Assembly (NCBI GenBank): GCA_947448625.1
Contig: CANFOT010000003.1
Span: forward strand, 61,860-125,859
Direction of reading: 5' to 3'
DNA length: 64,000 nucleotides
DNA from: Burkholderiaceae bacterium
Lineage (GTDB): Bacteria > Pseudomonadota > Gammaproteobacteria > Burkholderiales > Burkholderiaceae
Part shown: piece by piece, positions 1 through 64,000 of the stretch
How the letters are laid out: the number at the start of each line of letters is the position of its first letter
Position numbering within the stretch: the stretch's first letter is position 1
The notes under the pieces: generated by a model
Told to the model about the DNA's origin: nothing
What the model saw: the letters and a program-made list of their open reading frames with translations, nothing else
Database searches by the model: none
Translations under genes and position numbers: made by a program

Positions 1-520
1 GCGTCCTAGCGTGGATGTAATTACGGGATTGATTAAGGCCAACGTGCCAACCCGTATTTCTTTCCAGGTGAGCAGCAAGATTGATAGTCGTACGATTTTG
101 GATCAACAGGGTGCCGAAGCGTTGCTCGGTATGGGTGACATGCTATACATGGCCCCAGGTACTGGATTGCCGGTACGTGTTCATGGTGCCTTTGTCTCTG
201 ATGATGAAGTTCATCGCGTGGTGGAGTGGCTCAAAGAGAAGGGTGAAGCCAATTACATTGAGGGTGTTCTCGAGGGTGCCGATGAATCCACCATGGATGC
301 TCTGACTGGTGAAGGTGGCGGTGAGGCTGACCCTCTCTACGACCAAGCGGTTGCCATCGTCTTAGAGAACAAACGTCCATCTATTTCCTTGGTACAGCGT
401 CACTTGCGAATTGGTTATAACCGCGCAGCACGCTTGCTTGAGGATATGGAAAAAGCAGGTTTAGTGTCGAAGATGGGTAACGGCGGCAATCGTGAAATCC
501 TCCATCGTCCTTCCGAATAA
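1..520 (+). CDS. ftsK: DNA translocase FtsK, C-terminal part (5' end outside window)
   Basis: Frame is open from base 2 ([48 protein letters not shown]), then a C-terminal gamma winged-helix domain; typical FtsK C-terminus. Confidence 0.95.
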
Positions 521-1223
521 GGCGATCATCTTGCAAAGATTGTTATCTGTAGCAGTAACGGCATTCTTGGTTCTTACGCCTCTTGCATTTTCAAGCCCTG
601 TATTTGCAGATGGCGAAAGTGGGGCGGAGCAGTTGCGTCAGTTTGTTCGTAACTCCAAAACTGCTGAAGGTGAATTTGTGCAACAGCAGTTACGCGCACC
701 CAAAGCCAATGAGCCGCAAGACAAAGGCTTAAAGGTGGTACGTCAAACCCAGGGGCGCTTTGTATTTCAGCGCCCAGGTCGATTTATCTGGGATACCCAA
801 AAGCCGTATGAGCAAAAATTGATTGCCGATGGCAAACAGCTCATCATGTGGGATAAGGATTTAAATCAAGCGACATTTAGACCTGCCGGCCAAGCTTTGG
901 CCACTACTCCTGCCGCAATCTTATTTGGCGAGGCTTCCCTGGATCAGCATTTTGATTTGTTTGAGGGTGAGGATCGCCTTGGCATGAAATGGGTTGCTCT
1001 TGTGCCCAAGAAAAATCCCAATGCAAAAAATGGCAGCGATCTACCGTATACGAAGATCTCCGTCGGCATGATCAATGGTCTACCTAAAGCTCTAGAGCTT
1101 ATTGACGGCTTGGGAAGTGTTGTCTTGGTCACGCTAGACAAGATCCAGCTCAATGTGAATCTCCCCGCCAATCGCTTTACCTTTGCGCCACCTGCCGGCG
1201 CGGAAGTCTTACGCTTAAACTAG
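492..1223 (+). CDS. lolA: Outer-membrane lipoprotein carrier protein LolA
   Basis: Signal peptide, LolA-like motifs (EGEFVQQQL...[39 protein letters not shown]); follows ftsK. Start is GTG 492 (overlaps ftsK) or TTG 531. Confidence 0.9.
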
Positions 1224-1262
1224 AGCTAAATTAGTAAAAAATTCGTACTCACCGCACCCTAA

Positions 1263-2588
<1,326 letters not shown>

Positions 2589-2643
2589 GCTAGCAGCATA
2601 GGAATCTAAGATTTGCCCGAAAGCTATAATCAGTGCTTGGTTC

Positions 2644-2734
<91 letters not shown>

Positions 2735-2770
2735 CCAGATTCTGTTTTTGTAAACACAGAAGATAGCTAT

Positions 2771-2799
2771 AAAGCCCCGCTATGACGTGGGGCTTTTTT
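2771..2799 (+). terminator. Rho-independent terminator after tRNA-Ser
   Basis: AAAGCCCCgctatgacgtGGGGCTTTTTTAT hairpin plus T-run. Confidence 0.8.
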
Positions 2800-2819
2800 A
2801 TTTCAAAGGAGCATTACTG

Positions 2820-4658
2820 TTGCAATCAAGCCACCAAGTACTTCATGATGTTTTTGGCTTTGATCAATTTCGGGGTACTCAAGAGTCTATTGTTAAGCAT
2901 GTAGTGGCAGGCGGAGATGCTTTGGTCCTTATGCCTACTGGCGCCGGTAAGTCGCTGTGCTATCAAATTCCCTCATTGGTTCGTCGTGGTGTAGGTGTAG
3001 TGGTTTCCCCCTTAATTGCACTCATGCAAGATCAAGTCGATGCGTTAACTCAGTTGGGCGTCAAGGCTTCATTTCTAAACTCTAGCCTAGATGCAACTGC
3101 ATCTCAAAAAGTGACTAGTCAATTGCTGGCTGGAGATCTTGACTTGATCTATGTAGCGCCAGAACGTCTGATGAGCTCTAGTTTTCTATCGATACTCGAT
3201 AGGCTTAATGTAGGCCCTGGGATTGCATTATTCGCCATTGATGAGGCGCACTGCGTTTCGCAATGGGGCCATGATTTCCGCCCAGAATATCGCCAGTTAA
3301 CTGTTTTACACGAGCGATTTCCTAAAGTGCCTCGTATCGCCCTAACAGCTACTGCAGATGCCCCAACCAGATCAGAAATTGTGGAGCGTCTTTCTCTGGA
3401 ATCTGCCGAGCAGTTTGTTTCTAGTTTTGATCGCCCCAATATTAAGTATCGAGTTCTGCAAAAGCAGAGTGCCAAACAACAGTTAGAGCACTTTTTAGAT
3501 GCCGAGCATGCTGAGGACTCGGGAATCATTTATTGCCTATCGCGTCGCAGTGTCGAAGAGACTGCGCAATGGCTAAAGGATCGTGGGTGGGATGCAATGC
3601 CGTATCACGCAGGTTTAAGCGTGGAAACACGCAGTGCAAATCAAAAGCGTTTCTTGCGTGAAGAAGGCGTCATCATGGTCGCAACTGTAGCCTTTGGTAT
3701 GGGCATTGATAAACCCAACGTCCGCTTTGTAGCTCATCTAGATTTACCCAAAAGCATGGAAGGTTATTACCAAGAAACTGGCCGGGCAGGGCGTGATGGT
3801 TTGCCTGCAAATGCCTGGATGGCCTACGGATTTGGGGATGTAGTGAGCTTGCGGCAAATGGTAGATTCTGGCGAAGCTTCTGAAGATCGCAAGCGGGTAG
3901 AGCGCCAAAAACTCAACGCTCTACTGGGATATTGCGAATCCACGACGTGCCGCCATCAAACGATTTTGCGCTACTTTGGCGAGACGCATGCTGGTGGCTG
4001 TGGTAACTGCGATAACTGCCTGGATCCAGTAGCCACCTGGAATGCCACGCATGAAGTACAAAAAGCATTGTCATGTGTATATCGTACTGGTCAGCGTTTT
4101 GGAGTGACCCATTTAATTGATGTGCTTTTGGGCAAGGCAACCCCTAGAGTGAAGCAATATTTTCATGAGCAAGTGAGTACGTTTGGTATTGGTATGGAAC
4201 TCAATCAGACTCAGTGGAATAGCATCTATCGTCAATTGGTGGCTGGCGGATATTTAGATGCTGATATTGAATTGCATGGCGGCTTAAAGTTGGTCGATAA
4301 CATCGCTTTGCCCGTACTGCGCGGAGAGCAAGAGGTTTGGCTACGAAAAGAAACGGGCTATTCCAAGAGCAAGGCTACGAAGTCTGGAGCCAAGAAGGGT
4401 TCTACGCATCCCTTTAGTAATATTGCAGATGAAAAACTATGGGAGGCTCTCAAGGCCAAACGTACCGAGCTAGCACGCGGACAGGGGGTGCCACCCTATG
4501 TGATTTTTCATGACAGTACTTTGCAGGAGATGGTTAAAGCTACGCCAACTACTTTAGATCACTTCAGTCGTATTGGTGGGGTCGGGCAAGCCAAGTTGGA
4601 GCGCTATGCCGAACATTTTCTTAAAGTCATTCAGGAAAACCTAGGGCACCCCGGTTAA
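2820..4658 (+). CDS. recQ: ATP-dependent DNA helicase RecQ
   Basis: [35 protein letters not shown], zinc cysteines (CRHQ...CGNCDNC), HRDC domain. TTG start at 2820 after GGAG is preferred; the track start at 2787 lies in the terminator. Confidence 0.93.
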
Positions 4659-4706
4659 ACCACTATTTTTGCCGGCAGTATATTGAAAATAATCGGGCTC
4701 ATGAGT

Positions 4707-5516
4707 TTATTTAAATCGATATGCTACAGCCATGAAAATATTATCCTGAAACGAGCGATTAAGGGTTGGACTATTGTTGATGCCGCTACCCATCCATTTA
4801 CGCTTCGCATATATATTGAGATACCAATCTTCTATGACGGGGACTTCGATCATCACCCCAGAATATAAACTATTAGTTGCTGATACTGAGTAATTTGCGT
4901 AGCCAGTTAATGTAGATTCGCTTGGCGTAATCCCGTAATAGTAGTTTGCATATTGAGAGGATTGTCTTTCAATACCTACTTGCGGGTAGATGACAATATT
5001 TTTGTACGTTTCAATCTCGCCAAAGTAAGATAGTTCATAGAGTGCTCCTTTGGATTTACCAAAGTCATGGTATGCGTTGGCAAAAAAACCGCCAATAGGA
5101 GTTTCTTGAAACGTGCCAATGCCTATAGGGATTGGGTCGCTTCGATTGATTGAGTTTCCATTAATTTGGGACTTAACCTTGTAGTTATCAAGACTCACCT
5201 TCCCAGCAAGCTCTAGATATCCATAGCCCATCTTGACTGTCTTAATACCAAATTGATCTACACGTGCAAAAAAACGCTGGTAATCAAAAAAAGCATAAGG
5301 AAGCATTAATGATTGAGTTCCCTCGGCGCCAATATGTAGGTTTGAGCTATAGGTTGCCACACCAATATCACCAATAATGCGGTCGGGTAGTCCATCAGGA
5401 AGGTCATCCATGCCGAAGCAGGGCATCGTAAAAGATGTCAATAGTGAAGCTATTAGTAAAAATACCTTCGATATTAAATATTGCTTGGAATTCTTTGAGG
5501 TCAAGCTATAGCCCAC
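4707..5516 (-). CDS. MipA/OmpV family outer-membrane protein
   Basis: Signal peptide; beta-barrel pattern ending in aromatic VAYRFK; MipA-like GDIGVATYSS and QVGIERQSSQYANYYYGIT. Confidence 0.7.
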   Translation of the reverse strand: MGYSLTSKNSKQYLISKVFLLIASLLTSFTMPCFGMDDLPDGLPDRIIGDIGVATYSSNLHIGAEGTQSLMLPYAFFDYQRFFARVDQFGIKTVKMGYGYLELAGKVSLDNYKVKSQINGNSINRSDPIPIGIGTFQETPIGGFFANAYHDFGKSKGALYELSYFGEIETYKNIVIYPQVGIERQSSQYANYYYGITPSESTLTGYANYSVSATNSLYSGVMIEVPVIEDWYLNIYAKRKWMGSGINNSPTLNRSFQDNIFMAVAYRFK

Positions 5517-6387
5517 TGGTTAGTCGATCCTTGATAACCAAAGTTCGCGCCTCATCGCTGTAATTTATATAGCTCTTTTTGGCGTCAAATGCGAGTTGAA
5601 TGAATTCAGCCGTTTCGTTGGTAACAATCTCTCGCTCATTATCTAGAGTAATAATATGATAAGAATTTCCTAGCCATATTAATTTTTTTACAGATGATTT
5701 AATGGTGGAATAGATCCACTCAGCACTATGTGGTGATACAACATCATCATCAATGGCGCTGATAATTAAAGTGTCTACTGATAAATCTTCCATACCTTTT
5801 TTTGCATAGGAGATTAATTTCAGCCCCTGATAGAGGTGTTCTGCCGATAGGGCGGAGGAACCAACTTCGGTAACTTCCTGCATTCGCACTTGCTTTTCTA
5901 CTCGTCGGCGTATTTCAGTATTTTTTAAGCCAAATGGATCGGACTCTTTAAGGCTCCAACTTCTCATTCCTAGATTGATCATCAGAAAAAGCAAGGGAGA
6001 GTACCAGGGGACATTCCATCCATCGTATGCAAATACTGGAGCAAGCGCCACTACAGATCTGCATTTATTCGGATATCTGCTGGCATAAGTTAGGGCTAAA
6101 GTTGCCCCCATACTTAATCCAACAATTGAAATTTCCTCATGATCTACTCTAAGTAGTTCTACGGCGTGATCAAGGGAATCCAGCCACTCTTGATAATTGC
6201 TGAGCCCGGTCATGGCGTAGTAACCATCTATTTTTGGGAAGCATACTGTATGCCCTTGTGCATGAATTAGCTTTGGGATAGACCCCATTTCGAGGGGGCT
6301 TCCGCATAAACCCGGCAAAAATATTACTGCTTGACGTGTATATCCCAATGTAAACTGAACACTTAAATTGAGGATTGAATCCGACAA
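5506..6387 (-). CDS. Alpha/beta hydrolase (carboxylesterase / serine aminopeptidase-like)
   Basis: FLPGLCGSPLEM, nucleophile elbow GLSMG, catalytic-Asp region SAIDDDVVSP, His in NSYHIITLD. Confidence 0.8.
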   Translation of the reverse strand: MSDSILNLSVQFTLGYTRQAVIFLPGLCGSPLEMGSIPKLIHAQGHTVCFPKIDGYYAMTGLSNYQEWLDSLDHAVELLRVDHEEISIVGLSMGATLALTYASRYPNKCRSVVALAPVFAYDGWNVPWYSPLLFLMINLGMRSWSLKESDPFGLKNTEIRRRVEKQVRMQEVTEVGSSALSAEHLYQGLKLISYAKKGMEDLSVDTLIISAIDDDVVSPHSAEWIYSTIKSSVKKLIWLGNSYHIITLDNEREIVTNETAEFIQLAFDAKKSYINYSDEARTLVIKDRLTSGL

Positions 6388-6429
6388 AATTATCTTCCTG
6401 GTATTTTTCTTAAAGACTGACTCTAATCG

Positions 6430-6885
6430 ATGTTGATTAAAAACTCAAAGAGATGGGCTGGAGCTACATTAAAGTGCTATTTAATGGCAATTTTAGGGGT
6501 AGCTATTGCATTCTTTATTCGATTGCAACTTCACCCTATTTTGGAGTCTGCTTTCCCGGTTTTATTTTTTGTTATTAACACTACTTTTGTAGCCTATAAA
6601 TTTGGCTTGGGTCCTTCTATATTAACTATCCTTTTATCCATTCCATTGGGGTACTTTTACTTTATACCGCCCTACAATAGTTTTGAGCTCGAAGGTCCCA
6701 TTGATATTATTACCATTTCCATCTATCTTATATTTTTTGTGATGGATGTTTACATCATTGAAAAGTTGCAAAGAGAGCGTTACCGAGCTATTTTGATTGC
6801 TCGAGTATGTGAGTCCCGCATGAATATTATGGCTAAATTAAGTTCCACTGCCAATCGTAGAGCAGTCAAGGACGTTAGCATTTAA
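6430..6885 (+). CDS. Small DUF4118-like (KdpD-type four-TM sensor) membrane protein, possibly truncated
   Basis: INTTFVAYKFGLGPSILTILLSIPLGYFYFIPPYNSF resembles DUF4118; ends with no histidine-kinase domain. Confidence 0.55.
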   Translation: MLIKNSKRWAGATLKCYLMAILGVAIAFFIRLQLHPILESAFPVLFFVINTTFVAYKFGLGPSILTILLSIPLGYFYFIPPYNSFELEGPIDIITISIYLIFFVMDVYIIEKLQRERYRAILIARVCESRMNIMAKLSSTANRRAVKDVSI

Positions 6886-7097
6886 TTTCACTTCCCGCCC
6901 GGATCGATTGGTGATCTATATTTGTAGAAGCCAAAAGACTCTAGATCCTCCTTCTCGGACACTTCCTACAAACGATTTTTCTCTTATTGGGCGAGCTTAT
7001 CCTGGCTCACCTCATTTTCAGATTGAACCTGCTGCTCTGAGAAGTTCTCTAATTTAATATATGCTGTGCTTAATAAATTATAAAAATGAGACAGTAA

Positions 7098-8057
7098 ATG
7101 AGACTAAATAGATATCTTCTAATTGGGTTAAGTGCGATTGCTATGCAAGTATCTGCAGCATATCCGGATAAGCCCATTACTTTGGTCGTACCCGTTCCTC
7201 CTGGGGGCATACTTGATGCAGTTGCCCGGATGATAGTGCCCGAGATGACCAAAATTTTGGGGCAGCCAATTGTTATTGAAAATAAAACAGGTGCTGGGGG
7301 CAATATTGCGGCTACTGCGGTGGCGAAGTCACCTCCAGATGGTTACACATTACTTTTGGGGTACTCCATGTTCCACGTGGGGAATCCATCCATGTATTCA
7401 AATCTATCATGGGATCCAATTAGAGACTTTGCGCCGGTAAGCATGCTGGTTGTATCCCCGCATGTGTTGGCGGTTAATCCCTCCGTGCCCGCAACGACTT
7501 TACAGGAGCTTGTGGCCTATGCAAAAGCCAACCCTGCAAAACTAAACTACGCTACTTCAGGTAATGGCTCTGTACCCCACATAGGCATGGAGCTCTTTAA
7601 GCAGCAAAATCAATTAAACATTACCCATGTTCCATATCGCGGTGCTGGTCCAGCAATGCTAGATGTAATTGCTGGAAATGTCCAAATGACCGTTGCTACA
7701 CCTCCATCGTTAATGCAATTTGTACAACAAGGAAAAATGAGGGCATTAGCAGTTGCTGCTAAAAAACGTATTCCGCAAATGCCCGATGTACCAACCTCTG
7801 CAGAGGCAGGTTTTCCAGGTTTTGAGCTAGAGGCATGGATTGGAATATTCGCGCCAAGCGCCACTCCACCAGCAATCGTTTCAGCATTAAATGATGCAGC
7901 TCGCATTACCCTGCAAAACCCGCAGGTGAAATTAGCGCTTGAGAAATCGGGTGTTGAGTTGCGCTATATGAATTCAGCGCAGTTTGATACTGTGGTGCGT
8001 AAAGATATTCAGTATTGGTCTAAAGTCATTAAAACCGCAAATATTACAGTCGATTAA
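7098..8057 (+). CDS. Tripartite tricarboxylate transporter substrate-binding protein (Bug/TctC family)
   Basis: Signal peptide; YPDKPITLVVPVPPGG, IENKTGAGGNIAATAVAKSPPDGYTLL, NYATSGNGS. Confidence 0.93.
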   Translation: MRLNRYLLIGLSAIAMQVSAAYPDKPITLVVPVPPGGILDAVARMIVPEMTKILGQPIVIENKTGAGGNIAATAVAKSPPDGYTLLLGYSMFHVGNPSMYSNLSWDPIRDFAPVSMLVVSPHVLAVNPSVPATTLQELVAYAKANPAKLNYATSGNGSVPHIGMELFKQQNQLNITHVPYRGAGPAMLDVIAGNVQMTVATPPSLMQFVQQGKMRALAVAAKKRIPQMPDVPTSAEAGFPGFELEAWIGIFAPSATPPAIVSALNDAARITLQNPQVKLALEKSGVELRYMNSAQFDTVVRKDIQYWSKVIKTANITVD

Positions 8058-8081
8058 ATCTTATTAAAGGGTGTTGAGAGT

Positions 8082-8753
8082 ATGAAGACAGGGAATCAAT
8101 TTATCGATAGAGCTAAGTTGCTTGATTGTGCCGCTATTAGTGATGCGCTTGATCGGTCGGGGATTAATGGCCAGTGCTACAAAATTTCAGCTTGTGATCC
8201 AAATTTTCGTATGGTTGGGCATGCATATACCGTTTTATACCGGCCAGCGAATTTTGATGAGGATGGGAACGTTGGTGAATATATTGATGATGTGCCCCCA
8301 GGCAACGTAATCGCAATTGATAATCGCGGTCGGGATGATATGACTACGTGGGGAAATATTCTTACCGAGATGGCTCACCAGCGGAAAATTGCTGGCACTG
8401 TCATTGACGGCATCAATCGAGATGTCTCTTTATGTCGCCAATTAAACTACCCAATATATAGCAGTGGATATTGGATGAGAACAGGCAAGGGTCGCATTCA
8501 GCTGGCCGGATTGCAAGTGCCAATTCAGATTGGGGGTGTCAATGTGATGCCTGGAGACCTCATTTGTGGGGATCCAGATGGTGTCGTAGTCGTCCCAAGC
8601 CAAATGCAGGAACAAGTGCTAACTTACGCAGAAGAGATCACTGCCAAGGAAAATATTGTGAGAAAAAATATTCGAGAGGGCATGCGTATGGATGAGGCAA
8701 GAAAATTACAGAAGTACCACTTTTTACAGAGCAAAGACTTTGATAAGAAATAA
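8082..8753 (+). CDS. RraA-like / HMG aldolase-family protein
   Basis: TVIDGINRDVS..., GVNVMPGDLICGDPDGVVVVP signature of the RraA/DlpA aldolase family. Confidence 0.85.
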   Translation: MKTGNQFIDRAKLLDCAAISDALDRSGINGQCYKISACDPNFRMVGHAYTVLYRPANFDEDGNVGEYIDDVPPGNVIAIDNRGRDDMTTWGNILTEMAHQRKIAGTVIDGINRDVSLCRQLNYPIYSSGYWMRTGKGRIQLAGLQVPIQIGGVNVMPGDLICGDPDGVVVVPSQMQEQVLTYAEEITAKENIVRKNIREGMRMDEARKLQKYHFLQSKDFDKK

Positions 8754-8867
8754 TTCGATATTTACCGCGATTTTATTCTGGATAAATTCCAGTGGCCCAA
8801 GAAAATATCTTCTAATCTTTAGTGCAGGGCCCCTATGCGGCTTCATCCGTCCGAAGGGGTGATTAGA

Positions 8868-9938
8868 TCAGTCGCTAAAGGTCACCACATGATCTGCCAC
8901 TAGACGTATGCCAATCTTTTCGCCAATCGGGTGATCATGGTGACTGGGTACCAAGGCAAAAATCTCAAGGCCAGATGCTAGCTTGAGCGTGTACAGGAAG
9001 TCGGCGCCTCTAAAGGTCTTACGCACTACCTCTGCCTGCATGGAGCTGTTGTCATCATGCTGAATATCATCAGCCCTTAAGAGAACATCGATTTCATTTC
9101 CAATCTCGTTACTACGATCCTCCTCTAGATCGAGTTCGCCGAGCTCAATCTTGACCTTATTGTTAGCCTGTACGACCCCCTTGATAAATACTCCACGGCC
9201 AATGAAGTCTGCAATATAACGATTGGCTGGTTTGTGATAAAGCTCATATGGGGTATCCCACTGAAGTACTTTGCCATCCATCATTACGCCCACTTTATCG
9301 GCAATAGCAAAGGCCTCAAATTGATCATGAGTTACCAGTAGGGCGGTAACGTTATTTGCCTTGAGGATTTCTCGCATCTCGCCTGCAAGATGCTCTCTGA
9401 GTTCAATGTCCAGGCTGGAGAAAGGTTCATCCAGCAGAATTAAATCGGGCTCTGGAGCCATTGCCCTAGCTAACGCCACGCGTTGTTGCTGGCCACCACT
9501 CAGTTCATGAGGGTAGGCATCCGCCTTATCCGAGAGTGAGACTCTTTGGAGCCACTCCATGGCTACTGAAGATCTTTTCTTGCTTGCTAGGTTTTGCAGG
9601 CCAAAGGCAATATTCTCTAAAACATTGAGATGTGGAAAGAGTGCGAAATCCTGAAAGACCATACCTACTTTTCTTTGGTTAGGTGGGAGCTGAACAGAGT
9701 TCGAGCTGACAAGCTGATCACGCAGGAAGATTTCTCCCGATTTGGCGGGCTCAAATCCACAAATAGCTCTCAGTACAGTAGATTTTCCGCAACCAGAGGA
9801 GCCCAATAGACAGCCAATCTCACCTTGGGTAAGACTCAGATCGAGTCCTTTAACTGCGGTAACGCGATCTTGGCTGTCTCGACTTGGATAGTCGATTTCG
9901 AGTTGTTTGATTGAAAGTAGTACGCGAGCCGAATTCAT
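8868..9938 (-). CDS. ABC transporter ATP-binding protein, Fe3+-type
   Basis: Walker A GSSGCGKST, signature LSGGQQQRVALARA, Walker B LILLDEPFSSLD, TOBE-like C-terminus; faces an Fe3+ permease/binding-protein pair. Confidence 0.9.
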   Translation of the reverse strand: MNSARVLLSIKQLEIDYPSRDSQDRVTAVKGLDLSLTQGEIGCLLGSSGCGKSTVLRAICGFEPAKSGEIFLRDQLVSSNSVQLPPNQRKVGMVFQDFALFPHLNVLENIAFGLQNLASKKRSSVAMEWLQRVSLSDKADAYPHELSGGQQQRVALARAMAPEPDLILLDEPFSSLDIELREHLAGEMREILKANNVTALLVTHDQFEAFAIADKVGVMMDGKVLQWDTPYELYHKPANRYIADFIGRGVFIKGVVQANNKVKIELGELDLEEDRSNEIGNEIDVLLRADDIQHDDNSSMQAEVVRKTFRGADFLYTLKLASGLEIFALVPSHHDHPIGEKIGIRLVADHVVTFSD

Positions 9939-10015
9939 CCCTATAATTTTCTCACTAATGCAAATGACGCTAATGGTTAAATGCGTAGCTAGAGTCTAAA
10001 CGGATTGTTGATTTA

Positions 10016-11572
10016 ATGAATCGTATTGTGGCGCTACTTGCCCTGTTGTTATTTTTGCCCCTATTTGGTTTGGCAGCGCCATTCCTATTTCCTGGAAATA
10101 ATGTCTTTTCTGGCGGCACTCTCAGTCATCTGTGGGACTTTGTGCTTGGCGGATACATTGCTTCAACCTTGGTGCTAATTCTTGGTGTTGGAGTGGGGGT
10201 ATTTATTCTTGGGGTGGGTAATGCTTGGATTGTTGCTAACTATGAATTTCCGGGCAAGAAAATCTTTGAGTGGGCCTTAATTTTGCCTCTAGCTGTACCC
10301 ACCTATGTCATGGCCTACCTGTTTGTAGACCTGCTGCAATTTTCCGGTCCGATACAGGGCGCACTGCGCGTTTTTTTAGAAATGGATTCACTGTGGTTCT
10401 TTCCGGACCCTCGATCCTTGGGTGGCGCTATTTGGTCTTTTTCATTCTGCCTCTTTCCTTATGTCTACCTTATTACGCGTACTGCATTCTTAGAGCGAAG
10501 TGGTCGATTAATTGAAGTTTCGGAAACCCTTGGCTATAGTCCGCTACAGGGATTTGTGTGGTTGGTATTACCCATGGCAAGACCAGCTATCTTTGCTGGC
10601 ATGGCTTTGGCGCTGATGGAGGTCTTGGCTGATTTTGGTGCAGTGTCTTACTTTGGTGTGCAAACTTTTGCAACGGGTATCTTTAAGGCTTGGCTTTCTT
10701 TTGGGGATCGTATGGCCGCTGTGCAGCTCGCTTTGGGTCTGCTAAGTTTTGTCTTGCTAATATTTTTTATCGAACAAAGCAGTCGATCAAAAATGCGTTA
10801 TGCGTCTTCGTCAAGGGGTAAGTCGCCAGCCAAGGCTTTGCATGGCAAGAGGGCATTTTTTGCATTTTCATTTTGTGGCGTCACTCTACTTTGCGGATTT
10901 TTACTGCCAGCATTTGCTCTATTACAACTTCTTTTTAAGCAGGGCCTCACCGTTGATATTCGATATCTAGGCTGGCTAAGCAATTCTCTATCAGTCTCTA
11001 TTTTGACTGCAGTAATTTCGGTTCTCCTCGCTGTATTCTTTGCTTACTCAGTCAGAATGAATTCACGCTTAAGCTGGGTTAATCGCTTGCTTGGTTTTGG
11101 TTATGCGCTACCCGGTGCAGTGTTAGCAATCGGCATTCTTTCCTTTTTGGAAATATTTCAACTTGCTTGGTGGATGTCGGCCAGCATGATGGTGCTGATC
11201 TACGCTTACTTAGTCCGCTTTCTTTCTTCAAGCTTACAAAGCGTGGAGGCGGGGCTTGCCCGCATCACACCATCTATGGATCATTCAGCGGCGTTGCTGG
11301 GGCTTTCTGGGCTTCAAATTCTGCAGCGGGTACATGTACCCCTACTCAAGCGCAGCCTCATCACTGCAGGCCTCTTTGTCTTTGTAGATGTGATGAAAGA
11401 GTTGCCAGCAACCTTACTATTGCGTCCCTTTAACTTTGATACATTGGCCGTTGCGACCTATCAATTGGCGGCAGATGAGCGCCTTGCCGAGCTAGCGCTA
11501 CCTTCCTTAACCATTGTCCTGGTTGGGCTTTCCCCGGTAATACTACTGTCTAGAGTAATGTCTAAATCTTAA
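10016..11572 (+). CDS. Iron(III) ABC transporter permease (two fused permease domains)
   Basis: About 12 TM segments, two EAA-like loops (SETLGYSPLQGFVWLVLPMARPAIFAG; AALLGLSGLQILQRVHVPLLKRSLITAG); FbpB type. Confidence 0.9.
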   Translation: MNRIVALLALLLFLPLFGLAAPFLFPGNNVFSGGTLSHLWDFVLGGYIASTLVLILGVGVGVFILGVGNAWIVANYEFPGKKIFEWALILPLAVPTYVMAYLFVDLLQFSGPIQGALRVFLEMDSLWFFPDPRSLGGAIWSFSFCLFPYVYLITRTAFLERSGRLIEVSETLGYSPLQGFVWLVLPMARPAIFAGMALALMEVLADFGAVSYFGVQTFATGIFKAWLSFGDRMAAVQLALGLLSFVLLIFFIEQSSRSKMRYASSSRGKSPAKALHGKRAFFAFSFCGVTLLCGFLLPAFALLQLLFKQGLTVDIRYLGWLSNSLSVSILTAVISVLLAVFFAYSVRMNSRLSWVNRLLGFGYALPGAVLAIGILSFLEIFQLAWWMSASMMVLIYAYLVRFLSSSLQSVEAGLARITPSMDHSAALLGLSGLQILQRVHVPLLKRSLITAGLFVFVDVMKELPATLLLRPFNFDTLAVATYQLAADERLAELALPSLTIVLVGLSPVILLSRVMSKS

Positions 11573-11591
11573 TTGATAATCATTCTTATTC
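11573..11591 (+). promoter_or_regulatory. Candidate Fur box upstream of the iron-binding-protein gene
   Basis: TTGATAATCATTCTTATTC; core TGATAATCATT matches the Fur consensus GATAATGATAATCATTATC. Confidence 0.6.
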
Positions 11592-11622
11592 GTGATAAAT
11601 TGGATTTACTTTAATTCTGATC

Positions 11623-12690
11623 GTGAATATAGCAATGGCAAATCAAGTAAAACACCGATTCATAGGCGCCACCGCAATACTCTTGAGTAGTTTTCTGGCC
11701 TTGCCATTACAAGCTCAAGAAGCCAGGGAGTTAAATCTCTATTCGGCTCGTCACTACCAAACTGATGAGGCGCTTTACGGTGACTTCACCAAAAGGACGG
11801 GCATCAAGATCAATCGTATTGAGGCGGATGACAATGCTTTGGCAGAAAGACTCAAAAGTGAGGGGTCTAATAGTCCTGCCGATGTGATTTTGATGGTGGA
11901 TGCAGCAAGATTGTGGCGCGCGCAAATTGATGGCTTCTTTAAACCCATTCATTCCAAGTACCTAGAGGGTCGCATCCCAGCAAACTTACGATCTCAGCCT
12001 GAGCCAGAGGGGTCAACTTGGTTTGGTTTTTCTACGAGAGCTCGTCTTGTGGTCTACAACAAGGCAAAAGTGAACCCACAAGATGTCGATACTTATGAGA
12101 AGTTGGCTGAGCCAGTGAATAAGGGTAAGGTATGTACGCGCTCGGGCGCTCACCCGTATATGCTCTCCTTGATTGGTGCCATGATTGAACGTCGTGGTGA
12201 GGTGGCCACTGAAGAGTGGGCCAAAGGAATGGTGGCCAATATGGCCCGCCCACCAAGAGGGGGCGATACTGATCAAATTAAAGCCGTTGCCTCAGGCGAA
12301 TGCGGAGTGGCCTTAACGAATTCGTATTACCTAGTCAGACTTTTACGTTCGACCAAGCCGGAGGACCAGGCTGTTGCTTCAAAAATCGGTTTTGTTTGGC
12401 CAAATCAGAAAACGACTGGCGCACATATTAATATTGCTGGAGGGGGTATTGCCAAGAACGCACCGCATTCTCAGGCTGCCATTCAGTTTCTCGAATACCT
12501 AGCTAGCGATTCTGCGCAAGAGTACTTTGCTAACGGCAATAACGAGTGGCCTGTTGTGAAGTCAGTCAAGATTGAAAATGAAGGACTCAAAATGTTGGGA
12601 CCATTTAAGCCTGAAAATATATCTATTGCAGCTATTGGTAAGAATCAAATTGCAGCCCAAAGACTATTGGACCGGGTAGGGTATAAATAA
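11623..12690 (+). CDS. Fe(3+) ABC transporter substrate-binding protein (FbpA/FutA family)
   Basis: LNLYSARHYQTDEALYGDFTKRTGIKINRIEADDNAL..., ITNSYYLVRL-like ALTNSYYLVRLL, AGGGIAKNAPH. Confidence 0.92.
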   Translation: MNIAMANQVKHRFIGATAILLSSFLALPLQAQEARELNLYSARHYQTDEALYGDFTKRTGIKINRIEADDNALAERLKSEGSNSPADVILMVDAARLWRAQIDGFFKPIHSKYLEGRIPANLRSQPEPEGSTWFGFSTRARLVVYNKAKVNPQDVDTYEKLAEPVNKGKVCTRSGAHPYMLSLIGAMIERRGEVATEEWAKGMVANMARPPRGGDTDQIKAVASGECGVALTNSYYLVRLLRSTKPEDQAVASKIGFVWPNQKTTGAHINIAGGGIAKNAPHSQAAIQFLEYLASDSAQEYFANGNNEWPVVKSVKIENEGLKMLGPFKPENISIAAIGKNQIAAQRLLDRVGYK

Positions 12691-12709
12691 AAATCGCTAG
12701 AATGTATTT

Positions 12710-13006
12710 ATGCACATGCCATTGCCTGACTTTCTAATAAAAATTTGCCAATCCATTTTGGCGCTATCCGCGGGAATGCTTTTATTGGCATGCTCAACAC
12801 CACCAAGTGAGTTTGGCATCTATCGACAGTCGGATGGAACGGTTGGGGTGCATGCCCCTAAATCCGCTAAAGATACTGAAGCTCAGGCGGCTGCAGCAGA
12901 GGAGTGTAAAAAACTAGGAAAGCGAAGCGCCACTATTGTTGAGACTCGCAAAACAGTGAACGACCGCTTTCCTATGACCTACATTTTTGTGTGTACTACC
13001 TATTAA
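12710..13006 (+). CDS. Small putative lipoprotein, unknown function
   Basis: Lipobox LLAC near the N-terminus; 98 aa. Confidence 0.65.
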   Translation: MHMPLPDFLIKICQSILALSAGMLLLACSTPPSEFGIYRQSDGTVGVHAPKSAKDTEAQAAAAEECKKLGKRSATIVETRKTVNDRFPMTYIFVCTTY

Positions 13007-13017
13007 GTCACTGTTGC

Positions 13018-13908
13018 TTAGCTAAGCAACCATTTCTTAATTGATTTATTGACGCACATTGCATCTAAAGCTAATCCGAAGAACTCAGAGCCATTAGTAA
13101 CCATGCTTTCAATAGCCTCAACCTTGCCAGATTTCACCCCGCGCAAATATGTAGCAGCACGATAGCGTAGGAAGTGCTCATTCGCACCTTCCTCGTTATC
13201 TGTAGAGCAGATTTCTAGACTGCCATAACGGGTTTCGGGGTTGATATTCAGAATGGATAGACCTAATGCACCAATTAGCTTCTCTGGAACAGGAATTGGA
13301 ACGTATGAGTAGAGTGAGACTAACTGCTCTTGTTCATCGACTTCAATAATATGGTCAACATCGAACACATCTTTTTCTGTCAACTCAGTTTCACCAGAAT
13401 CGCCGCCGCCAAAAGTAGATTCAAATTGCAACATTGCTGTATTGCTATCTTTTGAGATTTCGATCATGTCGGGGTAGCCAAGCAGACCTTTCCACCAATA
13501 CATCAACGAGAAGGTGCAAGGCTTAACTTCTACTAAACCTTTTTTGGTTGATTTAGCAAAGTACAGACCATAGAACTCATCATCTTCTTCGAGTCCATAT
13601 TGATCCACCTTTAGTTGTTTTGGGGTGCTGGCTTTAGCAGATTTTTTGGCAACCTTCTTGACAGCAGGTTTTTTGGCCGCAGGCTTCTTCGCCACTACTT
13701 TTTTTACTGCTTTCTTAGCCGCTGGTTTTTTAGCAATCGCTTTTTTAGCGACAGGCTTTTTAGTTGCTGGTTTTTTCACTACCTTTTTTACGGCCTTTTT
13801 AGCTACCACTTTCTTAGCGGCAACCTTTTTAACGGCTTTCTTTGCAGGGGCTTTTTTTACCACCTTAGTAGCTACTTTCTTTTTTGCTGGAGACTTCTTT
13901 GTAGCCAT
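13018..13908 (-). CDS. Protein with histone-H1-like Lys/Ala-rich N-terminal tail and acidic globular C-terminal domain (possibly YbjN-like)
   Basis: N-terminal ~95 aa of KKxxAKK/AAKK repeats, then ~200 aa of ordinary composition (NPETRYGSLEICSTDNEEGANEHFLRYRAATYLRGV). Confidence 0.8.
   Translation of the reverse strand: MATKKSPAKKKVATKVVKKAPAKKAVKKVAAKKVVAKKAVKKVVKKPATKKPVAKKAIAKKPAAKKAVKKVVAKKPAAKKPAVKKVAKKSAKASTPKQLKVDQYGLEEDDEFYGLYFAKSTKKGLVEVKPCTFSLMYWWKGLLGYPDMIEISKDSNTAMLQFESTFGGGDSGETELTEKDVFDVDHIIEVDEQEQLVSLYSYVPIPVPEKLIGALGLSILNINPETRYGSLEICSTDNEEGANEHFLRYRAATYLRGVKSGKVEAIESMVTNGSEFFGLALDAMCVNKSIKKWLLS
13618..13905. repeat. Low-complexity Lys/Ala-codon tandem region
   Basis: Reiterated cttttttagc/ttttttggc-type units encoding KKAVKK/AAKKP. 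Confidence 0.7.
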
Positions 13909-14139
13909 GGTCTATTACCCTTCCTATTGGTAGTTAATGTGCTTAGCGCACAAGTCGATATTACTTCAGTTCTATCAACTTTTGCTGATAGTTATATGGG
14001 GATTTAACGTGCAATATTAAGGGCAATCCCCCAATTGTTTTTAAAAAGCCTTTAAGGGGAAAGGTGTGCTTGAATTTAAGCCTCAACTTGCTACACTGGA
14101 ATGGTGCAGTTTTGAATAACCTCAATTTAAAGAGAATCT

Positions 14140-14355
14140 ATGTTCCCTGAATATCGCGAGTTAATCACCAAGCTGAAAACATCAGACCGTCACTTTTCTC
14201 ATTTATTTGATAAGCATAATAATTTGGATCAAAGGATTCAAAGGATGGAGGCTCATGCTGAGCCCGGCACCCCGGAGGAAATCGAGACCCTGAAAAAAGA
14301 AAAGCTGTTACTGAAGGATCAGCTCTATGCCGTCTTAAAAAAGGCGAATGCTTAA
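14140..14355 (+). CDS. YdcH / DUF465 family protein
   Basis: FPEYRELITKLKTSDRHFSHLFDKHNNLDQRIQRME...EIETLKKEKLLLKDQLYAVL. Confidence 0.9.
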   Translation: MFPEYRELITKLKTSDRHFSHLFDKHNNLDQRIQRMEAHAEPGTPEEIETLKKEKLLLKDQLYAVLKKANA

Positions 14356-14367
14356 GAGCGCAGGTCT

Positions 14368-14400
14368 ATCGGGCGAGCTATGCGCGCCCGATAATTTTTT
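14368..14400 (+). terminator. Rho-independent terminator
   Basis: ATCGGGCGagctatgcgCGCCCGATaaTTTTTT. Confidence 0.75.
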
Positions 14401-14408
14401 CTTGAAGC

Positions 14409-14756
14409 TTAGGCCTTCTTTAGGAAGCAGGCTTTGAGCAACATATTTCCCGCTTCTGTTTTGCAATCCACTTCATGATCGCCTGAAACGAGGCGGATAC
14501 CCTTGATTTTGCTTCCCACCTTCAGGGTGATTGAGGATCCTTTGACCTTAAGGTCCTTAATGAGGGTTACGGTATCGCCATCAGCCAATAAATTTCCATT
14601 GGCATCTTTCACAATGAGGCCGCCTTCCTCCTCTTCTGCAGCAGCAGCCATTGGCCACTCATGACCACATTGAGCGCAAACAAAATTGTCGCCATCTGGA
14701 TAGGTCATATCTTCTTGGCAGGCAGGACATTTTGGAAGGTTGGCTGTGGAGTTCAT
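14409..14756 (-). CDS. PhnA/YjdM family zinc-ribbon protein
   Basis: LPKCPACQEDMTYPDGDNFVCAQCGHEW... DANGNLLADGDTVTLIKDLKVKGSS. Confidence 0.93.
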   Translation of the reverse strand: MNSTANLPKCPACQEDMTYPDGDNFVCAQCGHEWPMAAAAEEEEGGLIVKDANGNLLADGDTVTLIKDLKVKGSSITLKVGSKIKGIRLVSGDHEVDCKTEAGNMLLKACFLKKA

Positions 14757-14832
14757 AGTGGGTTGCTAGCAAAAGTAATGTAAGTGTCGATTTTAGTCGA
14801 CTGCTAGCTGGGTAATTTAGAATTAGTTAACA

Positions 14833-16644
14833 ATGAGTAAACCAATCAAAATCATTATTGGCATCCTTGGCGCGGTAATTCTCCTGCTTGGGGTGGGGGC
14901 GTGGTATGCCGCTTCCAAAGTTGACCCTGTCCAGTTAACGAAATTACTCTCTACTTCGGTCAAGGCTGCTACTGGGCGAGATTTAAAAATTACTGGACCA
15001 GTCACCCTCAGTTTCTTCCCAAGAATTTCAGTTTCGGCGGAGCGTTTGAGCTTGAGTAATGCATCGTGGGCGTCCAATCCTGAGATGTTGACTCTGCAGC
15101 ATATTGAAATGGACATTCAGATGCTTCCGCTCCTACGCGGTCAGATTGAGATCGCTAGCGTTAAGCTTGGTGGGCTGGAATTACTTCTGCAAAAAAATTC
15201 CTCTGGTAAGGCCAACTGGGATATCAGTGCAGAGACATCCAATGCTAGCGATGCCTCCAGTTCTAGCGGCACTGATACCGCTTCCAGTAGCCTAATTTCT
15301 ATGGATAGCATTTCTGTACTTGATGCACGGGTTCGCTATCTAGATGCCTCAGGCTCAACATCCAGCTATCAAATTAAGCGTTTGACATTAACAGAGGGTG
15401 GTGACAAAACAGCCATTTCCCTCAATATGCAGGCTCAAGGACAGGCTTTGGAGCTCATTGGAAAAACTGGCCCCCTCTCTAGATTATTGAAGTATGGGGA
15501 TGTTTCGTCGATGCAATTTCCGCTCGATCTGAATCTGACCATGAGTGGTAAATCCATATTGATTAAAGGTGAGGTGACCAAGGCGCCCAAAGCCATGCCT
15601 TCCATCAATCTGGCCTTGAACTCAAAAGCATTTGACTGGCCTACCTGGGAGACAACAGCCAATCAACCCGCAGGGTCTATCACTGGTAGCAAGCCAACAT
15701 CAGTCATGCATCATGGCCAAAAACCCCAGTCCAGCTACTTATTTAGTACGGAGAGTATTCCTTTTGACGCACTGCCTCAGGTTACTGGGAAGGTAACGAT
15801 CAACATTACTGCATTGGGTTTGCCAAAACGTCAGCCAATTGAAAATCTTCAGGCTGTTTTGCAGCTAGATGGCCGCGTTATTGATGTTCCACATTTAACA
15901 TTTCAGCTGGGCAAAGGGGGCGCTGACTTGCAAATCCATCTCTCTCGACTCAATACCGCGAATCCCGCACTCTCAGTCAAGGGGGTGACGAAGGATTTCA
16001 CTCTTGAGGACTTATTCGCGAGACTTGATCCAAGCTCTACAGTCAGTGGAGGCAGCATGAAGCTGGCATTTGATGTGAAGTCATCTGGAGGCAGCCTTCA
16101 TGAAATGGCAGCGAATTCTAGCGGCAAGATTCAGTTGAGCGCTAGTCAAGCTCAAGTGGGGGCTAATTTTTTAAATGATGCCGGTGACTTTGTGGTTACG
16201 CTATTGGATTCCATGAATCCCTTGCGAAAAAAATCCAATGGGACACTCTTGGAGTGTGCCGTTGCCTATCTACCTATTAACAATGGTCAGATCAATATAG
16301 CTAATACGGTTGGCGCTGAAACTGATAGGTTGGACGTAGTTTTGGCTGGCTCAATTAACCTGAAAACTGAAGCGGTGAATTTGACAATTGATCCTCGTGA
16401 AAAGTCAGGCCTAACTACCGGCCTAGATTTGGCCGGATTGGTGAAGATAGGCGGCACACTGACAAGCCCTAAGGCCGGCATTAACCAGGCTGGGGTAGTG
16501 AATAGCGCCGTCTCAATTGGATTGGGGATATTGACGGGTGGCGCAACTATTTTGGCTGAGAATGCAAGGTCCATGACCTCGAAAGGTCATCCATGCCGCG
16601 ATGCGCTCCACCCCTGGACCGATATTTATCCCGGGGCAGAGTAA
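14833..16644 (+). CDS. AsmA family protein
   Basis: N-terminal TM; ATGRDLKITGPVTLSFFPRISVSAERLSLSNASWASNPEML; AsmA C-terminal features. Confidence 0.9.
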   Translation: MSKPIKIIIGILGAVILLLGVGAWYAASKVDPVQLTKLLSTSVKAATGRDLKITGPVTLSFFPRISVSAERLSLSNASWASNPEMLTLQHIEMDIQMLPLLRGQIEIASVKLGGLELLLQKNSSGKANWDISAETSNASDASSSSGTDTASSSLISMDSISVLDARVRYLDASGSTSSYQIKRLTLTEGGDKTAISLNMQAQGQALELIGKTGPLSRLLKYGDVSSMQFPLDLNLTMSGKSILIKGEVTKAPKAMPSINLALNSKAFDWPTWETTANQPAGSITGSKPTSVMHHGQKPQSSYLFSTESIPFDALPQVTGKVTINITALGLPKRQPIENLQAVLQLDGRVIDVPHLTFQLGKGGADLQIHLSRLNTANPALSVKGVTKDFTLEDLFARLDPSSTVSGGSMKLAFDVKSSGGSLHEMAANSSGKIQLSASQAQVGANFLNDAGDFVVTLLDSMNPLRKKSNGTLLECAVAYLPINNGQINIANTVGAETDRLDVVLAGSINLKTEAVNLTIDPREKSGLTTGLDLAGLVKIGGTLTSPKAGINQAGVVNSAVSIGLGILTGGATILAENARSMTSKGHPCRDALHPWTDIYPGAE

Positions 16645-16647
16645 TTC

Positions 16648-16995
16648 TTAAAACACTATCCCGCTGATAAAGAGGCTGAATAAAGAAATAAAGATACTGG
16701 CGAAAAAGGCGGTCCAGAAGCTGGAGATCGTAAAGCCACTCACAACAGCGGAGACTAGCATTAATACCAGCGCATTCACTACCAACAAAAACAATCCCAT
16801 AGTGAGAACAGTTAGCGGCAGCGTAAAAAGAATTAATAAAGGCTTCACTACAGCATTAGCAAACCCAAGCAGTAGGGCGGCGATCAATAGCGAACCGCCA
16901 TCCGCAAAGCGTAAGCCGCTAAAAAGATAGCTGGCGACCCAGAGGGAGAGGGAGGTTAGGCCCCATTGGACTAAGAATGGCACTAAGTTACCCAT
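16648..16995 (-). CDS. Phage-holin-family / YvlD-type small membrane protein
   Basis: Four TM segments; FANAVVKPLLILFTLPLTVLTMGLFLLVVNALVL. Confidence 0.88.
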   Translation of the reverse strand: MGNLVPFLVQWGLTSLSLWVASYLFSGLRFADGGSLLIAALLLGFANAVVKPLLILFTLPLTVLTMGLFLLVVNALVLMLVSAVVSGFTISSFWTAFFASIFISLFSLFISGIVF

Positions 16996-17052
16996 GATGA
17001 GCTCCTTTGGTTGAAATTCACTTCGTTAACAATGCTAAATATTATCAGGGCT

Positions 17053-17256
17053 TCAATAGTGGGGAGGAATTTCATCTTTTGGCGTGCTGTTGCCGCCACC
17101 ATCGCCACTACTAGCCTGCTCTTTAATGGATTTAAGTTCGCGATATAAAAATTCAATCTGCTGTTGTTGCTTGTAGATAGTCTGATTTAGCTGGTCAATG
17201 AGATCTTCGGTAAAGCTCAGTTTGATTTCCAGGTTGGTGATGCGATCTTCAGTCAT
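17053..17256 (-). CDS. slyX: SlyX family protein
   Basis: RITNLEIKLSFTEDLIDQLNQTIYKQQQQIEFL; ends PPHY. Confidence 0.85.
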   Translation of the reverse strand: MTEDRITNLEIKLSFTEDLIDQLNQTIYKQQQQIEFLYRELKSIKEQASSGDGGGNSTPKDEIPPHY

Positions 17257-17277
17257 TTCAATTCCTCTGTTTTTATC

Positions 17278-17499
17278 TTAGGCGTCAACCAATTCAAATC
17301 GACCATCTTCCATTTCTGCTTTTGGTCTAATCCAAAAGTCGTGCGACTGGAGTGATTCATATACGTAGGCTGGCTCTAAATTAGCCTCCACATTGGCAAG
17401 CACCACCACCTTATAAAATCCTCCCGTCTTAATATGTCTTAGCTTATTGCCTGGCTTAAAGATGCCGTCATCGGCGTCTGCCATTTTTGGTTTACTCAT
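17278..17499 (-). CDS. DUF1653-like small protein
   Basis: [50 protein letters not shown]. Confidence 0.6.
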
Positions 17500-17532
17500 G
17501 TCAAAAAGGTGCTTTCTCAGTATGATCTACGT

Positions 17533-18549
17533 ATGACAAATTTGGTTCCGTACTCCATTCTAGATATATCTCCAATCCCTCAGGGATTTACGGCTGCGGA
17601 CGCCTTGCGCAACTCTTTGGACGTGGCGCAGCATGCAGAGGCTTGGGGTTACACCCGCTATTGGGTGGCAGAGCACCACAATATGACTGGTAACGCCAGC
17701 TCTGCAACTGCAGTCTTAGTGGGCTACATTGCCGCGGGTACGAAAACAATTCGTGTTGGGTCTGGCGGTGTGATGTTGCCAAACCATGCCCCACTGGTGA
17801 TTGCGGAGCAATTTGGTACGCTGGCATCAATCTATCCTGGCAGGATTGAGTTAGGGCTAGGCCGTGCTCCAGGTACGGATCAAATGACCGCGAGAGCCTT
17901 ACGCCGAGACTTACTGAGTGGTGATGATCGCTTTCCGCAAGATGTGCGAGAGCTGCAGCATTACTTTGGACCAATTCAGGAGGGGCAGGCGGTCAGGGCG
18001 ATTCCTGGGGCGAATACCGAGGTTCCTATTTGGATCTTGGGATCGAGTCTATATGGCGCTCAATTGGCTGCGCATTTTGGTTTGCCTTATGCATTTGCAT
18101 CACACTTTGCTCCAGAGCAGTTGCTCGATGCAATGCCTACTTATCGGGAATCATTCAAGCCATCCGATAAATTGGATAAACCCTACTCAGCATTTCTGAT
18201 GAATGTAGTTGCCGCAGATACGGATGAAGAGGCGGCTCATTTATTTACCACCCTGCAGCAGAACGTCATACGCATGCGCCGGAATACTCGCGGTCAGTTG
18301 CCACCCCCGATTGATGATTTAGATAATTTCTGCGAACCACATGAAAAGACTACAGCCGCACATGCTTTGCGTTGCTCTGCTGTTGGCTCCTTGCAAACAG
18401 TGAGAAAGGAGATGCAGTATTGGCTCGATCAGACTGGCGCTAACGAAATTATTATCACTGGTCAAATTCATGATCATCAAGCCCGCTTGAGGTCATTTGA
18501 GATTGCTGCAGAGGCAGCCAAAGAATTACACTTTAGCTCTCAAGCGTAA
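17533..18549 (+). CDS. LLM-class flavin-dependent oxidoreductase
   Basis: [44 protein letters not shown]...[22 protein letters not shown]. Confidence 0.92.
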
Positions 18550-18955
18550 AGGCGTCGTACTCGCTGGTAATTAGAATATGTTCCCGGGCCGCTTGGTTGG
18601 CTATTTGGAGAACCGCTTTGTCTTTGCTAATGAGAATTGCTGGCCTAAGCTGATAGGCTAGGTCTAAAAAGATTTGATCATCAGCATCTTTGCATCTCCA
18701 GGGTGCGGGAGTTAAATGGGCGTCATCAAAATGCTGTGCGATAGATTGCCATTGGGCCAGAATGATTCTTTGAGCTTCTTCATTAAGCTTAAAGAGAGGA
18801 CGCGAGAGGACGTCGGCAAATTCTTCCAAAGTTTTCTGGCTAGCAATAACTCGAATGCTGCCATCTAAAATTACCCGCTTTAAATTGATGGCCCTCTCGT
18901 CATTAAAGACAAAAATATCTAGCAAGATATTGGTGTCTAAAACTACGGATTTCAT
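18533..18955 (-). CDS. PIN-domain protein (COG1569-type putative toxin)
   Basis: [14 protein letters not shown]..., [25 protein letters not shown] acidic motifs of PIN nucleases. Confidence 0.85.
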
Positions 18956-19500
18956 TGCTGTTGATTACGCCAAATTTCAGGGGTGATGGTGACCTGACCC
19001 AGGCCTGAAGAAACGTATGCTTCACCATCCTGAATATTTACATGCAGGACCATGCTGCGTTCCACTAGCTTATTGAGCTCTTTAGCCTGCTCTACCGGAA
19101 TGGAGATCACCTGCAGGTTGCGGGCACGAGTCAGCTTGTTGGCAATGCCATCCCACCAGATCTTGCTGGTATGGCCGCCATAGCAATAAACGATTACTTG
19201 GTCGGATCGCCCACAGGCCTTGAGGATGCGTCGCTCATCTGGCTGACCCACTTCAATCCAGAGCTTGATGGCATCAGTGAGGTCTTTAATCCAGAGATCT
19301 GGCTCATCGGTATCACTTAAGCCTTTGGTAAATGCTAAGTCTTCCTGGGCTTGCAAGGCAAACGCAATAATGCGCACCATCATCCGCTCTTCAGTTTCGG
19401 AGGGGTGCTTGGCGATAGTGAGGGAGTGACTGCCGTAATAGTGGCGGTCAGAGTCTGCGACGTGGAGGTCGGCTTTGTGGATAGTTGCGCGTAGGGCCAT
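18952..19500 (-). CDS. yaeQ: YaeQ family protein
   Basis: LRATIHKADLHVADSDRHYYGSHSLTIAKHPSETEERMMVRIIAFAL...GQPDERRILKACGRSD. Confidence 0.93.
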   Translation of the reverse strand: MALRATIHKADLHVADSDRHYYGSHSLTIAKHPSETEERMMVRIIAFALQAQEDLAFTKGLSDTDEPDLWIKDLTDAIKLWIEVGQPDERRILKACGRSDQVIVYCYGGHTSKIWWDGIANKLTRARNLQVISIPVEQAKELNKLVERSMVLHVNIQDGEAYVSSGLGQVTITPEIWRNQQQ

Positions 19501-19589
19501 GGCGCATTATCGCCTTTAAAATAGGCTGATACGGCGATCCCAGTATTATTTCGGAATCCGCCTCTATTTACTGTGTATCGTAGAACCAC

Positions 19590-21200
19590 ATGATCCGTAT
19601 TACTGAACTTCGTTTGCCCATTAGCCATGCCCCCGAGGCGTTGGAGGAGGCCATTCTGAAGCGATTAAATCTAAATCCTCAAGATCTGATCCGAACTGAG
19701 GTATTTAAGCGCAGTTATGACGCCCGTAAGAATGTTGCCCTAGCCTTTATTTATACCGTTGATCTTTCGGTCAAAGATGAAGAGCGGGTGCTCAAGCAGT
19801 TTGTGAATGACATTCATGTAAGGCCATCCCCTGATACGAGCTATCACTTTGTGGCTAATGCGTCACAAGTGCAGACTGCCAATTTTGAGCGTCCAGTCGT
19901 GATTGGTTTTGGCCCCTGCGGAATTTTTGCTGCACTGGTTTTGGCTCAAATGGGTTTTAAGCCTATCGTCTTAGAGCGCGGCAAACAAGTGCGTGAGCGT
20001 ACGCAGGACACCTGGGGTCTATGGCGTAAGAATGTTTTAAATCCAGAATCTAATGTGCAGTTTGGTGAGGGTGGTGCAGGTACATTCTCGGATGGCAAGC
20101 TCTATAGCCAAATTAAAGATCCTAAGTTTTATGGTCGCAAAGTCATTAGTGAGTTTATTAAGGCTGGAGCTCCGGAGGAGATCCGCTATGTCGCTAAGCC
20201 ACATATTGGAACCTTCCGATTGGTTGGTGTTGTTGAAAGAATGCGCCAAGAAATTATTGAGCTCGGTGGAGAGATTCGTTTTTCACAAAAAGTGATTGGT
20301 TTTGATATCAAGGACCAGCAAATTAAAGGCGTCAAGATTGAGGGTCATGATGATCTTCCAGCGAATCATGTCGTTCTAGCTCTGGGACATAGCGCGCGCG
20401 ATACCTTTGAGGCGCTACATGCGGCTGGGGTCTATATGGAAGCCAAACCTTTCTCCGTGGGCTTTCGAATCGAGCATCCACAATCTTTGATTGATAAGGC
20501 TCGACTCGGCCCACATGCAGGCAATGAGCTTATTGGTGCGGCGGACTATAAGTTGGTTCACCATGCCAAGAATGGCCGCGCTGTTTATAGCTTTTGTATG
20601 TGCCCAGGCGGCACGGTTGTAGCTGCTACCTCCGAGCCGAACCGCGTCGTTACTAACGGCATGAGCCAGTATTCCCGAAACGAACGAAATGCTAACGCCG
20701 GAATTGTTGTTGGTATAACTCCCGAAGACTATCCAGGCGGTCCGCTAGCAGGTATTGAGTTTCAGAGGGCGCTAGAGTCAAAGGCATATGAGTTGGGTGG
20801 ATCCACCTACGAAGCGCCTGGACAGCTCGTCGGAGATTTCTTGGCAGGCAAACCCTCCACTGAATTTGGCTCTGTAATCCCATCTTATAAGCCCGGGGTT
20901 CATCTCACCAATCTTGCTGATGCTTTGCCACACTATGCAATTGAGGCGATTCGAGAGGCTATCCCTGCTTTTGAGAAGCAGATCAAAGGTTTCTCAATGA
21001 AGGATGCGGTTCTTACTGGTATTGAGACGCGTACCTCATCCCCATTACGCATTACGCGGGGTGCTAATTTCCAAAGCCTCAATATCAAAGGTTTATATCC
21101 GGCAGGAGAGGGTGCCGGTTATGCTGGTGGAATATTGTCGGCAGGGGTTGATGGGATTAAAGTGGCGGAAGCAGTTGCGCTTGACTACCTCTCTAAATAA
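19590..21200 (+). CDS. FAD-dependent oxidoreductase (COG2509 type)
   Basis: PVVIGFGPCGIFAALVLAQMGFKPIVLERG; GEGGAGTFSDGKLYSQIKD; GAGYAGGILSAGVDGIKVAEAV. Confidence 0.9.
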   Translation: MIRITELRLPISHAPEALEEAILKRLNLNPQDLIRTEVFKRSYDARKNVALAFIYTVDLSVKDEERVLKQFVNDIHVRPSPDTSYHFVANASQVQTANFERPVVIGFGPCGIFAALVLAQMGFKPIVLERGKQVRERTQDTWGLWRKNVLNPESNVQFGEGGAGTFSDGKLYSQIKDPKFYGRKVISEFIKAGAPEEIRYVAKPHIGTFRLVGVVERMRQEIIELGGEIRFSQKVIGFDIKDQQIKGVKIEGHDDLPANHVVLALGHSARDTFEALHAAGVYMEAKPFSVGFRIEHPQSLIDKARLGPHAGNELIGAADYKLVHHAKNGRAVYSFCMCPGGTVVAATSEPNRVVTNGMSQYSRNERNANAGIVVGITPEDYPGGPLAGIEFQRALESKAYELGGSTYEAPGQLVGDFLAGKPSTEFGSVIPSYKPGVHLTNLADALPHYAIEAIREAIPAFEKQIKGFSMKDAVLTGIETRTSSPLRITRGANFQSLNIKGLYPAGEGAGYAGGILSAGVDGIKVAEAVALDYLSK

Positions 21201-21219
21201 TTTAATGGGCTGATTTCTG

Positions 21220-22635
21220 ATGAGTTCTGTAGCGGCTGGATCTACCCCAAATGAGAAGGACGCACTTTTTCACCCAGAACTATTGCAGAAGTTTGACATT
21301 AATGGACCGCGCTACACCTCGTACCCTAGTGCCGATCGTTTTCACAATCAATTTGGTGAGGCGGATTATTTGGGGGCATTGAAACGCGTAGCCCAGGCTA
21401 ATGAGCCTCTGTCGCTATATTTTCATTTACCGTTTTGCCCCAACATTTGCTATTACTGCGGTTGCAACAAAATCATTACCAAAGACCATGGGCGCAGTGC
21501 GAAGTACATCAAGTATCTAGCTAAAGAAATGGCGATGGTTTGTGCTGCCATGGGTGCGCAGAAAAAAATCCCCGTCACTCAACTTCACTGGGGTGGTGGC
21601 ACGCCTACATTTCTATCGCACGAAGAGATGATTGAGTTGATGCACCACACACGCGAGCATTTTGATCTTCTTCCTGGCGGCGAATACTCTATCGAGATTG
21701 ATCCGCGACGTGTGACCGAGGCGGATATAGCCTTGCTAGCCGAGTTGGGTTTCAACCGCATCAGTCTTGGGGTGCAAGACTTCAATCTTGAGGTTCAGCA
21801 AGCGGTTCATCGCGTACAAACTATTGAAGAGACCCGAGCAGTGATGGATTGGTCCAGAAGGTATGGCTTTAAATCAAGAAGCGTAGATCTAATCTATGGT
21901 TTGCCCAAGCAAACGCCAGAGACTTTTAAAGAAACTGTCGATGTAGTTTTAAAAATGAACCCCGATCGACTTTCTGTCTACAACTATGCTCATTTACCCC
22001 ATATATTTAAGCCTCAGCGGAGAATTTCTGAGGCTGATTTACCAGGAGCTGCTGACAAGTTGGATATTCTGTCGAACACAATAGCAAGACTTGGCCAAGC
22101 GGGTTATGTCTTTATTGGGATGGACCATTTTGCTAAACCCGATGATGAGTTAGCCATCGCTCAAAAAGAAGGTAAGCTTCATCGTAATTTCCAGGGTTAC
22201 TCAACCCAGGCTGAATGCGACCTCTTGGCTTTTGGGATCTCATCGATTGGCAAGGTGGATGATAGTTACTCACAAAATGTCCGCACTCTGGATGAGTACT
22301 ATGCGGCGATTGATGATAGCCATCTTCCCATCCTCCGGGGTTTGCAGTTAAATAAAGATGATTTGCTGCGTCGTGAGCTTATTGGTGAGTTGATGTGCCA
22401 ATTTGCCCTGAATACGGAGCAGTTTTCTAGGTCGCATCAAATTGATTTTGCAAGCTACTTCAAAGCCGAGATTGAAGAGCTTAAACACCTTGAAGATGCC
22501 GGCCTTCTAGAGTGGCGGGGTGCCACGATATTTGTGCCGATTAAAGGCAGATTGCTGGCAAGACGAGTGGCGATGACCTTTGATCGTCACCTGAGGGAGT
22601 CTCAGGCTAAAGGCACTTATTCCAAGGTGCTGTAA
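21220..22635 (+). CDS. hemN: Oxygen-independent coproporphyrinogen III oxidase
   Basis: Radical SAM motif CPNICYYCGC; GPRYTSYPSADRF; WGGGTPTFL; LSVYNYAHLP. Confidence 0.96.
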   Translation: MSSVAAGSTPNEKDALFHPELLQKFDINGPRYTSYPSADRFHNQFGEADYLGALKRVAQANEPLSLYFHLPFCPNICYYCGCNKIITKDHGRSAKYIKYLAKEMAMVCAAMGAQKKIPVTQLHWGGGTPTFLSHEEMIELMHHTREHFDLLPGGEYSIEIDPRRVTEADIALLAELGFNRISLGVQDFNLEVQQAVHRVQTIEETRAVMDWSRRYGFKSRSVDLIYGLPKQTPETFKETVDVVLKMNPDRLSVYNYAHLPHIFKPQRRISEADLPGAADKLDILSNTIARLGQAGYVFIGMDHFAKPDDELAIAQKEGKLHRNFQGYSTQAECDLLAFGISSIGKVDDSYSQNVRTLDEYYAAIDDSHLPILRGLQLNKDDLLRRELIGELMCQFALNTEQFSRSHQIDFASYFKAEIEELKHLEDAGLLEWRGATIFVPIKGRLLARRVAMTFDRHLRESQAKGTYSKVL

Positions 22636-22663
22636 GCAAAATCAAGCCAAGACTCAAGCCCAT

Positions 22664-22677
22664 TTGATGTAGATCAA
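22664..22677 (+). promoter_or_regulatory. FNR/Anr-type binding site 1
   Basis: TTGATGTAGATCAA, perfect TTGAT-N4-ATCAA. Confidence 0.8.
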
Positions 22678-22735
22678 AAACTGATCAAAACAGTGTTGCT
22701 TTTAAGCAAATGAAAAAATACGGCAGCCTCATTAT

Positions 22736-22749
22736 TTGATGTAAATCAA
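22736..22749 (+). promoter_or_regulatory. FNR/Anr-type binding site 2
   Basis: TTGATGTAAATCAA, perfect TTGAT-N4-ATCAA. Confidence 0.8.
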
Positions 22750-22815
22750 ATCAAGCCCCTAGCTTCAATTTGAAAATAAACACATCAAATTGATAACAGA
22801 AAAAAGGGGTACATC

Positions 22816-23457
22816 ATGCGCATTAAAACTCTAGTAACCGCTATGGCAGCAGTAGCTTCATTAGCTCCAATCGCCGCTCATGCACAAGCAGCCGAAGAAA
22901 ACCCATGGATGGTTCGTGTACGCGCTGTGTCAGCGAATTGGCAGAATGGTCAGTCAGGCAATGCAAGTACCTATGACATTAAAGCTCAAAATCAGTGGTT
23001 GCCGGAGTTCGATGTAAGCTATTTCTTTACTAAGAATATTGCTGCGGAATTGGTCTTAACCTATCCGCAAAAAGTGAACATTGTTTCTAGTGCAGCACCA
23101 GGCACTACCGGCTCAATTACTGCCTTGCCACCTTCGCTAGTTCTTCAGTATCACTTCACCGACTTGGGAGCACTTAAGCCTTATATTGGCGCCGGTGTTA
23201 ATTACACAATTTTCGGCAATCGCTCCAACTTTCCGCCACTTGGCAATGCTTTGACGGTTTCAAACACGAGCTTTGGAGCTGTTGGCCAGGTTGGTGCTGA
23301 TTATATGTTTGATAAAAACTGGGGCGTAAACGTTGACCTTAAGTATGCAACGATGTCCACTGTAACGAATGCGAATAGTGCCAATCCAGGTCTAGGTACT
23401 GGTAAGTTGACTTTGAATCCTTGGATGCCAGCAGTTGGCGTGACATACAAGTTTTAA
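22816..23457 (+). CDS. ompW: OmpW family outer-membrane protein
   Basis: Signal peptide, NPWMVRVRAV, LQYHFTDLGALKPYIGAGVNYTIF, GVTYKF C-terminus. Confidence 0.93.
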   Translation: MRIKTLVTAMAAVASLAPIAAHAQAAEENPWMVRVRAVSANWQNGQSGNASTYDIKAQNQWLPEFDVSYFFTKNIAAELVLTYPQKVNIVSSAAPGTTGSITALPPSLVLQYHFTDLGALKPYIGAGVNYTIFGNRSNFPPLGNALTVSNTSFGAVGQVGADYMFDKNWGVNVDLKYATMSTVTNANSANPGLGTGKLTLNPWMPAVGVTYKF

Positions 23458-23472
23458 GTTAGCGTCTTTGTT

Positions 23473-23518
23473 CAAGCACTTCGGTGCTTGAGGCAAGGCC
23501 CTGCATGCAGGGCCTTTG
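23473..23518. terminator. Double hairpin terminator region between convergent genes
   Basis: CAAGCACttcgGTGCTTG followed by AAGGCCCTGCATGCAGGGCCTTTG. Confidence 0.65.
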
Positions 23519-23527
23519 CTTATTTAA

Positions 23528-24124
23528 TTACTGAATTAAGTGATCAATCAAGTTTTCAAACTTGGCCTCATCAAAGTGTAGGTTATCAAAGCGCTGTATT
23601 GCGATGTGCTCTGGGGGATCCACTCTACGTCGAGTGTATTGATCCCAATTCTGCAACTTCCATTCATCCCTAGGATCTGCGCGCTTCTCCATCCGATGTC
23701 TTGCCTCATTTTCATCAAGATCAATCCACGCAATTTTGATGCTCGATGTACTGGGCACTCCAAGCGCTTCAGGATTGAACATTCGACCGCTTTGGATTTC
23801 CTTGGAAAAGGGGCCTACGAGGATGATATTGACTCCAAGCTGCAGATTTTCTTTGGCAATGGCGATGAGTCCTGCATATTCCCAATCCCTGAGGTTCTCA
23901 AGATAAAAAGGGCTATCCCGATCATTTGGATTATTGGTGGTGAGCCCCATAACATGGGAGCTATAGGCCCCATAAACAGTGTCTTTGTCTAAAAAGAAAA
24001 AGTCTTCCCCTGTCTTTTCAATGATCAGGGGCAAGGCTTTTTTGGCTAAAGTGGTTTTACCTGTGCCCGCATGGCCGGCAAAGAGGATGAGTCGCGGTGC
24101 GGTAGGGCTGAGCTTACAGGTCAT
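23528..24124 (-). CDS. AAA family ATPase / P-loop kinase (zeta-toxin-like fold)
   Basis: LILFAGHAGTGKTTLAKKALP Walker A; DKDTVYGAYS; single-domain kinase pattern. Confidence 0.8.
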   Translation of the reverse strand: MTCKLSPTAPRLILFAGHAGTGKTTLAKKALPLIIEKTGEDFFFLDKDTVYGAYSSHVMGLTTNNPNDRDSPFYLENLRDWEYAGLIAIAKENLQLGVNIILVGPFSKEIQSGRMFNPEALGVPSTSSIKIAWIDLDENEARHRMEKRADPRDEWKLQNWDQYTRRRVDPPEHIAIQRFDNLHFDEAKFENLIDHLIQ

Positions 24125-24224
24125 TTATCTCTTTATTTGGGATATTGCTTCAGTAAATTCTACTTCTCAATCCCATGTTTATTGGAAATATCACGACTTT
24201 GGATGAAGTGACGATAATGTCGCC

Positions 24225-26156
24225 ATGGCTTTAATCGTACTCACTGACGCAAAACTGGCTTTTGGCCACGTTGACCTCCTCGCAAATACTGCTTTCTCAT
24301 TGGAATCTGGGGAGCGGGTTGGCTTAATTGGCCGCAATGGCACTGGCAAATCCTCTTTATTGAAGATTCTGGCAGGCATAGAAAAATTGGATGATGGTTT
24401 GTTGCAGTATCAGCAAGGTCTCCGGATTGCCTATGTCCCTCAAGAGCCCATATTTGAGGCTGAGGAGACCGTATTTGAAGCAGTCTCAAAGGGGGTTGCT
24501 CAAGCCAAAGCCCTTCGTGAAGAATATGAAGCTTTGAGTGTTGGAGAGTGGGACGATGCCGCTCACCATCGCCTAGATGAAGTGCAGTCCCAATTAGAGG
24601 CATTAAGTGGCTGGAATTGGGAGCAACGCGTTCATGAAACACTGGATCGTCTGCATTTAGAGGCTGACGTTAAGATCAATACTTTGTCGGGCGGAACCAA
24701 GAAGCGTGTAGCGCTAGCTCGTGCTCTAGTAGAGATGCCTGAAGTACTCTTGTTGGACGAACCAACCAACCATTTGGATTTAGATTCGATATCTTGGTTG
24801 GAAGATTTGCTGAAGGAGTACAAAGGCTCCGTCATTCTGATTACCCATGACCGGGCCTTCTTGGATAATGTTTGCACCCAAATTGTTGAGCTTGATCGTG
24901 GCATTTTGCGTACCTATCCAGGAAATTTTTCGGCCTATGAGGTATTAAAAGATCAGGAAATGAATTCTGAATCTTTGGCCAATGCGCGTGCAGATAAATT
25001 ACTTGCCCAAGAAGAGGTCTGGATTCGTAAAGGGGTTGAGGCAAGACGTACTCGTAGCGTTGCGCGTATTGCTCGGCTAGAAAACCTGCGTGCCACCCGT
25101 TCACAAAGACGTGATGCTGTTGGCCAGGTGAAACTCGCAGTTTCAGCAGGGGATAGAAGCGGCAAAATTGTTGCCGATTTGCAGAACGTTTCGAAGTCTT
25201 ACGATCGTCCGATTGTGAAAGATTTTACGGCAACGATTTTACGTGGCGATAAGGTGGGCTTACTTGGGCCTAACGGTGCGGGCAAGACAACACTATTGAA
25301 ATTAATCCTGGGGACAATTGCTCCGGACTCTGGTTCAGCAACGATGGGTACCCGGATTGAAGTGGCCTATTTTGATCAGATGCGTGAAGGTCTTGATCTG
25401 AATGCTTCTCTCGAGGATTACATCAGCCCAGGCAGCGAGTGGATTGAAATTAATGGAAATAAGAAGCACGTAAAGAGCTACCTAAGCGATTTCTTATTTG
25501 CGCCAGAGCGCACCAATTCACCAGTAAGTACTTTATCTGGCGGAGAGCGCAACCGTTTATTGTTGGCGCGTCTATTTGCTAGACCTGCAAATGTCCTGGT
25601 TTTGGATGAGCCAACTAATGACTTGGATATTGATACTCTAGACTTGCTCGAGCAATTGCTCCAGGACTATAAGGGCACGGTGTTTTTGGTTAGCCATGAC
25701 CGCTACTTCTTAGATAACGTGGTGACCAGCATTATTGCCAATGAGGGTGATGGATTCTGGCGTGAGTACGAGGGCGGTTACGAGGATTGGAAAATACAGA
25801 AGGCGCGTTCAGAAAAAATTCGTTCTGCTAATGGTGGCGCTAAAGTTGTTGAGAAATTTGAGTCAAAGCCAGAACCCAAGTCCGAAATCAAAACTGAGTC
25901 CAAACCCGTTGTTGCAAAAAATGGTGTGCAGAAACTCAATGGCAAAGAGCGTCAAGAGCTAGAGGCCTTGCCTTTGCAAATCGAGATTCTGGAGACTGAG
26001 CAGGCTGATATTGGGATTGCTATGAGCAATCCAGATCTTTACAAAAATGAGCCCGAATTAGCGGCAAGCATGCAAGCCCGCTTATCCGAAATCACAGCTG
26101 AGCTAGATATTAAGCTGCAGCGCTGGGAGTTGCTCTTAAGTCGCTCGGAGTCTTAA
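24225..26156 (+). CDS. uup: ABC-F family ATPase Uup
   Basis: Two NBDs (GRNGTGKSSLLK, GPNGAGKTTLLK; LSGGTKKRVALARAL, LSGGERNRLLLARLF), ABC-F linker, C-terminal coiled coil. Confidence 0.93.
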   Translation: MALIVLTDAKLAFGHVDLLANTAFSLESGERVGLIGRNGTGKSSLLKILAGIEKLDDGLLQYQQGLRIAYVPQEPIFEAEETVFEAVSKGVAQAKALREEYEALSVGEWDDAAHHRLDEVQSQLEALSGWNWEQRVHETLDRLHLEADVKINTLSGGTKKRVALARALVEMPEVLLLDEPTNHLDLDSISWLEDLLKEYKGSVILITHDRAFLDNVCTQIVELDRGILRTYPGNFSAYEVLKDQEMNSESLANARADKLLAQEEVWIRKGVEARRTRSVARIARLENLRATRSQRRDAVGQVKLAVSAGDRSGKIVADLQNVSKSYDRPIVKDFTATILRGDKVGLLGPNGAGKTTLLKLILGTIAPDSGSATMGTRIEVAYFDQMREGLDLNASLEDYISPGSEWIEINGNKKHVKSYLSDFLFAPERTNSPVSTLSGGERNRLLLARLFARPANVLVLDEPTNDLDIDTLDLLEQLLQDYKGTVFLVSHDRYFLDNVVTSIIANEGDGFWREYEGGYEDWKIQKARSEKIRSANGGAKVVEKFESKPEPKSEIKTESKPVVAKNGVQKLNGKERQELEALPLQIEILETEQADIGIAMSNPDLYKNEPELAASMQARLSEITAELDIKLQRWELLLSRSES

Positions 26157-26190
26157 CTCCCAGCCAAACTCTGGGAGCTTTATGAACAAG

Positions 26191-26736
26191 CTACTTCAGA
26201 TTGTTCAGGACAATCTGAAGTATTTGTAATCCCAGTAATAGGGCTAGCGGCGATAAATCAAGCGCGCCCATATTGGGCATTATCCGTCGAATGGGTGTGA
26301 GAAGGGGTTCAACCAAAAGAGATGTTAAGTATTGAATTGGGGAGCCTGCGCCGACCCAAGAGAGAATCACATTTACAAAAACCAGCCCAATTAATCCGGA
26401 TAAGCCCAGGTCCAGAAGGTCGAAAAAAGCATTGATCAGCCAAGGTGCTATAGATGAACCCATCCCAAGCATCAAAGATTGGGCAATGACTTTTCCCAGA
26501 ACAAGTAGGTAGGCAGCCAGAAAGCTAGCCGTGTCAAATCGACCAATGCTGGGGGTCACATGACGCAAGGGGACGGTGATCCAGTTGGTTAAAGGGAGCA
26601 AATATGAGCCAATGGATTTGCTTTGACCGGACCCGAGATTGAATGCGAGCCACCGTAAGTAGCAGCGCAAAAGGCAGGCGCCCGCAATAACGCTAACAAA
26701 GACTTGAAGAATGAGGTTTGTAATTTGTATGAGCAT
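26191..26736 (-). CDS. YggT family membrane protein
   Basis: Two YGGT repeats: LTNWITVPLRHVTPSIGRFD and VEPLLTPIRRIMPNMGALDLSPL. Confidence 0.93.
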   Translation of the reverse strand: MLIQITNLILQVFVSVIAGACLLRCYLRWLAFNLGSGQSKSIGSYLLPLTNWITVPLRHVTPSIGRFDTASFLAAYLLVLGKVIAQSLMLGMGSSIAPWLINAFFDLLDLGLSGLIGLVFVNVILSWVGAGSPIQYLTSLLVEPLLTPIRRIMPNMGALDLSPLALLLGLQILQIVLNNLK

Positions 26737-26779
26737 TTGCTTATTGTAGGGGCGCTTCGCCAGCCGAATCCAGTATGGC

Positions 26780-27451
26780 TTATGACTTGCTAAGTACCGT
26801 ATTCAAAAACCTGGAAATATCCACTAACTCATCTGGATGCAGGGAGTGTTCCATTGGGTAGGTGTTCCAGTCCACCTGATAGCCTAATTTTTCGAGGGTA
26901 TCGGCCGAGGCTTCTGCGCGTTCTGGAATCACCACAGCATCCCATACACCATGGGCCATAAAAATTGGGGTCTTGCTATTAGCCTCACTCCTTTCGAGTG
27001 GCAATGATTTTGCTAATGGCAAGTAGCCTGACAGCGCCATAATGCCTGCTAGTGCATGTGGAAAGCGCAGGCCAACCTGTAGCGACATAGCGCAACCCTG
27101 CGAGAATCCAGCCAAGACAATCTTGTCGTAGGCAATTCCTCGACTTGCTTCTCGCTCAATCAATCCCGTGATCGCTACGGCTGATTTGTGAATGCCACTA
27201 AGATCTTCGCGATCGTTGATACCTCTTCCAGTAATGTCGTACCAGGCTGGCATGACATAGCCTCCATTGACGGTAACGGCCATGCTCGGTGCGCTTGGAA
27301 AAACAAATCGAATAGCAGGCTGCTCTGAAAGATGTAGTTGTGGAATGATGGGTACAAAGTCATTGCCATCAGCGCCTAGTCCATGAAGCCAAATGACCGA
27401 GGCGCTTGGATTGGGGGCGGTTTCAATTTCAATGCAGGGCAGTGTTGTCAT
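26780..27451 (-). CDS. Alpha/beta hydrolase, carboxylesterase/phospholipase family
   Basis: VIWLHGLGADGNDFVPI, GFSQGCAMSLQVGLR, GVWDAVV, MEHSLHPDEL triad. Confidence 0.92.
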   Translation of the reverse strand: MTTLPCIEIETAPNPSASVIWLHGLGADGNDFVPIIPQLHLSEQPAIRFVFPSAPSMAVTVNGGYVMPAWYDITGRGINDREDLSGIHKSAVAITGLIEREASRGIAYDKIVLAGFSQGCAMSLQVGLRFPHALAGIMALSGYLPLAKSLPLERSEANSKTPIFMAHGVWDAVVIPERAEASADTLEKLGYQVDWNTYPMEHSLHPDELVDISRFLNTVLSKS

Positions 27452-27463
27452 TTATGTTTAATT

Positions 27464-27784
27464 TCAGTTCTGGCGTAGTAGTTGACTACGTAAGCGGTTA
27501 ATTTCATCAAGGAGATCCAGCGCAAGAGCCACTCCCGGAGTATTGAGTTCCAGATCATGGGTGAGGTGAGCCGCAGTTTTTGCGCGTGCAAGAGAGTCTC
27601 CGCTAAAGCGCCAATCTTGTGGCGATGAACCAGCGGGACTAAGAACACCCTCTGATACCCAGGACATGATGAGCTCTTCAGGTGCGCGTGTGGCTTGTGA
27701 TATTTCGACAATACTCATGTGTATTTCATCTTCAACAACACTACCTTCAATCCAGGTGATTTGCGTTTGTGTCATGTTGATCAT
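27464..27784 (-). CDS. cbpM: Chaperone modulator CbpM
   Basis: CbpM/MerR-like helical protein, 106 aa, overlapping the cbpA 3' end. Confidence 0.82.
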   Translation of the reverse strand: MINMTQTQITWIEGSVVEDEIHMSIVEISQATRAPEELIMSWVSEGVLSPAGSSPQDWRFSGDSLARAKTAAHLTHDLELNTPGVALALDLLDEINRLRSQLLRQN

Positions 27785-28761
27785 CCCTTCAGGTGAGTTC
27801 TAGGGTTGAAATCAAAAGCTTTCTCAAGGGCTTGATAAGCTTCTTTTTGTGCATCAGTTTCAGCGCTAGGTAAGACGATATTTGGAACTACATATAAATC
27901 ACCAGCCTCCTTGCTAGGGATGCCTTTGCCTTTGAGTCGCATCTTGCGACCCGTTGCTGTGCCAGCGGGAATCTTTAATTCCAAAGTCGAGCCTGCGGGG
28001 GTGGGAATGTTAACGGTGGTTCCGAGTGCAGCTTCCCATGGGGCTAGCGGTAAATCCAAATAAACATCCTTGCCATCTACGCGGTAAATGGGGTTTGGGT
28101 GAAAATCAATTTCGAGGTAAAGATCCCCTGCGCCACCTGCTCCCATGCCTGGCCCACCTTGACCGGCTAAACGTAAGTTTTGTCCAGCCTTAATGCCCTT
28201 GGGAATACTGACATCCAGTTTGCGCTCTTGGGTACTGACATGTCCATTAGCATCTTGGGTTGGCATATGCAGAGTAATGGTGCGTTTTGCACCGTTATAA
28301 GCATCGGCAAGGTCAATCAAGATTTTGGCGTGATGGTCTTGCCCTTTGAAGTCCATGCCTTGGCGAGGATTACTGCCGCGGCCACCTTGACGGTGTCGAC
28401 CTCTTCCAAAGAGTGATTCAAAGAATTCGCTTTGGTCACCTTCATAGCCACCGCCGTAGCCACCATGACCGCCGCCAACATTGCCATCTGAATACTCAAA
28501 TCCCTCATTCCAGCTTGGTGGAGGGGTGAAATCTTGACCGTTCTTCCAGTTTGCACCCATGCGATCGTATGCAGCGCGTTTTTCAGTATCTTTGAGTACG
28601 GAATAGGCTTCACCGACAGCCTTGAATTGCTCTTCCGAATCGGCATCCTTATTAACGTCTGGATGATATTTTCGGGCCAGCTTGCGGTAAGCCGTTTTAA
28701 TTTCCGCTTCGGTGGCCCCACGTGCAACACCGAGTGTTTCGTAATAGTCCCTGAATTTCAT
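27781..28761 (-). CDS. cbpA: Curved-DNA-binding DnaJ-type co-chaperone CbpA
   Basis: J domain with HPD (YHPDVNKDADSEEQFKAVGEAYSVL), G-rich linker, DnaJ C-terminal domain without zinc fingers. Confidence 0.92.
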   Translation of the reverse strand: MKFRDYYETLGVARGATEAEIKTAYRKLARKYHPDVNKDADSEEQFKAVGEAYSVLKDTEKRAAYDRMGANWKNGQDFTPPPSWNEGFEYSDGNVGGGHGGYGGGYEGDQSEFFESLFGRGRHRQGGRGSNPRQGMDFKGQDHHAKILIDLADAYNGAKRTITLHMPTQDANGHVSTQERKLDVSIPKGIKAGQNLRLAGQGGPGMGAGGAGDLYLEIDFHPNPIYRVDGKDVYLDLPLAPWEAALGTTVNIPTPAGSTLELKIPAGTATGRKMRLKGKGIPSKEAGDLYVVPNIVLPSAETDAQKEAYQALEKAFDFNPRTHLKG

Positions 28762-28839
28762 AATCCTAATGAGATCCTGATTAAATCAATAAGCTTAATT
28801 CTACAGTCCTCAGCAGGGATTTCTAGCTTCTTTTAGGCA

Positions 28840-28868
28840 AAGAAAAAGCGGGCCAGAAGCCCGCTTGG
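28840..28868 (-). terminator. Rho-independent terminator (minus strand)
   Basis: AAGCGGGCcagaaGCCCGCTT flanked by an A-run (T-run on minus), downstream of the UxaA-family gene. Confidence 0.75.
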
Positions 28869-28893
28869 TATTGCCCTTAGCCCGAGGCTTGAC

Positions 28894-30441
28894 TTAGCTC
28901 ATTACCCCAATTTGCCAAGGCACGAATTCATAGTCGCCAAGACCCAATAATTCGCTCTTAGAGTGCTCGCCTGAGGCTGTTCTTAAGAACAGCTCAAAAA
29001 TGCGTTGCCCCATTTCTTGAACGGAAACCGTGCCATCTAAAATCTCGCCGCAATTAATATCCATATCCTCGGTGAGACGCTGATACATAGGTGTATTGGT
29101 AGCAAGCTTGATGCAAGGTGCTGGTTTAGATCCAAACATGGAGCCACGTCCAGTGGTGAATGCAATCAGGTTTGCTCCACCGGCAATCTGACCGGTTGCA
29201 GAAACGGGATCAAACCCAGGCGTATCCATGAATACAAAGCCTTTGGCAGTCACTGGCTCTGCATATCGATACACTTCCATCAGGGGTCCAGTGCCACCTT
29301 TCATGGAAGATCCGAGTGACTTTTCAAAGATGTTGGCCAGGCCGCCTATTTGGTTGCCAGGACTTACTTGTCCGTTGATTTGCACATCGCGACCAACAGA
29401 GTATTCATCTTTCCACCAACGAATACGTTGGATTAATTTTTCACCAATGGCTTTGCTAGCTGCTCGGCGGGTAAGCGTGTGTTCCACACCATAAATCTCT
29501 GGTGTTTCGGAAAGGATGCCGGTGCCACCATGGCGTGACAGAATGTCAATCGCAGCGCCCAATGCTGGGTTCGCAGTAATGGAGGAAAAGCCATCCGACC
29601 CACCGCATTGCAGGCCAACACATAAGTGGCTTGCGGAGACAGTCTCGCGTTTTGCTTTATTGGCCTCTGGCAGGAGTGCTTTGACAGCCTCAATACCCGC
29701 CTCGATAGTCTTTCGTGTCCCGCCAGTTTCTTGCATGATGAAAGTATGCAAGGTGGAATTTTCCTTTAGGGACTCTTGCTCCATGAGTCCTTTGAGTTGA
29801 TTGCGTTCGCAACCCAGACCAATGATGAGTGCGGCAGCAAGGTTGGGATGCTGCGCGTAGCCTGCCATAGTTCTGCGAAGCAGTTGCATTGGTTCACCGC
29901 TCATCTCCATGCCGCAGCCGATACCGTGACTAAAAGCGACTACGCCGTCGATGTTGGGGTAATCCTTGAGCCTTTCGGGTGTGAACCATTCTGCAATTTT
30001 GTTCACCACCGTTGCAGAGCAGTTAACGGTTGACAGAATGCCAATGAAATTTCGTGTGCCTACTTTTCCGTTTGAGCGGACATAGCCCTGGAAGGTGGCG
30101 CGTTCAGATTCTGGTAGCAGAGCGGTTGGCTTATATTCGCTGGCATAGGCATAGTCGCGATCGAATTCGCGAAACTCTGTGTTGTGACTATGGACCATCG
30201 TACCGGCTTCGATATCTGTATTGGCAAAACCCACAGTCACGTTGTATTTGAGGATAGGATCGCCCTTGAGAATTTTCTTGGTCGCAATTTTGTATCCAGC
30301 AGGAACTTGACTGCGGCTTGTGAAATTCTCACTCGGAACTTGCTCGCCAATTGCAACGTCAACTCGAGCAACAACGATATTGTCGTTAGGGTGAAGGCGA
30401 ATGATCGCGCCGGCTAATTTTTTTTCAGATGTTTCAATCAT
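28894..30441 (-). CDS. UxaA-family altronate/galactarate-type dehydratase
   Basis: SAF domain (IRLHPNDNIVVA...) plus GYVRSNGKVGTRNFIGILSTVNCSATV, GLGCERNQ, LQCGGSDGFSSITANPALGAA, ends FVPWQIGVM. Start chosen at MIETSEKK, downstream of track start. Confidence 0.92.
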   Translation of the reverse strand: MIETSEKKLAGAIIRLHPNDNIVVARVDVAIGEQVPSENFTSRSQVPAGYKIATKKILKGDPILKYNVTVGFANTDIEAGTMVHSHNTEFREFDRDYAYASEYKPTALLPESERATFQGYVRSNGKVGTRNFIGILSTVNCSATVVNKIAEWFTPERLKDYPNIDGVVAFSHGIGCGMEMSGEPMQLLRRTMAGYAQHPNLAAALIIGLGCERNQLKGLMEQESLKENSTLHTFIMQETGGTRKTIEAGIEAVKALLPEANKAKRETVSASHLCVGLQCGGSDGFSSITANPALGAAIDILSRHGGTGILSETPEIYGVEHTLTRRAASKAIGEKLIQRIRWWKDEYSVGRDVQINGQVSPGNQIGGLANIFEKSLGSSMKGGTGPLMEVYRYAEPVTAKGFVFMDTPGFDPVSATGQIAGGANLIAFTTGRGSMFGSKPAPCIKLATNTPMYQRLTEDMDINCGEILDGTVSVQEMGQRIFELFLRTASGEHSKSELLGLGDYEFVPWQIGVMS

Positions 30442-30470
30442 GGGTAACTTTCGATTCCTATATTTTTTAA

Positions 30471-31433
30471 TTATTCTGCAGTAACGCCGGATTTTTTGAC
30501 AATCGGCGCCCACTTCGCAACTTCAGATTTAATGTAATCACCAAGCTGTGCCGGAGTACTTGTGACAACATCAAATCCCTTAGAGCTCATTTGGGACTTA
30601 ATCTCAGGATTATTCAGCACATTCACTAGCTGAGTGTTCAATTTTTCCACAATAGCCTTAGGAGTGCTTGCAGGTGCGACGATGGCATAAACCAGCTCCA
30701 CCTCAAATTTAGGCAGCGTCTCCGATATGGCTGGAATTTCTGGGGCAGTTGAAGAGCGCTTCAAGCTCGTTACGCCTAATCCAGTCAGCTTGCCAGATTT
30801 CACATACGGTAGGGCAGCTGGGGTGCCAACAATGGCTGTTTGAATCTGCCCACCTAGAACGTCCGTTAAAGCGGGTGCTGCCCCTTTATATGGTACGTGG
30901 AGGATATTGGTTCCAGCTTGGGTGTTAAATAATTCCCCCGCCAAATGAAGTGGCGTGCCGGCACCGGAAGAACCAAAGCTCACCTTGCCGGGATTAGCTT
31001 TATCAAACGCAATTAATTCTGAAACAGTTTTTACTGGAACGGCTGGGTTAGCTACCAATATCAATGAAGAGGATGCAACCAATGAGATCGGTGCAAAATC
31101 TTTGACGACGTTGTAATTCAGTTTTTTATACAAAGTCTCATTAATGGCCTGGGTACCCACCATCATGAGGAAGAGTGTGTAGCCATCACCTTTGGCGTTG
31201 GCTACATATTCAGCTGCTAAATTCGCGCCTGCACCCGGTTTATTCTCAATGATGATTGGTTGGCCCAAGTTTTCACCGAGCTTTGGGACGAATCCTCGAG
31301 CAAGAACATCTGACGGTCCACCAGGCGCAAAGGGGATGATTAATTTAATTGGTTGATTCGGATATCCTTGTGCATTAGCTAGTAATGGCAGACTGACCCC
31401 TAAGGCTAGTAATGTAAAGATGATTTTTCTCAT
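30471..31433 (-). CDS. Bug/TctC family substrate-binding protein
   Basis: YPNQPIKLIIPFAPGGPSDVLAR; IENKPGAGANLAAEYVA. Confidence 0.94.
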   Translation of the reverse strand: MRKIIFTLLALGVSLPLLANAQGYPNQPIKLIIPFAPGGPSDVLARGFVPKLGENLGQPIIIENKPGAGANLAAEYVANAKGDGYTLFLMMVGTQAINETLYKKLNYNVVKDFAPISLVASSSLILVANPAVPVKTVSELIAFDKANPGKVSFGSSGAGTPLHLAGELFNTQAGTNILHVPYKGAAPALTDVLGGQIQTAIVGTPAALPYVKSGKLTGLGVTSLKRSSTAPEIPAISETLPKFEVELVYAIVAPASTPKAIVEKLNTQLVNVLNNPEIKSQMSSKGFDVVTSTPAQLGDYIKSEVAKWAPIVKKSGVTAE

Positions 31434-31498
31434 GTATTGTTCTCCTAAATATTATTTTTAAAATCAAGACTGTTTGGTCGAAGTTCATAAAGCAAAAA

Positions 31499-32644
31499 AT
31501 GAAAATCACACGTGCTGAAATCTACCCTTTATCCATTCCCCTTATGGAGCCAATCAAAATGGCTCGCGAGATGGTGGTGGATGCAAAGACGGTGCTGCTC
31601 TGCCTAACTGACGATAAAGGTCGGCAGGGTTGGGGTGAGGCATCGGTCGCCCCCTTGATGACTGGAGAAAGCTTAGACAGTCTCGTTGGTAGCATTAAAT
31701 ATTTAGTTGAAAATTCATTGTCAATAGATTGGCACGAGCCAGCTGGATTTGCAGATATTTTCAATCGAATCCTGTATGCCAATGCATCAGCGAAATCATG
31801 CTTAGAGATGGCTTTATTAGATTTATATACGCAAGAAGCGAATGTGCCTTTGTGGCGATATTTACGCGGCGAAAGTGGTATCGTGGCAGACTCGCCACCT
31901 GCACCAATTCCCTTGCTACGCATGCTGGGTGGCTCTTTGGAGAAAGAGCTTAGCGATGCTAAGTTATTCCGTACTCTTGGATTTGGGCACTGGAAGATTA
32001 AGATTGGCTCACTCTCGCTTGATGAGGATCTGCATAGGGTAAAAGTACTTTGCGATGCCTTAGAGGGTGATGTTATTTCTGTGGACGCAAACTGCGCCCT
32101 CACTTTGACGGATGCACTTCGATTTTGCCAGTCAGAATCGGCAAGCAAATTAACGTTTGCAGAGCAGTTGATTTCTCCGGAGCTAGCGATGGCGGATTTT
32201 GTGCGGCTCAAGCAAAGTTCGCCCATTCCAATTGGATTGGATGAGTCCGTCCATGGCTTCGCTGAGCTAGAACAATTGGTTGAGGTTGATGCATTGAATG
32301 GCGCCAGCTTAAAGCTGATTAAAACAGGTGGGGTAATCGAGGCGCTGGAATGCGCAAAATTACTTGAAAAACATAAACTCGCACTTAATTTGGCGTGCAA
32401 GATTGCAGAGACTTCTTTATCGGCAGCTGCCACGGCATCGCTCGGATTTGCAATGGGTAAAGTCGCTTGGGGTTTTAGCATGTCAAATCAGTACTTGAAG
32501 TTTGATATCTGCGACACACCACTGACGGCCAAGCAAGGATGCCTGGAGGTAGGCCAACTAGCGTCTAGTGGCATTGGTGTGACGCCGAATATCAATCGGG
32601 TAAAGGAAGCCATTGCTAAAGGGTATGCAGTTATTCAATATTAA
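31499..32644 (+). CDS. Enolase-superfamily enzyme (muconate-lactonizing/mandelate-racemase type)
   Basis: WKIKIG (KxK motif), SVDANCALTLTDAL, GLDESVHG, SLKLIKTGG. Confidence 0.88.
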   Translation: MKITRAEIYPLSIPLMEPIKMAREMVVDAKTVLLCLTDDKGRQGWGEASVAPLMTGESLDSLVGSIKYLVENSLSIDWHEPAGFADIFNRILYANASAKSCLEMALLDLYTQEANVPLWRYLRGESGIVADSPPAPIPLLRMLGGSLEKELSDAKLFRTLGFGHWKIKIGSLSLDEDLHRVKVLCDALEGDVISVDANCALTLTDALRFCQSESASKLTFAEQLISPELAMADFVRLKQSSPIPIGLDESVHGFAELEQLVEVDALNGASLKLIKTGGVIEALECAKLLEKHKLALNLACKIAETSLSAAATASLGFAMGKVAWGFSMSNQYLKFDICDTPLTAKQGCLEVGQLASSGIGVTPNINRVKEAIAKGYAVIQY

Positions 32645-33578
32645 GAACATCAAAAGCAGCTTTCAATCTCCTGGAGTAGGAGTCTGAAACCTGCTGAATT
32701 TCTGCAGGGGTCCACTTTCTAAAGCCTTCTCCAGACTTCATCCCCGTCTTACCTTCGCTCATCAGTTGAACTACCTTCGGTGGTAGGGCGGTGATATTAG
32801 ATAGTGAGGGATAAATTTCCTTTGCAGCATTTGCCATGCCATCCCAGCCAGATATTTCTTTTTGAGTCATTGGGCCAACGGCAGCATAGCGAAAGCCAAA
32901 GCTATAACGAACGGCATCATCAATATCCTCTGGGCTTGCAATACCTTCTTGGACAAGCGAAAGAGCTTCACGCATTAACGCATGTTGAATGCGATTTGCT
33001 AAAAATCCTGGGATATCTTTTTTTACTAAAACGGGTTTTTTCCCTATGCTTTTGTATAGGCTGTAGGCTTGGTCGGCAAACGCTAATTCCGTTTTCTCAC
33101 CCATGACCACCTCCACTAGAGGAACAACCTCAGCTGGCATAAAGTAGTGCGCCCCCATCATGCGATTGGCGGTTTTCAGTCCGGCAGCAATTTTGCTGAT
33201 TGGAAACCCTGAGCTATTGCTGCCAATAGGGATATGCGCTGGAACGCGTTCATCAAGGTATTGGAATATCTCTTGCTTCAAGGCGAGGTTTTCTGCCACG
33301 GTTTCGATGACCCAGATGCACCCATTCCAGTCAGACCAGTTTTCGAGAACTTCAGAAGTCTGTTCTGCCTTGATTGCGCTCTGGCTTTGTGTGGAGTAGG
33401 TGCCACTAATCCCAATTTTCTCGGCCAGGCTAAGCGCCTTATCTAGGCAGGCATCTGCTTTCTCTTTACTTCTGCCCAATATAAGGACGGGAGTGCTTTG
33501 CGCAATAAATCCCGCGGCAATGCCTGCGGCCATTATTCCAGTACCAATTACGGCGACATAACTCATGGGTAAGCTCAC
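32631..33578 (-). CDS. 3-hydroxyacyl-CoA dehydrogenase family NAD-binding protein
   Basis: VIGTGIMAAGIAAGFIAQ Rossmann; ETVAENLALKQEIF; GAHYFMPAEVVPLVEVV; FLANRIQHALMREALSLV. Confidence 0.9.
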   Translation of the reverse strand: MSLPMSYVAVIGTGIMAAGIAAGFIAQSTPVLILGRSKEKADACLDKALSLAEKIGISGTYSTQSQSAIKAEQTSEVLENWSDWNGCIWVIETVAENLALKQEIFQYLDERVPAHIPIGSNSSGFPISKIAAGLKTANRMMGAHYFMPAEVVPLVEVVMGEKTELAFADQAYSLYKSIGKKPVLVKKDIPGFLANRIQHALMREALSLVQEGIASPEDIDDAVRYSFGFRYAAVGPMTQKEISGWDGMANAAKEIYPSLSNITALPPKVVQLMSEGKTGMKSGEGFRKWTPAEIQQVSDSYSRRLKAAFDVLNIE

Positions 33579-33676
33579 TTATACGGTTAAGTTATAAAAC
33601 AAGAAGCTATTCTTAGGCTCCTAATTGCGTTACATTATCATCAATTATGTTTTAATTGTGAATCATTTAAATAAAC

Positions 33677-33688
33677 TTGTACGTACAA
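33677..33688. promoter_or_regulatory. Perfect 12-bp palindrome, candidate GntR-family operator
   Basis: TTGTACGTACAA, about 23 bp upstream of the SMP-30 gene start and upstream of the GntR gene. Confidence 0.45.
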
Positions 33689-33710
33689 CTTCAAAGAGGA
33701 GCAATCAATT

Positions 33711-34643
33711 ATGACCATGCACAACCCATTTCAGCCGGTAGAAAAAATCAAGGCAGAAGTGTTTATGTCGATGCCTGCAAAGTTTAGAAAAAAGTCCCGC
33801 ACAGGCTGGTCTGATCCAAATCGCCAAAATTCTGAAGTGGAGTGTTTTTTAGAGGGCCCTTCTTTTGACCGCGAAGGAAACCTCTGGTTTGTGGATATTC
33901 CTTTTGGTCGAATTTTTAGAATTACTCCAAAGGGTGAGTGGGAATTAGTCACACAATATGACGGTTGGCCAAATGGTTTGAAATTCCACAAGGATGGACG
34001 CGCATTTATTTGTGACTACAAGATGGGCCTCTTGGCCTTGGATACTAAGACTGGGAAAATTGAAACAGTCTTGGGTTCAATGTACAGCGAGAACTTCAAG
34101 GGCCTGAACGATTTACATTTTGCGTCCAACGGAGATTTGTATTTTACTGACCAAGGTCAAACGGGAATTGCGGATCCATCTGGTCGTGTATTTCGATTGC
34201 GTGAGAACGGCCAATTGGATCGTTTGGTGCTCAATATCCCTAGTCCGAATGGAATTACATTAAATACTCAGGAAAAGCACGTTTTCGTTGCTGCTACAAG
34301 ATCACAGCAAATTTGGAGATTGCCGCTAATGGCGGATGGCTCCGTGTCTAAAACTGGTGTTGCAGTTCAATTAACTGGTGGTGTTGCGGGTCCCGACGGC
34401 ATTGAGATGGACTCTGAAAATGGTTTGCTAGTTTGCCACTTGGGTATCGGTATTTGGAGATTTGATAGCAACATGTTGCCTACGCATCTGATTTACTCTG
34501 ATAACCCACATCATCATCACCTTGCTAACATGTGTTTCGGTGGCGCTGATGGTAGGGATTTATACATTACTGAATCTCTCTCTGGCGATATTTTGAAAGC
34601 ACGTTTACCAGTTGCTGGCAAAAAAATGTTCGGTCTTTCTTAA
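33711..34643 (+). CDS. SMP-30/gluconolactonase/LRE family protein
   Basis: LEGPSFDREGNLWFVDIPFGRIFRITP; LNDLHFASNGDLYFTDQG; SPNGITLN; GPDGIEMD. Confidence 0.93.
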   Translation: MTMHNPFQPVEKIKAEVFMSMPAKFRKKSRTGWSDPNRQNSEVECFLEGPSFDREGNLWFVDIPFGRIFRITPKGEWELVTQYDGWPNGLKFHKDGRAFICDYKMGLLALDTKTGKIETVLGSMYSENFKGLNDLHFASNGDLYFTDQGQTGIADPSGRVFRLRENGQLDRLVLNIPSPNGITLNTQEKHVFVAATRSQQIWRLPLMADGSVSKTGVAVQLTGGVAGPDGIEMDSENGLLVCHLGIGIWRFDSNMLPTHLIYSDNPHHHHLANMCFGGADGRDLYITESLSGDILKARLPVAGKKMFGLS

Positions 34644-34644
34644 G

Positions 34645-35379
34645 TTGAAAGAGTCCTTACCGCTTTATAAGACTTTGGCGAATGCGCTGGCTCAGCGCAT
34701 TCACGATGGCGATTGGGCGGTAGGGTCTAACTTGCCCTCTGAGGCGGCGCTTTGCGTCAGCTTTAAGGCGAGTCGCCATACTCTAAGGCATGCACTGCAA
34801 ACTTTAGAGTCGGATGGCTTGGTATTGCGTCGCCAGGGCGCACCAACGCAAGTGATTTCCAGGCAGAAGGTGAGAAGGTTTACCCAAAGCTTTAATTCGC
34901 CGATTGATATTTTGAGCTATCCCAGAAATACCTATCGAGAAAATATCACTGAAGAATTTATTGAGTTTGATCAGTCCCTTAGTGAGATGATTGGTGGTGC
35001 GGTCGGCTCCTCCTGGTATCACATTGGAGGTATTCGGAAGCAGCAGGATACTGAGCGAGTTATCGCCTGGACGGATATTTATATTCTTCCTCAGTTTGCG
35101 TCGTTAACATCCGATCCGGAACATAGTCAGATCATGGTGTTTGAGCAAATTGAGAAGAAGTATGGCACTCGAATTGATCGGGCTGAAGTGGATGTTTATG
35201 CAGCTGGTGCTCCTGCCAATATTGCTAAGAATCTCCAGTTGAAGCCGCATGATCCATGTTTGGTGATCGTTCGTCGATATTTTGACGATCAAGATAAACT
35301 TTTTGAGGTTACATTTACTTATCACCCCGAGAATAAGTACACCCACAAGATGGAATTTAAGAGTGGGTCGGGTAATTAA
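34645..35379 (+). CDS. GntR family transcriptional regulator (HutC subfamily, UTRA domain)
   Basis: wHTH LPLYKTLANALAQRIHDGDWAVGSNLPSEAALCVSFKASRHTLRHALQTLESDGLVLRRQG, then UTRA domain. Start TTG 34645 preferred over 34612. Confidence 0.9.
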   Translation: MKESLPLYKTLANALAQRIHDGDWAVGSNLPSEAALCVSFKASRHTLRHALQTLESDGLVLRRQGAPTQVISRQKVRRFTQSFNSPIDILSYPRNTYRENITEEFIEFDQSLSEMIGGAVGSSWYHIGGIRKQQDTERVIAWTDIYILPQFASLTSDPEHSQIMVFEQIEKKYGTRIDRAEVDVYAAGAPANIAKNLQLKPHDPCLVIVRRYFDDQDKLFEVTFTYHPENKYTHKMEFKSGSGN

Positions 35380-35394
35380 ATCCTAGGAATAGAT

Positions 35395-36444
35395 ATGAAA
35401 CATTTATCCATCATTAAAGCTGAAGAGTTTATTGCTAATGCATTGCAGGCTAACAAGGTGCCGGCAGCAGATGCCAAAGTAGTTGCGCAACTGATGGTGC
35501 AATCGGACTTGGTTGGTGCTGATGGCCATGGCATCTTTAGATTACCCGCTTACATTAAAAGAATTCGGGCCGGTGGCGTTAATCTCAATCCTAATATTCA
35601 TATTGAACGTGAGCAAGGCGCAACGGCCTTGATCAATGGCGATAATGCTTTAGGTCACCTGGTAATGAATAAAGCAGTTGATCTGGCAATAGAGAAAGTG
35701 AAGCAGCATAGTGTTTGCTGGGTTGGCAGTCATTTTGGAAACCATTCTGGTGCGGCATCTGTTTATGTGCGCAAGCTAGCAGAGCGGGGTTATATTGGCA
35801 TCTACATGGCTGTTGGGAATGCAAATCACATGGCGCCTTGGGGTGGTATTGATTTGTTGCTATCCACCAATCCAATTGCAATTGCAGTTCCTGCGGGTGA
35901 TAAGCCAATAGTGCTATTGGATATTGCTACTACTGTAGCCGCCTATGGCAAGGTCAAGCTTGCCGCCCAAAAAGGAGAATCCATGCCTGACACTTGGATG
36001 ATTGATCGAAATGGTCAGCCCATTACGGATCCTCAAAAATCCAGTGAAGGATCGCTTTTACCGATTGGTGGTTATAAGGGGTATGGCCTGGCCGTGATGA
36101 TCGGCTTGCTTGCTGGCGCTTTAAATAATGCAGCGGTTGGTAAGAGTACGATTGACTTTAATGCACATCATGATTTGATTACCAATACAGGGCAAACAAT
36201 TATTGCTGTTGACCCAAGTGCTTTTGGAGACAGAGAAGAGTTTGTTGAAAGGGTGACTGCTTTAGTTAGTGATTTGAAAGCATCTTCAAAGTTGCCTGGC
36301 GTAAATCAAATTCGGGTTCCAGGAGATGGAGCTGCCAAAGTAATGTCAGAGAGACTTGAGCATGGAATCCCGATTTCTATTGAGCTGCAGGAAGCTTTGA
36401 ATAATTGTGCCAAGGAATGTGGAATTGCTGCACTAGATTTATAA
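35395..36444 (+). CDS. Ldh family (malate/L-lactate/sulfolactate-type) oxidoreductase
   Basis: VQSDLVGADGHGIFRLPAYIKRIRAGGVN; VGSHFGNHSGAASVY; MAPWGGIDLLLSTNPIAIAVPA; GGYKGYGLAVMIGLLAGAL. Confidence 0.93.
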   Translation: MKHLSIIKAEEFIANALQANKVPAADAKVVAQLMVQSDLVGADGHGIFRLPAYIKRIRAGGVNLNPNIHIEREQGATALINGDNALGHLVMNKAVDLAIEKVKQHSVCWVGSHFGNHSGAASVYVRKLAERGYIGIYMAVGNANHMAPWGGIDLLLSTNPIAIAVPAGDKPIVLLDIATTVAAYGKVKLAAQKGESMPDTWMIDRNGQPITDPQKSSEGSLLPIGGYKGYGLAVMIGLLAGALNNAAVGKSTIDFNAHHDLITNTGQTIIAVDPSAFGDREEFVERVTALVSDLKASSKLPGVNQIRVPGDGAAKVMSERLEHGIPISIELQEALNNCAKECGIAALDL

Positions 36445-36463
36445 ATTTACCGGAGGAGACAAA

Positions 36464-37435
36464 ATGATTAAGAAATCAATAAAAAAAATAGTTTTAGGTT
36501 CTTTAGTATTGCCGCTGGTTTTGGGAACGGCATTCGCAGCCTACCCAGATAAGCCCATCAAGATGTTAATTGGGTATGCGCCAGGGAGCTCAACTGATAT
36601 CGTTGGAAGATTGGTTGCTAATGAACTCAGTATCGCTTTAAAGCAGCCGGTCATCGTAGAAAATCGTGGTGGTGCGGCGGGTAGTCTTGCAGCTGATGCG
36701 GTTGCAAAAAGCGCTCCTGATGGGTATTCCATTCTATTTGCGCAAAATGGTCTCGCAATTAATGTGGCCGCAAATCCAAGACTGCCATTTAATGGTCAAA
36801 AGGATTTACTCCCGGTTGTGGGTGTGGCCGCAACACCGCATATCTTGATCGTCAACAGTAATTTAAAAGCTAAAAATGTGGCTGAGTTGACTGCCATGAT
36901 GAAGGCCGAACCAGGGAAAATGAGTTACGGCTCCTCTGGAATCGGTAACTCCGACCACATGGCTGGGGAGCTATTTTTAGCAACTACGGGTACTCAAGCC
37001 ATTCATATTCCCTATAAGGGCGGAGCTCCAGCTGCGACAGATTTAATGGGCGGTCAAATTGATTTTTACTTCGCCGGCATGCCGGTCGGTCTCCCTTTGT
37101 ATAAAGGTGAGAAAGTAAATGCACTTGCTGTTACTAGTAAGAGCCGTTTTGGTGGCGCTCCTGAACTGGTAACAATGCAAGAGGCTGGTGTAAAAGGCTA
37201 TGAAATGTCCTTATGGCAGGGTTTATTTGCCCCTGCCGGCACTCCTGCCGCCATTATTAGTGCGCTAAATAACTCTGTACTCAAAATTTTGGAGACGCCT
37301 GAAATTAAGGAGCGCTTTGTAAAGGCTGGCGTTCAAATTGCACCAATGAATACCCAGCAATTTACTGAGTTATACAACTCTGATATTGCTCGGTGGAAGG
37401 TGGTAATTGAGAAGGCGAAAATCAAGCTAGATTAA
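36464..37435 (+). CDS. Bug/TctC family substrate-binding protein
   Basis: YPDKPIKMLIGYAPGSSTDIVGRLVA; VENRGGAAGSLAADAVAKSAPDGY. Confidence 0.94.
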   Translation: MIKKSIKKIVLGSLVLPLVLGTAFAAYPDKPIKMLIGYAPGSSTDIVGRLVANELSIALKQPVIVENRGGAAGSLAADAVAKSAPDGYSILFAQNGLAINVAANPRLPFNGQKDLLPVVGVAATPHILIVNSNLKAKNVAELTAMMKAEPGKMSYGSSGIGNSDHMAGELFLATTGTQAIHIPYKGGAPAATDLMGGQIDFYFAGMPVGLPLYKGEKVNALAVTSKSRFGGAPELVTMQEAGVKGYEMSLWQGLFAPAGTPAAIISALNNSVLKILETPEIKERFVKAGVQIAPMNTQQFTELYNSDIARWKVVIEKAKIKLD

Positions 37436-37455
37436 TCATCTAGTTCGACTCGGAC

Positions 37456-37491
37456 ATGGGGTGTTGACGAAAGTCAGCGCCCCATTTTTTA
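37456..37491 (+). terminator. Rho-independent terminator
   Basis: ATGGGGtgtTGACgaaaGTCAgcgCCCCATTTTTT. Confidence 0.75.
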
Positions 37492-38193
37492 TTGTGGACT
37501 GAGATCAAAAACCAATACTTCAGCGTTTTTGCCATTACTGATGAGGATGCCCCCCTCGTTTTGAATGAGTAGGGCGTCGCCACCTTGGAGCGTTATTCCG
37601 TTGATATTGAGTTCGCCCTTAATGAGGTGTGCATAGGCTTTGCGATTAGGATCTAGGTCTAGTTGTGCTGATTCACTTCCATCAAATAGACCTGTATACA
37701 TTTTGGCATCTGCATGAATTTTGACGGCATTACCTGTACCATCCGGCGATGCAATGAGGCAAAGCTTCCCATGTTTGTCGGAGGGTTGAATCGACTTTTG
37801 TTCATAGCTTGGAGAAATCTCCATGACATTGGGTTCAATCCAAATCTGTAGAAAGTGGGTGGTTTGATCTTTGGCATGATTGAATTCACTATGGGTGACA
37901 CCGGTTCCGGCGCTCATGCGTTGAACATCGCCGGGCGGAATGCCTTTGACATTCCCCATACTGTCTTCGTGAGCCAGCTCTCCGGATAAGACGTAACTGA
38001 TGATCTCCATATTGCGATGACCGTGCTTCCCAAAACCCATGCCTGCCGCCACCCGATCCTCATTGATCACCCTTAAGTTGCCCCAACCCATAAATTGAGG
38101 GTCGTAATAGCCGGCGAACGAGAAAGAGTGAAAGCTTTTAAGCCATCCGTGATCGGCGTAGCCGCGGTCTTGAGCTTTTCTAAGGGTTAGCAT
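37489..38193 (-). CDS. Pirin family protein
   Basis: FHSFSFAGYYDPQFMGWGNLRVINEDRV; FGKHGHRNMEIISYVLSGELAHEDSMGN; RMSAGTGVTHSEFN. Confidence 0.95.
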   Translation of the reverse strand: MLTLRKAQDRGYADHGWLKSFHSFSFAGYYDPQFMGWGNLRVINEDRVAAGMGFGKHGHRNMEIISYVLSGELAHEDSMGNVKGIPPGDVQRMSAGTGVTHSEFNHAKDQTTHFLQIWIEPNVMEISPSYEQKSIQPSDKHGKLCLIASPDGTGNAVKIHADAKMYTGLFDGSESAQLDLDPNRKAYAHLIKGELNINGITLQGGDALLIQNEGGILISNGKNAEVLVFDLSPQ

Positions 38194-38265
38194 GATGTAT
38201 GTCTTTTCTGAAGTGGCATAAGCACATTATCATTAGCTTTTGACATATTTGCTGATTGGCCTTCC

Positions 38266-39672
38266 ATGGGAAGCATCAAACAAGACATTAAAGAAACCTA
38301 CTTAGGCATCTATGAGACTGCCCAAGAAAAGTGGGGCGACTTTACGCAGTTCTTAAAAGAGGCGTGGCCCCTATTGCTGGTGTTGCTGCTGGGATTGATC
38401 GGTGTTTGGTGGTATGCCGATCCACCGCCACCGAGACATGTTGTTATGGCAACGGGTCAACCAGGTGGGTCCTACGAGATCTTGGGTAAGAAGTACGCTG
38501 CTTTTTTTGAGAAAAAAGGCATTACTCTTGAGCTTCTCGCAACGCAGGGCGCCCAGGAGAATATTGAATATTTAGCTGACCGTAAAAATCCCGTCCAAGC
38601 TGCCTTTGTGCAAGCAGGTGTATTTAGCCCCCACGGTGTTAAAGGTGTGCAATCTCTAGGAACGATTTCTTACGATCCGATTTGGTTGTTCTATCGCGGT
38701 AAGGAAGTAAAAGAGAATGACTTTCAGGAGATTAAAGCGCGATCCCGTTATTTTCTGAATTCTAGAATGTCAGTGGGTGAAATGGGCAGTGGAACCCATG
38801 CCCAGGCAATACAAATTATGAGGGCAAATGGATTTGAAGAGGGCGCCCATTTCCTATATCTCTCTGGAGCAAAATCAGTTGAAGCTTTGAAAAAAGGGGA
38901 GATTGATGCTGCATTTATTGTTGATGCTTATGAGGCGCCCAATGTACAGGCCCTCTTATCGGATCCAAATATACGTTTGGCTGCATTCCCTCGGGCAGAA
39001 GCTTATTCTCGTTTATTGCCTTATATGCAAATCCTTAAAGTCCCAACTGGTGGATTTAGTTTGATACGCAACTTCCCCTCTATGGATATTAAGTTGATGG
39101 CATCAACTACCAATTTGCTCATTGATGACAGAATGCATCCAGCGCTACAGTTTTTGTTCTTAGAGGCTGCACGCGAGATTAGCGGCAAAGCCAGTTTTTT
39201 TGCAGCACATGGTGAATTCCCCGCTTTCAAAAATACGGGCCTTCCCCAGAGTCCCGTTGCTTTGCATTACGAGAAAAATGGCTCGCCTCTACTGATGCTC
39301 TACTTGCCATTTTGGTTGGCTGAGATGGTTAATCGCTTGATATTCGTATTCCTGCCATTCTGTGCATTGGCCTACCCGGTACTGCTGACCCTACCGGGCT
39401 ATCGCAATAAGCGTATGCGCCGGAAAATCAATCAGTTATACGGAGTTTTGAAGACCTATGAACAGGAGTTAACTAATGATTACCAACCTGATGCTAAAGA
39501 TGAATATCTTAAGAAATTAGACCTACTGGAGTATCAGGCGCTCCAGCTAAAAGTGTCTAAGAGCATGGCTGGTGATTACTATGCCTTGCGTACAAGCATT
39601 GATTATGTCCGCAACTGCCTGAATCGGGGTGTTCATCCCTATCAGGTTATTGGCGTCGAGGCTACTTTATAA
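38266..39672 (+). CDS. TAXI-family TRAP solute-binding protein with TM anchors
   Basis: N-terminal TM, MATGQPGGSYEILGKKYAAFFEKKGI, FLNSRMSVGEMGSGTHAQAIQIM, C-terminal TM and cytoplasmic tail. Confidence 0.9.
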   Translation: MGSIKQDIKETYLGIYETAQEKWGDFTQFLKEAWPLLLVLLLGLIGVWWYADPPPPRHVVMATGQPGGSYEILGKKYAAFFEKKGITLELLATQGAQENIEYLADRKNPVQAAFVQAGVFSPHGVKGVQSLGTISYDPIWLFYRGKEVKENDFQEIKARSRYFLNSRMSVGEMGSGTHAQAIQIMRANGFEEGAHFLYLSGAKSVEALKKGEIDAAFIVDAYEAPNVQALLSDPNIRLAAFPRAEAYSRLLPYMQILKVPTGGFSLIRNFPSMDIKLMASTTNLLIDDRMHPALQFLFLEAAREISGKASFFAAHGEFPAFKNTGLPQSPVALHYEKNGSPLLMLYLPFWLAEMVNRLIFVFLPFCALAYPVLLTLPGYRNKRMRRKINQLYGVLKTYEQELTNDYQPDAKDEYLKKLDLLEYQALQLKVSKSMAGDYYALRTSIDYVRNCLNRGVHPYQVIGVEATL

Positions 39673-39673
39673 G

Positions 39674-40132
39674 CTATTCATTTTCCCCAGACTTGCTGGG
39701 GTATTTGAATGAGGCATATCGAACGACCGCGTTTGCTAATGCCAGTATGAGAATGGTGATCCCCATAAAAAGGATTGCCATATCGGCTTCATGCTTAGTA
39801 TTGACCAGATCGATAATCAAGCGTGTCACAGCCGTGATGGCAACATAGATCAAAAATCGTACTGGCATATGATTGGTTTTGAAATAAATTCCAACCATCG
39901 CGCCGATTTCTAAATAGATAAACAGCAAGAGTAAGTCTTCAATTGAAGCCGCTCCCTTAGAGGCCATTCCTAAGAATGCGACCGCAGCAGACCAGACCGT
40001 TGCAGCGCCAATTCCAAAGAGGGCGATACGATGGAAAAGCGAAACAAATAGATTGCCAATGGGCACGGTCCAGCGTTCAATTGCTGCTTCTATATTAGTT
40101 GCATCTTTTGGTGAGCTTGGGGGTAGGTTCAT
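39674..40132 (-). CDS. Phosphate-starvation-inducible PsiE family protein
   Basis: LLLLFIYLEIGAMVGIYFKTNHMPVRFLIYVAITAVTRLIID; four TM. Confidence 0.9.
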   Translation of the reverse strand: MNLPPSSPKDATNIEAAIERWTVPIGNLFVSLFHRIALFGIGAATVWSAAVAFLGMASKGAASIEDLLLLFIYLEIGAMVGIYFKTNHMPVRFLIYVAITAVTRLIIDLVNTKHEADMAILFMGITILILALANAVVRYASFKYPSKSGENE

Positions 40133-40195
40133 CTAAGGTCTCCTAAATTGATAATTTATACAGTTCAGTATATTTCCCAATTAGCTAAAGTAAAT

Positions 40196-40228
40196 AAAAA
40201 AGAGGCCCGAAGGCCCCCTTTTTTTTGC
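40196..40228. terminator. Terminator-like hairpin between psiE-like and fccB-like genes
   Basis: AAAAAAGAGGCCcgaaGGCCCCCTTTTTTT. Confidence 0.6.
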
Positions 40229-40242
40229 AGTCTTGACTTGCA

Positions 40243-41520
40243 TCAAGCTAGGCTATCCGCCCAAATATTGTGGGCCCAACCCCATGCATAGATGCCCTCT
40301 AAAACCGAGGGTGCTGGTGAAAGCCCGCCAGCTCCTGGAACGGGTTTGAAGGTTTTCTCGGCAGCGCTGTATTGATGAACGCTGGCAACGTGAACGACTT
40401 CTCGATCATTCACAAAGCTGTAGCAGGTATTCGTGAGAACTGGTGCTGGATTGATTTCCCAAGCGCTTAATTCCGCAACGATGGCCGCGGCTGCCACTTT
40501 GGCATGCTGGTTCGCCATGTGGCCTGATTTAGGCATTGCTGGAGCAATTTGAATTGAGTCCCCTAAGACGTGAATATCTTTGCGAGCGGTGGATTCAAAG
40601 TTGAGGAAGTTGACGTTCACCCAGCGACCATTGGAATTAGCTAAACCAGTTTTCATCGCGATTTCACCAGCAGACATTTGTGGCAGGATATTTAATACGT
40701 CGGCCTTCACGTCATCCTCAACTTCGAGCTTGAGAGTTTTGTTTTTTGCATCCACGCCAATGACATTACTCTTTGGTCGGTACTCAATGATTCCGGCGTA
40801 CTGTTCGGCCCATACTTTTTTAAATAAAGCGCCTTTGGATGTCACATCTTGATTGGCATCCAAAATTAAAACCTTGCCTTTGGGGTTGTGATGCTTAAGG
40901 TAGTTTGCTACCTGGCAAGCGCGCTCATAAGGCCCGGGAGGGCAGCGGTATGGAGCCTCAGGAATGCTGATTGCAAAAGTACCACCTTCACGCATGGCAG
41001 CGATTTGCTTGTGAAGGGCAACAGTTTCCGCTCCCGCTTTCCAGGCTTGTAGTGTCACGCCATCCTTATTGGCTTGCGCAAGTCCTTCAATACTTTTGAA
41101 GTTGAGTGATACACCGGGAGAAACGACTACTTTGTCGTAACGCAAAGTTTTGCCTGAGGCAAGGGTGACGGTTTTCTTATCCGGATCAATGCTGCTGACG
41201 CTGTCTTGAATAATCTTGATGCCATGACGCTTACTCAGGGTGTCATAAGGGGAGGTAATTTCAGCAATATTGCGTGAGCCGCCTATGACCAGGTTGGACA
41301 TGGGGCAGGAAACAAACGCAGTATTGGGCTCAATAAGGGTCACTCGCGCAGTGTTATTGGAAAACAAGCGTAAATATTTGGCGGCAGTAGCGCCACCATA
41401 ACCACCACCAATTACCAAGATTTCTGCTTTTTGTAAATTAGCTGCTCTTGCTGGAGTTGAAAGTCCCGCAAGTAGGCCTACCGCTGCAGCGCTCTGACCT
41501 ATAAAGTGTCGACGATCCAT
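40243..41520 (-). CDS. Flavocytochrome c sulfide dehydrogenase-type flavoprotein subunit
   Basis: Tat-type MDRRHFIGQSAAAVGLLAG; ILVIGGGYGGATAAKYLR; SCPMSNLVIGG; C-terminal FCSD FAD-binding domain. Confidence 0.92.
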   Translation of the reverse strand: MDRRHFIGQSAAAVGLLAGLSTPARAANLQKAEILVIGGGYGGATAAKYLRLFSNNTARVTLIEPNTAFVSCPMSNLVIGGSRNIAEITSPYDTLSKRHGIKIIQDSVSSIDPDKKTVTLASGKTLRYDKVVVSPGVSLNFKSIEGLAQANKDGVTLQAWKAGAETVALHKQIAAMREGGTFAISIPEAPYRCPPGPYERACQVANYLKHHNPKGKVLILDANQDVTSKGALFKKVWAEQYAGIIEYRPKSNVIGVDAKNKTLKLEVEDDVKADVLNILPQMSAGEIAMKTGLANSNGRWVNVNFLNFESTARKDIHVLGDSIQIAPAMPKSGHMANQHAKVAAAAIVAELSAWEINPAPVLTNTCYSFVNDREVVHVASVHQYSAAEKTFKPVPGAGGLSPAPSVLEGIYAWGWAHNIWADSLA

Positions 41521-41529
41521 GGCGCCTCC

Positions 41530-41859
41530 TTATTGTTTTTTGCCAAGTTGATTGGCAATAGTGGTGAGTTGTTCATCTGAATAACCTTTAGCCAGTTGCG
41601 GCATGATGGTGCCCTCTAAAGCACCAGATTTGTATGCCTTCAACTTTTCCAACATCTGCTCGCTGGTAAGGGTATTGATGATTGGAATACCTGCATCAAC
41701 CACGCCTTTGCCATCGGTGCCGTGACAATTGGCGCAGGTTGCGGCAAGGCCGCGCTTATACAGTTGCTCAGCGGTTTGTGCGAAGCCAAGTCCGCTCCAC
41801 TGACTAAGGCCAATTAAGGCGCTGGCCATCAAAATAGGTTTCAAGTGCTTCACTTGCAT
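41530..41859 (-). CDS. Monoheme cytochrome c, partner of the FCSD flavoprotein
   Basis: Signal peptide, CANCHGTDGKG heme motif, IMPQLAKGYSDEQLTTIANQL. Confidence 0.92.
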   Translation of the reverse strand: MQVKHLKPILMASALIGLSQWSGLGFAQTAEQLYKRGLAATCANCHGTDGKGVVDAGIPIINTLTSEQMLEKLKAYKSGALEGTIMPQLAKGYSDEQLTTIANQLGKKQ

Positions 41860-42042
41860 GGGGATAATCTCCGTCTTACATACAGCTGTTCTTGGGATGA
41901 TGCAGATTGACTCTATCTTAATCAGGTGGAGCTTAGATTGGTGGTTTTACTTAGATTGATTTTGAATAAGCTCAGAGCAAAAACGAGGGCATTCCTGTCG
42001 ATACTTTTTAGCTTTCTACCTTAAGACCTATAAACTAGCGAT

Positions 42043-43764
42043 ATGCGAAGCCCTTTTACTTGCCGACATGCAATTTTTATCCTACTGCTAGGTGTATTCA
42101 CTTACTTGTATGGCTTGGATAGCCGCTTTGCACCGAAGAATGGGGATGAATACCCCTATATGCATATCGTGCGGATGACTGCGGATGCTGGCGCATGGCT
42201 ACCCCTGCAATCCGAGATGGATGGCATTAAAAATACGAAGCCGCCTCTCATATTTTGGGAGGGTATCGCTAGTACCCACTGGGGTAGCGATTGGACGCTC
42301 CTCGCGCTACGTTGGCCAAGCGTTTTGTATACCGGCCTAACTGCTTTTTTTCTGTTTCTGGCGGTGGCTCGTTTTAGCGGTAAAAAGCAGACTGGTTTGC
42401 TAGCAGCTTTAGTATGGCTTTCCTTTTTTGCTACCTATCGTTATGGCCGCCCATTTCTGACCGACCCTCCTGAAGTTTTTTGGCTAAGCCTGCCATTCTT
42501 CGCACTTTTGTATTGGGGTAGGCTTGCAGTTGATTCTAAGCTGCTGTTTCCGGTGTTGGCTGGTACTTGTTTTGGCATGGCTTTATTGTCAAAGTCTTTT
42601 GCTTATATTGTTCCTGCCTCATTCGCCTTGGGGCTGTTCTATTGGCGATGGCGTGAGTGGAGTATTCCAAAAGTCTTACTGCAAGATTTGTACAAAGTGG
42701 TATTGATCGCTGTTCTTGCCTTGGGTGTATTTGCACTTTGGTTCTTGCTGGATCCCCTTCCGGAAGCAGTTTGGAAGGAGTTTGTTCTGGGTGAGAATGC
42801 CGGTAAATTCGAAGCGCGTAGCTCTAACTATTTACTCGATTTAGTGCGTGGTGGTGACAGTATTTGGATGTTGTTTTTAACAACCTTGGCTAATGCTGGT
42901 CTATTTATCTTTGTACTGATTTCTGCATTGATTCAATGTTGGAGAGGGCGGCGCTTTATCTCGTTGGAAGAGATTTTGTTGTTACTCCTCATATTGGCTT
43001 TCTTCATTGTGTTTAGTTTGCCAAGTCAGCGCTCTGGCCGGTATTTATTACCAGTGATGCCGGCGTTTGCTACGTTGATTGCCCTGCATTGGGAGCGATT
43101 GCCTTTATGGGGATTTCGGATTGCGTTATTGCTGCAGTTGATATTGCTTTCTACCCTCGCTTGGGTTGGCGGAAACTTGCAATTATCAAGCTTCTTAGGC
43201 TTGCCCGGTATCTGGAATTACTCCCCTTGGCACTGGGGTTTCATGGGAGTTGCAATCGCCTTGGTATTGCTGGGCATAGTTAATCGAGGCCGTAGCAAGG
43301 CGATAGCTTTGACGGGCTGCTTTCTTTGTTATTGCGCCCTCACTAGCAGCTTGACGCCTCTTGAGGGTGCCTTAGGCCGATACTCGCAATCTACTATCCA
43401 AGGCATTGCAGGAAAAGATGTCTGGGTGCCATGTGACTATCGCGCCAAGGATGAGGAATATCGCCTCTTATTACCAAGTGCAATATTGCACGGCTATGCT
43501 GCTAGCGATGCCAAGCAAATCGATTTATTGAGTGCGACTTATCCATTGGTAGCAGTCCAGTCGCCGATAGGTGTAGAGCCCGTTCTTTGCGACTCCTGCC
43601 AGATTGTTGGTAGGCGTATGGAGATGCGAGCCCGTCATTCAGATGCTGAAATTCAGGCGATACTCAGAGGCCATATTGGAGAACACCTGTTTGTGAACGA
43701 ATACTTAATTTCTACGCCCGCAACGATCACCTTGCCGTGGGCGGGTAAGGACGCTTGTCGATGA
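42043..43764 (+). CDS. ArnT-like/PMT-family glycosyltransferase (multi-TM)
   Basis: N-terminal TM, KNGDEYPYMHIVRM, KNTKPPLIFWEGIASTHWGSDWTLLALRWPSVLYTG; GT-C fold pattern; C-terminal soluble domain. Confidence 0.87.
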   Translation: MRSPFTCRHAIFILLLGVFTYLYGLDSRFAPKNGDEYPYMHIVRMTADAGAWLPLQSEMDGIKNTKPPLIFWEGIASTHWGSDWTLLALRWPSVLYTGLTAFFLFLAVARFSGKKQTGLLAALVWLSFFATYRYGRPFLTDPPEVFWLSLPFFALLYWGRLAVDSKLLFPVLAGTCFGMALLSKSFAYIVPASFALGLFYWRWREWSIPKVLLQDLYKVVLIAVLALGVFALWFLLDPLPEAVWKEFVLGENAGKFEARSSNYLLDLVRGGDSIWMLFLTTLANAGLFIFVLISALIQCWRGRRFISLEEILLLLLILAFFIVFSLPSQRSGRYLLPVMPAFATLIALHWERLPLWGFRIALLLQLILLSTLAWVGGNLQLSSFLGLPGIWNYSPWHWGFMGVAIALVLLGIVNRGRSKAIALTGCFLCYCALTSSLTPLEGALGRYSQSTIQGIAGKDVWVPCDYRAKDEEYRLLLPSAILHGYAASDAKQIDLLSATYPLVAVQSPIGVEPVLCDSCQIVGRRMEMRARHSDAEIQAILRGHIGEHLFVNEYLISTPATITLPWAGKDACR

Positions 43765-45008
43765 GTCGCGTGATTGCCTTTTGTTTTTTATTGCTTGCCT
43801 CGGTTTTGGCTTACCTTCATATTGATAGTTATCCAGTTTGGGCGCCATTCGCAAGTGATTACTTGGCGGAGAATGCCAATCGATCTGAGGATGCACAGGA
43901 TTCAATAGAAAATAGCGGGCCGGCAAAGACACTTAGAAATGCTGTTCCAGTAAAGCCGGTTCAACCGAGCTTACGCATGGAGTGGCTTCCAGATACGGGC
44001 GCTCCGTCGGTGCATGCTGCATCCTTAATTACACTCAAAGATGGATCGGTGAGAGCTTTTTGGTTTTCGGGTAGTAGAGAAGGTGCGGCGGACGTAGTGA
44101 TTAATTCATCCGTTTTTGATCCGCAGTTAGCGAGATGGAGTGCTCCAACAATTGTGATGGATCGGGTCAGTGCAGAAAAAGGTTTGTCCCGATACATTGC
44201 TAAATTAGGCAACCCCGTTCCAGCGAGAATGGCTGATGGCCGCATGCAATTATTTTTTGTGACTGTATCTATTGGTGGTTGGGCAGGTAGTTCAATTTCC
44301 TCAGTGATTTCGGATGATGAAGGTTTAACTTGGGGGCGTCCTCAGCGCTTAATCAGCTCCCCATGGATTAATTTGAGCGCTTTAGTAAAGTCTCCAGCAA
44401 TTTCATTTACCGATGGGCGATTAGGTTTACCGGCATATCACGAGTGGATTGGTCGATTTGGTGAGCTGCTGAGAATCGATGCAAGTCAGGTGATTGATAA
44501 GCGACGTATGAGTTCAGGTAGAGGCGCGATTCAGCCTGTAGTTTTTACTGATGGACCGCAAGAGGCGAGTGCTTTTTTCCGTCAAACTCGATCAAGCTCT
44601 CAGCCAAAGCAAATTCCAGTAAGCCTAACTACAGATGCGGGACAATCTTGGGTAGTAACAAAAGATCTTGAAATTCCAAATCCGAACTCCGCCCTTGCTG
44701 CGCTGACTTTAGCAAATGGCACTAGATTGATGGTGCTCAATAATATTGAGGTAGGGCGCTATCGATTGGTGATGGTGATGCGTGAGCCACACTCGCTTCA
44801 GTGGCGGGTGATACAAGCGCTCGAAGATGATGAGTCTTTAAGTAGCGATCAGCGCCGTGAATTCTCTTACCCATATTTAGTTTCTGTCAGCGGTGAAGAT
44901 GCCCATCTTGTCTATACCTGGGATAGAAAAAAGATTAGACATATTTACTTTTCAGCCAGCTGGCTTAAGAATGCCCTCAGCAGCCTCAAAGAAAAGGAGG
45001 TGCAATGA
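43755..45008 (+). CDS. Exo-alpha-sialidase / BNR-repeat protein, membrane-anchored
   Basis: FWFSGSREG RIP-like motif; Asp-boxes SDDEGLTWG and TTDAGQSWV; N-terminal TM. Confidence 0.85.
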   Translation: MSMSRVIAFCFLLLASVLAYLHIDSYPVWAPFASDYLAENANRSEDAQDSIENSGPAKTLRNAVPVKPVQPSLRMEWLPDTGAPSVHAASLITLKDGSVRAFWFSGSREGAADVVINSSVFDPQLARWSAPTIVMDRVSAEKGLSRYIAKLGNPVPARMADGRMQLFFVTVSIGGWAGSSISSVISDDEGLTWGRPQRLISSPWINLSALVKSPAISFTDGRLGLPAYHEWIGRFGELLRIDASQVIDKRRMSSGRGAIQPVVFTDGPQEASAFFRQTRSSSQPKQIPVSLTTDAGQSWVVTKDLEIPNPNSALAALTLANGTRLMVLNNIEVGRYRLVMVMREPHSLQWRVIQALEDDESLSSDQRREFSYPYLVSVSGEDAHLVYTWDRKKIRHIYFSASWLKNALSSLKEKEVQ

Positions 45009-45628
45009 TGGCCCCATACTTGCAATACATTGCTCTGTTAGAGATGTCGCTCACTTGCGCGATAGTCCTCATTATTCTTTTGCAAAAGCTATTTTCAATG
45101 GAGATTCCATTTGCAGGTCGCCTAGCTTTAGTTTTGCTCTTAGGAAATCTATTTTTCTGGCCTCTGGGAATGTCACTTGAGTTGCCTTTATCTGCGTATG
45201 TGCGCGGTGTCACTGGTGACCTCAGTATTGTGACTTTGCTCTTATTGTGGAGTGCTATATTGCCATCCACCCCAAAGATCCCGCTAGGATTTAAAGTGCC
45301 GATTGCTCTGATTGCAATTGTGTTTTATCCCTTGGCCCTGGGCTTTGGAATGTTCGATCCTTACGCATGGGGTTATGGTTCTATTGGCTTCTTAATCGCA
45401 GTGATTATTTTTGCAATTCTTTGTGGTTTGACTGGCTGGACCAAGGGTATATGGATACTCTCTATCGCTCTCATTGCTTGGGTTGCGCATTGGCATGAGT
45501 CGGCAAATCTCTGGGACTACCTGCTAGATCCTTTCTTGGCGACTTGGTCTTTGTTCGCCATTCCAAATGCTATCTATCTCAAGCGTCGTGAGAAAGCGCA
45601 GTCAGGATACCTCTTTAGAGCAGGTTGA
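45005..45628 (+). CDS. Multi-TM membrane protein of unknown function
   Basis: About six hydrophobic segments; ATGA overlap with the sialidase-like gene. Confidence 0.75.
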   Translation: MMAPYLQYIALLEMSLTCAIVLIILLQKLFSMEIPFAGRLALVLLLGNLFFWPLGMSLELPLSAYVRGVTGDLSIVTLLLLWSAILPSTPKIPLGFKVPIALIAIVFYPLALGFGMFDPYAWGYGSIGFLIAVIIFAILCGLTGWTKGIWILSIALIAWVAHWHESANLWDYLLDPFLATWSLFAIPNAIYLKRREKAQSGYLFRAG

Positions 45629-45643
45629 TGTTTGGTAGATAAC

Positions 45644-45672
45644 AAAAAAGCCAGCAGATCGCTGGCTTTTTT
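45644..45672. terminator. Bidirectional rho-independent terminator
   Basis: AAAAAAGCCAGCagatcGCTGGCTTTTTT between convergent genes. Confidence 0.85.
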
Positions 45673-45691
45673 GTTGACCGCTGTTCCAGGA

Positions 45692-46684
45692 TTAATCTGG
45701 AATATTGGATTTACGAATCGCTGGACCCCAAATGTTGATTTCTTTCTCAAGGTGATCTTTGAGGCCTTTGGCAGAAATCTTATCTGCTGGCACGATATCA
45801 ATATTGGCATCATCCAAGCGCTTTTTCACATCCGGATTGCTCAACGCTTTCTTGAGGGCGGCATTGATTTTATCCAGAACTGGCTGTGGAGTGCCTTTTG
45901 GAGCGTAAACACCATGCCAAACTTTTACTTCAAAGCCTTTGAGGCCTTGTTCGTTCAAAGTTGGTACATTCGGGATTGCAGGCAAACGCTTCAAAGTTGT
46001 TGTACCAAATGCTTTTACACGGCCATCCTTGATATAGGGAATTGTTTGTGTAGTTTGGTCACACAAAAGATCAACTTGACCGCCCAGGAGGTCGGTCAAA
46101 GCAGGGCCGGTACCCTTGTAAGGAATGTTGGTTAACTTAACACCTAGGCGACTCTGGAATAACAAGCCACACAGTTGTGAAACTGCACCAGGACCAGCAT
46201 TGGCCATGGTTACTTTTGCGCCATTAGCCTTGATATAGGCCTCGAGCTCTTTAAAGTTATTCGCAGGCAAATCTTTCTTACCAAGCAGAACCATCGGTAC
46301 GTCAGCAACTTGACCGATGTACTCGAAGCTGGTCATTGGATCATAAGGGAGCTTGTCATAAAGCGCATTGGCTGTAGCCATACCCATATGGTGAATATAG
46401 ATCGTGTACCCATCCGGAGCTGCGCGCGCTACCTTGGTAGAGGCAATCGTGCCGCCGGCGCCAGGAACGTTTTCAACAACGACGGTTTGACCTAAAGCCT
46501 GACCCATTGGAACAGCAATTAAGCGTGCGATTGAGTCAGTTGGGCCACCCGCTGCAAATGGAACAATCAATTGAATAGATTTATTTGGCCAGTCCTTTTG
46601 GGCTGACGCAATATTGCTACCCAATAAAGTGCCGGCGCTCAGAACTGCAGCGATTCCAGCGAAAAGGGTTTTCTTTAGCTTCAT
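45692..46684 (-). CDS. Bug/TctC family substrate-binding protein
   Basis: WPNKSIQLIVPFAAGGPTDSIARLIAVPMGQALGQTVVVENVPGAGG. Confidence 0.94.
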   Translation of the reverse strand: MKLKKTLFAGIAAVLSAGTLLGSNIASAQKDWPNKSIQLIVPFAAGGPTDSIARLIAVPMGQALGQTVVVENVPGAGGTIASTKVARAAPDGYTIYIHHMGMATANALYDKLPYDPMTSFEYIGQVADVPMVLLGKKDLPANNFKELEAYIKANGAKVTMANAGPGAVSQLCGLLFQSRLGVKLTNIPYKGTGPALTDLLGGQVDLLCDQTTQTIPYIKDGRVKAFGTTTLKRLPAIPNVPTLNEQGLKGFEVKVWHGVYAPKGTPQPVLDKINAALKKALSNPDVKKRLDDANIDIVPADKISAKGLKDHLEKEINIWGPAIRKSNIPD

Positions 46685-46743
46685 TTAAGTCTCCGTTAAT
46701 GTGTGTTGCGTGCTAATTTTGCCACCTTTAAGTGTTGGCGGGC

Positions 46744-47589
46744 TTAGGGTTTACCAGCAATCGCTAGTGTTCTTTGGGCCAATAAAACTACTGGACGATC
46801 AATCATTCGACCATCCAATTTCACTGCCCCGCCTTTAGAGTCCTTATCCGCCTCAATCACTCGATGGGCCCAAGAGATCTCTTCTGCTGTGGGCATAAAG
46901 GCGCTCTTTACCAGGGAAACTTGCTTCGGATGGATGCATAGCTTGCCTCCAAAGCCCATTCTTTTGGCACGTTCAGCATCATCAGTGATGCGCTCAATAT
47001 CGTCCGTGGAGGGAGTAACCCCATCCATTGGAGGGGAAATTTGTGCCAACCTTGAGGCCAACACAATCTGAAAGCGAGCAGTTTGCAGCTCAGTTTCTTG
47101 TGCGTCACAAATCATTCCTAAGTCTGCTTGTAGATCAATGTTGCCTAAAGCAAGACGTAGAACCTGTTCAGAGTTGGCAATTTCATGAACATTGTGAAGG
47201 CCAAGGGCGGTCTCAATCATGGGAATGATGGCGGTGTTTGGCAGAATCTGCGCCGCACCATTGATTTGGTCGAGGGACTCACTCTTTGGAATCAATAAGC
47301 ACGTTGCATCTAACTGTTGCACCAGGATCAGGTCTGCTGCATAAAATTGACTGCCAGGCGAATTCGAGCGAATGATTAAGCGCTTTTTTTGTTCTGCGGT
47401 AAATGTGGGCCAAGCAGTGCGGATAGCACTACGTGCATTTTCTTTGTCCTCTGCAGGAACCGCATCCTCTAAGTCAATAATGACGCTATCGGCGCTGCTA
47501 TCTAAGGCTTTAGCAAAACGCTCTGGGCGAGTGCCCGGTACAAATAAGAAGGTGCTGCTAAAACCAATGGGCGTATCAAGTGGGTTCAT
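46744..47589 (-). CDS. CitE/HpcH-HpaI family CoA ester lyase
   Basis: STFLFVPGTRPERFAKALDSSADSVIIDLEDAVPAEDKENARSAI; IPMIETALGLHN; CIHPKQV. Start chosen at MNPLDTPIG. Confidence 0.92.
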   Translation of the reverse strand: MNPLDTPIGFSSTFLFVPGTRPERFAKALDSSADSVIIDLEDAVPAEDKENARSAIRTAWPTFTAEQKKRLIIRSNSPGSQFYAADLILVQQLDATCLLIPKSESLDQINGAAQILPNTAIIPMIETALGLHNVHEIANSEQVLRLALGNIDLQADLGMICDAQETELQTARFQIVLASRLAQISPPMDGVTPSTDDIERITDDAERAKRMGFGGKLCIHPKQVSLVKSAFMPTAEEISWAHRVIEADKDSKGGAVKLDGRMIDRPVVLLAQRTLAIAGKP

Positions 47590-47642
47590 GTATGAGACTT
47601 TATTGAATTGACTAAAAGGATAAAAATTGAGGACTTGGAGAG

Positions 47643-49013
47643 TTACGAGATCAATAGGCCTATCTTGGCCTGTTTGCGGATATTCCACAAGCGTTCAATA
47701 GCAGCATGCATTTCGCTGGGTGTTGCGCCACTACTGAATGCGGCAAGACGCATGGCTTTATCCGTAATCTCGGCACGACTTAAGGTATTGCCAGGATCAC
47801 CTTTGGGCTCATCAACGCGACCTTCTAAGACTTTCCCATCTTGCAAATACACTTTCACTTTTCCAATCCAGCGTTGCGGATAGGCGCCATCCACCTCGGG
47901 ATCCAAAATCATCGTAACGCGATCACGAAATGCGCAAACGTCATCATCATGAAAGTGCTGCTCAAATTCTTGCAGGCCTGCAAATTGATAATGCGCAATC
48001 AGCGCCAATACGGTTCCCATTGAAAACTTAGATTGATGCACAGTTGCAGGATCGGTCACGGGCCCCAGTACATCGATTGCGCCTTGATGAACTAGGGTCT
48101 CCACTTTGACAATATCACTAGGCTTGAGGTGATGGGTCAGCATGACTTGTAATAAGGCATCGGCAGCAGGGTGAGTGTGACGACACGAAGCATGATATTT
48201 AAAGCTGGTTTCAGCAATGGTCCAGCGGCTGCCTAGTCGATCAATCAACTTGCTAGGATCGGCATCGTTTGACATTCCGGCAGCTAAACCTTGCTTACCT
48301 TCTAAAATGTGTGCCGCCCCAGTAAAGCCTGAGCGCGCTAAGTAGGCTGACATCAAACCAGTGGAGGCAGCATGGGCAGTATGGAGCTGTTTGGAGTCGG
48401 CGGCATCGCGCAAGAATTCCCAAAGCCCAGCTGATTGCGTACCCGCTGAACCAAAGGCGTTGAGCATTTGGGTGGGGTTGAGTTTTAGTAGGTGACCTAC
48501 AGCGGCAGCGGCAGCCAAGGTGCCTGCAGTACCGGTCGTGTGAAATATTTTGTAGTGTGAGCGACCCAAAAATTCACCAACCCGAATGCCTACTTCATAG
48601 CCGGCAACAGCTGCTGCTAGGAGTTCTTCGCCTGAACTGCCAATGGCTTGCGCAGTTGCGAGTGCCGCAGGAAATACTACGGTAGCTGGATGAAAGACGG
48701 AGCCATTGTGAACATCGTCTTGCTCCGCAACATGTGAAGCTGCTGCATTCGCTAGCGCAGCCAAGAAGGGGCTCGAGTTTGTGCGGCTAATCAGAATTTC
48801 AGCCGAGCCGGGGTTGGCGGCATTAAAGCCACCCATGCTCTGCGCAAACTGCGTGATGGTTTCTACGGGGCGCGATCCTTTGCCAGCAATTGCTGAGCCA
48901 AACCAGTCCACCAACAAATCTTCGGTGCGCGCAATCACCTCTTCGGGAATGTCGCCAATCTTCAATTCAGAGGCGAACGTAGCTAAAGCTTTGGATAAAT
49001 GTGGGGTAGTCAT
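47643..49013 (-). CDS. MmgE/PrpD family protein
   Basis: VDWFGSAIAGKGSRPVE; AASHVAEQDDVHNGSVFHPATVVFPAALA; GTAGTLAAAAAVGHLLKL; YHASCRHTHPAADALL. Confidence 0.93.
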   Translation of the reverse strand: MTTPHLSKALATFASELKIGDIPEEVIARTEDLLVDWFGSAIAGKGSRPVETITQFAQSMGGFNAANPGSAEILISRTNSSPFLAALANAAASHVAEQDDVHNGSVFHPATVVFPAALATAQAIGSSGEELLAAAVAGYEVGIRVGEFLGRSHYKIFHTTGTAGTLAAAAAVGHLLKLNPTQMLNAFGSAGTQSAGLWEFLRDAADSKQLHTAHAASTGLMSAYLARSGFTGAAHILEGKQGLAAGMSNDADPSKLIDRLGSRWTIAETSFKYHASCRHTHPAADALLQVMLTHHLKPSDIVKVETLVHQGAIDVLGPVTDPATVHQSKFSMGTVLALIAHYQFAGLQEFEQHFHDDDVCAFRDRVTMILDPEVDGAYPQRWIGKVKVYLQDGKVLEGRVDEPKGDPGNTLSRAEITDKAMRLAAFSSGATPSEMHAAIERLWNIRKQAKIGLLIS

Positions 49014-49027
49014 CGGGCAATCATTTC

Positions 49028-49912
49028 CTAGGCTAAAACTGCAGTGGCCTGCATCGTGAGCCAGCCTTCATGGTCCTCGGCCCAAATAGAGATTGTTTTT
49101 CCGGTAGGATCTTTCGCGAGATCCGGTTTGGCGCTGACCTTAAATGGATTGATATCAAACGTAGGGCGAATGGCTCGGAATTCAAAACTCTTGAGCGTGC
49201 AAGCTGGAATGCTTTGGCGCACAAGATCTACCAACAGGGTCGCAATTAAAGGGCCGTGAACTATTAGACCGGGATAGCCTTCCACCTCGGTAACGTATTT
49301 TCGATCGTAATGAATGCGATGGCCATTAAATGTCAGTGCTGAGTAGCGAAACAATAAAACATCATCGGGGGTAATCGTTTTAGACCACGTAGCTCCTGTA
49401 GGCGCTTGTGTTGGTGTAACCGGCTTATCGTCTGGACCTGGAGCATCGCGATACACAATGTCATGCTCTTCAATTAAGGCCAGGCCATGTTGATTGGAGA
49501 TTGCATGCTTCACTAAAACAAAAATCAGGTCGCCAGTACGACCCGCTTTATGGGTGACAGATTCAATTCTAGAGATGCGTTCGATTGCATCGCCTACCGC
49601 TAAAGGGGTTAACCATTGAATTCGGCTGCCTGCCCACATTCGGCGGGGAAGCGGTACAGGAGGTAAAAATCCACCACGCTGAGGATGGCCATCAGGACCG
49701 ATTTCGGATTGAAGGGCGCATGGCAAAAAATAGAGCCAGTGCCATAACTCTGGAAGAAGGCTGCCATTATTTGGTACGGGGTCATGTCGATCCAAGGTTG
49801 CCGACAATGCCCTTACTGGAGCGGCAGTAACAACATCTTGAAGGGTCTCAGTTTTGCCGAGCCATTCTTGGAGGTGGGTGATAGTTTGAGGTTCGATTCG
49901 CATAACTCCCAT
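49028..49912 (-). CDS. MaoC-type acyl-CoA hydratase (itaconyl-/mesaconyl-CoA hydratase-like)
   Basis: FLPPVPLPRRMWAGSRIQWLTPLAVGDAIERISRI; RYSALTFNGHRIHYDRKYVTEVEGYPGLIVHGPLIATLLVDL. Confidence 0.88.
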   Translation of the reverse strand: MGVMRIEPQTITHLQEWLGKTETLQDVVTAAPVRALSATLDRHDPVPNNGSLLPELWHWLYFLPCALQSEIGPDGHPQRGGFLPPVPLPRRMWAGSRIQWLTPLAVGDAIERISRIESVTHKAGRTGDLIFVLVKHAISNQHGLALIEEHDIVYRDAPGPDDKPVTPTQAPTGATWSKTITPDDVLLFRYSALTFNGHRIHYDRKYVTEVEGYPGLIVHGPLIATLLVDLVRQSIPACTLKSFEFRAIRPTFDINPFKVSAKPDLAKDPTGKTISIWAEDHEGWLTMQATAVLA

Positions 49913-49943
49913 TATGCCAATTTCAGCCCCAAATACAGTGCGA

Positions 49944-51272
49944 TTAGGTCAACAAAGTAGCAACTAAGTAGCTGAGCAATCCTGCTACTGCTGAGCCAGT
50001 TAAGACGCTAATAACCCCTTTTTGAAAGCGAAAGAGGGCTAAGCCTGCGAACACACTAATGGCGATGGATATCCATGAGATGGAGCCACCAAGGCCGTGT
50101 GGAAAAAAGACGTGATAAGCAAAGAACAGACCTAAGTTGCCAATCACGCCAACTACTGCAGCAGAGATGGCCGTGAGAGGCGCGGTAAAGCTGAGCTTGC
50201 CATGAGTGGATTCGATAATCGGACCGCCGACCAGTATCAGGAAAAAAGAAGGTAGAAAAGTAAACCAAGTAGCAACGCAAGCCCCGAGAACCCCAAACCA
50301 AAATGGATTGCTATTGCCAATGAGGTGCTGAATGTGACCGGCTAAATAACCAACAAACGCCACCACCATAATGAGCGGTCCCGGAGTAGTTTCACCAAGT
50401 GCCAAGCCATCAATCATTTGGCCGGCGCTGAGCCAATGAAATTGATCAACTGCACCTTGGTAGACGTATGGCAGAACTGCATATGCACCACCAAAGGTGA
50501 GAAAGGCGGCTTTGGTAAAGAACCAAGCAATTTGTGGGTAGAGTGTTTGCCAGCCAAAAATGAGTGCTAGCGCAAAAAATGGCACTGTCCAGAGCGCGAT
50601 CACCACCAAACTCTGTGAGAGCAGTTTCTTTTTCGAAAATTGAGCGTGATCTGGAGTTGGGGTGTCATCATCAATTAATGCGGCACCGTAATTTTTTTGA
50701 TTACCTTTGCCGTGCGATGCGGCTTGCTGGAAATATTCTGGATAGCGTTTGCCACCCAAAATACCTATTAATGCCGCGCACACAACGATGATTGGAAAGG
50801 CTAGGTTAAAGATAAAGATTGCCAGAAAAGATCCGAGTGCAATCCAGCGCAGTGCTTGATTGTGAATCGTGCGTTTACCAATGCGAACGGCGGCATGCAG
50901 AACGATGGCGGTAACTGCAGGCTTGATGCCAAAGAAGATGGCAGCAATCCAAGGTACCTGGCCAAAGGTGAGATACACCCAAGACAGACCAATCAAAATA
51001 AAAAGAGAGGGTAGAACAAAGAGGGTGCCCGCTAGGACTCCGCCCCAGGTACGGTGCATCAGCCAACCGATATAGGTCACTAACTGCTGAGCTTCAGGTC
51101 CTGGTAACAGCATGCAATAGTTGAGTGCATGTAAAAAGCGCCGCTCAGAAATCCAGCGACGCTTCTCAACAAGCTCTTGGTGGAGGACGGCAATTTGTCC
51201 AGCAGGGCCTCCAAAGCTAATGAAGCCAAGCTTGGCCCAAAACTTGAGGGCCTCACTTAGCGGGACGTTCAA
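49944..51272 (-). CDS. chrA: Chromate transporter (long two-domain CHR type)
   Basis: [54 protein letters not shown] and second CHR domain [25 protein letters not shown]. Confidence 0.94.
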
Positions 51273-52054
51273 GCTTCTTCCATTCCGCCAACGACTTGGC
51301 TAAAACCGTTATCGACATAAATGATTTCAGCAGTAATGCCGTTTGCTAAATCAGATAACAAGAAGGCGGCAGTATTACCAACGTCATCAATCGTGACATT
51401 ACGACGCATTGGTGCAGTTTGTTCAACTGCTTCCAAAATCTTGCCGAAGCCTTTAATACCGGCGGCAGCCAAAGTTTTAATTGGGCCGGCAGAGATGCCG
51501 TTAGCGCGAATACCTTTGGGTCCAACTGAGCCAGCGATGTAGCGTACTGAAGCTTCTAGTGATGCCTTCGCAAGACCCATGGTGTTGTAGTTGGGAACGT
51601 TACGCATGCTGCCAAGGTAAGTCAGCGTTAGTAAGGAGGATTTATCGCGCAACATCGGCAAAGCCTCTTTTGCCATAGCTGGGAAGCTGTAAGCAGAGAT
51701 GTCATGAGCAATTTTGAAGCCTTCGCGAGATAGGCCTTCTAAAAAGTCGCCAGCAATCGCTTCGCGTGGTGCAAAGCCAATTGCGTGGACAAAGCCATCA
51801 AATTGAGGCCAAGTCTTTGCTAAATCCTTAAATAGGGCGCTAATCTGCTCATCGCTGCCAACGTCACAGTCAAAAATTAAGTCTGTATTGAATTCTTTGG
51901 CGAAATCGACAATCCGGTCCTTAAAGCGCTCGCCAACGTAGGTAAAGGCCAATTCAGCCCCTTCGCGGTGGCATGCCTTGGCAATGCCATAGGCAATAGA
52001 GCGGTTTGAAAGAAGGCCGGTAATTAGAATTTTTTTGCCAGCGAGAAAGCCCAT
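51269..52054 (-). CDS. fabI: Enoyl-[acyl-carrier-protein] reductase FabI
   Basis: [44 protein letters not shown]-like [23 protein letters not shown]. Confidence 0.97.
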
Positions 52055-52104
52055 GTTGTGTCCTTTGCTTCAAATGTGGTTTGCTATCTACAATTGTTGC
52101 ATAT

Positions 52105-53976
52105 ATGCCCATGCTCCCTGCCATCCGCCAAATCCCCACTCTCCTGCTCCTAGCCCTTCTGGCTGGGGTAGCGGTTAATTCGGCCCATAGCGCTCAGGGG
52201 ATTGCCCAGTATGGAAAACCTAAATATGCAGATGGATTTAGTCACTTTGACTATGTCAATCCGAATGCCCCGAGGGGTGGCGCCTTAATCTTGCCCAACC
52301 CCGACCGCCGGACGAGCTTTGATAAGTTCAATCCATTTACGCTGCGAGGCGTAGCTGCTCCTGGGGTGGCGCAACTGATGTTTGAGTCTCTCGCAATAGG
52401 AAGTGCGGATGAGGTCTCCAGTGCTTATGGCCTGATAGCGGAAGATATCGCAGTGGCACCCGACAAGATGTCTGTGGTGTTTCGTATCCGTCCTGAGGCA
52501 AAGTTTTCAGATGGCAGCGCCATCTTGGCTGGCGATGTCAAACACAGCTTTGACACTTTGATGAGTTCGCTTGCTAATCCGCAATTTAAAACAGTCTATG
52601 CCGATGTCAAGCAAGCAGTAGTGGTTTCCGATCGCGTGATTCGTTTTGACTTTAAAAATCGCAACCCGGAATTGCCGGTGATGGTGGGTACCTTGCCTGT
52701 ATTTTCTCGTAACTGGGGTAAAAAGCCTGATGGCACGATCACCCCATTTGATAAGTTGACCTTTGAGCTGCCAATAGCAAGCGGTCCGTATGTGATTGAG
52801 TCGTACAAGGCTGGTAAGACCATGATCTTTAAGCGCAATCCAAACTACTGGGCCGATCAAGGCGGCAAGACACTCAATGTCCGCGTTGGGTTTTATAACT
52901 TTGATCGCGTGAACTACAAGCTATATAGCGATGATGCTGTACGTCTAGAGGCCTTTAAGGCTGGTGAGTTTGATGCTCTGGTGGAGTACCGCGCCAAGAA
53001 TTGGGCGAAGAGTTATGTCGGCCCAAGATTTAATGACGGTACTTTAGAAAAGAAAGCTTTTCTAAATCACAACGGCGCAGGTATGCAAGGTTTTGCGATG
53101 AATGTGCGTAGACCGATTTTTCAGGACCCACGTGTACGACAAGCCTTGGGTTATGCGCTTGACTTTGAGTGGTTAAATCGCCAATTGTTTTTTGAGCAAT
53201 ACAGTCGCATTAATAGTTACTTTACGAACAGTGATCTGAGTGCGAATGTTGATGGTCCTCGCAAACCTACTGAAGCGGAATTAAAACTACTCAAACCCCT
53301 AAAAGCACAATATCCCAAGTGGGTGCCTGACGCAGTCTTTGATCCGATGCCTGCTGCACCTTCAACCGTTTCGCCGGATAGCTTGCGTCAAAACCTGCGC
53401 AAGGCACGTGACTTGTTGGCTCAGGCTGGCTGGCAATACCGAGATGGTGCCCTACGTAATATGCAGGGTCAGCCTTTCCGTTTTGAGATGGTTGAGGATG
53501 GCCCATTTTTCTTAAGGGTGATTTCATCCTATGTTCGTAATTTAGAGAAGTTGGGTATTCAGGTTGATATTCGGACGAGTGACTTTGCTTTACATCAGAA
53601 ACGTATGGACGAATACGACTTCGATATGACTACCATTCGCTTCCCTGACTCACAAAATCCTGGTAATGAATTGTGGGATCGCTTTGGTAGTCAGGCCGCA
53701 AAAGAAAAAGGTTCTGATAATGTCATTGGGGTTCAATCTCCCGTAGTGGATGCTTTAGTGGATGCGGTTGTCAAAGCCCAGACTCGGGATGAGCTACGTG
53801 CAGCTACTAGAGCTTTAGACCGCGTTCTTTGGAATAGTTATTACGTGATTCCGCAGTGGTACAACCCCACGCACCGAATCGCGTATCGTAAAGAGATGCG
53901 CTATCCAGAACCTCCTTTGTATTACACCGCTGAATCTTGGATTCTTCTCAACTGGTGGAAAGAAGGTGCACGCTAA
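52105..53976 (+). CDS. yejA: Peptide ABC transporter substrate-binding protein YejA
   Basis: Signal peptide; YGKPKYADGFSHFDYVNPNAPRGG; RIPEAKFSDGS-like core. Start chosen at ATG 52105. Confidence 0.92.
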   Translation: MPMLPAIRQIPTLLLLALLAGVAVNSAHSAQGIAQYGKPKYADGFSHFDYVNPNAPRGGALILPNPDRRTSFDKFNPFTLRGVAAPGVAQLMFESLAIGSADEVSSAYGLIAEDIAVAPDKMSVVFRIRPEAKFSDGSAILAGDVKHSFDTLMSSLANPQFKTVYADVKQAVVVSDRVIRFDFKNRNPELPVMVGTLPVFSRNWGKKPDGTITPFDKLTFELPIASGPYVIESYKAGKTMIFKRNPNYWADQGGKTLNVRVGFYNFDRVNYKLYSDDAVRLEAFKAGEFDALVEYRAKNWAKSYVGPRFNDGTLEKKAFLNHNGAGMQGFAMNVRRPIFQDPRVRQALGYALDFEWLNRQLFFEQYSRINSYFTNSDLSANVDGPRKPTEAELKLLKPLKAQYPKWVPDAVFDPMPAAPSTVSPDSLRQNLRKARDLLAQAGWQYRDGALRNMQGQPFRFEMVEDGPFFLRVISSYVRNLEKLGIQVDIRTSDFALHQKRMDEYDFDMTTIRFPDSQNPGNELWDRFGSQAAKEKGSDNVIGVQSPVVDALVDAVVKAQTRDELRAATRALDRVLWNSYYVIPQWYNPTHRIAYRKEMRYPEPPLYYTAESWILLNWWKEGAR

Positions 53977-55052
53977 TGCAGGGTCAAATGTGGTCTTATA
54001 TTTTCAAGCGCATGCTCTTGATGATTCCTACTTTGTTGGGGGTGCTAACTCTGACATTTGCGGTGGTGCAGTTTGTCCCGGGCGGTCCAGTCGAGCAGTT
54101 GATGTTGGAGTTAAAAGGGAAGGGTGATGCTGCAGTTAGCGGGGCAGAGTCTTCTGGTGGTGGCAGCAACTATCGTGGTCGCCAAGGTGTGGATGCTGAG
54201 CGCCTGGCTGAGGTCAAGGCTTTATATGGTTTTGATAAACCTCCGCTTGAGCGCTATTTCATGATGCTCAAGCGCTTTGCCCAATTTGATTTAGGTGAGA
54301 GTTACTACCAGCACCAAAGTGTTTGGCAGTTGGTGGTTTCTAAATTACCAGTGTCGATCAGCATTGGTTTGTGGACCTTCTTTCTCACGTACTTGGTGTC
54401 GATACCTCTGGGTATCGCTAAGGCAGTGAGGGATGGCTCGCGTTTTGATGCGATTACCAGCACGATGATTTTGGTGGGTTACGCAATCCCAGGTTTTGTA
54501 TTGGGAGTCCTACTTCTTGTCATCTTTGGTGGCGGTAGTTTCTTGCAAATCTTCCCTCTGCGCGGTCTGACTTCAGATAACTGGGGTGATTTGAGTGTGA
54601 TGGGTAAGGTAATGGATTATTTGTGGCATTTGGTATTACCAATTACCGCTTCAGTTTTGGGAAGCTTTGCAGTGATGACGATGCTGACAAAAAACTCTTT
54701 TTTAGAAGAAATCCGGAAGCAGTACGTTCTGACTGCCCGAGCTAAAGGCCTCACCGAGAAGCAAGTTCTTTGGAAGCACGTGTTCCGTAACGCGCTCCTT
54801 CCCTTAGTAACAGGTTTTCCAGCGGCATTTATAGGCGCTTTCTTTACTGGCTCATTGTTGATTGAGACCTTATTTTCTTTGGACGGACTGGGTTTACTGT
54901 CTTACGAATCAGTGATGCGCCGCGATTACCCAGTTGTTTTTGGAACGCTGTATCTCTTCACGCTGATTGGCTTATTTACCAAGTTGATTTCTGATCTTTG
55001 CTATGTCTATATTGATCCGCGCATTCAGTTTGGCGCGGGGGGTGGATCATGA
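53976..55052 (+). CDS. yejB: ABC transporter permease YejB
   Basis: YIFKRMLLMIPTLLGVLTLTFAVVQFVPGGPVEQ; YVLTARAKGLTEKQVLWKHVFRNALLPLVTG; start TAATG overlapping yejA stop. Confidence 0.94.
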   Translation: MQGQMWSYIFKRMLLMIPTLLGVLTLTFAVVQFVPGGPVEQLMLELKGKGDAAVSGAESSGGGSNYRGRQGVDAERLAEVKALYGFDKPPLERYFMMLKRFAQFDLGESYYQHQSVWQLVVSKLPVSISIGLWTFFLTYLVSIPLGIAKAVRDGSRFDAITSTMILVGYAIPGFVLGVLLLVIFGGGSFLQIFPLRGLTSDNWGDLSVMGKVMDYLWHLVLPITASVLGSFAVMTMLTKNSFLEEIRKQYVLTARAKGLTEKQVLWKHVFRNALLPLVTGFPAAFIGAFFTGSLLIETLFSLDGLGLLSYESVMRRDYPVVFGTLYLFTLIGLFTKLISDLCYVYIDPRIQFGAGGGS

Positions 55053-56074
55053 GTCGCTGGCATCGTTTTAAAAACAGTCGTATGGGTTATGCCAGTCTCT
55101 GGATCTTCATGGTCTTGTTTGGGTTATCGATGTGCGCTGAGTTGATTGCTAATGACAAACCTTTGGTGGTGCGCTATGAAGGAAAGTTTTATTTCCCAAT
55201 CATGAAGTCCCAACCAGAAAGGGTATTTGGAGGTGACTTTGCCACGCCAACCGATTTTTTAGATCCAGATATTCGCCGCAATATTACGACTAATGGCAAT
55301 TGGGCAATATATCCACCCATTCCATACAGCTATGAGACGCTCAATTACTTTTCAAAAGAACCCAATCCAGCGTCTCCCTCTTTTGATAACTGGCTAGGAA
55401 CAGATGATCGTGGGCGCGATGTCTTGTCACGTTTAATTTATGGCTTTCGCCTGTCGATTTTGTTTGGTTTAGCGTTAACGATTGTAGGGGTTAGTGTGGG
55501 CATCATCACTGGCTCTTTGATGGGTTTCTTTGGCGGTAAGTTTGATCTAGTTTCTCAGCGCTTGATTGAGATTTGGTCAGCGATGCCAGAGTTATATCTA
55601 CTGATCATCTTTGCCTCTATCTTTAACCCGAGCATTTGGCTCTTAATTATTTTGTTAGCAGCTTTTGGTTGGATGGGTCTATCTGATTACGTGCGCGCAG
55701 AGTTTTTCCGTAACCGTGCATTGGAGTACGTTCGCGCAGCTAGGGCGTTGGGCTTAACGAATCTGCAAATCATGCGTCGTCATATCCTGCCCAATAGCTT
55801 GACGCCAGTAATTACTTTTTTACCTTTCAGAATGAGTGCGGCGATTTTGTCCCTCACGAGTTTGGATTTCTTGGGTCTTGGCGTACCGCCGGGAACGCCG
55901 AGTCTTGGCGAGCTGCTATCTCAAGGGAAAAGTAATCTTGATGCGTGGTGGATTTCACTGTCAACCTTTGTGGTCTTGGTAGCCACCTTACTTTTACTCA
56001 CTTTTATGGGTGAGGCCTTACGAGACGCGTTTGATTCTCGCAAGTCGGGCGCCATGAGCGGAGGGCGCTCATGA
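55049..56074 (+). CDS. yejE: ABC transporter permease YejE
   Basis: NWLGTDDRGRDVLSRLIYGFRLSILFGL; EYVRAARALGLTNLQIMRRHILPNSLTPVI. Confidence 0.94.
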   Translation: MSRWHRFKNSRMGYASLWIFMVLFGLSMCAELIANDKPLVVRYEGKFYFPIMKSQPERVFGGDFATPTDFLDPDIRRNITTNGNWAIYPPIPYSYETLNYFSKEPNPASPSFDNWLGTDDRGRDVLSRLIYGFRLSILFGLALTIVGVSVGIITGSLMGFFGGKFDLVSQRLIEIWSAMPELYLLIIFASIFNPSIWLLIILLAAFGWMGLSDYVRAEFFRNRALEYVRAARALGLTNLQIMRRHILPNSLTPVITFLPFRMSAAILSLTSLDFLGLGVPPGTPSLGELLSQGKSNLDAWWISLSTFVVLVATLLLLTFMGEALRDAFDSRKSGAMSGGRS

Positions 56075-57750
56075 GTACACATCAACACTCAAATCAATTG
56101 GCAACCCCATTACTGCGTTATGAGGATTTCTCAATTTCTTTTGGATCAGGTCGGCGCGAGAAATTTGCTGTTAGCCGCCTTGATCTAGAAATTGCGGTGG
56201 GTGAGCGAGTAGCCTTAGTTGGAGAGTCTGGCTCAGGCAAGACCTTGACTGCGTTAGCACCTCTGCGCCTTGAGCCAGAGGGTGCGAAAACGTCAGGTCG
56301 CATTTTGTGGAGTGGTAAGCACGCGGATGCCGGTAAACCACCTGTCAATTTGCTGGATTTGCCAATACAAGGTATCCGCGAGATTCGTGGTCGAGAGATT
56401 GCAATGGTGTTTCAGGAGCCTATGACTGCGCTCAATCCTTTGTTTACTATCGGCAATCAAATCGTTGAGGCGGTGCAGATATATCAACCGTTAATCTCTA
56501 AAGCGGATTGCATGTCTGCAGCAATTGACTTGCTCAAGAAAACTGGTATTCCAGAGCCGGAGAAACGTTTCCACTCTTATCCACACCAGCTTTCTGGCGG
56601 ACAGCGTCAGCGAGCCATGATTGCAATGGCACTGGCTTGCAAGCCGCGACTCCTGATCGCTGATGAACCAACCACTGCGTTAGATGTGAGTTTGCGTTTA
56701 CAGATTTTGGATTTACTAAAAGAGTTGCAGGAAGAATCCAAAGATGATGGCGGCATGGCTATTTTGCTCATCACCCATGATCTCAATTTAGTAAAGCATT
56801 TTGCTCACCGCGTTGCCGTATTAAATCAAGGCAATCTGATGGAGGTGGGGTCAACTCAGCAAGTTTTTAATCACCCCGAGAATGCTTATACAAAAGCTCT
56901 GGTCAATAGCGCTCCTGTGCGTGATCTAGCCCCAGTGATGCCTTTAGCACCAGTGCTGTTGAAGGCGGAAGACCTGTCAGTCTCTTATCCGGGTACGGAG
57001 TCTGCTGCTTGGTTCAAGAAGCCTGCACGCCATCAGGTATTGCGCAAGGTCAGCTTTGAGCTAAAGCAGGGCCAGACAATCGGCGTAATCGGTGAGTCCG
57101 GCTCTGGTAAGACCACCTTAGGTATGGCGATCTTAGGCTTATTAGGAGACTCTGCGGCTGAGATTGCGGGCACAGTAGATGTGCTTGGTCATGATTGGCA
57201 AAAGTTAAAGCCAGTGGAGCGTCGCGCCATGCGCTCTAGTTTGCAGGTGATTTTTCAGGATCCATTTGGCTCTCTTTCGCCGCGGATGACTGTGATGCAA
57301 ATTGTTTCAGAGGGTTTGGATGTGCACTTTCCAAAATTATCTAGCGCAGAGCGTGAGTCTCGCGTCTTGGATATTTTGCGAGAAGTCGGCATAGATCGTT
57401 CAGCGCTCACGCGTTACCCCCACGAGTTTTCTGGCGGGCAGAGGCAGCGTATCGCAATTGCCCGCGCTTTGATTTTGAAGCCACAGATCTTGGTGTTAGA
57501 TGAGCCTACCTCAGCCTTAGATGTATCGATTCAAAAACAAGTACTCGCTTTGTTGACCGAGCTTCAGAAAAAATACAACTTGGCCTACCTGATGATTAGT
57601 CATGATTTGGCGGTCATTCGAGCGATGTCACATGAGGTGATGGTGCTCAAAGCTGGAAGAATGGTGGAGTTTGGGGATACTGAGACTCTGATTAAGCACC
57701 CTCGTCAGGTGTATACCAAAGAGCTTTTTGCTGCCGCTGAGTTGACTTAA
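56071..57750 (+). CDS. yejF: ABC transporter ATP-binding protein YejF (two NBDs)
   Basis: GESGSGKTLTALA and GESGSGKTTLGMA; two LSGGQRQR/FSGGQRQR signatures. Confidence 0.95.
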   Translation: MSTHQHSNQLATPLLRYEDFSISFGSGRREKFAVSRLDLEIAVGERVALVGESGSGKTLTALAPLRLEPEGAKTSGRILWSGKHADAGKPPVNLLDLPIQGIREIRGREIAMVFQEPMTALNPLFTIGNQIVEAVQIYQPLISKADCMSAAIDLLKKTGIPEPEKRFHSYPHQLSGGQRQRAMIAMALACKPRLLIADEPTTALDVSLRLQILDLLKELQEESKDDGGMAILLITHDLNLVKHFAHRVAVLNQGNLMEVGSTQQVFNHPENAYTKALVNSAPVRDLAPVMPLAPVLLKAEDLSVSYPGTESAAWFKKPARHQVLRKVSFELKQGQTIGVIGESGSGKTTLGMAILGLLGDSAAEIAGTVDVLGHDWQKLKPVERRAMRSSLQVIFQDPFGSLSPRMTVMQIVSEGLDVHFPKLSSAERESRVLDILREVGIDRSALTRYPHEFSGGQRQRIAIARALILKPQILVLDEPTSALDVSIQKQVLALLTELQKKYNLAYLMISHDLAVIRAMSHEVMVLKAGRMVEFGDTETLIKHPRQVYTKELFAAAELT

Positions 57751-57853
57751 GGTCTTGCAAAAATAGGCATCAGAAGGCGCTAAATTGGTGCATTGATGCT
57801 CTATAACGGTAAATATCCCATTGAAAACAATGGGTTAGCCCAAGGGCTAGCAC

Positions 57854-57882
57854 TTGGTGAAATGGGCCTTCTTTGTTAGAAT
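57854..57882 (+). promoter_or_regulatory. Candidate sigma-70 promoter immediately upstream of NlpC-like gene
   Basis: TTGGTG - 17 bp - TAGAAT; predicted start near 57889, at the ATG. Confidence 0.4.
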
Positions 57883-57885
57883 GGA

Positions 57886-58572
57886 ATGATGTCCTTTCAA
57901 AAAGACCTGTTGCCAGCCTTAGTTAAGCAAACGCCGATGGCCTTGCTTATCGCGTTTGTGCTTGCCGCTCATCCAGTAATGGCGGTGGATTCCACTCCTG
58001 ACGCTGTCAAAGAGGCATCGATCGAAGTGGTTAAAGAGGCCCCCAAAGAAAGCATGTTTCAGGCTGGTAAGTCTTACTTTGCTCGCGTATCTGATCGCTT
58101 GGCAGATTCTGTAACTGGTAAATCAGACGAATTAATTAACCGTGCCATGGAAGTTATTGGCGTGCGTTATCGCTGGGACGCAGAATTGCCCCAATCCGGT
58201 TTGGATGGCAGTAGTTTTGTGGGTTATGTCTTCAAGGACAAATTGGGTTTTTTATTGCCGCGTAAATCGACTCAAATGAGTCGTGTTGGCAAGCCTATCA
58301 CTCGTGAAGAATTACAGCCCGGTGATTTAGTGTTCTTCAACACGATGCGTTTAACTTTCTCTCATGTCGGCATTTATGTTGGCGACAATAAATTTATTCA
58401 CTCTCCATCTAAGGGCACCAGTGTCCGCGTAGATGATCTTGGTAGTCTCTATTGGGATAAGCGCTTTGATGGCGCCCGTCGTTTAGATGGCAGTGATAAC
58501 TTGGGCGACTCAGAGCGTCAAGAGTTGTTGAATGAAGTGAATAAACTCAAACGCAAATCTCGTAGCCTCTAG
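57886..58572 (+). CDS. NlpC/P60-domain protein lacking the canonical catalytic Cys
   Basis: VIGVRYRWDAELPQSGLDGSSFVGYVF...LQPGDLVFFNTMRLTFSHVGIYVGDNKFIHSP; family expectation is G-x-D-C-S-G. Confidence 0.9.
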   Translation: MMSFQKDLLPALVKQTPMALLIAFVLAAHPVMAVDSTPDAVKEASIEVVKEAPKESMFQAGKSYFARVSDRLADSVTGKSDELINRAMEVIGVRYRWDAELPQSGLDGSSFVGYVFKDKLGFLLPRKSTQMSRVGKPITREELQPGDLVFFNTMRLTFSHVGIYVGDNKFIHSPSKGTSVRVDDLGSLYWDKRFDGARRLDGSDNLGDSERQELLNEVNKLKRKSRSL

Positions 58573-58581
58573 TTTTTTGCT

Positions 58582-59538
58582 TTAGAAGCTAGCTGCAAGA
58601 CCAATAGAAGTACCTCGGACGTTCTGCCCAAATTGATATCGAAACACCAATCTCACCCTGCTGAAAATGGGGTCTGATGCACTTCGATCAATCTCCACAC
58701 CAGTACCTACGGAGGAGAGGGAATCAAATCCCAGGGCGCCACGCAGTTGACCAAGAAACTCGGTATGCGCCACTTCAAATACAGCGCGCAATGGTCTCTC
58801 TAGTACTGTTAGTGGAGTCGGGTATCTGGCTCTAGCCCACAGGCCTACACTTTTAGAATCTGCAGAACCTTGAACGGCGGCAGAGGTATCAAAGGTATTG
58901 ATGGCGATATTGGTGTAGCGCAACTCAACATCGTATTCACGCTCGGGTTTGTAGTCCTCGTAATCGAGCATCAATGAGCCGCCAGCGCCATAGGCATTCA
59001 TGCGACCTTTGTTTAGAAACTGCAAATCTGTGCCGGTGTTATTTTGAATATAGCGACCTGCAATTGAAAGATCACTCTCTACGTGACCAAGCATGATGTT
59101 GGCAATCGGACGAATACGTAAGTTATCTGTTAGCGGGAAGTCCCAGCCAATGCCGCCTGTGCCCGTAATGCCATTCCAATGTACGGGCACTGTGACACCA
59201 GTGCTACCAATGCCATCAGTAAATGTTGGGTTATAGCGATTAATAGCAATTGTGCCCTCGAGGTAGAGTGGGAAGTTGGCGCTAACGCGATCGCCACCCC
59301 CAAGAGAAATCATCTGTAAATTTGGGTTGTCCCCACCTTTATCGGTGATTGAGAGAGACCCAGTAGTGACATCGGGAGTGAGTGAGTAACCCGTGATAGT
59401 CATGAACGCATCGGTGCGTTTCTTGAGGAAATTATTCGCTGTCGCAGAGTATTGGCTGGTCTGCGCATAAGCTTGTTGCGCCAGCATCGAAAGTGCCAGG
59501 GCGATCAAGACCTTAAGAAGGGCTGGGAAGGATTTCAT
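58582..59538 (-). CDS. Outer-membrane beta-barrel protein (solitary autotransporter-barrel-like)
   Basis: Signal peptide (...AQQAYA); alternating amphipathic strands; ends GTSIGLAASF. Confidence 0.65.
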   Translation of the reverse strand: MKSFPALLKVLIALALSMLAQQAYAQTSQYSATANNFLKKRTDAFMTITGYSLTPDVTTGSLSITDKGGDNPNLQMISLGGGDRVSANFPLYLEGTIAINRYNPTFTDGIGSTGVTVPVHWNGITGTGGIGWDFPLTDNLRIRPIANIMLGHVESDLSIAGRYIQNNTGTDLQFLNKGRMNAYGAGGSLMLDYEDYKPEREYDVELRYTNIAINTFDTSAAVQGSADSKSVGLWARARYPTPLTVLERPLRAVFEVAHTEFLGQLRGALGFDSLSSVGTGVEIDRSASDPIFSRVRLVFRYQFGQNVRGTSIGLAASF

Positions 59539-59596
59539 AAATAAGTTGCACCGAATCCTAAATCAATTACCCTTGCTTGAGAAGTTAGCCCTAGGG

Positions 59597-60511
59597 CTAG
59601 CCTCGAAGTTTTTCTTTCAGCGCTGCCATCTGCTCTTGGGCCGCCACTTCACCAGCTAGGATCGCCGCATTTCTAGATTTGAAGTCACCGCCACTCATTT
59701 GCTTGAGATGGGGGGTAATCACGATATCCGCACTCTTGAGCTCGTACTGATTAATGCTTCGCTGCATGATGGATATAGTCTGTTGCATTACACCAAAGGT
59801 TCCACTGGCATCTTGATGCACGGGCTCTGAGGAGATGTTGACTGCAATAACAAGCGTTGCGCCCATCTGCCTTGCATAGCTTGCTGGGACAGGGGCGACT
59901 AAGCCACCATCGACATATTCTTTACCGCTAATGACGGCCGGCTGAAAGACGCCCGGGACGCTACATGAAGCGCGCACTGCCAGACCGGTATTGCCAGATC
60001 GAAACAAAACCCCCTTACCCGATTGCAATTCTGTTGCCACAATTCCCAAGGGGATGCGCATTTGTTCAATGGATTTATTTTGCACTTCACGATTGATCAT
60101 GTTTTGAAGTGCATCGCCCTTAATTAGGCCACCAAATTTTCCAGCGAAAGGGAGTCCCCAGTCGGCAATGGTTGCTTCATCGAGATTGAGGGCGAGTCGG
60201 TTCAGGTCATTGCCGGTTGCACCAGAGGCAAGCAATGCAGCAATGACGCTGCCAGCACTACTGCCCACCACAATATCCGGCCGAATGCCCTGGGCTTCTA
60301 AGGCCTTAATGACGCCTACATGGGCAAAACCTCGGGCAGCACCTGCCCCTAAGGCAAGGCCAATGACGGGCTTGCGACTGCTGATTAAGCTGCATCCAAT
60401 CAGGCTAGAGCCCCCAATAAGAGACCCCAAACCAAGACCTAGGCTCAAAAAACGGCGTCTTGTATCGATTGTGGAGGGCAAAAGCGGGGTTTGGGCTGTA
60501 ATCTCATGCAT
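59597..60511 (-). CDS. Patatin-like phospholipase with Tat/lipoprotein-type signal
   Basis: GLALGAGAARGFAHVGVIKALE; VGSSAGSVIAALLASG (GxSxG); YVDGGLVAPVPA (DGG); start chosen at MHEITAQT. Confidence 0.9.
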   Translation of the reverse strand: MHEITAQTPLLPSTIDTRRRFLSLGLGLGSLIGGSSLIGCSLISSRKPVIGLALGAGAARGFAHVGVIKALEAQGIRPDIVVGSSAGSVIAALLASGATGNDLNRLALNLDEATIADWGLPFAGKFGGLIKGDALQNMINREVQNKSIEQMRIPLGIVATELQSGKGVLFRSGNTGLAVRASCSVPGVFQPAVISGKEYVDGGLVAPVPASYARQMGATLVIAVNISSEPVHQDASGTFGVMQQTISIMQRSINQYELKSADIVITPHLKQMSGGDFKSRNAAILAGEVAAQEQMAALKEKLRG

Positions 60512-60702
60512 ATGGCTATTGTATTGAGCCTCCCTTATAATGGCCAAACAGTAAGCGAAAAGACTTCGTTTCAGCGCGGGTAACCCTCCTATATAGATTT
60601 CTGGAGTTGAATTGCCCGTAGTAGCTAAAGAACACCACCAACCCATTACTGAAATACATTTTTTATAGCCTCATCAGGTCATTACCTGGTAGCCCGAATT
60701 TT

Positions 60703-61491
60703 ATGGATGATCACAATAAACGCGTAATTGAAGCAGCCCTCTTGTGCGCGCAAGAACCACTGACAGTTGCTGATCTGACGCGATTATTTGCTGAAGACAT
60801 CGCCCCTGGCGAGATTGATGATGCTCTATTAGAGCTTCAAAAAGCCTGGGAAGATAAAGGCATGGAGTTGGTGCATATTGCAACTGGCTGGCGTTTTCAG
60901 AGTCGTTTGGCGATGCGTGAATACCTCGATCGCTTGACTCCAGAAAAACCACCGAAGTATTCTCGTGCGGTGATGGAAACCTTGGCGATCATTGCCTATC
61001 GTCAGCCGGTTACCCGTGGCGAGATCGAAGAGATTCGTGGCGTTGCTGTGAGTAGCAACGTGATGAAGCAGTTAGAAGATCGTGGTTGGGTTGAGGTTAT
61101 CGGTCATAAAGAGACCGTTGGTCGGCCAGGTTTATATGCCACCACCAAACAATTTCTAGATGACTTGAGCCTTACGAATTTACAGAGCTTGCCAATGCTG
61201 GAAGATGCTGCGCCAATGGCTGCAGCAGAGCAGTTAGGGCAGGCGGTAATGGAGTTTGATCCAAGTGCCACTGTTGAAACAGTTATCGAGTTGGATGAAA
61301 ACGGTCAACCCATCATTCAGTCAACAGGTGAAGAGCTGCTCAATGAAGAATTCATCAGCGAAGATGTTGTTATTGAGATCGACGAAGTTGTTGTAGTAGA
61401 GGCTGCTGATGACGAAATCAATGAAGAGATAAGTGAAGCAGTAGAAGAAGTTACCCCAGAGTCTGAAGATAAATCAGCCGAACAAAAATAA
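60703..61491 (+). CDS. scpB: Segregation and condensation protein ScpB
   Basis: EAALLCAQEPLTVADLTRLF...; AVMETLAIIAYRQPVTRGEIEEIRGVAVSSNVMKQLEDRGWVEVIGHKETVGRPGLYATT. Confidence 0.95.
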   Translation: MDDHNKRVIEAALLCAQEPLTVADLTRLFAEDIAPGEIDDALLELQKAWEDKGMELVHIATGWRFQSRLAMREYLDRLTPEKPPKYSRAVMETLAIIAYRQPVTRGEIEEIRGVAVSSNVMKQLEDRGWVEVIGHKETVGRPGLYATTKQFLDDLSLTNLQSLPMLEDAAPMAAAEQLGQAVMEFDPSATVETVIELDENGQPIIQSTGEELLNEEFISEDVVIEIDEVVVVEAADDEINEEISEAVEEVTPESEDKSAEQK

Positions 61492-61497
61492 TTATTA

Positions 61498-63258
61498 ATG
61501 ACAAGTCATAACGAAAACGATTCATCCCCGATTAAACCTACATCGGATAATTCCTCTGGCTCTGAGTCTGCATCCAGTCATGCAGATGGCGCGAAAGGCG
61601 AAGGGCGTGAAGGCGGTCAACGCCGTCCACGCCGTCAGGGCGCTGGTGCTAGCAAGCATCCTTTTAATAAGAAACGTCCATTCAATAAGGATCGGCCTCG
61701 TCGCGAGGGTGGTGAGTCTAGTGGCTCACGCGAAGGTGGCAATAATCAAGCAACTAAGATTGCGCCGAATCCAGCTGAGAGCGAGGCTTTATTCGCATCG
61801 GTGGTTTCTGGAGAATTCGATGCTGCCTTAGACGCGCCTGAAGCAATGGAAGTTAAAAATCCTGACGGCCTGAATGAGAGTGAGATTTCTCATCAAACTG
61901 GTGCCGAGCGTCGCGCACAACGCGTGCGTCATGACGATGATGCGGACATGCCTAGCGACGATGAGATGAGTAGTTTGCAATTTGCAAATATTGATGATTT
62001 GCCGCTCAGCTTGCGTGATGAAGTTTGGTCCGATCTAGATGGTTTGGACGACGATGCTGACGACGAAGATACGGTGAAGTTGCACAAGGTGTTAGCTGAT
62101 GTTGGCATGGGTTCACGTCGCGACATGGAGGACTTGATTATCCAGGGGCGCGTTTCTGTGAATGGTCTGCCAGCACATATTGGCCAACGCATTGGACCGA
62201 CTGATCAGGTGCGCATTAACGGCAAGCAAGTTCATCGCAAGATTCAGACTAAGCCGCCACGCGTAATCATGTATCACAAGCCTGCAGGCGAAATCGTGAG
62301 TCAGTCTGATCCAGAGGGTCGTCCAACGGTATTTGATCGTTTGCCAAAACCACGCCAAGGGCGCTGGATTGCGGTAGGACGTTTGGACTTCAACACTGAA
62401 GGTCTATTGTTATTCACCACTTCTGGCGAGTTAGCGAACCGCTTAATGCATCCCCGTTACGGCGTCGAGCGTGAATACGCTGTTCGTATTCTGGGTGAGC
62501 TGAGCCAGGAAAATACCGCTCTACTAAAGAGTGGTATTACCTTGGATGATGGCCAAGCCAAATTCTTGCGTCTCTCCATGGGTGGCGGTGACGGCGCAAA
62601 CCGTTGGTACCACGTTGCCTTGACTGAGGGCCGTAACCGCGAGGTTCGCCGCATGTTTGAGGCAGTTGGCCATACTGTTTCTCGCTTGCTCCGTACGCGT
62701 TATGGCATGTTTTTGCTCCCTCCACGCTTGAGGCGGGGTAAATGGGAGGAGATTGAGGCCGGCGGCATCTATAACTTGATGAAGTCTGTGGGCTTAAAAA
62801 TGCCACAGCCGCAAGATAAGGGTCGCAATCCGAATGCACAGGGTCGCGATCGTAATCCTGCTTCTGGTGGGGATTTTCAGCCTGATCCAATGCAAACCTC
62901 GGTTTCTTATTGGGGCTCTCGTGATGCTTTGACTCAGGCCAGTGGCCATGGAGCGCTAACGCATCAGAGTAGGGCTGGCAAACCTGGTGGCGGTGGTTCG
63001 AGCGAAGGTCGAGGGCCTTTCCGTGGCCGCACCCAGGGTGGTCGTCCTGGCGCAGGTGGTCAGGGTGGTCAAGGCGGAGGCCAAGGAGGCCAGGGTCAAA
63101 ACCGCAATAAAGGTAAGAAAGTCCATCACGGGCAGTCCGCTTTTGTGACGGCAAGCCCTCAAAATCCTGGAAACGGCCCTAAAAGAGGCGCACCAAAAGG
63201 GCGCAAACCTTTCAATAAAGGCCCTAGAAAACCCCGAAATCCAAGCGAAAGCTTCTGA
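61498..63258 (+). CDS. rluB: 23S rRNA pseudouridine synthase RluB-type with long low-complexity N- and C-termini
   Basis: S4 domain ([30 protein letters not shown]), [14 protein letters not shown] catalytic motif, [27 protein letters not shown]. Confidence 0.93.
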
Positions 63259-63285
63259 TTTTGATGGGTTTTCCTCTAAATCGGC

Positions 63286-63407
63286 TATAATTTTGGTCTT
63301 ACAGCAGTTCGCTGCTGTTTTAAGTGGTTACCGACTGATGTTGCGATCAACGTAAGTCGGCCTGTTCTGAATTTCGAGAATATGGGCTTTGAAGCCCATT
63401 TTTTTTT
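63286..63407 (+). ncRNA. Candidate structured 5' leader/attenuator of rimP-nusA operon (promoter -10, hairpins, terminator)
   Basis: TATAAT at 63286; CAGCAGttcGCTGCTG hairpin; CCGACT...AGTCGG pairing; ATGGGCTTtgAAGCCCAT + T9. Confidence 0.5.
63382..63407 (+). terminator. Rho-independent terminator upstream of rimP
   Basis: ATGGGCTTtgAAGCCCATTTTTTTTT. Confidence 0.8.
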
Positions 63408-63431
63408 GCCGTTTTAGATTGAAGGGTTGTC

Positions 63432-63923
63432 GTGAAAGATCAGCGGATTATTTCTGCAGAGGTAGAAAACCTTGGTTACGCGCTAGTAGATATCGAGCGT
63501 GAAGCCGGCGGTTTGCTGCGTGTCACGATTGAAAACCCCGATTATGAGCGCCTGATTAATGTCCAGGATTGCGAAAAGGTAAGTCACCAACTGAGTTACA
63601 CCTTACCAGTTGAAAACATTCCTTTTGAGCGTCTAGAGATTTCCTCTCCTGGTCTAGATCGCCCTGTTAAATCAGCGGCTGATTACGAGCGTTTTGCTGG
63701 AATGGAAGTGGATTTGAAGTTGCGTGTTGCCGTTGGCGATCGCAAGAAGTTTCGTGGTGTGTTGCAAGGTTTGCTGAGCGGTGAGTTGGATTCGCCTGAC
63801 GCGAAATTTGGTTTGTTGTTTGAAGGTGCCGATGGCACCGAGTCTCAATTGGAGTTTTCTTTAGCCGAGGTCGATAAGACTCGGTTGGTCCCTGTTATTG
63901 ATTTCAAAGGAAGAAAGTCATGA
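63432..63923 (+). CDS. rimP: Ribosome maturation factor RimP
   Basis: LGYALVDIEREAGGLLRVTIENPD; VSHQLSYTLPVENIPFERLEISSPGLDRPVKSAADYERFAG. Confidence 0.96.
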   Translation: MKDQRIISAEVENLGYALVDIEREAGGLLRVTIENPDYERLINVQDCEKVSHQLSYTLPVENIPFERLEISSPGLDRPVKSAADYERFAGMEVDLKLRVAVGDRKKFRGVLQGLLSGELDSPDAKFGLLFEGADGTESQLEFSLAEVDKTRLVPVIDFKGRKS

Positions 63924-64000
63924 GCCGAGAAGTTCTCATGTTGGCAGACGCCTTAGCGCGTGAAAAGAACGTAGATCAAGCGATTGTGTTTGAGGCGCTA
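63920..64000 (+). CDS. nusA: Transcription termination/antitermination protein NusA, N-terminal fragment
   Basis: ATG overlaps rimP stop (ATGA); MSREVLMLADALAREKNVDQAIVFEAL. Confidence 0.9.
   Translation, partial: MSREVLMLADALAREKNVDQAIVFEAL

Follow-up and report, generated by a model that had tools for sequence, protein, structure and literature searches.

The gene at 57886–58572 of the window (the whole 64,000-nt stretch of DNA that was analysed) encodes a protein of the NlpC/P60 family, whose active-site motif is DCSG, and its own motif region reads LDGSSFV, with Gly at the position of the catalytic Cys. The question raised by this locus is whether such a protein is a damaged peptidase or one that has been kept for another role, and which role that may be. 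The earlier note on this DNA, made from the sequence alone, had offered both a pseudo-peptidase retained for another role and a recent loss of activity.

The cysteine-less gene, its product and its neighbours

The window belongs to a draft genome (1.76 Mb, 82% complete) of Polynucleobacter, a freshwater bacterium. The gene and the parts of its product are as follows.

57886–58572, plus strand: intact ORF (228 aa) of the Cys-less NlpC/P60 protein; 180 of the 186 Polynucleobacter genomes have an orthologue
57886–57984, plus strand: probable Sec signal peptide, residues 1–33 (PMALLIAFVLAAHPVMA, followed by VDS), from the sequence read by eye
58054–58125, plus strand: pre-domain segment, residues 57–80 (MFQAGKSYFARVSDRLADSVTGKS), a candidate helix for partner binding under strong conservation in the DGSSF lineage
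58159–58482, plus strand: NlpC/P60 domain, residues 92–199, from Pfam PF00877 and the AF2 model
58177–58188, plus strand: remodelled loop, residues 98–101, which reads DAEL here and GGN(T/S) in almost every orthologue from the other genera of Burkholderiaceae
58207–58209, plus strand: residue 108, the catalytic Cys position, Gly (GGC), within QSGLDGSSFVGYVF
58213–58215, plus strand: residue 110, Gly in the family, here Ser (AGT), within QSGLDGSSFVGYVF
58222–58224, plus strand: residue 113, here Gly; 25 of the 27 orthologues outside the genus and all Cys-containing (Cys+) Polynucleobacter have Arg
58363–58365, plus strand: His160, catalytic-type, second member of the family triad, invariant in 116 Cys-less sequences
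58399–58401, plus strand: His172, third member of the family triad, invariant in the same 116 sequences

The GGC and AGT codons, the intact reading frame, the otherwise retained NlpC/P60 fold and the signal peptide had all been described in the earlier note; the codons and the reading frame were confirmed, the fold is predicted to be retained and the signal peptide is probable. The Pfam NLPC_P60 model (PF00877) matched residues 92–199 over its entire length (profile positions 1–105 of 105, E = 9.9e-26), and the score of 90.2 bits against a cut-off of 23 places the protein in the family by descent, with the LQPGDLVFF and SHVGIYVGDNKFIHSP motifs still present. Of the residues expected in an active C40 peptidase, His160 and His172 are in place and the catalytic Cys of DCSG is missing. 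No lipobox Cys was found near the end of the signal peptide when the sequence was read by eye, which suggests that the protein is probably soluble and periplasmic. An AF2 model of residues 71–202, built from 41 sequences (pLDDT 91.5, pTM 0.87), was compared with the PDB by Foldseek and matched MepS, Spr and other NlpC/P60 domains with TM scores of 0.76–0.85 (0.79–0.83 against MepS chains and up to 0.85 against other NlpC/P60 domains). The model thus predicts that the papain-like NlpC/P60 fold is retained in the Cys-less domain. An earlier AF2 model of the full protein, made from close relatives only, had a pLDDT of 50 and was set aside.

Two NlpC/P60 genes were found in the window genome, the window gene and one whose product is lipoprotein-like and keeps DCSG intact, a paralogue of the kind that the earlier note had proposed to look for, and two NlpC/P60 matches were present in nearly all genomes of the genus. 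The window gene is flanked by the following genes, the names of which were inferred from sequence.

52081–57750, plus strand: yejA-B-E-F-like peptide ABC importer genes, directly upstream
59597–60646, minus strand: patatin-like phospholipase gene, a conserved convergent downstream neighbour

The yejABEF-like genes and the window gene lie on the same strand with a gap of 135 bp between yejF and nlpC, in which no terminator-like site was found. The yejBEF-nlpC-patatin locus is common to the Cys-less and Cys+ Polynucleobacter and to most of the other Burkholderiaceae genera sampled, and yejF and/or the patatin gene adjoined nlpC in most of the 27 orthologue loci from other genera. In more distant Burkholderiales, the patatin neighbour was sometimes kept without a close yejF within the flanks examined. 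Between the nlpC and patatin genes, the window also contains a predicted outer-membrane-barrel-like ORF (58582–59538, minus strand) that is patchy in the genus, being present in L033, L040, L046 and L050 and not found in L054, L091, L104, L106, L107, L110 and L111.

Distribution and history of the cysteine loss

Using a DNA pattern for the motif, we found Ala or Gly at residue 108 in 164 of 186 Polynucleobacter genomes and, using the same pattern with Cys, a Cys in 16. The two sets were disjoint, and no other residue was seen at this position. The Cys-less motif occurred in more than 100 independently sequenced genomes, closed ones among them. The motif variants in the genus were DGSSF (in most genomes), DGSGF, DASSF, DASAF, DASTF, DASGF and DCSGF, such that the intermediate forms DCSG, DASG, DGSG and DGSS are all still alive in one genus. 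The third codon positions of residue 108 vary freely (GGC, GGT and GGA for Gly; GCT, GCC, GCA and GCG for Ala), and it is therefore the small residue itself that is maintained. A Polynucleobacter clade with large genomes (2.3–3.2 Mb; L117, L118 and L184–L196) carries Ala at the Cys position, and the loop next to this position is shorter by a deletion of one residue.

Six genomes matched neither pattern (G025, G089, G105, G184, G202 and G205). Among these, G089 is a single contig with 99% completeness that has neither the window nlpC nor yejE and keeps the DCSG paralogue, a pattern consistent with loss of the whole segment, while the contig of G025 stops just past yejF and gene absence there is not proven. 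Outside the genus, DCSG was found in all 27 orthologues from other Burkholderiaceae genera. A Cys-less pattern that tolerates no mismatch, and would miss more divergent orthologues, was used to look for such orthologues in other genera of the order and gave three matches outside Polynucleobacter in 300 genomes, none of them an NlpC/P60 protein. The comparison of orthologues that the earlier note had called for, with the view that close orthologues all keeping Cys would point to an error or a strain-specific lesion, thus came out the other way: every close orthologue examined is without the Cys, which is kept only in the sister clade and in other genera.

In a concatenated YejB/YejE/YejF tree for which three further families of the order served as the root, the Cys+ clade was sister to one monophyletic Cys-less clade with a support of 100/96, indicating that the Cys was lost once. 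The nlpC gene tree agreed with a support of 81 and implied a minimum of three changes among Cys, Ala and Gly. Several independent losses, for which the gene tree alone (81) would be the weaker test, are not needed given the single clade in the YejBEF tree. Cys is the ancestral state because the locus is shared and all of the 27 orthologues from other genera have DCSG. The deepest Cys-less branches all carry Ala (GCN) and the Gly forms are nested within them, so the simplest and most likely history is a single change of Cys to Ala, followed by Ala to Gly and then Gly110 to Ser. The remark in the earlier note that both codons are one base from the canonical ones is correct for the codons as such, but the short and recent path at which it hints is misleading given these deep Ala branches. 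The loss of the Cys is old, predating the split of all sampled Cys-less species, and a recent loss of activity was rejected on the basis of this single ancient event and of the low dN/dS of the domain.

Selection on the domain and relation to known proteins

The median pairwise dN/dS of the domain, a check also proposed in the earlier note, was 0.015 in the DGSSF lineage, compared with 0.023 for the Cys+ clade and 0.029 for the Ala clade with large genomes, where all values are rough since they were calculated by the NG86 method from pairs near synonymous saturation after saturated pairs were left out. The Cys-less domain has been under strong purifying selection since the loss, and Tyr95, Asp107, Ser109 and the two His residues are invariant in the 116 Cys-less sequences. 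At nine positions of the domain, the Cys+ clade and other genera share a state that differs from the one found in most of the Cys-less clade, and seven of these lineage-specific shifts fall within residues 98–113: the GGNT loop (98–101), which from general knowledge of the family presumably lines the cleft, Cys108, Gly110 and Arg113. The hypergeometric probability of this clustering is 5e-6 for an interval picked post hoc. From this clustering and the strong constraint on the domain, we concluded that the protein was altered at its catalytic site and is nearly frozen elsewhere.

Constraint also extends upstream of the domain. For residues 57–80, the segment dN over the domain dS was 0.046 in the DGSSF lineage versus 0.329 in the Cys+ clade. 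In Escherichia coli, the N-terminal segment of MepS binds the adaptor NlpI, which recruits MepS (PMC11211486), and by analogy it is a reasonable guess that residues 57–80 form a partner-binding helix.

Among known proteins, the E. coli murein DD-endopeptidase MepS/Spr is the best sequence match and among the best PDB folds, and it shares the His pair. However, MepS is a lipoprotein of the outer membrane in which the catalytic Cys is present, whereas the window protein has Gly and, read by eye, shows no lipobox and hence no lipoprotein signal peptide; against the MepS equivalog model NF008096 it scored 96.1 with a cut-off of 186. The Cys+ orthologues of the sister Polynucleobacter clade and of other Burkholderiaceae share the locus and the family with about 45–65% identity but have DCSG, the GGN(T/S) loop and mostly Arg113, and the Cys+ Polynucleobacter clade, unlike the DGSSF lineage, has no strongly conserved pre-domain segment.

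The nearest analogue of the Cys-less protein is RipD (Rv1566c) of Mycobacterium tuberculosis, a non-catalytic, peptidoglycan-binding NlpC/P60 protein (PMC12067865). In both cases the catalytic Cys was replaced (Ala83 in RipD and Ala in the early Cys-less Polynucleobacter) and the replacement was kept genus-wide. RipD, however, has also lost the catalytic His (Ser132), has Glu as the third residue and carries C-terminal pentapeptide repeats that are absent from the window protein, whereas both His residues are invariant in Polynucleobacter. The window protein scored 37.8 bits against the cut-off of 215 for the RipD model (NCBIfam NF033743, NlpC_inact_RipD) and is therefore not a RipD; it represents an independent Cys loss in the MepS/Spr-like branch of a Gram-negative bacterium. 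RipD was the only case found in the literature searched for NlpC pseudoenzymes and Polynucleobacter NlpC proteins, which took in a minority of the subscription papers.

The non-catalytic NlpC/P60 kind is thus already known from RipD, and what appears to be new here is a MepS-like Gram-negative case in which both His residues persist and active-type sister forms still occupy the same locus, a situation in which pseudoenzymes are rarely caught. With an active-type clade (16 genomes) and graded dead forms (164 genomes) in one genus, the role of a dead hydrolase and the switch to it become directly testable. The case also serves as an annotation warning, as a family match alone would name this protein a peptidase in most Polynucleobacter genomes.

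Possible roles of the cysteine-less protein

Because there is no Cys at residue 108 and no conserved substitute nucleophile, we strongly infer that the protein would not cleave peptidoglycan by the family mechanism. The explanation that we consider probable is an old, functional pseudoenzyme of the MepS/Spr type that would bind peptidoglycan or a partner and modulate an active hydrolase. Such binding is favoured by the RipD precedent, by a domain interior that is close to frozen and by the persistence of the two His residues, and the DCSG paralogue would be the likely active enzyme. The pseudo-peptidase kept for another role that the earlier note had proposed is well supported by the age and genus-wide extent of the change, the invariant His pair, the purifying selection and the active-looking paralogue.

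In the proposed mechanism, the Cys of a peptidoglycan endopeptidase would have been replaced once, most likely by Ala and later by Gly, in the lineage ancestral to the main Polynucleobacter clade. The adjoining GGNT loop and the residues with which the catalytic helix begins (G110 and R113) also changed in this clade. The domain would be secreted to the periplasm with a cleft that may still accommodate a partner protein or the stem peptides of peptidoglycan, and as a non-hydrolytic binder it may position, compete with or shield the active NlpC/P60 paralogue, while the conserved pre-domain segment would dock a partner. On the other hand, the change in the presumed cleft lining may abolish binding of the original ligand, the two His residues could have been conserved because they stabilise the fold, and the complete genome G089 is without the gene, which is hence not universally required. 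The Cys loss may even have belonged to a restructuring by which the cleft acquired a new function and which turned a hydrolase into a dedicated receptor or regulator, for instance by capturing peptidoglycan turnover peptides for the Yej importer or by switching the paralogue on and off, although we regard this as rather unlikely.

Two rival explanations have published precedents, and the data do not separate the pseudoenzyme explanation from them. The dead protein could be a decoy that competes for a Prc/CtpA-type protease or its adaptor, sparing the MepS-like paralogue and raising endopeptidase activity. The effect of overproduced inactive E. coli MepS(C68A) needs wild-type MepS and was interpreted as saturation of Prc (PMC5549755), LbcA-CtpA of Pseudomonas aeruginosa degrades the MepS homologues PA1198 and PA1199 (PMC6050968), and the segment corresponding to the one by which NlpI recruits MepS (PMC11211486) is strongly constrained here. 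The window genome has one S41 C-terminal-processing protease (G000:C28:1359-1904), which is a candidate enzyme for the breakdown of NlpC/P60 proteins, the task of Prc and CtpA in other bacteria. It is not obvious, however, why a pure decoy should require the His pair and a domain interior that hardly varies, and we hold this explanation to be possible but unlikely.

Alternatively, the dead cleft could capture peptidoglycan turnover peptides for uptake as a muropeptide-binding accessory of the adjacent YejABEF importer. The gene follows yejABEF directly in the same orientation and no terminator was found before it, the adjacency is family-wide, yejE and the window gene are both absent from G089, and in Agrobacterium YejBEF and the binding protein YepA import muropeptides (PMC9790009). 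However, the Cys+ enzymes occupy the same locus, so the genes were neighbours before activity was lost; the usual binding protein is already represented by a yejA-like gene; the distant Burkholderiales that keep the patatin neighbour sometimes do so with no close yejF in the flanks examined; and YepA was reported to be confined to Alphaproteobacteria (PMC9790009). We consider such an accessory role improbable.

That the protein is still an enzyme, with Ser109 or Ser110 as another nucleophile or with new chemistry using the retained His pair, would accord with the invariance of both His residues and Ser109 and with the strong selection on the domain. Yet 21 of the 116 Cys-less sequences have Ala, Gly or Thr in place of Ser110, and Ser109 is just as invariant among the Cys+ enzymes, so that neither Ser has the look of a nucleophile recruited anew; residue 108, being Ala or Gly, offers no nucleophilic side chain either, leaving this reading very improbable. 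A decaying pseudogene, a sequencing error or a strain-specific lesion, as the local sequence when first read from a draft genome (82% complete) might suggest, has practically no probability left, as error and lesion are excluded by the more than 100 independent genomes, closed ones included, with 164 Cys-less versus 16 Cys+ among the 186, and decay is excluded by the intact ORFs and the domain dN/dS of about 0.015.
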